A stretch of DNA of 34,833 nt from an uncultured Flavobacteriales bacterium (lineage in GTDB: Bacteria > Bacteroidota > Bacteroidia > Flavobacteriales_D > Sanyastnellaceae). The DNA lies in contig CAJQIB010000030.1 in assembly GCA_905478325.1 (NCBI GenBank), positions 1 to 34,833 of the forward strand, in the 5' to 3' direction. Both the position numbers and the translations under genes were made by a program. This document shows, piece after piece, positions 1-34,833 of this stretch. Numbering within the stretch: the stretch's first letter is position 1; each line of letters starts with the position of its first letter. The notes beneath the pieces were generated by a model that saw nothing but the letters and a program-made list of their open reading frames with translations, did no database searches and was not told where the DNA came from.

Positions 1-1869
1 TGGGGTTGGACGGATCCTGAGACAGGTGTGGAGTATGCGCTTGTCGGTGAGCGACAGGGATTGGCGCTTGTGGATATCAGTGATCCGTATGCCCCTTTTT
101 TGGTGGCTTTTATGGAGACGCAAACTTCGAGTAGCACGTGGCGCGATATGAAGGTTTATGCGGATCATGTCTACGTCGTCTCTGAAGCGAACAGTCATGG
201 ATTGCAGGTCTTGGATTTGACCCAGTTACGCGACCTCACCGAATTCCCCGTCTCACTGGAGCCGACCACGGTGCTGTCCTCATTTTCAGATGCCCACAAC
301 GTGATCATTGACGAAGAATCGGCCATGCTCTATATCGTAGGGAGCAATCTGGCCAGTGGAGGGTTGGTGGCTTTTGACATCAGTGATCCAGCAAGTCCGA
401 TGCTCATGGGGGACTATGGGGAAGCGGGTTACACGCATGATGCGCATGCAGTTGTATACAATGGTCCCGATACCGAGCATGTGGGAAAATCAGTGGTGTT
501 TGGTGCCAATGCAAATAAGATGGCGATTGTGGATGCAACGGACCCGACTGACATGGCTTCTTTGAGTGTCTCGTATTATTCAGACCTCTCGTACACCCAT
601 CAGTGCTGGCTAACTGAGGACCACCGCTACCTCTTGCTTGGTGACGAGTTGGACGAGCAGAATCAAGGGTTCAATACGAGAACACTGATCTGGGATGTGC
701 AGGACTTGGAAAATCCGTTTCTATTGGGGGAGCATTTTTCAGAAGTGGCGGCGATTGATCACAACCAATATGTGGTGGGCAACCTGTTGTTCCAATCGAA
801 TTACCGCGCAGGCCTTCGGATGCTTTCTTTAACGGACGTTGCTGAAGGAGAGTTGTCAGAGATCGGTTATTTCGATGTAGATCCAGCGAGCGATGCAGCA
901 CTATTTTCAGGGAGTTGGTCCAATTATCCGTATTTCGAATCAGGGATTGTGGTGGTAACGTCTATCGATGGAGGCATCTTCTTAGTTCGCCCGCGATTCA
1001 TGGAAGTAAATGCCGTGAGTGATTCCGTTTGCAGTGGAAATGATTTGGTTGTGGCGGTAGATGTTTTGGATGGACTGCTTCCCCCGTACGCTATGAGTAT
1101 TCCCGATTTGCCCGATGGAGTTGTGCTCAATGGGTTTCCAGCGACGCTCGAGGGGCCCGCGAGTTTCGCGTTTAGCATTTCGGGACTTGATGCCATTCAA
1201 GGTTCGCTCGAACTGCGTATTCGATTGGAGTCGGGTTTGAACACCGTCGAAGAGCCTTTGGCGTTCACCGTCTCCACAGGAACTATTTGGTACCCGGATA
1301 CCGATGGAGATGGGTTTGGCAATGGCAATGCAGGAGTGTTTTCCTGTGATTCACCGGACGATTATGTCGCCAATGGCCTCGATTGCTTTGATGGTTCAGC
1401 AACGACGTATCCCGGGGCACCTGAATTGTGTGATAACCTGGACAACGATTGCGATGAATTGATTGACGAGGGCATGGAGCTCAGTACGTTTTACGTCGAT
1501 GCCGATGGTGATGGATTCGGTTCGGCTGTTTTAATTGTGCAAGCCTGCATCGCCCCTGCGGGCTTTGTGTCCAACTTAGATGATTGCAATGATGCTTCAG
1601 AGTTCGTTTTCCCTGGTGCAACAGGCACTGCTGAGGGTTTCGACAATGACTGCAACGGTGTTGTCGAAGGGGATGAGCTTGCGCTCTGTCCCGGTGATTT
1701 CAACCTGGACGGGTCGATTTCAGTGTCTGATTTGCTCACCTTTTTAGGTGATTTTGGATGCTTGACCAATTGCTCATCCGATTTCAATGGTGACAGCGTA
1801 GTCAACGTTGGCGACTTGCTCGGATTTCTTGCTGTGTTTGGAGAAGATTGTCCCGAAGTCACGGAGTGA
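1..1869 (+). CDS. Choice-of-anchor-B-like secreted protein, 5' truncated
   Basis: The reading frame is open from base 1 to the stop at 1867-1869 (622 residues seen) and no start is visible, so the gene begins outside the window. The first residues, WGWTDPETGVEYALVG, followed by LVDISDPYAP, are typical of the choice-of-anchor-B family, whose LVIvD/beta-propeller-like repeats carry the phrase (V/F)DISDP; a second copy, FDISDPASPM, lies near residue 125. After about residue 335 comes an Ig-like stretch, then two MopE-like cysteine/aspartate-rich repeats, then a dockerin-like tail. The protein is expected to be secreted or on the cell surface; its substrate is unknown. I see no T9SS C-terminal tag, so the tail itself may be the anchoring or sorting part (inference). 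The gene converges on the ABC transporter gene and overlaps it by 11 bases. Confidence 0.8.
   Translation, partial: WGWTDPETGVEYALVGERQGLALVDISDPYAPFLVAFMETQTSSSTWRDMKVYADHVYVVSEANSHGLQVLDLTQLRDLTEFPVSLEPTTVLSSFSDAHNVIIDEESAMLYIVGSNLASGGLVAFDISDPASPMLMGDYGEAGYTHDAHAVVYNGPDTEHVGKSVVFGANANKMAIVDATDPTDMASLSVSYYSDLSYTHQCWLTEDHRYLLLGDELDEQNQGFNTRTLIWDVQDLENPFLLGEHFSEVAAIDHNQYVVGNLLFQSNYRAGLRMLSLTDVAEGELSEIGYFDVDPASDAALFSGSWSNYPYFESGIVVVTSIDGGIFLVRPRFMEVNAVSDSVCSGNDLVVAVDVLDGLLPPYAMSIPDLPDGVVLNGFPATLEGPASFAFSISGLDAIQGSLELRIRLESGLNTVEEPLAFTVSTGTIWYPDTDGDGFGNGNAGVFSCDSPDDYVANGLDCFDGSATTYPGAPELCDNLDNDCDELIDEGMELSTFYVDADGDGFGSAVLIVQACIAPAGFVSNLDDCNDASEFVFPGATGTAEGFDNDCNGVVEGDELALCPGDFNLDGSISVSDLLTFLGDFGCLTNCSSDFNGDSVVNVGDLLGFLAVFGEDCPEVTE
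1282..1671 (+). repeat. Two MopE-like putative Ca/metal-binding repeats
   Basis: Two degenerate in-frame protein repeats of about 63 residues lie at 1282-1476 and 1483-1671. Each starts with (W/F)Y-x-D-x-DGDGFG, continues to a D-C-(F/N)-D-x-S element, then YPGA or FPGA, and ends in DNDC. This is the Cys/Asp-rich signature of the 'putative metal-binding motif' family named after MopE. Acidic loops of the DxDGDG type normally bind calcium. Confidence 0.8.
1687..1854 (+). other. Dockerin-like C-terminal module (two EF-hand-like loops)
   Basis: The last 60 residues hold two related halves, CPGDFNLDGSISVSDLLTFL and SSDFNGDSVVNVGDLLGFL. Each is a calcium-loop D-x-N-x-D-(G/S) followed by a short helix ending in DLL, and each half is followed by a phenylalanine-glycine turn and a cysteine. 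This is the architecture of dockerin type I modules and of the dockerin-like tails seen in secreted proteins of several Bacteroidota. A cohesin partner is not visible here. Confidence 0.65.
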
Positions 1870-3811
1870 CGGGAGGCTCTTCACCCCACGCCTGTTGTTG
1901 AACCATATTGGCATAGAGCCCATTGGCTTTGAGGAGTTCTTCTGGCGAGCCGTATTCAGCCATGCGTCCTTTATCGAGCACAACCACCCTGTCCGCCCCG
2001 CGGATGCACGATACGCGGTGTGAGACGAGGATGACGGCCGATTCTTTGCAGGCCCGTCGTATCGACTTTAAGATGAAGTCTTCCGTTTCGGTGTCAACGG
2101 CTGAAAGGCAGTCATCGAGCACTAACAATTGGGGCTTTCGAATCAACGCACGCGCGATGGAGATCCGTTGCTTTTGCCCCCCGCTTAAATTGACTCCGCG
2201 TTCTCCCAACATCGTGGAATAACCGGCTTCAAAGCCTTCGATATTGTGCGCTACATGCGCTTCAACAGCAGCTTCTTCTATGGATTCTTTCGAGGCCTCC
2301 GATAAATCCATCCCAAAAGCAATGTTGTTTTCGATGGTATCAGAAAACAAGAAAACTTCCTGTGGGACGTAGCCGGTGATGTGTCGGAATGCATCGAGTT
2401 GCCATGCATGTAGCGCTGTTCCATTCAGTTCAACTTCACCTGATGAAGGGTCGAAAATCCGCATGGCCAGCTGAGCGGCTGCAGATTTTCCGCTGCCTGT
2501 GCGTCCTGTGATGGCAACGATTTCTCCCGGCTTGACCTCAAAGTTGATGTTTTGCAACGCCTCGATTCCCGTTTCCGGATACGTGAAAGAAACATTTCGG
2601 AATGCAAATTCGCGTACCGATGAGGCAGCAGAGGAGCTATCTTGATTCAAGCCCGAGTCACCAACAGAGGTGGAAACAGGCGGCGAAGCAATCGTGGGTT
2701 CTGCTTCCATGAAGGCGTTGATCCGGAGCATGGATGCTTCTGCTTTTTGAACCAAAGAAGTGACCCATCCGACCGAGGCAAAAGGCCACGTCAATAAATT
2801 GACATAGAATACAAATTGGAAAATGTGACCCAGTTCTAGCTCCCCCGCAATCACCCGTCTTCCGCCGACATATATGGTTAGAATGGTACTTAAACCAACT
2901 AAGAGCACGATGATGGGCATAAACAAAGCTTCCGTTTTGACCAGTTTCAACACGTGCTGCTTGTAGTCGTCCGCTTGGTGTGTGAAGCGCTCTGCAGCAT
3001 CGTCTTCTCGATGGAAGGATTGCAGGATTCGAATGCCTGCAATGTGCTGTTGAACAAACGTGCTCAGTCCACTTTGTCGGCTCTGCACGGCCTCACTTTG
3101 CCGATTGATTCGCTTGCTGACACGATAGATGGCAATGGACATAAAAGGAAGCGGCAGCAGGGCAAACAAGGTCAGCTGAACATCGATAAAGAGCATGACG
3201 CCAACGACCAAGAAAATGAGCACGGCTAAGTTGAGGGTGTACATCACAGCAGGTCCGAGATACATCCTCACCTTGCTCACATCTTCGCTGATTCGATTCA
3301 TTAAATCACCCGTGTCATTGGCCTTGTAAAAGGAGGCGTCCAGTCGCTGGTATTGATCAAAAATCGTTGCTTTGAGATCGTATTCAATCTTGCGCGACAT
3401 CACAATGATGGTCTGTCGGGTGAAGAAAAGAAAGATGCCTTTGATGAAATAGGCCAGCATAAAGAGAGCCGCTTGGAAAAAGGCGATTGCCGCGATCCAT
3501 TGAAAGACGTCTTGCTTGGATTGAATGTTGGATCCTGGATCATCTTCGAGTCCGAGGAGGTTTCGAATCCATTGAATGGAACGCGGCCATTGGCTGGCTT
3601 GTCCTTCGCCGAAAACCTCAGCTTCTGAGGCTCCTTCTCGCAATGGAAGTAGAAAGGCTTCATCCGCTTCCCGCATGGCGTTGACCCCTTCACCAATCAG
3701 CGCGGGAGCATACACAGCGAAAATATTGGTCAAGACAATGAACGCGAATCCCCCAATGAGAAGCCTTCGGTATTTCCAGAAGTAGGGGTTGAGTTTGAGG
3801 AGTTCCCGCAT
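1859..3811 (-). CDS. ABC exporter half-transporter (TMD-NBD fusion, MsbA/MdlB type)
   Basis: A 650-residue fused permease-ATPase. Hydrophobic segments near residues 17-40, 105-130, 185-210, 212-230, 297-318 and 330-350 make up the six-helix exporter domain. The nucleotide-binding domain follows: Walker A GRTGSGKS (436-443), Q-loop Gln484, signature LSGGQ (542-546), Walker B LLVLDD (562-567) and H-loop His598. The residue after the Walker B aspartate is Asp567 instead of the usual catalytic Glu; this substitution is known from the degenerate site of heterodimeric exporters such as TM287/288. Residues 372-398 form a low-complexity Ser-rich linker. The 1859 end overlaps the convergent gene by 11 bases, and the start lies 7 bases after the TonB receptor stop, which suggests co-transcription. 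The substrate (lipid, peptide or drug) cannot be told. Confidence 0.92.
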   Translation of the reverse strand: MRELLKLNPYFWKYRRLLIGGFAFIVLTNIFAVYAPALIGEGVNAMREADEAFLLPLREGASEAEVFGEGQASQWPRSIQWIRNLLGLEDDPGSNIQSKQDVFQWIAAIAFFQAALFMLAYFIKGIFLFFTRQTIIVMSRKIEYDLKATIFDQYQRLDASFYKANDTGDLMNRISEDVSKVRMYLGPAVMYTLNLAVLIFLVVGVMLFIDVQLTLFALLPLPFMSIAIYRVSKRINRQSEAVQSRQSGLSTFVQQHIAGIRILQSFHREDDAAERFTHQADDYKQHVLKLVKTEALFMPIIVLLVGLSTILTIYVGGRRVIAGELELGHIFQFVFYVNLLTWPFASVGWVTSLVQKAEASMLRINAFMEAEPTIASPPVSTSVGDSGLNQDSSSAASSVREFAFRNVSFTYPETGIEALQNINFEVKPGEIVAITGRTGSGKSAAAQLAMRIFDPSSGEVELNGTALHAWQLDAFRHITGYVPQEVFLFSDTIENNIAFGMDLSEASKESIEEAAVEAHVAHNIEGFEAGYSTMLGERGVNLSGGQKQRISIARALIRKPQLLVLDDCLSAVDTETEDFILKSIRRACKESAVILVSHRVSCIRGADRVVVLDKGRMAEYGSPEELLKANGLYANMVQQQAWGEEPPVTP

Positions 3812-3818
3812 GTAAAAA

Positions 3819-6233
3819 TTAGAAACTGAAATTCCAGGTAACGGATGGGATGATAGGGAAAAGGCTCACTTGATTGGCTTGCAGGTCGAGCGAACCGTTT
3901 TGTAAATCGCCCTCATTCGAAAAGTAAATAAAATACGGATTCATCCGATTGTAGACATTATAAAAACCGAAGGTCCAACTGCTGACAATGGGGTTCTCTC
4001 GTTTCGATCGATCCTTTTTTGGCGTGAGCGTAGCACTGATGTCGGCGCGGTGATATGCTGCCATCCGATATCCATTGCGCGCACCGTAGATGTCCGTAAT
4101 CCGTCCCTCAAAGATAAACCGCTGAGCGGGCAAGGTGATTGAGTTGCCTGTCGCGTAAACAAACGCTCCCCCAAAGCGCCATTGATCATTGAGTTTCCAG
4201 TCAAGAACCAGACTCATGTCGTGACGGCGGTCAAATTTTGAAGGAAAGACGAGGCCCTGGTTGAGGTCGTCAAATTGTCTGTCGGTTTTGCTCCAGGTAT
4301 ATCCCAACCACCCTGTCAATGTCCCGGTGCGTTTTTTCAAGAAAGCCTCGACCCCATAAGACCACCCCTCGCCGAAAACGAGGTTGTTGTCAACGTTGTT
4401 GCCAATGTTGTCCTCTGGGCGGCTATTCTCTCCATAGGCCACCAGGTTTTCGAGATCTTTCCAGTAGGTCTCCAAAGAGCACTCCCAATTGCGCTCTTCG
4501 CCCAAATCGCGGAAATACCCCAAGCTAAATTGCCTTCCCCATTGTGGCTTCACGCGATCGGTACTCGGTAGCCAGATGTCTCCGGGCAGCGAAGTGGAGC
4601 CAAGGGACGTCAAATGGACATACTGGTAATTTTCACTGTATCCAGCTTTAATGCTCGCGCGGCTTCCAGACTTGATCCGCAAGGCTAGGCGCGGCTCCCA
4701 TCCTTTGTAAAATCGGACCAAATCTCCCTTGTCGTACACAATAGGGGCAGGTGTTTCGTTCGGATTCAATGGGTTGGGAATGCCATATCGCGTAAACGGA
4801 CCGACATGCCAAAACCCGGACCACCGCATGCCTGCATGCAAGCGCACGCGTTCATTGATGTCAAAATCATCTTGGACATACAGAGCGCCCTCGTGGCTGA
4901 ATGTTTGCTCCGAGGTTCCCGTGTCAAACTCGGTGTCACCGCTACGCGCTGAAAAATCCGTGGGGATGAAGTCATGGTGCACATAATCGACCCCTGCCTT
5001 CACAACGTGACGCGGATTGGGATACCAACTCCATTCCGACCTTCCGGCGATGTCTGTGATGCCGCTAGTAAATCCGAATTCGAATTCTTCTTGTCCTGCC
5101 ATGAATGAAAAAGAATATGAGGAATAGGTAATCCCTGTATTCAAAAACATGCGGTCATTCAGGATGCGATTCCAACGCAATGAAGCCATGGAGTTTCCCC
5201 AGGGAATGTCCGTCGAAAACCCAGCATCAGCACTGGCGAAGCTAAAGACATCCTGTCCAAAGTATCCTGATAAAAACAGTTGATCCTTCGGAGAAAGGTG
5301 CACGTTGGCCTTCGCGTTGAGATCATAGAAGTAGTAACCCGTTCCTTCGAATGCACCCCCTTTTAAAGCCGGTTTTGTCAGCACATCGATGTAGGTTCGT
5401 CTTCCGGACAAAATGATGCTGCTTTTGTCTTTTGCGATGGGACCTTCTACAGTGAGTCTCGAGCTGATCAGTCCCAATCCACCCGTGGTTTTCCATTCTT
5501 TGGAATTGCCTTCTTTTAGGCCAATGTTCAGAACTGACGAGACTCTTCCGCCGTATTCTGCCGGCATGGACCCTTTGATCAAATCAACGTTTTTGATGGC
5601 ATCGGCATTGAAAACGCTGAAAAAGCCAAAAAGATGTGATGCGTTGTATACAATGGCATCATCGAGTAAGATGAGATTCTGATCAGGACCTCCGCCGCGC
5701 ACATAGAATCCGGCATTGCCTTCGCCCGCACTTGAAACACCCGGCAAAAACTGAATGATTTTCAAAATATCCACTTCGCCCAGCAGTGCTGGAAGTGTCT
5801 TGATCTGATCAATGTCAACCGATTCTCTGCCCAAATCAGTGCTTTCCGTGCGGTTACTTCGTTCGGAAACGACCAGTGCGGTTTGATTCAACAAAACGAC
5901 TTCAGATTGCAACTCGATGGCTACTTTTTCATCACGATTCAAATCCAATTCGAATGTAAAGGTCTTGTAGCCGATGAACGAAACGTTGAATACGTAAGCC
6001 TTCTCAGCCAAGGTGATGCTAAACTGTCCATAGCCATTGGTTGAAACCCCACGCGGCTCACCCACAGGGATAATATTGGCGCCAATAATGGTTTCTCCCG
6101 TTTTGGCATCAATAACCCGACCACTCACGGTCCAGTTGGCATTGTTTTGTGCAGAAAGAATAGAAGAAAATACAGAAAGAGAGAAGAATAAAAACAGGGA
6201 AACCCCTAGCTTTTTGGACGGAAAGCGATGCAT
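3819..6233 (-). CDS. TonB-dependent outer-membrane receptor with carboxypeptidase-regulatory-like domain
   Basis: 804 residues. The N-terminus is a signal peptide (KK then a hydrophobic run, cleavage probably after SAQ near residue 29). Residues 34-112 are a carboxypeptidase-regulatory-like beta-sandwich (SGRVIDAKTGETIIGANI). The plug domain covers roughly 140-240, with GFYVRGGGPDQNLILLDD (176-193) and AEYGGRVSSVLNI. The rest is beta-barrel strands ending in an aromatic C-terminus (VTWNFSF), as expected for assembly by BAM. It imports an unknown ligand across the outer membrane using TonB energy. No SusD-like lipoprotein lies next to it, so it is not a standard polysaccharide-utilisation pair. 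It heads a probable two-gene operon with the ABC exporter and is divergent from a peptide-binding lipoprotein gene. Confidence 0.93.
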   Translation of the reverse strand: MHRFPSKKLGVSLFLFFSLSVFSSILSAQNNANWTVSGRVIDAKTGETIIGANIIPVGEPRGVSTNGYGQFSITLAEKAYVFNVSFIGYKTFTFELDLNRDEKVAIELQSEVVLLNQTALVVSERSNRTESTDLGRESVDIDQIKTLPALLGEVDILKIIQFLPGVSSAGEGNAGFYVRGGGPDQNLILLDDAIVYNASHLFGFFSVFNADAIKNVDLIKGSMPAEYGGRVSSVLNIGLKEGNSKEWKTTGGLGLISSRLTVEGPIAKDKSSIILSGRRTYIDVLTKPALKGGAFEGTGYYFYDLNAKANVHLSPKDQLFLSGYFGQDVFSFASADAGFSTDIPWGNSMASLRWNRILNDRMFLNTGITYSSYSFSFMAGQEEFEFGFTSGITDIAGRSEWSWYPNPRHVVKAGVDYVHHDFIPTDFSARSGDTEFDTGTSEQTFSHEGALYVQDDFDINERVRLHAGMRWSGFWHVGPFTRYGIPNPLNPNETPAPIVYDKGDLVRFYKGWEPRLALRIKSGSRASIKAGYSENYQYVHLTSLGSTSLPGDIWLPSTDRVKPQWGRQFSLGYFRDLGEERNWECSLETYWKDLENLVAYGENSRPEDNIGNNVDNNLVFGEGWSYGVEAFLKKRTGTLTGWLGYTWSKTDRQFDDLNQGLVFPSKFDRRHDMSLVLDWKLNDQWRFGGAFVYATGNSITLPAQRFIFEGRITDIYGARNGYRMAAYHRADISATLTPKKDRSKRENPIVSSWTFGFYNVYNRMNPYFIYFSNEGDLQNGSLDLQANQVSLFPIIPSVTWNFSF

Positions 6234-6237
6234 GACT

Positions 6238-6245
6238 CAAAGTTA
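6238..6245 (-). promoter_or_regulatory. Bacteroidota -7 element TAACTTTG upstream of the TonB receptor gene
   Basis: On the minus strand, TAACTTTG matches the Bacteroidota -7 consensus TAnnTTTG exactly and ends only four bases before the ATG at 6233. The transcript would therefore be leaderless or nearly so. A TTG lies 26 bases upstream, further than the usual 17-23, so the -33 element is doubtful. Confidence 0.45.
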
Positions 6246-6313
6246 CGGTGTGGTAGACGGCTCTTCGATAGCAACAACTGGTTTTCGCATTTGTTGGGCT
6301 TTAATTTGTACCC

Positions 6314-7945
6314 GTGAATAGGACCCTCCTTACAAGCGGAATTGCGGCGCTCATACTGTCGGGATGCCACGGGTTGTCAGAAGACGATTCGACGGTGTTT
6401 CGCTACAATGAAAGTGCGAATTTGAGTTCTTTAGACCCTGCGCATGCTCGAAGCTTGGAGCCCATGTGGGCTACAGATCAGTTGTTTGATGGTCTGGTCG
6501 AATTGACGCCTGAATTGGAAGTGAAGCCGCTGGTAGCGCAGTCGTTTTATGTGGATGAAAGCGGAATGCGTTGGACGTTTGTTTTGCGGGATGATGTCTA
6601 TTTTCCTGCTGTTGAGGGCGTTCCCGGGTTAGAGTCGGGGCGAAGAGTCGTCGCAGAGGATGTGGTGTTTAGTCTGAATCGGATTCGGGATCCGAAAGTG
6701 GCCTCCAGTGGACGGTGGATTTTGGATCCAGTTGATGCATCCGCTCCAGGAGATGGTATTCTAGCCTTGGGTATGGATACAGTGGTGATCACGCTTCACC
6801 AGCCGTTCCCTCCGTTTTTGGGTCTCTTGACCACGGCGTATGCCAACATCGTAGCGTTTGAAGCCGTGGAGCACTTTGGCGAAGATTTCCGATCGCATCC
6901 AGTCGGGTGTGGCCCGTTCAAATTGGCTTGGTGGTTAGAGGATGTGGCCTGTGTCATGCATCGGAACGAATCCTATTGGGAGAAAGATGAGGCGGGCAAC
7001 GCTTTGCCATACCTGGAGGCTGTTCACATCGACTTCGCTTCCGACATGGGGGCAGAGTACCAAGGGCTGATGCAGGGGAAGTACGATTTCATGAGTGGTT
7101 TGCACGCGGCATACATGGAGGAATTGCTTGATGAAGAAGGCGGTTTGAGGTTGGAACATGCTGGTACCGTTCGGTTGGAGAAGGTTCCATTCTTGAAAAC
7201 AGATTACATCGGCATCACGTTGTTGCCGGACTCAGCGTCCGAGTGGAATCCTTTGCAGGATGTGCGCATTCGAAGAGCCATGTCGCTAGCGATCGACCGA
7301 GATGGCATCGCTCGGCATTTGCGTCGAGGAGCCGTTGTGCCAACGCAAGATTTCGTGCCGCCTAGTTTATTGGGCCAATTGCGCCACGCACGTGCGCCAA
7401 AGCAAGAGCTGGTTGCAGCAAGGTTGCTTGTCGATTCGGTTCGATTGGATTATCCGCATGAATGGGACGACGTCATGTTGTCTACGACCTCAGATTATAC
7501 AGACCTCTGTGCAGCGCTTCAATTTCAATGGCGTGCGATTGGATTGAATGTAGAGGTAGAGGTGCTCTCCTCTTCGACGCACCGGGAGCAAGTCGCGCAA
7601 GGAAATTCGAAGATGTTCCGGAAATCGTGGCTAGCGGATTACGCCGACGCAGAAAATTTCTTGGGGCTGTTCCATTCGAAAAACTTCGCGCCGAGTGGTC
7701 CCAATTACACCCGCTATACTGAGCCAGCGTTTGATTCCACATTGGATGAAGCCATGCTTGAATCGGATGTAGAAAGCCGCTTGCAATCCTATCGCAGTAT
7801 GAATGCCTTGATTGCCAGGGATTTGCCCGTTATCTCCTTGTTCCATGACCAGGTCACACACTTCGTCAGAAACGATATCTCGGGCTGGGTGATCAGTCCT
7901 GTAAACCGGTTGGACTTGAGGCGCGTGCGCAAGGGGATCGATTGA
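6314..7945 (+). CDS. Peptide/oligopeptide-binding lipoprotein (SBP_bac_5 family)
   Basis: 543 residues. The GTG start at 6314 is chosen because it gives a short signal peptide with lipobox LSGC (Cys18); no other start in frame does. The body is an extracellular solute-binding protein family 5 (DppA/OppA-like) protein: an N-terminal SLDPAHARSLEPMW stretch, VFSLNRIRDPK in the first lobe, HPVGCGPFKL, the RIRRAMSLAIDR signature and a C-terminal LPVISLFHDQ. Such proteins bind peptides or related solutes and hand them to an ABC importer. No permease or ATPase genes lie nearby, so it is an orphan binding protein in this window. It is probably anchored in a membrane facing the periplasm. The gene is divergent from the TonB receptor (80 bases apart). 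Confidence 0.9.
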   Translation: MNRTLLTSGIAALILSGCHGLSEDDSTVFRYNESANLSSLDPAHARSLEPMWATDQLFDGLVELTPELEVKPLVAQSFYVDESGMRWTFVLRDDVYFPAVEGVPGLESGRRVVAEDVVFSLNRIRDPKVASSGRWILDPVDASAPGDGILALGMDTVVITLHQPFPPFLGLLTTAYANIVAFEAVEHFGEDFRSHPVGCGPFKLAWWLEDVACVMHRNESYWEKDEAGNALPYLEAVHIDFASDMGAEYQGLMQGKYDFMSGLHAAYMEELLDEEGGLRLEHAGTVRLEKVPFLKTDYIGITLLPDSASEWNPLQDVRIRRAMSLAIDRDGIARHLRRGAVVPTQDFVPPSLLGQLRHARAPKQELVAARLLVDSVRLDYPHEWDDVMLSTTSDYTDLCAALQFQWRAIGLNVEVEVLSSSTHREQVAQGNSKMFRKSWLADYADAENFLGLFHSKNFAPSGPNYTRYTEPAFDSTLDEAMLESDVESRLQSYRSMNALIARDLPVISLFHDQVTHFVRNDISGWVISPVNRLDLRRVRKGID

Positions 7946-7989
7946 TTTCATCGGGCTACACTTAACTTGTCCGAACAGAACTGCATTCC

Positions 7990-9003
7990 ATGTTGAAAAT
8001 TGATAGCCATACCCACATCATTCCGCGCAATATGCCCCGTTGGACCGAGAAATTCGGGTATGGTCGATTCATTCATTTAGAAGACAGTCCGAATCCGGGG
8101 TTTGCACGCATGATGCAGGGGGACCATTTTTTTCGTGAGATAGGGGCGAACTGTTGGGATGCCGAATTGCGGAAATCGGAGTACGGGGGGCTCGGAGTTC
8201 AGGTCCAAGTAGCCTGCACCATTCCGGTGATGTTTAGCTACGATGCAAAGCCCGATGATGCTTTGGAATTGGGTCGTTTTTTAAACGATGATTTGGCCGA
8301 AGTGGTCGCCAAGGACCCGCACCATTATGCGGGGCTTGCCACGGTGCCGATGCAGGACACAGACAAAGCCATTCGTGAATTGGAACGTGCGAAGTCTCTC
8401 GGGTTGTTGGGGGTTCAAATTGGATCCAACATCAATGGGTTGAACTTGTCAGAACCCCAGTTCTTTCCGTTTTTTGAAGCGTGTCAAAACTTAGGGATGG
8501 CTGTTATGATTCACCCTTGGGAGATGATGGGGAGAGATCAAATGGAAAAATACTGGCTCCCTTGGCTTGTGGGAATGCCGGCGGAAACATCACGTGCCGC
8601 AAGCTCATTGGTTTTTGGGGGTGTTTTTGAACGGCTTCCCAACTTAAGAGTGATGTTGAGCCATGCTGGCGGATCGTTTTTGACCACGCTCGGTCGATTG
8701 GAACACGGATTGCGTTGTCGTCCGGATTTGGTTGCAGTCGACAATCCCGTAGAGCCTCGCTCGTATCTCGGTAAATTCTGGATTGACAGCATCACCCATG
8801 ATGCTGATTTGTTGCATTATGTGTTGAAGCTGCAGGGCTCCAATCGCATCTGCATGGGTTCGGATTATCCTTTTCCTTTGGGTGATTTGGAGTTGGGCCG
8901 CTACATGGAATCCATGGGGTTGTCCCAAGAGCAGCTGCACAATATGTTTGCTGGCGCGGCGCTCGAATGGTTGGACGTTCCGGCCTCTCATTTTGGTCAT
9001 TGA
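7990..9003 (+). CDS. 2-amino-3-carboxymuconate-6-semialdehyde decarboxylase (ACMSD)
   Basis: 337 residues, the family's usual length. It is a metal-dependent amidohydrolase-fold decarboxylase that converts the kynurenine-pathway intermediate ACMS to 2-aminomuconate semialdehyde, steering tryptophan or 3-hydroxyanthranilate breakdown away from quinolinate/NAD. Seen in the sequence: DSHTH (metal ligands His7, His9), His175 in MIHPWEM, His225 in LSHAGG and Asp292 in GSDYPFPLG. The stretches FGYGRF, ENCWD-like ANCWD, IPVMFSY, KYWLPWLVGMPAET and YPFPLGDLE closely resemble animal and Pseudomonas ACMSD as I remember them. The gene is 44 bases after the lipoprotein gene and could be co-transcribed with it. 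No other kynurenine-pathway gene is in the window. Confidence 0.9.
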   Translation: MLKIDSHTHIIPRNMPRWTEKFGYGRFIHLEDSPNPGFARMMQGDHFFREIGANCWDAELRKSEYGGLGVQVQVACTIPVMFSYDAKPDDALELGRFLNDDLAEVVAKDPHHYAGLATVPMQDTDKAIRELERAKSLGLLGVQIGSNINGLNLSEPQFFPFFEACQNLGMAVMIHPWEMMGRDQMEKYWLPWLVGMPAETSRAASSLVFGGVFERLPNLRVMLSHAGGSFLTTLGRLEHGLRCRPDLVAVDNPVEPRSYLGKFWIDSITHDADLLHYVLKLQGSNRICMGSDYPFPLGDLELGRYMESMGLSQEQLHNMFAGAALEWLDVPASHFGH

Positions 9004-9077
9004 TTGACAACATTGACTGACTTGGAATCAACAGGAGCAACCTTCAATGTTCTTTTTGAGTCTATTTAAACAGACGC

Positions 9078-9638
9078 ATGGAGAACGAACTGATTGAATT
9101 GATTGACGCATGCAAGCGCCTTGAGCCCTCAGCTCAACGAGCGGTATACGCGCGATACAGTTCCATGCTGTTTGGAGTGGCGATGCGTTATACCAATTCA
9201 CGCTCGGATGCAGAGGATGTTTTGCAGGAAGCCTGGATCAAGGTATTCCGTCATTTGAACTCATTTTCGGAGAACAATAGTTTTGACGGATGGTTGCGAA
9301 GGATCGTCGTGAATACGGCCATAACGCATTACCGCCGCAACCTAAAGCACGCGCACCACATCGATCTTGATGAGGTCCATGCAACCCCTAGGGATTTGGA
9401 AGCGTTTAAAGAACTAGAGTTTACAAAGGAGGAATTGGAACGTGCCATAGGGCAGTTGCCTCCGGGATACGGAATGGTGTTTAAGTTGTATGTGATCGAT
9501 GGGTTCAAGCACAAAGAAATCGCCGAGCAATTGGGGATTGATTTGAACACATCGAAAAGCCAATTGAGTCGTGCTAGGCGCTTTTTACAAGAAGTGTTGG
9601 CCGGCATGTCGAAACGAGCGAAAGAGATAGAGTCATGA
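9078..9638 (+). CDS. ECF-type RNA polymerase sigma factor
   Basis: 186 residues with the two-domain layout of extracytoplasmic-function sigma factors. Region 2 (about 22-90) contains YTNSRSDAEDVLQEAWIKVF, which matches the core-binding DAEDVLQE motif, and FDGWLRRIVVN. Region 4 (about 117-175) holds LPPGYGMVFKLYVIDGFKHK and the helix-turn-helix EIAEQLGIDLNTSKSQLSRAR that reads the -35 box. There is no region 3, as usual. The stop overlaps the next start (ATGA at 9635-9638), a sign of translational coupling to the membrane protein that probably controls it. Confidence 0.93.
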   Translation: MENELIELIDACKRLEPSAQRAVYARYSSMLFGVAMRYTNSRSDAEDVLQEAWIKVFRHLNSFSENNSFDGWLRRIVVNTAITHYRRNLKHAHHIDLDEVHATPRDLEAFKELEFTKEELERAIGQLPPGYGMVFKLYVIDGFKHKEIAEQLGIDLNTSKSQLSRARRFLQEVLAGMSKRAKEIES

Positions 9639-10189
9639 GCAACGAGGAACAATTTGATGACCGCGTAAAGCGGATGTTTCAAGGCGAATCGATCGCGCCT
9701 CCGGCAAATCTGGAGGAACGGTTGTTCGCTCAGCTGGCCCCGTCGCCATGGCCAAAACGTCTTGGTCTCAGCATGGGCGTTCTCTTGGTTTGTGGCGCGG
9801 GCTGGTGGAGTGCATTGTCAGAACCGGAGGGGGCGTTGAACGTTCCTTCGCATGAAACGTCATCAGAAATCACGTCTGCTGCAGAAGCTGTTGCGCAGCC
9901 GCTGGCATTGGATGAGGTCGCTCCCAAGGCATCTGTGGAATCTCTTGAAACGAAGGTTGTTTCGGAGCCTGATGCGACACCGGTACATGTCGCTATTGAA
10001 AAGAACGTTCCGCGAGTAACGGCTCAACAAGCAGCTACTGAATCTTCCGAGCTGAACCATCAAGTTCTGGAGTCTTTAGAACGTTTACCTGTAGAGTCCA
10101 TTTCGTTGGAGAATTCAGAAGTGTCTACACTTCAGGAATCCAATGATGACCAATGGGTGTTGCCCGCAGTGGTGAAATTGAAAAATTGA
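9635..10189 (+). CDS. Single-pass membrane protein, probable anti-sigma factor
   Basis: 184 residues. Residues 1-42 are cytosolic and charged and carry FDDRVKRMFQGESIAPPANL followed by EERLFAQL, which resembles the short (F)...PP..W(L)..I/L motif found at the N-terminus of membrane proteins encoded just after ECF sigma genes in Bacteroidota. A hydrophobic helix spans about 43-60 (GLSMGVLLVCGAGWWSAL). The remaining 125 residues are Ser/Glu/Val-rich, low in aromatics and probably periplasmic and flexible. No ZAS zinc-binding anti-sigma motif (HxxxCxxC) is present. The role as regulator of the sigma factor is inferred from position and topology; it could also be an unrelated envelope protein. 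Confidence 0.75.
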   Translation: MSNEEQFDDRVKRMFQGESIAPPANLEERLFAQLAPSPWPKRLGLSMGVLLVCGAGWWSALSEPEGALNVPSHETSSEITSAAEAVAQPLALDEVAPKASVESLETKVVSEPDATPVHVAIEKNVPRVTAQQAATESSELNHQVLESLERLPVESISLENSEVSTLQESNDDQWVLPAVVKLKN

Positions 10190-10235
10190 CTGCTTGCAGC
10201 GAAAAGCCGAGGCTTTTGCTGCACATTTGCTGCCG

Positions 10236-11120
10236 ATGCACTTTTTTGGTACACACACGTTGCAGGTCTTTTTTGTGCATGCAATGCTTGCATGTGCCTC
10301 AATCGCTTGGGGTGATCCTATTCCATCCGACAGTATCCGATTGGATGGAAAAATCTTGATTGTTGATGCTCAGGTTCGGTTTGATTCGACCGCTTTTTCC
10401 GAAATTGGACGGTCAAGAGCGAAATCGCGACCGTTTCGTGCCGGTTTTTTGATGACTCAAGTCGCGTTTGGGATGCCTGAAAAGCTGAAGTCTGGAAGCA
10501 CTGTGGGTTCATGGGTTGGTCAGCCTTCAGCCCTTGTCTCAGTGAACGTTGGAAGCAGTCACCCCATGTTCAAAAAACCAGGTCGGTCACAACAACATGC
10601 TGTCGAGTGGGGGGTGTCGTTGGAGCGATTGCGCCTGCCGTCTTTGAATGTTGCGCAATTGTCTGATTCAGTGATCGGCTTTGTTCAGTCCAACAGCGGC
10701 AACCTCTTGCAAGCCGTCATTTATGAACGGTTTCCCATCGGGGTTGAAACCGATACGGTGGCGGTCACGTTGTCCAATCGGACGGCCTGGAGAACTTCGT
10801 TTCAGCTGGGTTGGGCCGGTACCTGGAGGCGGCATTGGGCCTGGCATGCAGCGGTGGGGGCGACGGTTTTACTGAAATCAGAGACTGAGTTTGGCTTAGA
10901 GTTTCCAGATATAAATCGAGGCCAGGCCTATGCAGTAAAGCAGCAAATGGCAGGAGAGGTCTTCCCTTTAATGGATGTTGGATTGCGCCGACGATTTAGC
11001 GCATCGACCTTGGCGACTTCTTCTTCTTATTGGACTGTCGCATTGAACGTTCGTGCACAGCCTCAGTTGAATTCGCTTTTCTGGAGCGGAATCCAATTGC
11101 GCTGGCATTGGGGCTCATGA
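10236..11120 (+). CDS. Uncharacterised exported protein, probable outer-membrane beta-structure
   Basis: Not recognised as a named family. The frame is open from a TTG at 10194, but the ATG at 10236 is preferred: it gives a hydrophobic leader (residues 1-27, ending ACASIAWGDP) although without a clear basic N-region. A TTG start would add 14 residues and place the gene 4 bases after the previous stop. The mature part alternates hydrophobic and polar residues in strand-like blocks (AVEWGVSLERLRL, AWRTSFQLGWAGTW, YWTVALNVRAQ) and ends in a strand-like GIQLRWHWGS, which fits a small outer-membrane barrel. Its place directly after a sigma/anti-sigma pair suggests it is part of the same envelope-sensing operon (inference). 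The end is 80 bases before the next gene. Confidence 0.65.
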   Translation: MHFFGTHTLQVFFVHAMLACASIAWGDPIPSDSIRLDGKILIVDAQVRFDSTAFSEIGRSRAKSRPFRAGFLMTQVAFGMPEKLKSGSTVGSWVGQPSALVSVNVGSSHPMFKKPGRSQQHAVEWGVSLERLRLPSLNVAQLSDSVIGFVQSNSGNLLQAVIYERFPIGVETDTVAVTLSNRTAWRTSFQLGWAGTWRRHWAWHAAVGATVLLKSETEFGLEFPDINRGQAYAVKQQMAGEVFPLMDVGLRRRFSASTLATSSSYWTVALNVRAQPQLNSLFWSGIQLRWHWGS

Positions 11121-11200
11121 GCAGAGCTTGGTCCTGTTTTGAGGTTGTTAACTCGGCCTTTCTACGAAGTCCTAGCGTGCAATTTGCTTACCTTACAAAC

Positions 11201-12268
11201 ATGAATAGGTTGACCTCATCATTTCTTCGTGCATGCTTTGTCTTGGCGTTGCTTGTGTTTCCAAACCTCAGCAAGTCCCAAGATGTGATGAACGGAGGAT
11301 TCGAATCAGTCTCGTCACTCCCCAACACCACGGGGCAGTGGACGTTGGCTGATTATTGGGGCAACGCTTTAAGCGCAGTTGGTGATCCTGACGTGTATCA
11401 CATGGAAGGAAGCGGTGGGGGTGACTTGCCTGAAACGCCTGTAGCCATCATTTCACCGCTGCAAGGAATGGCTGTAGCGGGTTTCATTGCTTGTGGAGAG
11501 GAAGGAACCAATCGCAGAGAGTATTTGACGGGACAGTTTTCTGAAGCGTTGATTGCGGGTGCCAGGTATCAAATGACCTTTGCTATTGCCAATGGGGAAC
11601 GCACACCTTTTTCTGAAGCCGGATTAGGGGTGAGTGGACTGGGCATGTTCTTTTCGGAAGGCTCACCCGAGCAAATCGAGTTGTCCCCCTTAGAATTGGA
11701 GCCACACTTTGCCTTTTCTCAAGTGATTTTCAGTCGTGAATGGCAATGGATGGCCTTTGCGTTCACTGCTCAAGAAGCCTATACCCACTTTACCTGGGGT
11801 GTGTTTGGAGCGGATGCTCAGCATGGCATTGAAGTGCGGGAAGGCAGTGCTCCGTCAATGGCCTATTATTTCTTGGATGGATTTAAAATTTCCGAAATCA
11901 CCGGGGAGTTGGAAAATGAGGACAATACGTCAAACGGCAGAGGGCCGAATGTGAAGCCCGATCAACCGGATCTTGATTTGGATGATGCGCTGTCCTGGTT
12001 TGTACCGAATGCTTTCACCCCCAATGGTGACGGAGAAAACGATCTTTTTTCACCGGTTTTGAACAACATGGACCTTATTAAAATGGAGGTTTTCAATCGG
12101 TGGGGCGAGCTGATGTGGATGACAACAGATCCGAATGCTAATGGATGGAATGGACTGCATGCAGGAGGTGCTGAAGCATTGACAGGAGCGTATGTCTGGA
12201 AATTGCAAATGAAGAAAATGAATGGCCAGCTGGTGACAAAGACAGGTTCGTTGAACCTCATTCGTTGA
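11201..12268 (+). CDS. T9SS type B sorting-domain protein (gliding-motility-associated C-terminus)
   Basis: 355 residues starting at ATG 11201. An open frame extends upstream to 11030, but this start gives a clean signal peptide (MNRLTSSFLRACFVLALLVF, cleavage near SKS-Q), while the longer version would overlap the previous gene. The mature protein begins VMNGGFESVSSLP and contains a beta-rich region that looks like a carbohydrate-binding or jelly-roll domain (residues about 30-230). An Asp/Pro-rich linker follows, then the CHU_C / type B sorting domain: FVPNAFTPNGDGENDLF, VFNRWGELMW, NGWNG and GAYVWKLQMK. This domain sends proteins through the type IX secretion system. The ligand or substrate is unknown. 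Confidence 0.88.
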   Translation: MNRLTSSFLRACFVLALLVFPNLSKSQDVMNGGFESVSSLPNTTGQWTLADYWGNALSAVGDPDVYHMEGSGGGDLPETPVAIISPLQGMAVAGFIACGEEGTNRREYLTGQFSEALIAGARYQMTFAIANGERTPFSEAGLGVSGLGMFFSEGSPEQIELSPLELEPHFAFSQVIFSREWQWMAFAFTAQEAYTHFTWGVFGADAQHGIEVREGSAPSMAYYFLDGFKISEITGELENEDNTSNGRGPNVKPDQPDLDLDDALSWFVPNAFTPNGDGENDLFSPVLNNMDLIKMEVFNRWGELMWMTTDPNANGWNGLHAGGAEALTGAYVWKLQMKKMNGQLVTKTGSLNLIR

Positions 12269-12292
12269 TCATTCAATTCTGGAACTGTTTAG

Positions 12293-13870
12293 ATGATGCG
12301 TGCCATGAATTGCACCCCCACAGCGCAAGTTGATACCGTCAGTTCGGATTCTCTGATCGGTGCTTGGCTGAAGCAGGAAGAGTCAATCCGGCCATTTTGG
12401 CCTTTTTCTTCAAGTTTTCAAGGCATACAAGATCGATTGGCTCATACCCAGGGGATCAACATGGAACGTCGATCCCTTGTGTCGGATGCCTTGGAAAGAC
12501 AATATCGAGCCGCAGCGATTCCAATTCCACAAGAGATTCAGTCTTTTCGGTCTGGCGCACGTGCGGTGACAACGGGCCACCAATTGGTTTTGATGGGAGG
12601 TCCTGCATTCTTTCATTACAAGATCCTCTCTGCGATCCGATGGGCGAAGGCGCTTTCTGATCAAGGGATTGCTGCTGTTCCTGTTTTTTGGCTCGCCTCC
12701 GAAGATCATGATTTTGAAGAGATTGCACAGGTTTTTTCTAGCGGGGAAAAAGCCTTTCACTGGCGCCCAAAAGAAGATCCCAAAGGCAAGGCAGTGGGAA
12801 GGTTAGTTTGGACGCAAGAAGACGAAAAGGCGTTGGCGCATTGGGCCAATACAGTGGGTGTCTTGCCGATGCAAGTCAACCATTCATTTGACTCCATGCC
12901 CTTAGCTCAACGCGTGAGAATGTGGGTTCATGAGATGTTTGGAGAGCAGGGTGTCCTGGTCATTGACGGGGACGACCCCGAACTGAAAAAAGCGGCAAGT
13001 CATCTTTGGAATGCCGAATGGAACGGAGGCGGCATTGCCGATTCCGTGCTCGAGTCAACGGCTGCTTTGGAGGCTGCGGGATGGAAAGCGCAGCTACGTC
13101 CGCAGCCAAACAATGTGTTTCATTTGAACGAAGCGGGCCAACGGACACGCTCGGACCGATGGTTGGAGAACAATGGAGCAACGTCATGGGAAGCTGTTTC
13201 AGCGGAAAAATGGAGTCCCAACGCTGCTTTGCGCCCCTTGTACCAGGAGTTCCTATTGGAAAGTGCTGCCGTGATCGGAGGTCCAGGTGAAGTTGCGTAT
13301 TGGTTGCAACTCAGGCGCGCTTTTGATCATCACAAAATAGAATTGCCCGCACTGATGTTACGGGATGGTGCATTGGTGTGGTCAGTGGAACAGGCCACAT
13401 TGGCTCAAGCTGTTGAATGGTCTCCAGCACGTGGTATGTGGAATGGGGCCGAGGCCTCAGCATTTTGGGTGAGCAGGCAGATGGAACCAGAGGATGAAGT
13501 GCAGCAGGCATGGAGCCAATGGGGAAAGGTACTTGAGGCACATGCGAATGGAATAGGGAGGGAGGTGGTTCCAACGACGCTGGCAGCGCTCAAGCAAATG
13601 GAAAAAGAATGGCTGCGGTTGAAGAAAAAATGGAGGAAATCGGTTCGCGCTAGGCATGCAGAGCGATGCCTGGATTTGGAACATCTTTTTGATGCTGTAA
13701 TTTTTCCTCAGGCGAATCCGCAAGAACGGGTGGTGAATGCCCGCGGACTGGCAGGCGATGCTGAAAGCTTTGAAGCTTGGTGCCGTCTGTGGCTTCAAAA
13801 TGTTGAGGGCGGTATTGATCCTCAATTTTTGATTTTCGAGTCACTTTCAAAACTCGATGTTGGTGACTAA
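12293..13870 (+). CDS. bshC: Bacillithiol biosynthesis cysteine-adding enzyme BshC
   Basis: 525 residues, normal for BshC. The protein adds cysteine to glucosaminyl-malate, the last step in making bacillithiol, a low-molecular-weight thiol used by Firmicutes and many Bacteroidota instead of glutathione. Signature stretches are AVTTGHQLVLMGGPAFFHYK (about 91-110), KILSAI, VPVFWLASEDHDFEEI, and a C-terminal helical coiled-coil region with KQMEKEWLRLKKKW. The start ATG at 12293 is followed by a second ATG codon at 12296 and one at 12305; any could be used. The gene is 24 bases after the T9SS gene and 9 bases before the HAD-like gene. bshA and bshB are not in the window. Confidence 0.93.
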   Translation: MMRAMNCTPTAQVDTVSSDSLIGAWLKQEESIRPFWPFSSSFQGIQDRLAHTQGINMERRSLVSDALERQYRAAAIPIPQEIQSFRSGARAVTTGHQLVLMGGPAFFHYKILSAIRWAKALSDQGIAAVPVFWLASEDHDFEEIAQVFSSGEKAFHWRPKEDPKGKAVGRLVWTQEDEKALAHWANTVGVLPMQVNHSFDSMPLAQRVRMWVHEMFGEQGVLVIDGDDPELKKAASHLWNAEWNGGGIADSVLESTAALEAAGWKAQLRPQPNNVFHLNEAGQRTRSDRWLENNGATSWEAVSAEKWSPNAALRPLYQEFLLESAAVIGGPGEVAYWLQLRRAFDHHKIELPALMLRDGALVWSVEQATLAQAVEWSPARGMWNGAEASAFWVSRQMEPEDEVQQAWSQWGKVLEAHANGIGREVVPTTLAALKQMEKEWLRLKKKWRKSVRARHAERCLDLEHLFDAVIFPQANPQERVVNARGLAGDAESFEAWCRLWLQNVEGGIDPQFLIFESLSKLDVGD

Positions 13871-13879
13871 TTTCGTGGG

Positions 13880-14335
13880 ATGAATGAGTTCTCCGGACGT
13901 CCTAATGCCGCCAAAGTGCAATTGAATGAGTTGGTAGATCAAAAGGGCAAGCCGGCCTCGCCGACCCTCCCGGCAGAGATCAAGAATTATCTGATAGACA
14001 TTGATGGGACCATAACGGAAGATGTTCCCAATGAGGACCCGGAACGCATGGCGACGTGTCTGCCATTCCCTGATGCCCTGGAGACATTGAATCGATGGCA
14101 TGCCGATGGCCACATCATTACCTTTTTCACCTCACGTACTGAAGAGCATCGGGCAGTGACGGAGGCTTGGTTCGACAAGCACGGCTTCCTTTACCACGGA
14201 CTGCTCATGGGCAAGCCACGCGGAGGAAATTACCATTGGGTGGACAATCACATCGTGCGCGCGACCCGCTACGAAGGCACCTTTTCTGATCTTGTGCGCG
14301 AAAACGCAGAAATAGAGGTTTTTAAAAAGGGATAG
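13880..14335 (+). CDS. HAD-superfamily phosphatase-like protein
   Basis: 151 residues. HAD motif I is DIDGT (Asp40, Asp42), motif II is FFTSR (Thr84/Ser85), motif III is probably Lys112 in MGKPRGGNYHW, and motif IV is VDN around Asp122. The length and lack of a large cap fit a C0-type small phosphatase. Related Bacteroidota proteins are, as far as I recall, often labelled phosphoheptose isomerase or simply HAD hydrolase; nothing here supports an isomerase. The N-terminal 33 residues are polar and non-conserved. The 9-base gap to bshC suggests they share a transcript. The substrate is unknown. The gene converges on ruvX with a 6-base gap. Confidence 0.75.
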   Translation: MNEFSGRPNAAKVQLNELVDQKGKPASPTLPAEIKNYLIDIDGTITEDVPNEDPERMATCLPFPDALETLNRWHADGHIITFFTSRTEEHRAVTEAWFDKHGFLYHGLLMGKPRGGNYHWVDNHIVRATRYEGTFSDLVRENAEIEVFKKG

Positions 14336-14341
14336 CGCTCC

Positions 14342-14767
14342 TTAGTTGTCAAGTGTTTCCAAGAAACGTTGCAAGATGAGCGCGGCCGCCACACGGTCCA
14401 TGGCTCCTTTCTCTTCTCTCTTTTTTTTCTTCATGCCCCCTTGCACCATCGAAAAGCGTGCTTCACGGCTCGTAAATGATTCGTCTACGAGGTGAACAGG
14501 CAGATCGGGCCATTTTTTTTGCAAGTCCGACTGCAAAGCGAGGATGGCTTGGGTGCTATCGGTTTCTTGCGCCTGGAAACTGGACCAGGCATCGGGCATC
14601 CCCAATGCGAATCCGGCGCAAGCCTCAGCCTTCACCAGCGACTCTAAGGCCTTCAAAAGATGCACTGTCTGCACCGTTTCATGTGGAAATGCAATGCGTG
14701 CGTTTCCATCTGTGAAGGCGAGTCCCGTGCGAACTTTTCCAAAATCGATACCAATCCAACGTGCCAT
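14342..14767 (-). CDS. ruvX: Putative pre-16S rRNA nuclease / Holliday junction resolvase-like RuvX (YqgF)
   Basis: 141 residues, typical length. RNase-H-fold nuclease acting on the 5' end of pre-16S rRNA in E. coli (YqgF), formerly thought to be a Holliday junction resolvase. Visible motifs: WIGIDFGKVRTGLAF with catalytic Asp8, LVDESFTSREA with Glu96 (the family's DE(R/S)xT), and MDRVAAALILQRFL with Asp124. A Lys/Glu-rich loop (113-120) precedes the last acidic residue, as in other Bacteroidota members. The start ATG (14765-14767) is divergent from the glycosyltransferase gene. Confidence 0.9.
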   Translation of the reverse strand: MARWIGIDFGKVRTGLAFTDGNARIAFPHETVQTVHLLKALESLVKAEACAGFALGMPDAWSSFQAQETDSTQAILALQSDLQKKWPDLPVHLVDESFTSREARFSMVQGGMKKKKREEKGAMDRVAAALILQRFLETLDN

Positions 14768-14811
14768 GCCGCAAGGTACATCGCTTCTTCTTCGGCATGT
14801 ATCTTCGCATC

Positions 14812-15852
14812 ATGCGTGCAGGTCAACGGGTACTCTTTGTTCAAACAGCTTTCATAGGAGATGCGATTTTAGCGACTTCTATGGTGGAGACGTGGCATGC
14901 GGCGCGTCCGCAAGATGAAATTCACCTGTGTGTTCGAAAGGGCAATGAGTCCTTGTTTGCCCAGCATCCATTTGTGAAACGGACTTGGGTCTGGGACAAA
15001 AGCGGGGGAAGTTTGAAGCGGTATGCGCGCTTGATTGGCCTGAGTGCCGCATTGCGTTCAATGCGTTTTGGAGCCGTTTTCACGCCCCATCGACATGCGA
15101 GTTCAGGCTGGCTCGCAGGCCTCAGCGGTGCGAGTGTTCGCAGTGCATTTGCCGTTCATCCATTGGCCCGTGTGTTTACGCATCTTCATGCCCACCGATT
15201 CGGTGATGGAACACATGAAGTGGAAAGGAATCATGACTTAATCCGAGAATGGGCCAATGGCTTGATGGCCCCAAGATTGTATCCTTCTCCATCAGACGCG
15301 AGGCGTTGGGATGCATTGAGCAATGGAAGTATTGGCAGTTGGGTCATCATGACTCCGATGAGTCAATGGCAAACAAAGCAGTGGCCTATAGCGCATTGGG
15401 AAGGGTTGATCCAGACGCAACTGGAAGGTGATTCTGAACTCAATATGTGCTTGATGGGAAGTCCTTCTGACGCACCTTTTTTAACGGAGTTGGCCCGAGC
15501 GGTGAATTCGGACCGGGTACACGTTGCTGCAGGCTGGAAATTGCTCGAAGTGGCCTATGCCATGTCACAGGTGAAGGCTGTAGTGACCAACGACAGTGGT
15601 CCTTTGCACATCGCGAGCGCTATGAATGCCCCAACGGTTGCGGTTTTTTGTTCCACTTCTCCGAGTTTTGGATTTGGGCCGCTGTCGGCCCATCACGAAG
15701 TGGTAGAGATTCAGGAGAAGCTTGCCTGCCGTCCTTGCGGAATGCATGGCCATCGCCGATGCCCTGAGAGTCACTTCAGATGTGGATTCGATGTGAATGT
15801 AGACCAGGTCTATCAGGCAATGCATCGCGTAATAGCGGCTGCATCCCGATGA
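14812..15852 (+). CDS. Glycosyltransferase family 9 (ADP-heptose:LPS heptosyltransferase-like)
   Basis: 346 residues from the ATG at 14812. The open frame begins at a GTG at 14761, with another ATG at 14797, but family members start close to the first strand (here RVLFVQTAFIGDAILAT), and a 7/8 match to the -7 element (TATCTTCG, 14800-14807) lies just upstream of 14812. Seen: the GT9 N-terminal FIGDAIL motif, a central MTPMSQWQTKQWPIAHW block (nucleotide-sugar side; family form is PGA.....KRWP..), and the VTNDSGPLHIASAMNAP motif near residue 255. These enzymes add heptose or similar sugars to the lipopolysaccharide core on the cytosolic face. A C-terminal Cys-rich patch (ACRPCGMHGHRRCPESHFRC) is common in WaaF-like members. 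It is divergent from ruvX. Confidence 0.88.
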   Translation: MRAGQRVLFVQTAFIGDAILATSMVETWHAARPQDEIHLCVRKGNESLFAQHPFVKRTWVWDKSGGSLKRYARLIGLSAALRSMRFGAVFTPHRHASSGWLAGLSGASVRSAFAVHPLARVFTHLHAHRFGDGTHEVERNHDLIREWANGLMAPRLYPSPSDARRWDALSNGSIGSWVIMTPMSQWQTKQWPIAHWEGLIQTQLEGDSELNMCLMGSPSDAPFLTELARAVNSDRVHVAAGWKLLEVAYAMSQVKAVVTNDSGPLHIASAMNAPTVAVFCSTSPSFGFGPLSAHHEVVEIQEKLACRPCGMHGHRRCPESHFRCGFDVNVDQVYQAMHRVIAAASR

Positions 15853-15870
15853 CTCAGAGCCGTGCCGCTC

Positions 15871-16224
15871 TTAATCGGGGCAGGCGACTCCCACACAAAA
15901 GATGCGCGCTTCACCTTCTCCAGAGAGCAGGATTCGCAGGTCAGTCTCTTCATTGAACGATTCAACTTCGGTTGTTTCCATGGTGCCATCGGCTAAACGC
16001 ACGGCCATGCGGATTGACTGCAGCGCGTTTTCTTCCCAAGAAACCAGGTCATATCGAAACCCGATACCAACGGCCTGCAACGACTGCTGCATTTCCGCCA
16101 ATTGGTCACGGCTCGTCTCCTGGTCGATGTGTAAATCCACTGAATTTGGAGTGATGACAGAACTTTGAGCCCATGTAGCAAGGGATACAAGCATGAGCGA
16201 GATGGTGACGATTCCTGTTTTCAT
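15871..16224 (-). CDS. Small secreted protein with M56-peptidase-tail-like module
   Basis: 117 residues. Residues 1-20 form a signal peptide (MKTGIVTISLMLVSLATWAQ). The mature part contains VDLHIDQETSRDQLAEMQQS followed by LQAVGIGFRYD, which resembles the repeat seen in the extracytoplasmic tails of Bacteroidota M56/BlaR1-type proteins (I/V-x-I-x-K-x-T-T-x-E-x-L-x-x-(I/M)-K..L...GI.F.Y). It ends in ARIFCVGVACPD, with two cysteines that could form a disulfide. No catalytic motif is seen. It stands alone, converging on the glycosyltransferase gene (18-base gap), and is divergent from dnaN (135 bases). The function is unknown; the similarity to M56 tails is by eye. Confidence 0.7.
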   Translation of the reverse strand: MKTGIVTISLMLVSLATWAQSSVITPNSVDLHIDQETSRDQLAEMQQSLQAVGIGFRYDLVSWEENALQSIRMAVRLADGTMETTEVESFNEETDLRILLSGEGEARIFCVGVACPD

Positions 16225-16275
16225 AGGTGAAAAATACGCGCTTTTGCAGTGCGGTTGAAATCATGGTGTGTTAAC

Positions 16276-16284
16276 TGTGGAAAA
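16276..16284 (-). promoter_or_regulatory. DnaA-box-like site upstream of dnaN
   Basis: The minus strand reads TTTTCCACA, which fits the relaxed DnaA box TTWTNCACA. It is embedded in GTTAACTGTGGAAAAATC, about 76 bases before the dnaN start. A single box may allow DnaA control of dnaN; alone it does not make an origin. Confidence 0.3.
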
Positions 16285-16359
16285 ATCATCATGGAAAATG
16301 CAGGAAGAAGCATGCAATAGAGGGGATGTTGGAGCATCTTTGAGGGACATACAGAACCC

Positions 16360-17478
16360 ATGCATTTTATCGTTTCAAGCAGCCAGTTGCTCCGACACTT
16401 ATCCTCATTGAGTGGTGTGTTGAATAGCAGCAATACTTTGCCCATATTGGATAACTTCTTGATTGAACTTGGCCCAGGAGAAGCCGTGATATCAGCGAGT
16501 GATTTGGAAACTACGATGACGACCAAATTGGAAGTCAAAACACAGGATACGGGAGCCATTGCTGTACCAGCAAAGATGCTTTTGGACATTCTCAAAGCGT
16601 TTCCGGATATCCCTTTGACCTTCAAGGTTGATCCTGCAACATATGGTGTGGAGCTGACGAGTGATGCGGGCAAATACAAGTTAACGGGTGCGAATGGGGA
16701 CGATTTCCCGAAATCACCGATGTTGGAGGATGCCGCTACGTTTGATGTCGAAGCCAAAACATTGATTACTGCAATCAACCGCACGTTGTTTGCCGCAGGA
16801 AATGATGATTTGCGCCCGGTGATGTCCGGTATCTATTTTGAATTTTATGCCGATAACGTTCGATTTGTCGCCACCGATGCACACCGGTTGGTCCGGTATG
16901 CGAGAACGGATGTTCAAGCGAGTGCAGGAGCGCAGTTCATTGTGCCGAAAAAGCCACTGAACTTGTTGAAGAATGCCGCTTCCAATGCCGATCGAGTTTC
17001 GATGAGTTATACCGAGTCCAATGCGTGTTTCCGCTTTGATGAGGTCACCATCATTTGCCGTTTGATTGAAGGGAAGTACCCGAACTACGAGGCGGTCATT
17101 CCAAAGGAGAATCCGAATCGAATGGTGATCAATCGTGTGGACTTCCTTCAGGCCATACGCCGGGTCTCGATCTTTGCGAATAAGACAACCCACCAGGTTC
17201 GATTGAAATTAGCAGGAAGTGAATTGCATGTGAGTGCCGAAGATTTGGACTTTGCCAATGAAGCGAATGAACGATTGAACTGCAGCTATACTGGAGAGGA
17301 TATGGAGATTGGTTTCAATAGCCGCTTCTTGATGGACATGCTGAACAACCTGTCGAGTGCAGAAGTGTCATTGGAACTTTCCGCGCCGAACCGAGCAGGG
17401 ATCATTCGTCCCTCAGAGCCAGAAGAAGCTGGAGAAGACGTGCTCATGTTGGTGATGCCCGTGATGCTCAATGCATAA
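16360..17478 (+). CDS. dnaN: DNA polymerase III beta subunit (sliding clamp)
   Basis: 372 residues, standard for DnaN. It forms the ring that tethers the replicative polymerase to DNA. Three clamp folds can be followed: residues 1-120 (MHFIVSSSQLLRHLSSLSGV, TLPILDNFLI), 128-245 (FVATDAHRLVRYARTD, the conserved TDxHRL) and 246-372 (LIEGKYPNYEAVIPKENPNR, FNSRFLMDMLNNL, and the C-terminal LMLVMPVMLNA in place of the usual YLIMPMRL). The gene is monocistronic and followed by a strong terminator. The start ATG has no Shine-Dalgarno; a weak -7-like CATCTTTG lies at 16335-16342. dnaA and gyrB are not neighbours, which is common in Bacteroidota. Confidence 0.97.
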   Translation: MHFIVSSSQLLRHLSSLSGVLNSSNTLPILDNFLIELGPGEAVISASDLETTMTTKLEVKTQDTGAIAVPAKMLLDILKAFPDIPLTFKVDPATYGVELTSDAGKYKLTGANGDDFPKSPMLEDAATFDVEAKTLITAINRTLFAAGNDDLRPVMSGIYFEFYADNVRFVATDAHRLVRYARTDVQASAGAQFIVPKKPLNLLKNAASNADRVSMSYTESNACFRFDEVTIICRLIEGKYPNYEAVIPKENPNRMVINRVDFLQAIRRVSIFANKTTHQVRLKLAGSELHVSAEDLDFANEANERLNCSYTGEDMEIGFNSRFLMDMLNNLSSAEVSLELSAPNRAGIIRPSEPEEAGEDVLMLVMPVMLNA

Positions 17479-17499
17479 TGGGTTCGATTGAGTTCAATC

Positions 17500-17532
17500 A
17501 AAAAAAGGCAGGCCACATGGTCTGCCTTTTTT
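17500..17532. terminator. Bidirectional rho-independent terminator between dnaN and the rhomboid gene
   Basis: A perfect hairpin with arms AAAAAAGGCAG (17501-17511) and CTGCCTTTTTT (17522-17532) and a 10-base loop. It has a T tract on both strands, so it can stop dnaN (plus) and the rhomboid gene (minus). It lies 22 bases after the dnaN stop. Confidence 0.88.
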
Positions 17533-17562
17533 GATTCCGCGGAGTTCAGCGCTTCACTTCCC

Positions 17563-18363
17563 TCAAGAATCAGTCTTTTTCGGTTTCTTAGGCGATGCAG
17601 GAATGAGAGTGTAGTCAATATCGGACCAGCCAGAATCAGATGCTTGCGCTTCAGCGGCTGACCGTTGTGCAATGACGTCTGGGTGATTGGGATGGGCTTC
17701 TGCCCACCATGCGGGAAGGAGTTCATCACGCGTGTCTTCTGAAAACAGGGTCGCATCCGAAACAGGACCTTTTTTACGCACGAGCAGAGCGAGCAAGACA
17801 CCGCTCACTGCCCCTGCTAGATGGCCTTCCCACGAGATGTGCGAGTCGAGTGGCAGCATCCACCATACCATGCCACCATAGAGAAACGCCACAACGAGTG
17901 ATACGCGCAGAAGCAGTTGTGAATTTCGGATGATACCAGAAAGAAAGAGGAATGCCGCGAGCGCATAGATCAAGCCGCTAGCTCCGATGTGGTTTCCGCC
18001 ATCAGCGAATATCCACAAACCTATTCCCGATGAGAGAAACAATGCGATCCAAGTTTGCAACGCGATGGAGCGGTAGAAATAAAAGAGGAGTCCGTTGAGC
18101 GTGAAAAATGTGGCGGAATTGTTCCACAAATGGTCCAAATCACCGTGCAGAAAAGGGAATGTCAATACACCCGTCCAATCGGACCACACCTTCGGGTGAT
18201 TCCCCCACTTTTTCCAATTCAAGTCATAGAGTTCGTTGAACCAAAAAACACCCCAGATCAAGATGAGAAACAGGAACGTTGTCCATAACGCATAAAACAA
18301 ACGGTTTCTATCGAGAATCGCTGGGTTCCAACGAGTTTGAAGAGGTTGGGATAGATTCCGCAT
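17563..18363 (-). CDS. Rhomboid-family intramembrane serine protease
   Basis: 266 residues from the ATG at 18363; an in-frame TTG at 18411 would add 16 polar residues, but the ATG lies just after a -7-like element. Six hydrophobic segments are seen (about 22-42, 80-98, 102-120, 126-146, 150-170, 180-196). Rhomboid signatures are all present: HGDLDHLWNN (His78, Asn82, the oxyanion HxxxN), GASG with catalytic Ser129, and EGHLAGAVSG with catalytic His181. The enzyme cuts transmembrane segments of client proteins. The C-terminal 70 residues are cytosolic, acidic then Lys/Pro-rich (PASPKKPKKTDS), and of unknown role. The gene converges on dnaN across a shared terminator. Confidence 0.92.
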   Translation of the reverse strand: MRNLSQPLQTRWNPAILDRNRLFYALWTTFLFLILIWGVFWFNELYDLNWKKWGNHPKVWSDWTGVLTFPFLHGDLDHLWNNSATFFTLNGLLFYFYRSIALQTWIALFLSSGIGLWIFADGGNHIGASGLIYALAAFLFLSGIIRNSQLLLRVSLVVAFLYGGMVWWMLPLDSHISWEGHLAGAVSGVLLALLVRKKGPVSDATLFSEDTRDELLPAWWAEAHPNHPDVIAQRSAAEAQASDSGWSDIDYTLIPASPKKPKKTDS

Positions 18364-18367
18364 GGTG

Positions 18368-18375
18368 TAAAGGTA
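18368..18375 (-). promoter_or_regulatory. Candidate -7 element TACCTTTA for the rhomboid gene
   Basis: On the minus strand TACCTTTA matches TAnnTTTG in all but the last base and ends 4 bases before the ATG at 18363. No -33 TTG is found at the right distance. Confidence 0.3.
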
Positions 18376-18520
18376 ACATCGTTGGGTCGATTTGCTTGTT
18401 GGAGGCTTCAACAGCCCAAATTGGATAAGTGGTTTTGTCGGTCCTCTTTGGACAGCTTCGGTCGCATAGATTTGGAATCCTGACGGTCGATTGTGCTCGT
18501 CTTCTTCTTGAATCGAAATT

Positions 18521-19444
18521 ATGAGTGTATCTGAAATTCACGCGTTATTGGCTTTGTTGGATGATCCAGACGATACAGTTTACGTCCATGTTCGGGACCA
18601 GCTGATTTCAAAAGGAAACGAGGTGTTGCCTTATGTGGATGCCGAGGTTTCGAAGGCGCCAGATTGCGATGTGTTTATGGGACGGTTGGAACAGTTGCGA
18701 GGAGATTTACAGCGGACAGATACCAAGTCAGCGGTGAAGCACTGGAAGAATAGCGAGACGCCTTCACTTTGGGAAGGGGTTCTTCTTGTACAAAGAGCAA
18801 CGTATCCCGAGATGGATCTAGAAGCTGCTCGCCAAGACTTTGACCAACTCAAACGTGATGTGTGGCTTGAGTTAAATGATGAGTTGACGGCTTTGGAGCA
18901 GGTGCGCATTCTCAATCATATGCTCTACAGTGTACGTGGAATTGAAAGTGTTCGTAGAATGCCCCACTTGGCCTCCGACGCTCTGCCCTCATGGGTTTTA
19001 AAAGAGAAAAAGGGCAATCCCCTTGGACTTGGTGTTCTCTATCTCTGTCTCACAGAAGCATTGAATTTGCCCCTGCGAGGTGTGAATTTACCGAACCACT
19101 TCATTTTGGCATACTGTGACGAATCCCATGTGCAAGAACGTCCCGCAGCGTCCATGCAAGCTGGAATCTTGTTTTACGTGAATCCTTTTAGCAGTGGTGC
19201 AGCGATCGGACCTTCGGATGTTGCTGACTTTTTAAGTCACCTTGACCAAAATGAAACGGCTCGACAATGGCGTCCATGCACGTCCGTAGAAATCATTCTG
19301 CGACTTGTTCAGCATGTCGCTTTCTCCTTACGAGAAGCGGGTGAATTGGAACGTGAAAAAGAATTGATTCATTCTTTTGAGCCCTTGTTATCCTCTCTTG
19401 AAGATGCGGAGGAGCGTTCGAATGATCACCCGCCCATCCGTTAG
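18521..19444 (+). CDS. SirB1-family transglutaminase-like protein
   Basis: 307 residues. The central region has the SirB1/transglutaminase-like core: MLYSVRGIESVRRMP, KKGNPLGLGVLYLCLTEALN, LPLRGVNLPNHFILAYCDE and a later FYVNPFSSG. In SirB1 proteins this fold has usually lost the catalytic cysteine; here the place before GLGVLYL is Pro/Leu and no Cys is seen, so it is probably a non-enzymatic binding protein. The N-terminal part (1-100) looks like a helical armadillo/HEAT-type repeat (HALLALLDDPDDTVYVHVRD). Family function is poorly known. The last 57 bases overlap the 3' end of the convergent phosphoglycosyltransferase gene. Confidence 0.8.
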   Translation: MSVSEIHALLALLDDPDDTVYVHVRDQLISKGNEVLPYVDAEVSKAPDCDVFMGRLEQLRGDLQRTDTKSAVKHWKNSETPSLWEGVLLVQRATYPEMDLEAARQDFDQLKRDVWLELNDELTALEQVRILNHMLYSVRGIESVRRMPHLASDALPSWVLKEKKGNPLGLGVLYLCLTEALNLPLRGVNLPNHFILAYCDESHVQERPAASMQAGILFYVNPFSSGAAIGPSDVADFLSHLDQNETARQWRPCTSVEIILRLVQHVAFSLREAGELEREKELIHSFEPLLSSLEDAEERSNDHPPIR

Positions 19445-19978
19445 GACCGTTGCTTGTTGGAGGTAGGCCAACTGCGCGTTGACCTTCTCAGGTAAGATGA
19501 CCTTGCGATAATACGTCTCTGGATCTTCAGCTGATTCTAGTCGGGAACCTTCGTCGAATGCTGCGATACTTGCTGGGTCTGTTAATCCAGGCCGCACAGT
19601 CAAAACGTTTCGTTGTCGTGGTGTATAGAGATCTACGTATTTCGCGACTTCGGGGCGTGGGCCAACAAGGCTCATATCGCCTTTGACCACATTCCACAAT
19701 TGGGGCAATTCATCCAACTTGGTCTTTCTGAGCCACTGTCCGACCCGCGTGATGCGCGGATCAGAATTTCCCATGGTGATTTGTGGCCCCGGCATGTTTG
19801 CTTGCATGGATCGAAATTTGAGTAGAAGAAAAGGTCTTCCATGCTGGCCAATACGTTCTTGTCGATACAGCGCGCCACCAGAACTTTCCACGGCTACAAG
19901 AGCAGCTAGGAGAAGGAAAAGTGGAGTGAGGAAGACACAGGCGATCAGCGAACCCCCCAGATCAATCAAACGTTTCAT
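19388..19978 (-). CDS. Bacterial sugar transferase (PglC-like phosphoglycosyltransferase)
   Basis: 196 residues, the small monotopic form. It moves a phospho-sugar from a UDP-sugar to undecaprenyl phosphate, the first membrane step of making a glycan. The N-terminus KRLIDLGGSLIACVFLTPLF is the re-entrant membrane hairpin with the usual helix-breaking Pro19; YRQERIGQHGRPF, LLKFRSM, TKLDELPQLWNVV (catalytic Asp89-Glu90) and MSLVGPRPE are the family blocks. The start overlaps the aminotransferase stop by 4 bases (19975-19978), so the two are translated from one transcript. The end overlaps the convergent SirB1-type gene by 57 bases. Confidence 0.93.
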   Translation of the reverse strand: MKRLIDLGGSLIACVFLTPLFLLLAALVAVESSGGALYRQERIGQHGRPFLLLKFRSMQANMPGPQITMGNSDPRITRVGQWLRKTKLDELPQLWNVVKGDMSLVGPRPEVAKYVDLYTPRQRNVLTVRPGLTDPASIAAFDEGSRLESAEDPETYYRKVILPEKVNAQLAYLQQATVLTDGRVIIRTLLRIFKRG

Positions 19979-21216
19979 GCGTGTGATGTCATGAGTTCAC
20001 CAACATGATAGCACAGTCGCTCAACAATCCAGTTCACATCTTCATCGTTCAGATGGAGATGAATTGGAAGGCTCAACTGTTCATTGAAACATGCTTCGCT
20101 CTCAGGGTAATGTCGCATGTGTTCTCCTCGGTTCCGGTGCAATGAGAGCAGCGGCAATGGAATGAAATGAACATTGGTCGCAATACCGTCTTCTTTGAGT
20201 CGTGCCATCAGTACATCACGCTGTGCCGATTGAAACCTGTTTATGCGGATCGAAAAAAGGTGGTATGCGGATTCCCGAGTAGCATCTTTCAACACGGGCA
20301 GGGTACACCATGTAACAGTCTCAAGCGCTTTTGTGTACTGAGCGGCGATTTCCTTCCTGCGATTTAAATGGTCTGGATAGTTCCGCAGCTGGCTCCTGCC
20401 AATGGCTGCTTGGATGTCCGTCATGTTGCACTTGTATCCTGCTTCGACAACGTCGTATTGCCACGTGCCGGACTGTGTTTTTTCCAATGCACTCTTGCTT
20501 TGACCGTGCAACGACATCGACCGAAACCATGCGGTTGTTTGTTCCAGATCTAACGAAGAAGGCAATGAGAAGGAAAGGGCTCCACCCTCCGCAGTGGTGA
20601 GGTTCTTGACGGCGTGAAAACTGAACCCCGTAATGTCAGCTTGTGTGCCGACAGGCATGTTCTCTATATGCGCTCCAAATGAGTGCGCCGCATCTGAAAT
20701 GAACAAGGGTCTGCCAAATGCCTCCTGAACAGCGGACGAGGCCTGAAAACGTTCTTGAATGGGTGCTGAGTTCAACCAGTTCCCAATGGCTTTGTAGTCA
20801 ACTGGCCAGCCGCCTAGATCGACAGGCATCACAGCTTTGGTTTTGGGGGTCCAGGCCGCTTGAAGTTTTTCAAGTGTCACCACGCGTTCGATGGGGTCAA
20901 TGTCCACCATGACAGGCCTTGCGCCACAATGCAGTACAATATTTGCAGTTGCGGCGTATGTCATAGCGGGAATAAGCACATCGTCACCCGGGCCAACTCC
21001 AAACCATATCAAGGCCAATTCACAAGCCGTTGTCCAGCTTGAAAAGCAGAGGACTCGCGGAGATTTGAGATACGTTTCGAGGTCGTTTTCGAATGCTTTT
21101 AATTCAGGTCCTGATGTAATCCACCCTGAGCGCAAAACGCGTTCTACCGCAGCAATGCATTCGTTGTCAATGGAGGGAGGTGCAAAGCCAATTTGACGCT
21201 TGGAGGAATCGAACAT
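19975..21216 (-). CDS. DegT/DnrJ/EryC1/StrS-family sugar aminotransferase
   Basis: 413 residues, slightly longer than usual (370-400). A PLP-dependent enzyme that puts an amino group on a nucleotide-linked keto-sugar. Seen: SGWITSGPELKAFE at the N-terminus, PAMTYAATANIVLHCGARPV (substrate/PLP pocket), ISDAAHSFGA with Asp175 (pyridine nitrogen) and the Schiff-base Lys204 in SFHAVKNLTTAEGGAL. The motif KN(L/I)TT(A/G)EGG is the family form. Paired with the PglC-like transferase it is expected to make an amino-sugar carried by undecaprenyl phosphate, as PglE/PglC do for bacillosamine; the dehydratase and acetyltransferase are not here. The first 5' region (21217-21355) shows no clear -33. Confidence 0.93.
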   Translation of the reverse strand: MFDSSKRQIGFAPPSIDNECIAAVERVLRSGWITSGPELKAFENDLETYLKSPRVLCFSSWTTACELALIWFGVGPGDDVLIPAMTYAATANIVLHCGARPVMVDIDPIERVVTLEKLQAAWTPKTKAVMPVDLGGWPVDYKAIGNWLNSAPIQERFQASSAVQEAFGRPLFISDAAHSFGAHIENMPVGTQADITGFSFHAVKNLTTAEGGALSFSLPSSLDLEQTTAWFRSMSLHGQSKSALEKTQSGTWQYDVVEAGYKCNMTDIQAAIGRSQLRNYPDHLNRRKEIAAQYTKALETVTWCTLPVLKDATRESAYHLFSIRINRFQSAQRDVLMARLKEDGIATNVHFIPLPLLSLHRNRGEHMRHYPESEACFNEQLSLPIHLHLNDEDVNWIVERLCYHVGELMTSHA

Positions 21217-21341
21217 GGGTGCAATTTACATTGACTTGGTGTGAAGATGTTGTTAGAGCGCAGCGTTTTGGCCTGCGATTGATGGGAAATAAATAATCGC
21301 GAAAACTAGACATTTGGGTCCTCATTCGCTTCTATTCGTCA

Positions 21342-21349
21342 TACTTTTG
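21342..21349 (+). promoter_or_regulatory. Bacteroidota -7 element TACTTTTG upstream of the Crp/Fnr gene
   Basis: TACTTTTG is an exact TAnnTTTG match. It lies 6 bases before the ATG at 21356 and inside the longer open frame that begins with a TTG at 21314. It therefore argues that translation starts at 21356 or 21368. A TTTG at 21313-21316 is 25 bases upstream, slightly long for a -33. Confidence 0.5.
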
Positions 21350-21355
21350 ATTGGA

Positions 21356-22009
21356 ATGAACGTAGGGATGATACAAGAATTGAAAAAACTTCTGCCAGTA
21401 AGTGCGCATGGTGCCATTGAGACGCTTGTTGCTCAGGGTAGTGAGATGTGCTTTAAGAAGGGGGAGGTGATCTTGGGTTTGGGTGAAACCATCGTCAACC
21501 TCACGCTTGTCTTGGAAGGTCGGATTTCGGTTTATCGAGTTTCGGACAAGGACAAAAGGCAGTTGATGTACTTTATCACCCCCGGCGATTTATGCGGAAT
21601 TAGCGCGACTGCTGCTCCTTTGAATGTGGAGTCGAATGTCATCGCTATTGCGGATGAAGACAGTCGCGTATTGGCTGTGCCAGGTGGAGTCATGCGGGGG
21701 TTAATTGTTGCTGAAGAGGGGTGGTTTGAATTTGTGAATTACGCACGAATGAAGAACATGGAGGATTCGATGAAATGTTTGGACTCGCTGACCTTTGCGT
21801 CGTTGTCTGAGCGCTTAGAATCATACTTGGATGAGTATGCGGAGTTGACGAATTCGGATGAAGTTGTGAAGTCACACAGTGAAATCGCGACTGATCTGAA
21901 CTCAAGTCGAGAAGTCGTTAGTCGACTGCTAAAAAAAATGGAACAGCAGCAATCCATTGAAATGGGTCACGGTCGAATCCGAATGACTCAATTCACTGAC
22001 AAGGCTTGA
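21356..22009 (+). CDS. Crp/Fnr-family transcriptional regulator
   Basis: 217 residues from the ATG at 21356 (the ATG at 21368, MIQELKK, is an equally likely start; a TTG at 21314 is unlikely because the -7 element lies within that part). The N-terminal cyclic-nucleotide-binding-like beta-roll (about 25-125) has KKGEVILGLGETI, LEGRISVYRVSDKDKRQLMY and FITPGDLCGISATAAPLNVE. The phosphate-binding cassette of true CRP (RSA) is missing, so cAMP binding is unlikely. The helix-turn-helix is HSEIATDLNSSREVVSRLLK (about 174-193). There is no N-terminal Fnr iron-sulfur cysteine cluster, but Cys80 in GDLCGIS matches a Cys seen in related Crp/Fnr proteins (recalled as GE(M/A)C.LS). A rhodanese gene follows after 26 bases, so both are likely in one operon. 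Confidence 0.9.
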   Translation: MNVGMIQELKKLLPVSAHGAIETLVAQGSEMCFKKGEVILGLGETIVNLTLVLEGRISVYRVSDKDKRQLMYFITPGDLCGISATAAPLNVESNVIAIADEDSRVLAVPGGVMRGLIVAEEGWFEFVNYARMKNMEDSMKCLDSLTFASLSERLESYLDEYAELTNSDEVVKSHSEIATDLNSSREVVSRLLKKMEQQQSIEMGHGRIRMTQFTDKA

Positions 22010-22035
22010 TGTGTTCCATCTAAAACAACCTTAAA

Positions 22036-22341
22036 ATGTTCTTTAAATCATCGTTTGACCTATCGTTAGAAGAGTTCAAATCCAAGCTAGCAGAAGAAGG
22101 GGGGACCGTGGTGGATTGCCGCACGCCAATGGAATGTGCGGACGGTACGTGGCCTGATGCATTGCAAGCGGATTGGAATGGCGGAAAATTTCCAGAGGTC
22201 GCCAAAGATTTGGATAAAAACAAACCAGTCTATTGCTATTGCCGTTCCGGAGCACGCAGTGGAGCTGCTGCCAGCTATCTGAAAGAGCAAGGATTTGCAT
22301 CGGCTTTCAATTTGGGAGGATATAGCGGGCTGAAAGGCTGA
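22036..22341 (+). CDS. Single-domain rhodanese-like sulfurtransferase
   Basis: 101 residues, one rhodanese domain of the PspE/GlpE size, without signal peptide. The active-site loop is CRSGARS with Cys69 as the persulfide-carrying residue; VVDCRTPMECADGTWPDA matches the N-terminal VDVRxxxEY..GHIPGA segment. The family's usual HI(P)GA is altered to TWPDALQADW. It moves sulfane sulfur or handles persulfides in the cytosol. It lies 26 bases downstream of a Crp/Fnr regulator and is closed by a strong terminator. Confidence 0.9.
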   Translation: MFFKSSFDLSLEEFKSKLAEEGGTVVDCRTPMECADGTWPDALQADWNGGKFPEVAKDLDKNKPVYCYCRSGARSGAAASYLKEQGFASAFNLGGYSGLKG

Positions 22342-22454
22342 AGCGTTTTCCCGTAAAACCAGTGTTTATTCTGATTTGAGAGGAGACGTTATCTGAGCCA
22401 GATGCGTCGATATGATGGCCCGCAAGCAGCATGATGTGTGTGCAACCGAGCATG

Positions 22455-22483
22455 AAAAAGGCCCCTCAGAGAGGGGCCTTTTT
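22455..22483. terminator. Bidirectional rho-independent terminator after the rhodanese gene
   Basis: A perfect 13-base-pair hairpin: AAAAAGGCCCCTC (22455-22467), loop AGA, GAGGGGCCTTTTT (22471-22483). It has T tracts on both strands and sits between two convergent genes (rhodanese and the DUF1573 lipoprotein). The rest of 22342-22516 shows nothing else. Confidence 0.92.
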
Positions 22484-22516
22484 GATTCGAAGAATCCGTT
22501 GTTCTGCAGGTGAAGC

Positions 22517-23041
22517 TTAGCCTTCAATAGCTGGATTCACAAAAGCCTTGATTGTGAGGAACGTTTGTGCCGGGTCGGTATTGGCATCAATGGTGACCTT
22601 CTTGGTCTGTGCGTTTTTCTTGCCTTTGGAATTGAACTTCACTTCAATCTGTCCTTTTGCTCCAGGAGCAATGGGTTCGCGAGGACATTTTGGCACTGTA
22701 CAACCGCAAGAACCCTTGCACTTGTCAAGAATCAAAGGCTCAGTGCCCGTATTGGTGAACTCAAAGATGTGTGTCGCCGATTCGCCTTCTTCCAATGTAC
22801 CGAAGTCGTGGTCATATGCAGCAAAGGTCATAACGGTTGTTGGACCAGCAGGAGCCTGAACGGTGTTCTTAGCAGGATCGAAAGTTTCCTTTTGACCTGG
22901 GCTTGTGTTCACGGGGATATCATTCGCATCGACTTTCGTTCCAGCAGGGCGGGAAGCAGTCTTTTCGGATGCGTCGTTGTTGCAGCCTCCGATGATGAAG
23001 GCAACCGCTGCAAGAGCGATGAAGGTGTAAGTGTATTTCAT
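22517..23041 (-). CDS. DUF1573 lipoprotein
   Basis: 174 residues. The signal peptide ends in lipobox IGGC (Cys20), so the protein is lipid-anchored. A spacer (21-65) leads to the DUF1573 Ig-like domain: YDHDFGTLEEGESATHIFEF, TNTGTEPLILDKCKGSCGCT, PIAPGAKGQIEVKFNSKGK and a final FLTIKAFVN. The pattern SCGCT plus two further cysteines is the family hallmark; the role is unknown, possibly envelope adhesion or assembly. The start is 36 bases after the ctp stop, and a -7-like TAATTTAG (minus strand, 23060-23067) lies between them, so it may have its own promoter. Confidence 0.92.
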   Translation of the reverse strand: MKYTYTFIALAAVAFIIGGCNNDASEKTASRPAGTKVDANDIPVNTSPGQKETFDPAKNTVQAPAGPTTVMTFAAYDHDFGTLEEGESATHIFEFTNTGTEPLILDKCKGSCGCTVPKCPREPIAPGAKGQIEVKFNSKGKKNAQTKKVTIDANTDPAQTFLTIKAFVNPAIEG

Positions 23042-23077
23042 GGGGTTTATTTTTGAGGGCTAAATTACGTCAATGCT

Positions 23078-24706
23078 TTAAAAGGAATCGTGCGCGAGGT
23101 TGGCCTTTTCAAACGTGCCATCCTGTAAAATGGTTACAGCACGCTGCAGGCTTTCATTCAGCCCCGAAATCACACGGTAAAAAGTAGATTGCTGCAGCAT
23201 GTTTCGGCCAATCATGGCTTTGATTCGAAGTGAAATCGCATCTCGGGAAGTCTCCCAGCCATCCGCATCGAAGTCCACACCTTCCTCGTCAACGAAGGCT
23301 AAAAAATCGAGGGTCATCTTCTTGGACAGGACGAAGTCACGAATGAAATCATCTTCTGTAGGATACTCTTTTTCCAAGGCTTCCCGCCGCGAGTCAACAT
23401 AATTGAGCGCAAAGCGGTTGTCCAATCCTTTCCGCAAGATTCGGCTGAAAAACTCGGAATTGTCAGTGGTGTCGATTGGGACAAAAATGTCCGGTAGAAT
23501 TCCGCCACCTCCATAAACTGTTCGTTCTTGAAGCCGTGTGGTGAATTTCAGGCTGTCCGGCAATTCTAAACTATCGAGGCTGAGCAACTCACCCGATGCA
23601 TACCGTTCGTACTTCTCTTTGCGATACGCGTCCACGCCTTCGTCATACGGCTTTTGAATGCAGCGTCCGGAGGGAGTGTAGTATTTCTGAACAGTTAAAC
23701 GAACTGCGGAGCCGTCGGGTAGATTCACGGGGCGTTGAACCAAGCCCTTTCCAAAGCTGCGTCGTCCGACAATCAAGCCACGGTCCCAGTCTTGGATGGC
23801 TCCAGAAACAATTTCAGAGGCAGAGGCAGAGCCCTGATCAATCAATACCACCAACCGGCCTTTCTCAAAGCGCCCAGGGATTCGTGCTGTTGTATTTTCT
23901 CGAGGAAATGCGCGGCCTTCTGTATACACGAGCAACTTGTCTTCTGAGAGAAATTCGTCAGCCATTTGGATGGCTGTCCGCAGCATGCCCCCACCGTTTC
24001 CTTGCAGATCTAAAATCAAGTCGTCCATGCCTTGGGTACGCAACTTAGCGAGGGCCTCATACATCTCTGCCATGGTCGTCTTGGCAAATCGATTGACTTT
24101 GATGTAGCCAATGCCGGGTGCGACCATGTAGGATGCATCAACGGAAAAAATGGGGATTTTATCGCGAATGATTTCAAAGTCAAGCAACTTTCTTTCGCCA
24201 CTGCGCTTGATGCCCACGGTCACTTTGGTTCCCTTCGGTCCTTTGAGTAAGCGTTGGACATCCTTGTTCGTGACGCCTGTCCCAGCGACAACTTCTCCAT
24301 CCACGGTCACGATGCGGTCACCCGACATGATCCCCAGTTTCTCTGAGGGACCTCCTGAAATGGGAGAAACAACCATGATGGTATCCTTGAAAATATTGAA
24401 TTGAATTCCGACACCTTCAAAATTTCCATTGAGGGGTTCATCCGCCGCTTTCAATTCATCCGCAGGGATATAGACGGAGTGGGGGTCCATTTCCTCCAAC
24501 ATGCCAACGATGGCAGCTTCAACCAGCGCCTCTGAATCGACATCTTCAACATAAATCTGGTTGACATAGTAGAGCAGGGCGTTGAACTTTTGACCTTGCG
24601 TTTGACTCGGTGTTTTGTTCTCTTGAGCTTGAAGGCCATTGAAGCCAATCGACCCTGCAGTCGCTACAAGGCAAAAGACGAGAGAGATAAAAGAAGATTG
24701 TGCCAT
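23078..24706 (-). CDS. Carboxy-terminal processing protease (S41, CtpA-type)
   Basis: 542 residues. A signal peptide or membrane anchor covers 1-28 (SFISLVFCLVATAGSIGF...LQAQE). A PDZ domain covers about 95-180 (GNFEGVGIQFNIFKDTIMVV, GIMSGDRIVTVDG). The S41 catalytic core follows: GYIKVNRFAKTT, DLILDLQGNGGGML, and the Ser/Lys dyad in DQGSASASEIVSGAI (Ser295) and RRSFGKGLVQ (Lys320, with Gln324). The C-terminal region (365-542) is helical and typical of Bacteroidota members. These proteases trim C-termini of periplasmic proteins. The gene is divergent from the secreted protease gene and upstream of the DUF1573 lipoprotein gene. Confidence 0.95.
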   Translation of the reverse strand: MAQSSFISLVFCLVATAGSIGFNGLQAQENKTPSQTQGQKFNALLYYVNQIYVEDVDSEALVEAAIVGMLEEMDPHSVYIPADELKAADEPLNGNFEGVGIQFNIFKDTIMVVSPISGGPSEKLGIMSGDRIVTVDGEVVAGTGVTNKDVQRLLKGPKGTKVTVGIKRSGERKLLDFEIIRDKIPIFSVDASYMVAPGIGYIKVNRFAKTTMAEMYEALAKLRTQGMDDLILDLQGNGGGMLRTAIQMADEFLSEDKLLVYTEGRAFPRENTTARIPGRFEKGRLVVLIDQGSASASEIVSGAIQDWDRGLIVGRRSFGKGLVQRPVNLPDGSAVRLTVQKYYTPSGRCIQKPYDEGVDAYRKEKYERYASGELLSLDSLELPDSLKFTTRLQERTVYGGGGILPDIFVPIDTTDNSEFFSRILRKGLDNRFALNYVDSRREALEKEYPTEDDFIRDFVLSKKMTLDFLAFVDEEGVDFDADGWETSRDAISLRIKAMIGRNMLQQSTFYRVISGLNESLQRAVTILQDGTFEKANLAHDSF

Positions 24707-24785
24707 GGCTCCATCAATATTGAACGCTCAAGTTACCGCTCATTGGCGGAGTGAGAAATAACGGGACGCCCCAATTTTCCCCAAA

Positions 24786-24812
24786 TTGTTTAGAATAAAC
24801 CCCGTAATTTTA
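24786..24812 (+). promoter_or_regulatory. Candidate Bacteroidota promoter for the secreted protease gene
   Basis: TTG at 24786-24788 is followed after 16 bases by TAATTTTA at 24805-24812, a match to TAnnTTTG in all but the last base. The box ends 19 bases before the ATG at 24832. This is the only candidate in the window with a -33 element near the expected distance. Confidence 0.45.
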
Positions 24813-24831
24813 GCGCTCAACCTGTAAGAAC

Positions 24832-26562
24832 ATGAGAACCCGATTGGATTGTAGCCCTTTATGGAATGGCTTAGCCCTGCTGTTTGTTTTGATGAGCGCA
24901 CCGCCTTCAGCCTCGAGTCAGCTGTCTATGGTGGAGTCAAGTGCCGCTATAACGCCCGTTGTGCAGCTTGAAGCGCCAGGAATGGATCAGCTTTTAGCAC
25001 GAGCCTGGTGGCACGAAGAGAATACGGGAAAGACGATGCAGGGTCATATTGTAGAGGCTGATATTGATTTTTTCGAAGAGGCTCTTCATGAAGTTTCTAG
25101 CGGCGTCGAATCGTGGCAATTGCTTGTAAACATTGCAAATGCGCCGGCACTTTGTGTGTATTTTGAATCCTTTCATTTGCCTGTCGGGGGCGAGCTCACT
25201 TTAGAATCACCGGAAGGTGCTTTTGAGATTCCCTTTGTGGAAGGTCCCATCGATCATCGAGAGAACAACGATCACGGATTGTTTGTGAGTGGTGAAGTCC
25301 CTGGAGAAGTTGGTTTGCTCCGGTATACACAGCCTGTGGGTACGGTCGGAACACCTTCCCTTCACATCAATGGGGTTGGCGTGCTTTTTCGATTTCTTTG
25401 GTTGGACGGTGAATACGACGTTCTGTTCGAAAACAACCGCGGTTCAGATCCGTGCGAAGTGAATGTGAATTGTCCGGAGGGTGAGGACTGGGTTTGCCAG
25501 CGAGATGCGGTTGTTCGCCTGAGGATTACGCAAGATGGTGGGATCTTTTTGTGCTCGGGTGCGATGGTCAACAATACGGCTCAGGATTGCAAGCAAATGT
25601 TGCTGAGTTCATTTCACTGTGCCGATGCTGTTGAAGAGAATGAATGGGCCTTGTTGAAGGTGCGTTACAACTATGAGTTTTTTGAATGCGAAGGCATTTC
25701 AAGTTTCAATTCGCACGTCCGCACAGGGGTCGAGTTTCTGACTAGCTCGGATGATGCTGTGGGAAACAACATCAATGGTTCCGACTTTTTGCTCTTGGAA
25801 GTAGAGGACAATGTCTTTGATTCTTGGGTTCCTTTTTATGCAGGGTGGGATGTTTCGGGCGAGAATCCAGAAGAGGGGGTGGGCATCCACCATCCTGCTG
25901 GTGATCGCAAGAAGATTTCGACCTACGTCAATTCACCAACCAATAGCAGCGCGTACCACCCGGGGGCACACTGGCGTGTTTACTGGACGGAGACAGAAAC
26001 AAACCACGGCGTGACCGAAGGAGGCTCGTCGGGTTCTCCATTGTTTGATCAAAACGGACTGATTGTAGGCACCTTAACCGGAGGAGCTTCGTTTTGTACC
26101 AGCCCCAATTCACCCGACTACTACGGCAAGATGAGTTACCATTGGGATGGCAATAACCCCATCACCGAAGTGGAAAAGCTGTACAATTTCTTGGACCCTC
26201 AGGGAACCGGAATCGAGGTGTTAGAGGGAAGCTACGTGACCGAATTTGAAACGCCTTGCGCCGGCCAGTCTGTTTGTGGGATTGTTGATGTGGAAGAGCA
26301 GTGGCTTCGGGAAAACACGTGGTCACTGCACCCGAATCCATCGAACGCACTGGTCACACTGCAATGGTCTGGCGAATTGCGCGCTCAGGAGGTGAGGCTC
26401 TATGACCAAACAGGACGGCCGGTTGAGACGATCTCCTTCAAAGGCATCCAGAATCCGCAGTTTTCGGTAGCCCACTTGCCTTCAGGCCTGTACTATGTCA
26501 CATTGCAAACGGAGGGCGGTGCGACCGCTACGCGAAAATTGATGGTGGCAAGCGCTCAGTGA
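24832..26562 (+). CDS. Secreted trypsin-like (lysyl-endopeptidase-like) protease with T9SS type A tag
   Basis: 576 residues. Signal peptide 1-30. A beta-rich propart runs to about 205. The peptidase core has a trypsin-type triad: His262 in LSSFHCAD, Asp318 in GSDFLLLEVED and Ser400 in EGGSSGSPLFD. The blocks EGVGIHHPAGDRKKIS and W..GVTEGGSSGSP match the lysyl endopeptidase (S1) family. Cysteines 208, 214, 222, 241, 253 and 263 suggest disulfides. Residues about 498-574 are a T9SS type A sorting domain: LHPNPSNALVTLQW, VRLYDQTGRPV, LPSGLYYVTLQT and final ATRKLMVA. It is expected to act outside the cell on proteins. The 3' end overlaps the convergent mutS2 gene by 7 bases. Confidence 0.93.
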   Translation: MRTRLDCSPLWNGLALLFVLMSAPPSASSQLSMVESSAAITPVVQLEAPGMDQLLARAWWHEENTGKTMQGHIVEADIDFFEEALHEVSSGVESWQLLVNIANAPALCVYFESFHLPVGGELTLESPEGAFEIPFVEGPIDHRENNDHGLFVSGEVPGEVGLLRYTQPVGTVGTPSLHINGVGVLFRFLWLDGEYDVLFENNRGSDPCEVNVNCPEGEDWVCQRDAVVRLRITQDGGIFLCSGAMVNNTAQDCKQMLLSSFHCADAVEENEWALLKVRYNYEFFECEGISSFNSHVRTGVEFLTSSDDAVGNNINGSDFLLLEVEDNVFDSWVPFYAGWDVSGENPEEGVGIHHPAGDRKKISTYVNSPTNSSAYHPGAHWRVYWTETETNHGVTEGGSSGSPLFDQNGLIVGTLTGGASFCTSPNSPDYYGKMSYHWDGNNPITEVEKLYNFLDPQGTGIEVLEGSYVTEFETPCAGQSVCGIVDVEEQWLRENTWSLHPNPSNALVTLQWSGELRAQEVRLYDQTGRPVETISFKGIQNPQFSVAHLPSGLYYVTLQTEGGATATRKLMVASAQ

Positions 26563-28748
26563 GCGACCCACGTTAATTTTTCCAATTCTACGCGGGTTCG
26601 AAATGATCCGAATAGAACAAGGGCATGCCCTTGATTCAATTCAATGACTTCACCCCGCTCTTTTCCGCCATTGCGAAGCCTGACGATGGAACCGACTTGG
26701 ATGCGGTCCACAAAATGCTTTGGGCGTTTTTTCGGAGCACGGGCTGCGGAGGCTTTGCGCTTGGCCAAAGTGTCTTTGGCGGCGCTGTCCAATTTGGAGC
26801 GTTCCATGGCCAGGTATTTCCGGACGTCTTCAAAAAGCTCCTTGTTTTTACTCTCAGCTTGATACCGATCAACAAATTGAAGCAGCCGTCGTCCGCGGTT
26901 TAGCGCGGCATTTTGTTCCTCTGCTACCGTTTGTTGGTGAATGGATCGCTCATCCAAATGCGCTTGATTCGAGTCGAGTTGGAACCGCAGTTGGTCGTTT
27001 TCCAATTCTTTTCGCAGGTTTCGATCTGTGATTTTGGAAAGGGTGTTCTTCTCTTTTTGAAGTTCACCGATCAGTTCATCCAACCGGACCTTGCGCCCAT
27101 CTAACTTGCCTTTCGCTCGATTGATGAGGTCGTCGTCGATTCCATTGATGGTAGCGACTTCGAAGGTGAACGAACTTCCGGGGGTGCCAATGTCCAACTT
27201 GAACAGCGGCTCGAGGGATTCTCTGTCGAATCGCATCGAACCATTCAAAGCTTCGGGCAGTTGCGCAGCGCGCGATTTGATGTTGGCGTAGTGTGTGGTG
27301 ATGACCCCGAAACAACCCCGGTGATAGAGTTCTTCAAAAAACACTTCGGCCAATGCTCCGCCGAGTTCAGGGTCCGATCCGGTTCCAAACTCATCCAATA
27401 AAAGGAGGGCCCGCCCATTGGCCACCTCGAGAAACCCTTTCATGCGGTTGAGGCGATAGCTGTACGTGCTTAGTTGGTTTTCGATGCTCTGGTTGTCTCC
27501 GATGTCGGTGAGCAATGCGTCGAAAAACCCCATTTCACTGTTGGGGTGTGCCGGTACCATGAGCCCGCTTTGAAGCATGGCTTGCAACAACCCTACGGTT
27601 TTGAGCGTGATGGACTTTCCGCCTGCATTGGGTCCAGAAATAACCAGCATCCGCCCTTTGGGATGAAGCGCAATGGTTTGCGGTTCCGTATTCATCCCCG
27701 CCTTTTCATTTTGCAGGTAAAGAAGAGGATGGTACGCTTGAATCAAGTGAAAGCCGCTTTCTGTTCGCAAGCCCGGGAGGTCTCCACCCATTTCCTGAGC
27801 GAGTTGCACTTTGGCTCGAATCCAGTCCAATTCGACCAGCAATATTTGATACGCCTTGATCAGCGGAAGGTGCTTCCGGATCCCTTGTGTTAGATCACGG
27901 AGGATGCGTAGAATCTCTTTGCGCTCATCGTCTCGCAACATTTCCATCTCAAAATTGAGTGAAATATTGACTGCTGGCTCGATGAATGTGATGCTGCCAT
28001 TGTTGGACTGTCCTAGGACGGTTCCGGGCACTTTTCGTTTGTGCGTGCTGTTGATCGAAAGCACGCGACGGTCATTGATAAAACCTTCCTTGGTGTCGGC
28101 TAGCCATCCGCGTTCAGCGCAATCTTTGAGGGACTTGATGAATTGGCGATTGATAGATCGTCTCACACGGATCATGTCTTCTCGAATGGTGACCAGCTTT
28201 GCGGAAGCATTGCTCCGGACATTCCCCTTGGCATCAAAGACCTTGTCAATGGGATCAATGAGTTCCGTGGTAGCCTTGACGTTGCGCAATAAATAGAAGA
28301 GGCGGGGGTTGATGGAATCCCGCCCTTGAAGTGCGGCAACGACATCATTGATCGTTTCAGATGCGACGCGCAAGCGCATGAATTGCGGTTCACTTAATAC
28401 AGACTCTCGAATGTTAAGACGCTCAATTTCCCGATGGATTTCGTCGCAACCTACCGCTGGAAATGGAATGGATTCACGCCGTATTTGAAGAAACTCTTTG
28501 GTCTCCTCCAGCGCACGCACCATCCGTTTTCTGTTGCGGAAGGGTTTCAAAGTTTGAGCACGCTCTTGTGCGGTTGGGTTGTGGCAATACCCCAGCAATA
28601 ACGTTCTTATGGCATTGAACTCCAGGTCACGTGAAGTTTGGGTGTCAAAGGCGCCCATGTAGTCGCCGCTCCAAACGTGCTGCGAGCTTTTGGTGCGCAG
28701 CTTTTGCGTCTTTTTAGGGTTGGTTCCCTTATTGCTTTCCGGATGCAT
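26556..28748 (-). CDS. mutS2: MutS2-family ATPase lacking the Smr domain
   Basis: 730 residues. Core domain with Walker A GPNAGGKS (372-379) and Walker B LLLLDEFGTGSD (448-459), then GVITTHYANIK. A long helical clamp lies before it (100-320) and a coiled coil follows (about 545-670). The end (683-727) is a small KOW-like barrel, GSIVRLRNGGKERGEV..LNQGHALVLFG. Full-length MutS2 carries a C-terminal Smr nuclease domain of about 80 residues; the protein stops before it. MutS2 has been linked to recombination and, in Bacillus, to splitting collided ribosomes. The ATG at 28748 is 2 bases after the miaA stop, which supports this start; Met31 (28658) would fit the homologous core better. The first 30 residues are polar and Lys-rich. 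Confidence 0.9.
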   Translation of the reverse strand: MHPESNKGTNPKKTQKLRTKSSQHVWSGDYMGAFDTQTSRDLEFNAIRTLLLGYCHNPTAQERAQTLKPFRNRKRMVRALEETKEFLQIRRESIPFPAVGCDEIHREIERLNIRESVLSEPQFMRLRVASETINDVVAALQGRDSINPRLFYLLRNVKATTELIDPIDKVFDAKGNVRSNASAKLVTIREDMIRVRRSINRQFIKSLKDCAERGWLADTKEGFINDRRVLSINSTHKRKVPGTVLGQSNNGSITFIEPAVNISLNFEMEMLRDDERKEILRILRDLTQGIRKHLPLIKAYQILLVELDWIRAKVQLAQEMGGDLPGLRTESGFHLIQAYHPLLYLQNEKAGMNTEPQTIALHPKGRMLVISGPNAGGKSITLKTVGLLQAMLQSGLMVPAHPNSEMGFFDALLTDIGDNQSIENQLSTYSYRLNRMKGFLEVANGRALLLLDEFGTGSDPELGGALAEVFFEELYHRGCFGVITTHYANIKSRAAQLPEALNGSMRFDRESLEPLFKLDIGTPGSSFTFEVATINGIDDDLINRAKGKLDGRKVRLDELIGELQKEKNTLSKITDRNLRKELENDQLRFQLDSNQAHLDERSIHQQTVAEEQNAALNRGRRLLQFVDRYQAESKNKELFEDVRKYLAMERSKLDSAAKDTLAKRKASAARAPKKRPKHFVDRIQVGSIVRLRNGGKERGEVIELNQGHALVLFGSFRTRVELEKLTWVAH

Positions 28749-28750
28749 GA

Positions 28751-29755
28751 TCAGGTCATCGGGGGGTCTGTTCCGTCAAGAGGGGCAGGAGACCATCCCC
28801 GCTCTGCACAGCAAGCCATGGCCCAATTGAATGCCGCCATGCGATTGGAGGCGTCAAACCAATTGATTCCGTCCATGCGTTTGAACCAGGTCATTTGACG
28901 CTTTGCAAACTGCCGGGTATGGACTTGAATGGCAGAAATGGCTTGGTCGCGAGATAGTTTTCCGTCGAAGTGATCGAACCACTCTCGATACCCTACCGTT
29001 TGCAGTGCATTGAGATGCGCCTTGGGATGCAGTTCACGCGCTTCAGACTCAAACCCACTTTCGACCATCTGTGCTACTCGGGCGTTGATCCGGTCGACGA
29101 GCCATTCGCGGTTCATTTCCAGTCCAATGATGCGGATATCGAAAGGTCTTTCCGCTGCGGAGTTGCTGTGGTGAGAAGAAAAAGGTTTTCCACTGGCCAA
29201 ACACACTTCCAAAGCGCGAATGACGCGTTGTGTGTTGGACCGATCCATTTTGGCATAATGAATGGGATCCAATTCCTTGAGTTGTTTGAGCAGCGAGTCG
29301 GCGCCGTTTTCTTCGAGCTCTTTGTGAAGGCGTTCACGGATTTCAACCGAAGCAGGCACTTCGTCGAGTCCTTCCAATACAGCTTTGATGTACAATCCAC
29401 TGCCTCCTACCATGACAGCGGTCCGATGGCTCGAGAACCAGTTCTCTAACCACTTCAAGGCTTCCTTCTCGAATTGTCCAGCGCTGTACAACTTCTCGAC
29501 ATCCAAGAAATCGACAAAGTGATGGGGCACTTCTGCACATTCAGTGGCCGTTGGTTGCGCCGTTCCAATGCGCATGTCACGGTAGACTTGGCGAGAATCG
29601 GCGTTCAGTATTTCACATCCTAGCCATTTTGCCAATCCAATGGCCATGCTTGTTTTGCCAATGGCAGTGGGCCCAACTACGACAAAAAGTAGTGGGCGTT
29701 CACCGGGCGTAAGGGGTGCCGATGGCGAGTGGTGAGAGGATGCGGAAGGGGTCAA
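28751..29755 (-). CDS. miaA: tRNA dimethylallyltransferase
   Basis: 334 residues, slightly long because of a 21-residue Ser/Pro-rich N-terminus before the P-loop. The enzyme attaches a dimethylallyl group to A37 of tRNAs that read codons starting with U. Seen: VVGPTAIGKTS (P-loop), ILNADSRQVYRDMRIGTAQPT (substrate-binding DSRQ(V/I)Y), VPHHFVDFLD, MVGGSGLYIKAVLEGLDEVP, and the C-terminal TVGYREWFDHFDG and TRQFAKRQMTWFK. The gene lies in a tight minus-strand operon: 15 bases after the pRiA4b-like gene and 2 bases before mutS2. Confidence 0.95.
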   Translation of the reverse strand: MTPSASSHHSPSAPLTPGERPLLFVVVGPTAIGKTSMAIGLAKWLGCEILNADSRQVYRDMRIGTAQPTATECAEVPHHFVDFLDVEKLYSAGQFEKEALKWLENWFSSHRTAVMVGGSGLYIKAVLEGLDEVPASVEIRERLHKELEENGADSLLKQLKELDPIHYAKMDRSNTQRVIRALEVCLASGKPFSSHHSNSAAERPFDIRIIGLEMNREWLVDRINARVAQMVESGFESEARELHPKAHLNALQTVGYREWFDHFDGKLSRDQAISAIQVHTRQFAKRQMTWFKRMDGINWFDASNRMAAFNWAMACCAERGWSPAPLDGTDPPMT

Positions 29756-29770
29756 GTGGCCGTTGCGTAT

Positions 29771-30364
29771 TCAAAGAAGGTCTCCATAATCATCGATATT
29801 GTCCATCTCCCCACCCTGTGTTTCGTCTTCATCTTCGTCTCCGCTGAGGTAAGCATCCAGTTCAGGGTCTCCCGTTTTGTATGGTTCAGCGTCACCATTT
29901 TTCGCTCGTTCAATTTCTTCGGCCAATGACGCGAGGTCATCCAGCCCTTCTGGTTGACGGCTGTTCGGGTCTGGCGCCGTTCCAAATTGTAGCATCAGTC
30001 GGGGGTAGGCAATGGTTTCATCGGCCTCTTCCAAAGACAGGGGCTCCAAATAGAAGCACCACATTCTCAAGTAGTCGTACGCATAGACTCCTCGCGCTTC
30101 TAACGTGGGCAACAGATCACCAACGGTGGTTGATTCCATGCTTGGCAATTCGGGAGACATGGACATCAGAGGGATTTCGTCACCGCGATCCCACGCATCA
30201 TTGCTTTTGAAAAATGAAGCCATTTCCGGAGCATTGTTCCAGTCGAAAGCATCCAATGTTGCCAAATGCAGGTGCTCCAAAGGGGCACTCATTTCAATTT
30301 CGATGTCCCGAAAAACATCGTCTTCGGTGTCTAGAATTACACGGAGTTTAAGAATCGAAGCCAT
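29771..30364 (-). CDS. Plasmid pRiA4b ORF-3-like (IS1096 passenger TnpR-like) protein
   Basis: 197 residues, cytosolic. The first 140 residues look like the pRiA4b ORF-3 fold: LKLRVILDTEDDVFRDIEIE, EHLHLATLDAFDWNNAP, then an acidic linker and the block VGDLLPTLEARGVYAYDYLR followed by MWCFYLEPLS. The C-terminal 55 residues are very acidic (DPELDAYLSGDEDEDETQGG). Bacteroidota carry this family as an ordinary chromosomal gene, and it is not evidence of a mobile element here. The function is unknown. It is 3 bases after ytxJ and 15 before miaA, so it shares their operon. Confidence 0.75.
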   Translation of the reverse strand: MASILKLRVILDTEDDVFRDIEIEMSAPLEHLHLATLDAFDWNNAPEMASFFKSNDAWDRGDEIPLMSMSPELPSMESTTVGDLLPTLEARGVYAYDYLRMWCFYLEPLSLEEADETIAYPRLMLQFGTAPDPNSRQPEGLDDLASLAEEIERAKNGDAEPYKTGDPELDAYLSGDEDEDETQGGEMDNIDDYGDLL

Positions 30365-30367
30365 GGC

Positions 30368-30697
30368 TTAAAGGTACGCTTTGACGGCCGTTGGGTCAAT
30401 GTGGTGGTGGTTGGCATGGTGGATGCACTTGCCATCTCGAATGACCAGCATTTGCGGCGATTCGTGGTGAATGCCGAGCGCCTCGGAAATGTTCTGACTC
30501 ACATCTCGGTGATTCAATAGATCCAAGAGTAGGGGACGCACAGTCGCAGGGAGATCCCACTGACTCGTTGTCAACTTTAGCGCCATGCGGCTGATGCTGC
30601 ACCGCGTACTGTGTTTGAACACGACCACAAGCTGCTCATGCGAGGCAGTCAATGCTGCTTGAAATGTTTCCTTAGAGTCCAATGTTTCCCAATCCAT
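30368..30697 (-). CDS. ytxJ: Bacillithiol-system redox-active protein YtxJ (monothiol bacilliredoxin-like)
   Basis: 109 residues from the ATG at 30697. The frame stays open upstream to 30757, but that would overlap the divergent gene and the -7 elements, so 30697 is chosen. It has a thioredoxin-like fold with the family signature VVFKHSTRCSISRMALK (about 25-41), where Cys33 is the single active cysteine, then LLDLLNHRDVSQNISEALGI and HHESPQMLVIRDGK. YtxJ-type proteins are thought to take bacillithiol off oxidised cysteines. Together with bshC at 12293 it shows that this organism uses bacillithiol. It is the first gene of the minus-strand operon ending with mutS2. Confidence 0.92.
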   Translation of the reverse strand: MDWETLDSKETFQAALTASHEQLVVVFKHSTRCSISRMALKLTTSQWDLPATVRPLLLDLLNHRDVSQNISEALGIHHESPQMLVIRDGKCIHHANHHHIDPTAVKAYL

Positions 30698-30706
30698 TTG
30701 AAGCGG

Positions 30707-30714
30707 TAAATTTG
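30707..30714 (+). promoter_or_regulatory. -7 element TAAATTTG for the TPR membrane protein gene
   Basis: Exact match to TAnnTTTG on the plus strand, 23 bases before the ATG at 30738. It faces the minus-strand element at 30720-30727 with 5 bases between them. No -33 at normal distance was found. Confidence 0.5.
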
Positions 30715-30719
30715 TCCCA

Positions 30720-30727
30720 CAAAAGTA
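30720..30727 (-). promoter_or_regulatory. -7 element TACTTTTG for the ytxJ operon
   Basis: Exact match to TAnnTTTG on the minus strand, 22 bases before the ytxJ ATG at 30697. A TTTG lies 27 bases upstream (30755-30758, minus strand), longer than normal for a -33. Confidence 0.5.
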
Positions 30728-30737
30728 CCACGAGTTC

Positions 30738-31271
30738 ATGGACACGCGCATCATCAAAATCGCATTAGCGTTAGGTAGTTTGGCTTATGCCATTTCATTG
30801 TTTCTAAAAGGACATATCGGGAGTGGAGTAGGCATGGTTCTGGTGTGTGCTCTATTTGTGTTAATGACCCTTCAGAGTTTGCGGTTGATCATGGCATTTG
30901 TCAACCTGCGTCAACAGAAAATGGACGACGCACGAAAGTGGCTGAGCCGTGTGAATCCCAAGCATCTTTGGCCACGAAGACGCGGGTATTGGTACTTTTT
31001 GATGGGCAGCTTGGCCATGGAGCATAACATGAATGACGCCGAACGTTTGTTGCGTGAGGCGTTGGAAATGGGGTTGAAGCAAGACCATGATAAAGCCGCC
31101 GTCAAATTGAATTTGGCCGTCGTGGCTTCAGCGAAACGTAAGCCTAAATTGGCCAAAGCCCTGCTCGCTGAATGCAAGCGTTTGGACAAGAAGGGCATGC
31201 TGAAGAAGGACATCAAACAGGTGGAGGCTGCCATTCAAAATCCACAGGTCATGCGCATGCGCGGCCGATAA
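30738..31271 (+). CDS. Membrane protein with two TM helices and TPR-like repeats
   Basis: 177 residues. Two transmembrane helices at about 6-23 (IKIALALGSLAYAISLFL) and 28-52 (GSGVGMVLVCALFVLMTL). The remaining cytosolic part has a helical repeat pattern like tetratricopeptide repeats: QKMDDARKWLSRVNP, YWYFLMGSLAMEHNMNDAER followed by LLREAL, and AAVKLNLAVVASAKRKPKLA followed by KALLAEC. The C-terminus is highly basic. Not recognised as a named family; it is probably a scaffold for a membrane-bound complex. The gene is alone, divergent from ytxJ, and converges on the E1 dehydrogenase gene (62 bases, with no clear hairpin). Confidence 0.8.
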   Translation: MDTRIIKIALALGSLAYAISLFLKGHIGSGVGMVLVCALFVLMTLQSLRLIMAFVNLRQQKMDDARKWLSRVNPKHLWPRRRGYWYFLMGSLAMEHNMNDAERLLREALEMGLKQDHDKAAVKLNLAVVASAKRKPKLAKALLAECKRLDKKGMLKKDIKQVEAAIQNPQVMRMRGR

Positions 31272-31333
31272 GGAAGGACAACGATCCGTTTTCGATGGGA
31301 TGTGGCTTTTGCCGTCTCAGGTCCAACTCCAAG

Positions 31334-33361
31334 TCAGGTGTTGAGCAACGCTCTCAGCACTGCTTCCAACCGGTGATTGGCCAAGAATTGTTTCTCTAAA
31401 TCTGCGGCAAAAGGGAAGGCCGTATCCAGTCCTGCCACCCGTGTCACTGGGGCATCTAAATCGGTCCAACACGACTCTTGGATGCGCGCGCTAATTTCTG
31501 CGCCAATGCCGCCGGTCATCGTGCCTTCGTGCAATACCAAAGCCCGATTCGTCTTTCGAACACTCGCCATGACCGTTTCTTCATCCCATGGGAGCAAGGT
31601 CCGCAAGTCGATGATTTCCAACGACCACTCTGGATGTTCTACTTGAATTGACTCAGCCCAAACCACTCCCAGTCCGTAAGTTACAATCGTAGCGTCCTGA
31701 CCTGTTGAGGCCATTCGGGCCTTTCCAATGGGAGTTTTGAAGGGGGTTTCGGTGACCATGCCGGAAAGAGAACGGTACAAAAACTTGTGCTCGAAGTACA
31801 GGACCGGGTTGGGGTCTTCAAAGGCTTCGATCAAAAGTCCTTTCGCATCTTCAGGAGTAGAGGGATAAACAATCTTCAAGCCGGGTACGTGAAAGAACCA
31901 TGCTTCGATCGATTGACTGTGAAAGGGTCCCGCACCTACGTTTCCACCTGTTGGCATGCGCACGACAACATCGGCCGCTTGCCCCCATCGCCAATGGATT
32001 TTTGCGAGATTATTGACGATTTGATTGAATCCAACCGTTGAGAAATCACTGAACTGCATCTCCATCATGGCCTTTTTGCCAGCGATAGAGAGTCCCAATG
32101 CCGCACCAACGATAGCAGATTCGCAGAGGGGTGTATTGCGAACGCGGTCTTTTCCAAACCGATCCGTGAATCCTTCCGTGACTTTGAAAACGCCTCCATA
32201 ATCGGCGATGTCTTGCCCCATGAGCACCAAGTTGTCATGGCGTTCCATGGCTTGGCCGAGTCCATCTTGGATGGCGTCGATCATGCGCATTTCACGTTTT
32301 TCCACAAGGGATGGCGTGGCTTCTGGCAATGTCGATTCTGGAATGGGGGCGAAGCGGTCATTCAATTCTGTCTCCAAGTCCGCCACGATGGCGGGCTCTG
32401 CAGCTGCGAATTTGAGACCGTGTTCGATGGTGGCTTTGTGTTCTGCACGCAAATTCTCAAGGTGCTCTTTGGTCATAACGCCCGATGCAATGGCCCACTC
32501 CGTAAATCGCTCGACGGGGTCTATTTGTGCCCAATGGTCGATCAGGCCTTCAGGATAATATTTGGTACCTGAAGCTTCCTCGTGTCCACGCATTCGGAAC
32601 GTCTTGAATTCCAGGATGATGGGCCGAGGTCGTTCGCGAACTTCCTGAGCTGCGTGTTGCACAGCGTGGAAAACAGCCAAGATGTCGTTGCCGTCAACTT
32701 GAATGGCATCTTCTTGCGGAATGCCATACCCAATGGCTTTGTCTGTGAAATGCGCGCAACGGAACTGTTCAGAGGAAGGAGTCGATAAGCCCCATGCGTT
32801 GTTTTCGATGCAAATGACGACCGGTAAATCCCAGACTGCAGCGACGTTGACGGCTTCGTGAAAGTCACCTTCAGAAGCGCCGCCGTCTCCAGTAAAGACC
32901 AAGGTCGCTTTGCCGTTGTTGTCCAATTTATGCGACAAGGCAATGCCATCGGCAATGCCCAACTGCGGTCCGAGGTGGGAAATCATACCGACGATTCGGT
33001 GTTCTTTGGAACCAAAGTGAAAAGACCGGTCGCGTCCTTTTGTGAACCCATGCGCCTTGCCTTGGAATTGAGCAAACAAGCGATCGAGGCCTATGCCTCG
33101 CGTTGTGAAAATGCCCAAGTTTCGGTGCATGGGCAAAATGAACTCATCGGGGTTGAGAGCGGCTGCAACACCCACGCTAATCGCTTCCTGTCCCATGCCG
33201 CTGAACCATTTGGAGATTTTTCCTTGGCGCAGTTGGCTCATCATCTTCTCTTCAATCATCCGCGGAAGCAGCAGCTGACTGAACAACGTTTGGATGGCTT
33301 CGTCGCTTAAGTTTTTTCGCTCAAATAGGAGCGGATTGTGCGGAAAATCTGAAGATTTCAT
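31334..33361 (-). CDS. Fused alpha/beta E1 component of a 2-oxoacid dehydrogenase (probably branched-chain)
   Basis: 675 residues from the ATG at 33361; the frame is open to 33451, but this would overlap the divergent promoter region and the extra 30 residues look unlike the family. Residues about 20-330 are the E1 alpha subunit (GKISKWFSGMGQEAISVG, TPP motif GDGGASEG..IENNAWG at 158-191, FRMRGHEEASGTKYYP). Residues about 356-675 are E1 beta (RMIDAIQDGLGQAMERHDNL, MGQDIADYGGVFKVTEG, FHSQSIEAWF with His481, YPSTPEDAKGLL). The enzyme decarboxylates a branched-chain or similar 2-oxoacid with thiamine diphosphate and passes the acyl group to the E2 lipoyl domain. Fusion of the two subunits is common in Bacteroidota. 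E2 and E3 are not in the window. Confidence 0.92.
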   Translation of the reverse strand: MKSSDFPHNPLLFERKNLSDEAIQTLFSQLLLPRMIEEKMMSQLRQGKISKWFSGMGQEAISVGVAAALNPDEFILPMHRNLGIFTTRGIGLDRLFAQFQGKAHGFTKGRDRSFHFGSKEHRIVGMISHLGPQLGIADGIALSHKLDNNGKATLVFTGDGGASEGDFHEAVNVAAVWDLPVVICIENNAWGLSTPSSEQFRCAHFTDKAIGYGIPQEDAIQVDGNDILAVFHAVQHAAQEVRERPRPIILEFKTFRMRGHEEASGTKYYPEGLIDHWAQIDPVERFTEWAIASGVMTKEHLENLRAEHKATIEHGLKFAAAEPAIVADLETELNDRFAPIPESTLPEATPSLVEKREMRMIDAIQDGLGQAMERHDNLVLMGQDIADYGGVFKVTEGFTDRFGKDRVRNTPLCESAIVGAALGLSIAGKKAMMEMQFSDFSTVGFNQIVNNLAKIHWRWGQAADVVVRMPTGGNVGAGPFHSQSIEAWFFHVPGLKIVYPSTPEDAKGLLIEAFEDPNPVLYFEHKFLYRSLSGMVTETPFKTPIGKARMASTGQDATIVTYGLGVVWAESIQVEHPEWSLEIIDLRTLLPWDEETVMASVRKTNRALVLHEGTMTGGIGAEISARIQESCWTDLDAPVTRVAGLDTAFPFAADLEKQFLANHRLEAVLRALLNT

Positions 33362-33438
33362 GGAATCGGGTGCATGAATCACGAAGGTACGTTGTTCCGC
33401 TTTTCTGCTTCCATGCCAGCCGGGATTATCTTCGTGCC

Positions 33439-34833
33439 ATGTCCAAGCCAACGGGTAAAGCCCATCGCAAAAGAAAATTTAGAGCAAATCCCGCTTTCCA
33501 GGATCGCAAACGACTGGATTCTCCATTGGGCCAAGTGGAGGTACAACTGCCTGCAAGCCTGGCTGCCAAAGAGGAAATCTTAGCGCAGGAAGTGGCAGAT
33601 GCAGCCGGTTGGTTGCTTGATGAATTGGGTGATTTCCGCGTAATTCGGAAGAACTTGGATGCCAGGAGACGCCCCGTAAAAGCCGTATGGACTGTGGATG
33701 TTGCTCAGAAGGGCCACGTGCTTCCGAGTTTGGAATTCCCTGGCTGGAGCGCACCACCCTTGTCATCTGATGCCCCTGAAATTGTCATCGTTGGCGCCGG
33801 TCCTGCAGGGTTGTTTGCCGCTTTGGAATGTTTGGAACAGGGTTTTCGTCCAATCATCATTGAGCGTGGAGCCTCAGTGCGCCAGCGCCGGAGGGATTTG
33901 GTGCGCATCACCCAGGATCACCATGTCAACCCGGATTCCAATTATTGTTTTGGCGAGGGTGGAGCCGGAACCTACAGTGACGGCAAATTGTATACCCGCA
34001 GCCACAAAAGAGGGGACATCCGTTCTGCTTTAGAATGCTTAGTCGCTTTTGGTGCGGACCCCGCAATTTTGGTGGATGCCCATCCACACATCGGAACCAA
34101 TAAGTTGCCTGAAATCATCCAGTCCATGCGTGAGGCCATTGTGAATGCCGGAGGCGAGGTGCATTTTGGTTGCCGCATGGTCGATGTTCATGAGGAAACG
34201 GGAAGTGTGAAGGCCATTGAGTGGTTGGAGTTGTCGACGGGCATCACGGTGAAACGGGCTTGTGAAGCCTTGGTCTTGGCGACAGGACACAGCGCGCGGG
34301 ATGTCTTCTTACTGTTACATGGAAAGGGATGGCAGTTGGAAGCGAAACCGTATGCCATTGGCGTGCGCGTTGAGCATCCCCAAGCCTTGATTGACCAGGT
34401 CCAATACCATGGTGAAGAACGGGGTGATTGGCTTCCGCCAGCATCCTACAAATTGGTTTGCCAAGTGGACGGGCGCGGTGTGCATTCATTTTGCATGTGC
34501 CCCGGAGGAATTATTGCACCCTGTGCCACAGAACAAGAGCAGATCGTAACAAATGGCTGGTCCCCTTCGAAGCGAAACAATCCCTATGCCAACTCGGGCA
34601 TGGTAGTTCAGATTGATCACGAAATTTGGGAGCAAGCTGGATTTGAGGGGCCTCTTGGGGGCCTCGACTTTCAGCGCATGGTTGAACAGGCGTGTTGGGC
34701 GGCTGGCGGAAAAACACAGCGTGCGCCCGCGCAACGGTTGTTGGATTTTCTAGCGGGTGACGAAGGACGGGTGTCTCGTGACTTGCCTACGTGCTCATAT
34801 GTGCCCGGGGTTGTCTCAGTCAACTTAAGGGCA
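33439..34833 (+). CDS. NAD(P)/FAD-dependent oxidoreductase (COG2509-type), 3' truncated
   Basis: The frame starts with ATG at 33439 and is open to the last base (465 residues), so the gene runs out of the window. The N-terminal 30 residues are very basic. An FAD-binding Rossmann motif is at EIVIVGAGPAGLFAALE (114-130), followed by IIIERG. Then comes the family's YCFGEGGAGTYSDGKLYTR (169-187) and a later VLATGHSARDVF. These match 'FAD-dependent dehydrogenase' proteins of COG2509, whose physiological substrate is unknown. The stretch HSFCMCPGG and a second ATG... type glycine loop also fit. It is divergent from the E1 gene (77 bases between starts). Confidence 0.85.
   Translation, partial: MSKPTGKAHRKRKFRANPAFQDRKRLDSPLGQVEVQLPASLAAKEEILAQEVADAAGWLLDELGDFRVIRKNLDARRRPVKAVWTVDVAQKGHVLPSLEFPGWSAPPLSSDAPEIVIVGAGPAGLFAALECLEQGFRPIIIERGASVRQRRRDLVRITQDHHVNPDSNYCFGEGGAGTYSDGKLYTRSHKRGDIRSALECLVAFGADPAILVDAHPHIGTNKLPEIIQSMREAIVNAGGEVHFGCRMVDVHEETGSVKAIEWLELSTGITVKRACEALVLATGHSARDVFLLLHGKGWQLEAKPYAIGVRVEHPQALIDQVQYHGEERGDWLPPASYKLVCQVDGRGVHSFCMCPGGIIAPCATEQEQIVTNGWSPSKRNNPYANSGMVVQIDHEIWEQAGFEGPLGGLDFQRMVEQACWAAGGKTQRAPAQRLLDFLAGDEGRVSRDLPTCSYVPGVVSVNLRA

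Follow-up and report, generated by a model that had tools for sequence, protein, structure and literature searches.

In Bacillus subtilis, the SMR and KOW domains recruit MutS2 to collided ribosomes; mutating SMR causes an intermediate or modest phenotype, whereas the ATPase proves critical, according to the accessible part of the study (PMC10897456). The same part describes KOW-SMR proteins as restricted to the Bacteroidetes lineage (PMC10897456). Recombination-related roles have been attributed to MutS2 in other bacteria, likewise in sources available in part, and further background comes from the accessible parts of PMC12292046, PMC10950700 and PMC3942029. In a survey of which a portion was available, 97% of the RqcH-bearing genomes also had MutS2; among 1,956 genomes of the FCB group, MutS2 was counted in 1,781 and RqcH in 404 (PMC11633108). 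The PRiA4_ORF3 family includes MM3350, a protein without known function. A limited literature search returned no paper under an NCBI-style product name for ORF3, linking PRiA4_ORF3 with tRNA, placing miaA with mutS2 in an operon, or describing a tRNA cluster, and, judged by titles, none of apparent relevance on MutS2 lacking Smr.

Here we compare these systems with four neighboring genes, ytxJ/brxC, orf3, miaA and mutS2, of an uncultured Flavobacteriales bacterium. The window, that is, the whole stretch of DNA that was analyzed (34,833 nucleotides), is one entire contig (CAJQIB010000030.1) of a 2.38 Mb genome. Our preferred reading, to which we give a probability of roughly 0.5, is that there was an ancestral tsaC-cca-orf3-miaA array, that the present run grew stepwise around its remnant, and that ORF3 is accessory to tRNA maturation. 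If this is true, a widespread protein named only after a plasmid ORF gains a testable role in tRNA finishing.

Layout of the four-gene run and its candidate promoter

By ORF calling, the four genes form a contiguous minus-strand run with intergenic gaps of 3, 15 and 2 bases (Table 1). A first-pass annotation of the window had given these spacings and identities, and ORF coordinates and family profile scores agree with both. YtxJ scores 106 bits against BrxC (PF11009) and 106 bits against TIGR04019 (cut-off 77.25), ORF3 belongs to PRiA4_ORF3 (PF07929) at 39.8 bits (cut-off 26.6), MiaA exceeds the TIGR00174 equivalog cut-off of 148.65 with 284.8 bits, and MutS2 reaches 551 bits against TIGR01069 (cut-off 400), covering profile positions 3–687 of 790. 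The TTG of miaA is the sole ATG, GTG or TTG ahead of codon 37, which lies beyond the P-loop. The start of mutS2 is uncertain, with a second in-frame ATG 90 bases downstream, near the onset of the conserved part.

Table 1. Positions of the genes, domains and candidate promoter discussed in the text, numbered from the first base of the window.
Feature	Position	Strand	Remarks
bshC-like bacillithiol biosynthesis gene	12293..13870	+	~13 kb past mutS2 end, same contig
mutS2	26556..28748	-	without SMR domain; ATPase motifs GPNAGGKS and LLLLDEFGTGSDP intact
KOW-like (MSSS) domain of MutS2	26574..26696	-	C-terminal; protein stops right after
miaA	28751..29755	-	tRNA dimethylallyltransferase (i6A37); TTG start
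orf3	29771..30364	-	chromosomal PRiA4_ORF3-like, 197 aa, acidic; proposed tRNA-maturation accessory protein
ORF3 acidic tail, residues 138–197	29774..29953	-	lower-confidence model region
ytxJ/brxC	30368..30697	-	monothiol bacilliredoxin-like, 109 aa; family profiles
-7 box TACTTTTG, candidate operon promoter	30720..30727	-	30 bases ahead of ytxJ start
divergent TPR-like gene at operon head	30738..31271	+	TPR matches below cut-off

The motif TAnnTTTG, which we take to be the Bacteroidota -7 promoter element, lies 27–41 bases ahead of the ytxJ start in 18 of 19 loci examined among the 22 genomes of the genus, and the box at this position is likely the operon promoter. Across the entire window the motif occurs 11 times, four on the minus strand and seven on the plus strand. 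The four genes are likely carried on one transcript, as the first-pass annotation had supposed, given their identities, their spacing, the conservation of their order in the genus and the conserved promoter-like head. However, 4 of the 19 genus loci have TAnnTTTG further in as well, within the stretch from the ytxJ start to 100 bases beyond miaA, so that internal promoters are possible. Co-transcription would let all four genes track the growth demand for translation.

The TPR-like gene and ytxJ diverge from a common 40-base gap, and a TPR-like gene divergent from ytxJ was also seen by eye in several relatives. Sigma-70-type promoters were fewer than in shuffled sequence (2 found, 6.2 expected); the sigma-70-type consensus is probably the wrong promoter class for Bacteroidota. 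Terminator-like sites were close to expectation (12 against 11.3). A seeming MiaA-MutS2 fusion in one relative, G035, was a 1028-aa open frame around MiaA, and the MiaA and MutS2 ORFs proved to be separate.

On the far side of mutS2, a trypsin-like gene with T9SS sorting (24832–26562, plus strand) overlaps it by 7 bases at the 3' ends (26556–26562). Profile matches show that T9SS sorting domains are encoded in the genome, and a convergent gene beyond mutS2 is present in G029 (locus L213) as well. Beyond the other end of the run, the alpha and beta parts of pyruvate dehydrogenase E1 are fused in a single 705-aa ORF (31334–33451); by eye, L093 and L213 have a similar gene close to the head of ytxJ-orf3-miaA.

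Gene order among relatives

We surveyed gene order in 120 genomes including that of the window, of which 22 belong to the genus, 51 to the rest of the family and 47 to the order level; the genus counts take in gene fragments at contig ends. Within the genus, ytxJ and orf3 are adjacent in 22/22 genomes, orf3 and miaA in 22/22, and miaA and mutS2 in 21/22, the sole exception being a genome in which the miaA match stops at a contig end. In the other family genomes, orf3 adjoins miaA in 28 of 51 and miaA adjoins mutS2 in 24, with two more within 3 kb and a GNAT gene between the two in G045. Adjacency of ytxJ and orf3 is found in six, and in nine more the genes are ~700 bases apart, a gap that a DUF3575-like gene fills in G022. 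At the order level, miaA-mutS2 and ytxJ-orf3 adjacencies were each found in 0/47 genomes.

The complete four-gene order occurs beyond the genus in three of the 51 family genomes (G029, G048, G062) and in none of the 47 at the order level; among 80 named loci it is present in nine, including L063, L064 and L067. Partial versions include ytxJ-orf3-miaA without mutS2 (L093) and, in genus g14 (G034, G052, G069), ytxJ, miaA and mutS2 in a row with no ORF3 match, the miaA of G052 being split over two contigs. Conservation of gene order, which the first-pass annotation had proposed as a check, is complete in the genus but dissolves outside it. The four-gene operon is real but bound to its lineage, a recent local assembly, and orf3-miaA is the most widely kept part of the run. 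In our preferred reading, a genus-specific later layer would have formed when the bacilliredoxin gene joined upstream and an SMR-less mutS2 downstream of orf3-miaA.

Neighborhoods of orf3 and the ORF3 protein

A match to orf3 was found in 114 of the 120 genomes. It is absent from six, five of them in family f1, and assembly gaps may account for some of these. Neighbors of orf3 were examined in 109 relatives (G064, G066, G091, G114 and G119 were unfetched). In these, orf3 adjoins miaA in 69, lies near cca in 16 (11 of them with tsaC too) and has other neighbors in 24, the cca count leaving out the far side of the 69 miaA-linked genomes. From genus to order level, orf3 has miaA or cca neighbors in 12 of 13 families: the partner is miaA in f1, f2, f4–f8, f11 and f12 and cca/tsaC in f3, f9 and f10, and in f13 orf3 adjoins neither. 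The 80 named loci include 62 in which miaA is adjacent or tsaC/cca lies within 3 kb of orf3; miaA is adjacent in 33 (eight of these with cca, and five of the eight with tsaC), and cca is present without miaA in 29.

At the class level, 34 genomes have a PF07929 match, of which 24 were examined; G144, G174, G185, G201, G259, G271, G287 and G291 were unfetched, and G295 and G311 were left out of the count, as their PF07929 scores resemble the other PRiA4_ORF3 type. In 16 of these 24 loci, tsaC, cca, truA or miaA lies within 3 kb of orf3 on the same strand. The order cca-orf3-miaA is present in nine, six of them preceded by tsaC, and truA-orf3-miaA in one. By Pfam, the array of L206 reads Sua5/YrdC, tRNA nucleotidyltransferase, PRiA4_ORF3 and IPPT, and in L136 a tRNA pseudouridine synthase, read as TruA, stands ahead of orf3-miaA. 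Arrays of the form tsaC-cca-orf3-miaA occur in some Flavobacteriales as well as in further families of the class, and L115 (Leeuwenhoekiella) has a tsaC-cca-ctaA-orf3-NA37 block by Pfam, with L124 alike by eye. The simplest history that we infer is an ancestral array broken on one side or the other.

Twelve class genomes without a PRiA4_ORF3 match all have MiaA, so ORF3 is dispensable for MiaA per se; like the g14 genomes, this counts against our preferred reading. In its favor, tsaC and cca were not detected in the fetched miaA flanks of these twelve. Within the window, no transposase or resolvase adjoins orf3, whose neighbors are ytxJ and miaA.

Other settings of orf3 include rpe/yajC, arginase with a peptidase, and an ABC transporter. 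The rpe-orf3-yajC neighborhood was seen in some genera of the family (L173, L177, L179, L183), with a DUF1573-like gene within the stretch in L177 (by Pfam) and L183 (by eye). In six f13 loci (L156, L159, L163, L166, L191, L192), nitroreductase-like and arginase-like genes stand ahead of orf3, and a large protein that looks secreted is encoded after it; the arginase and an S8 peptidase were assigned by Pfam in L156 and the remainder by eye.

A serious competitor, which we consider about half as likely to be right as wrong, is that this is an ordinary housekeeping operon, brought together by chance accretion under shared constitutive expression, with orf3 unrelated to tRNA. Beyond the genus the order varies gene by gene, the DUF3575-like and GNAT genes of G022 and G045 are further inserts, and such tRNA-maturation neighbors are missing for orf3 in 24 of the 109 relatives, eight of the 24 class loci and 18 of the 80 named loci. 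Chance accretion is harder to reconcile with the families examined, since 15 of the 17 include one or more genomes in which a tRNA-maturation gene flanks orf3. Judged from this genomic context, ORF3 is probably a tRNA-maturation accessory protein, and tRNA maturation appears better placed to accommodate it than redox or rescue. Gene context falls short of proving function, and old operons persist by inertia.

An AlphaFold2 model of ORF3 built from 53 sequences has a mean pLDDT of 88.8. Its core (residues 1–138) matches MM3350 (PDB 2i1s) with Z 17.3 and an rmsd of 3.2 over 135 residues, and a Foldseek search with the model gave two matches at E <=0.001, both of them chains of 2i1s. Neither an RNA-binding fold nor an active site was recognised in ORF3. 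The alignment contains invariant residues including R8, R19, D20, W58, D97 and W102, the pI is 4.05–4.65 across all 53 members, and near relatives keep the motif TGDPELDAYL in the tail (residues 164–173). In a tree, 70 rows of ORF3 form a split from eight other PRiA4_ORF3 proteins with support 100/100; the mutual order of these eight is unsure, as one is a long branch and three have odd composition.

The second-best structural matches of the model are human SNAPc complexes (four entries, Z 7.5–9.7, 116–118 residues). The chain matched is, we assume, SNAPC3. Below these come many ubiquitin-like folds, and the likeness to SNAPc possibly reflects a common arrangement, perhaps ubiquitin-like, with no functional link.

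How such a protein could take part in tRNA maturation can be sketched. ORF3 would be a protein-binding helper of the enzymes that finish tRNAs, not an enzyme itself. Its MM3350-like core might dock on Cca, which works at the 3' CCA end, and on TsaC and MiaA, which make A37 modifications, and its acidic tail, with a charge like that of nucleic acid, might mimic or displace tRNA or help to release it, tuning hand-over or access; both steps are guesses. More specifically, and only tentatively, ORF3 could be an acidic adaptor that couples completion of the CCA end to A37 modification (t6A by TsaC, i6A by MiaA) in many Bacteroidia, ancestrally within tsaC-cca-orf3-miaA. The favored explanation has no need of a step from redox to ribosome stalling.

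MutS2, bacillithiol redox and comparison with known systems

YtxJ was found in 89 of the 120 genomes, and all 53 aligned loci, some of which share a genome, have Cys at the position corresponding to Cys33. BshC was matched in 109 of the 120, including on the window contig. The window BshC is above the PF10079 cut-off at 214.6 bits and, against TIGR03998, below the NCBIfam equivalog cut-off (226.8 against 265.8). A part for YtxJ in bacillithiol redox is plausible. Against PF10079, BshC of the genus scores lower (E values from 8e-41 to 2e-63, with one split copy weaker) than BshC of many other genera of the family (1e-90 to 1e-114).

The ATPase core of MutS2, with P-loop and Walker B, is present and aligns to 7qv3 and 8qpp. 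Its KOW-like region scores 26.3 bits against Pfam MSSS, slightly below the cut-off of 26.8, and the family profile alignment spans the KOW of B. subtilis MutS2 (7qv3; residues 3–684). The C-terminal SMR domain is absent from MutS2, the profile match halting at 687 of 790. In 32 of 32 complete loci of relatives (27 distinct proteins), MutS2 stops 0–3 residues past the aligned KOW end. Among the matches listed for the phylum sample, TIGR01069 alignments reach 789–790, with SMR matched where these same regions end; scores like that of the window (E ~1e-162 to 1e-185) occur, again among the matches listed, in sampled members of f1, f9, f15, f16 and f17 (one of those in f15 scoring far lower) and in G284 of f47. 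The locus puts on view a MutS2 lineage without SMR, the collision sensor in B. subtilis, and because of this lack, conclusions from B. subtilis MutS2 are not transferable unchanged. Six genomes of the family (G031, G038, G040, G047, G049, G063) gave only weak, MutS1-level MutS2 matches; they may have lost MutS2, though their assemblies may be incomplete.

A separate 213-codon ORF of the genome, on another contig, scores 28.1 bits against SMR (cut-off 25.7) and has the motifs DLH and HGIGQG; its N-terminus looks KOW-like by eye, and the family match confirms the SMR part only. A near copy of this protein scores 26.8 bits against Smr (cut-off 25.7) with no KOW match. The collision response could on this basis be divided between two proteins, MutS2 being the ATPase splitter and the separate SMR protein (DxH, HGxGxG) the sensor or nuclease. 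In favor are this ORF, the fusion of SMR to MutS2 among the matches listed for the phylum sample, and the Bacteroidetes restriction reported for KOW-SMR proteins. We regard such a division as doubtful, since 20 of the 120 relatives and 10 of the 198 genomes in the phylum sample wholly lack an SMR match, and many of the phylum genomes have two or three SMR matches each, so that finding a second such protein is not in itself a sign of a division.

The first-pass annotation had gone further and proposed, on the premise that MutS2 rescues ribosomes, that redox (disulfide) stress, tRNA hypomodification and stalled ribosomes are dealt with through a single transcript. The tight spacing and genus-wide order fit this proposal, as do the intact ATPase and KOW-like domain. 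In B. subtilis, MutS2 is disabled only in part when SMR is lost, and its ATPase is critical, at least in the accessible part of that study, so the SMR-less MutS2 may, by analogy, still act in rescue. The joint circuit nevertheless came out as a weak link, and we think it very unlikely: MutS2 has no SMR domain, its relatives in other bacteria also have the recombination-related roles mentioned above, and the order-level genomes have neither adjacency that would tie ytxJ and mutS2 to orf3-miaA. RqcH (NFACT_N, PF05833) was above cut-off in 0 of 120 genomes, with no match in the window's own genome and two weak sub-threshold matches elsewhere; the same search detected it in 11 of 14 control genomes. 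This absence is weak evidence and ordinary for the group, because FCB genomes, in the survey cited above, often have MutS2 without RqcH.

Set beside the described systems, the window MutS2 aligns with that of B. subtilis (7qv3, 8qpp), a ribosome splitter, over core, clamp, ATPase and KOW (residues 3–684) but lacks its SMR domain, and the genome lacks an RqcH match. The genome's separate SMR protein shares the DxH and HGxGxG motifs and, by eye, a KOW-like N-terminus with the Bacteroidetes KOW-SMR proteins, as far as the accessible part of their description goes (Park et al. 2023, PMC10897456); its gene, however, is on a different contig, outside the operon, and the SMR part alone is family-confirmed. 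Like the monothiol bacilliredoxin BrxC (YtxJ), the window YtxJ is above the TIGR04019 cut-off and keeps the active-site Cys; it reads CSIS where the relative in PDB 3iv4 has CPIS, and the genome's BshC is below the equivalog cut-off. With the PRiA4_ORF3 family (PF07929; MM3350, PDB 2i1s), which includes transposon-borne ORFs according to sources available in part, ORF3 shares its Pfam match and predicted fold (Z 17.3), yet it branches apart from the eight other members sampled, is very acidic, and in most of the loci examined lies beside tRNA-maturation genes.
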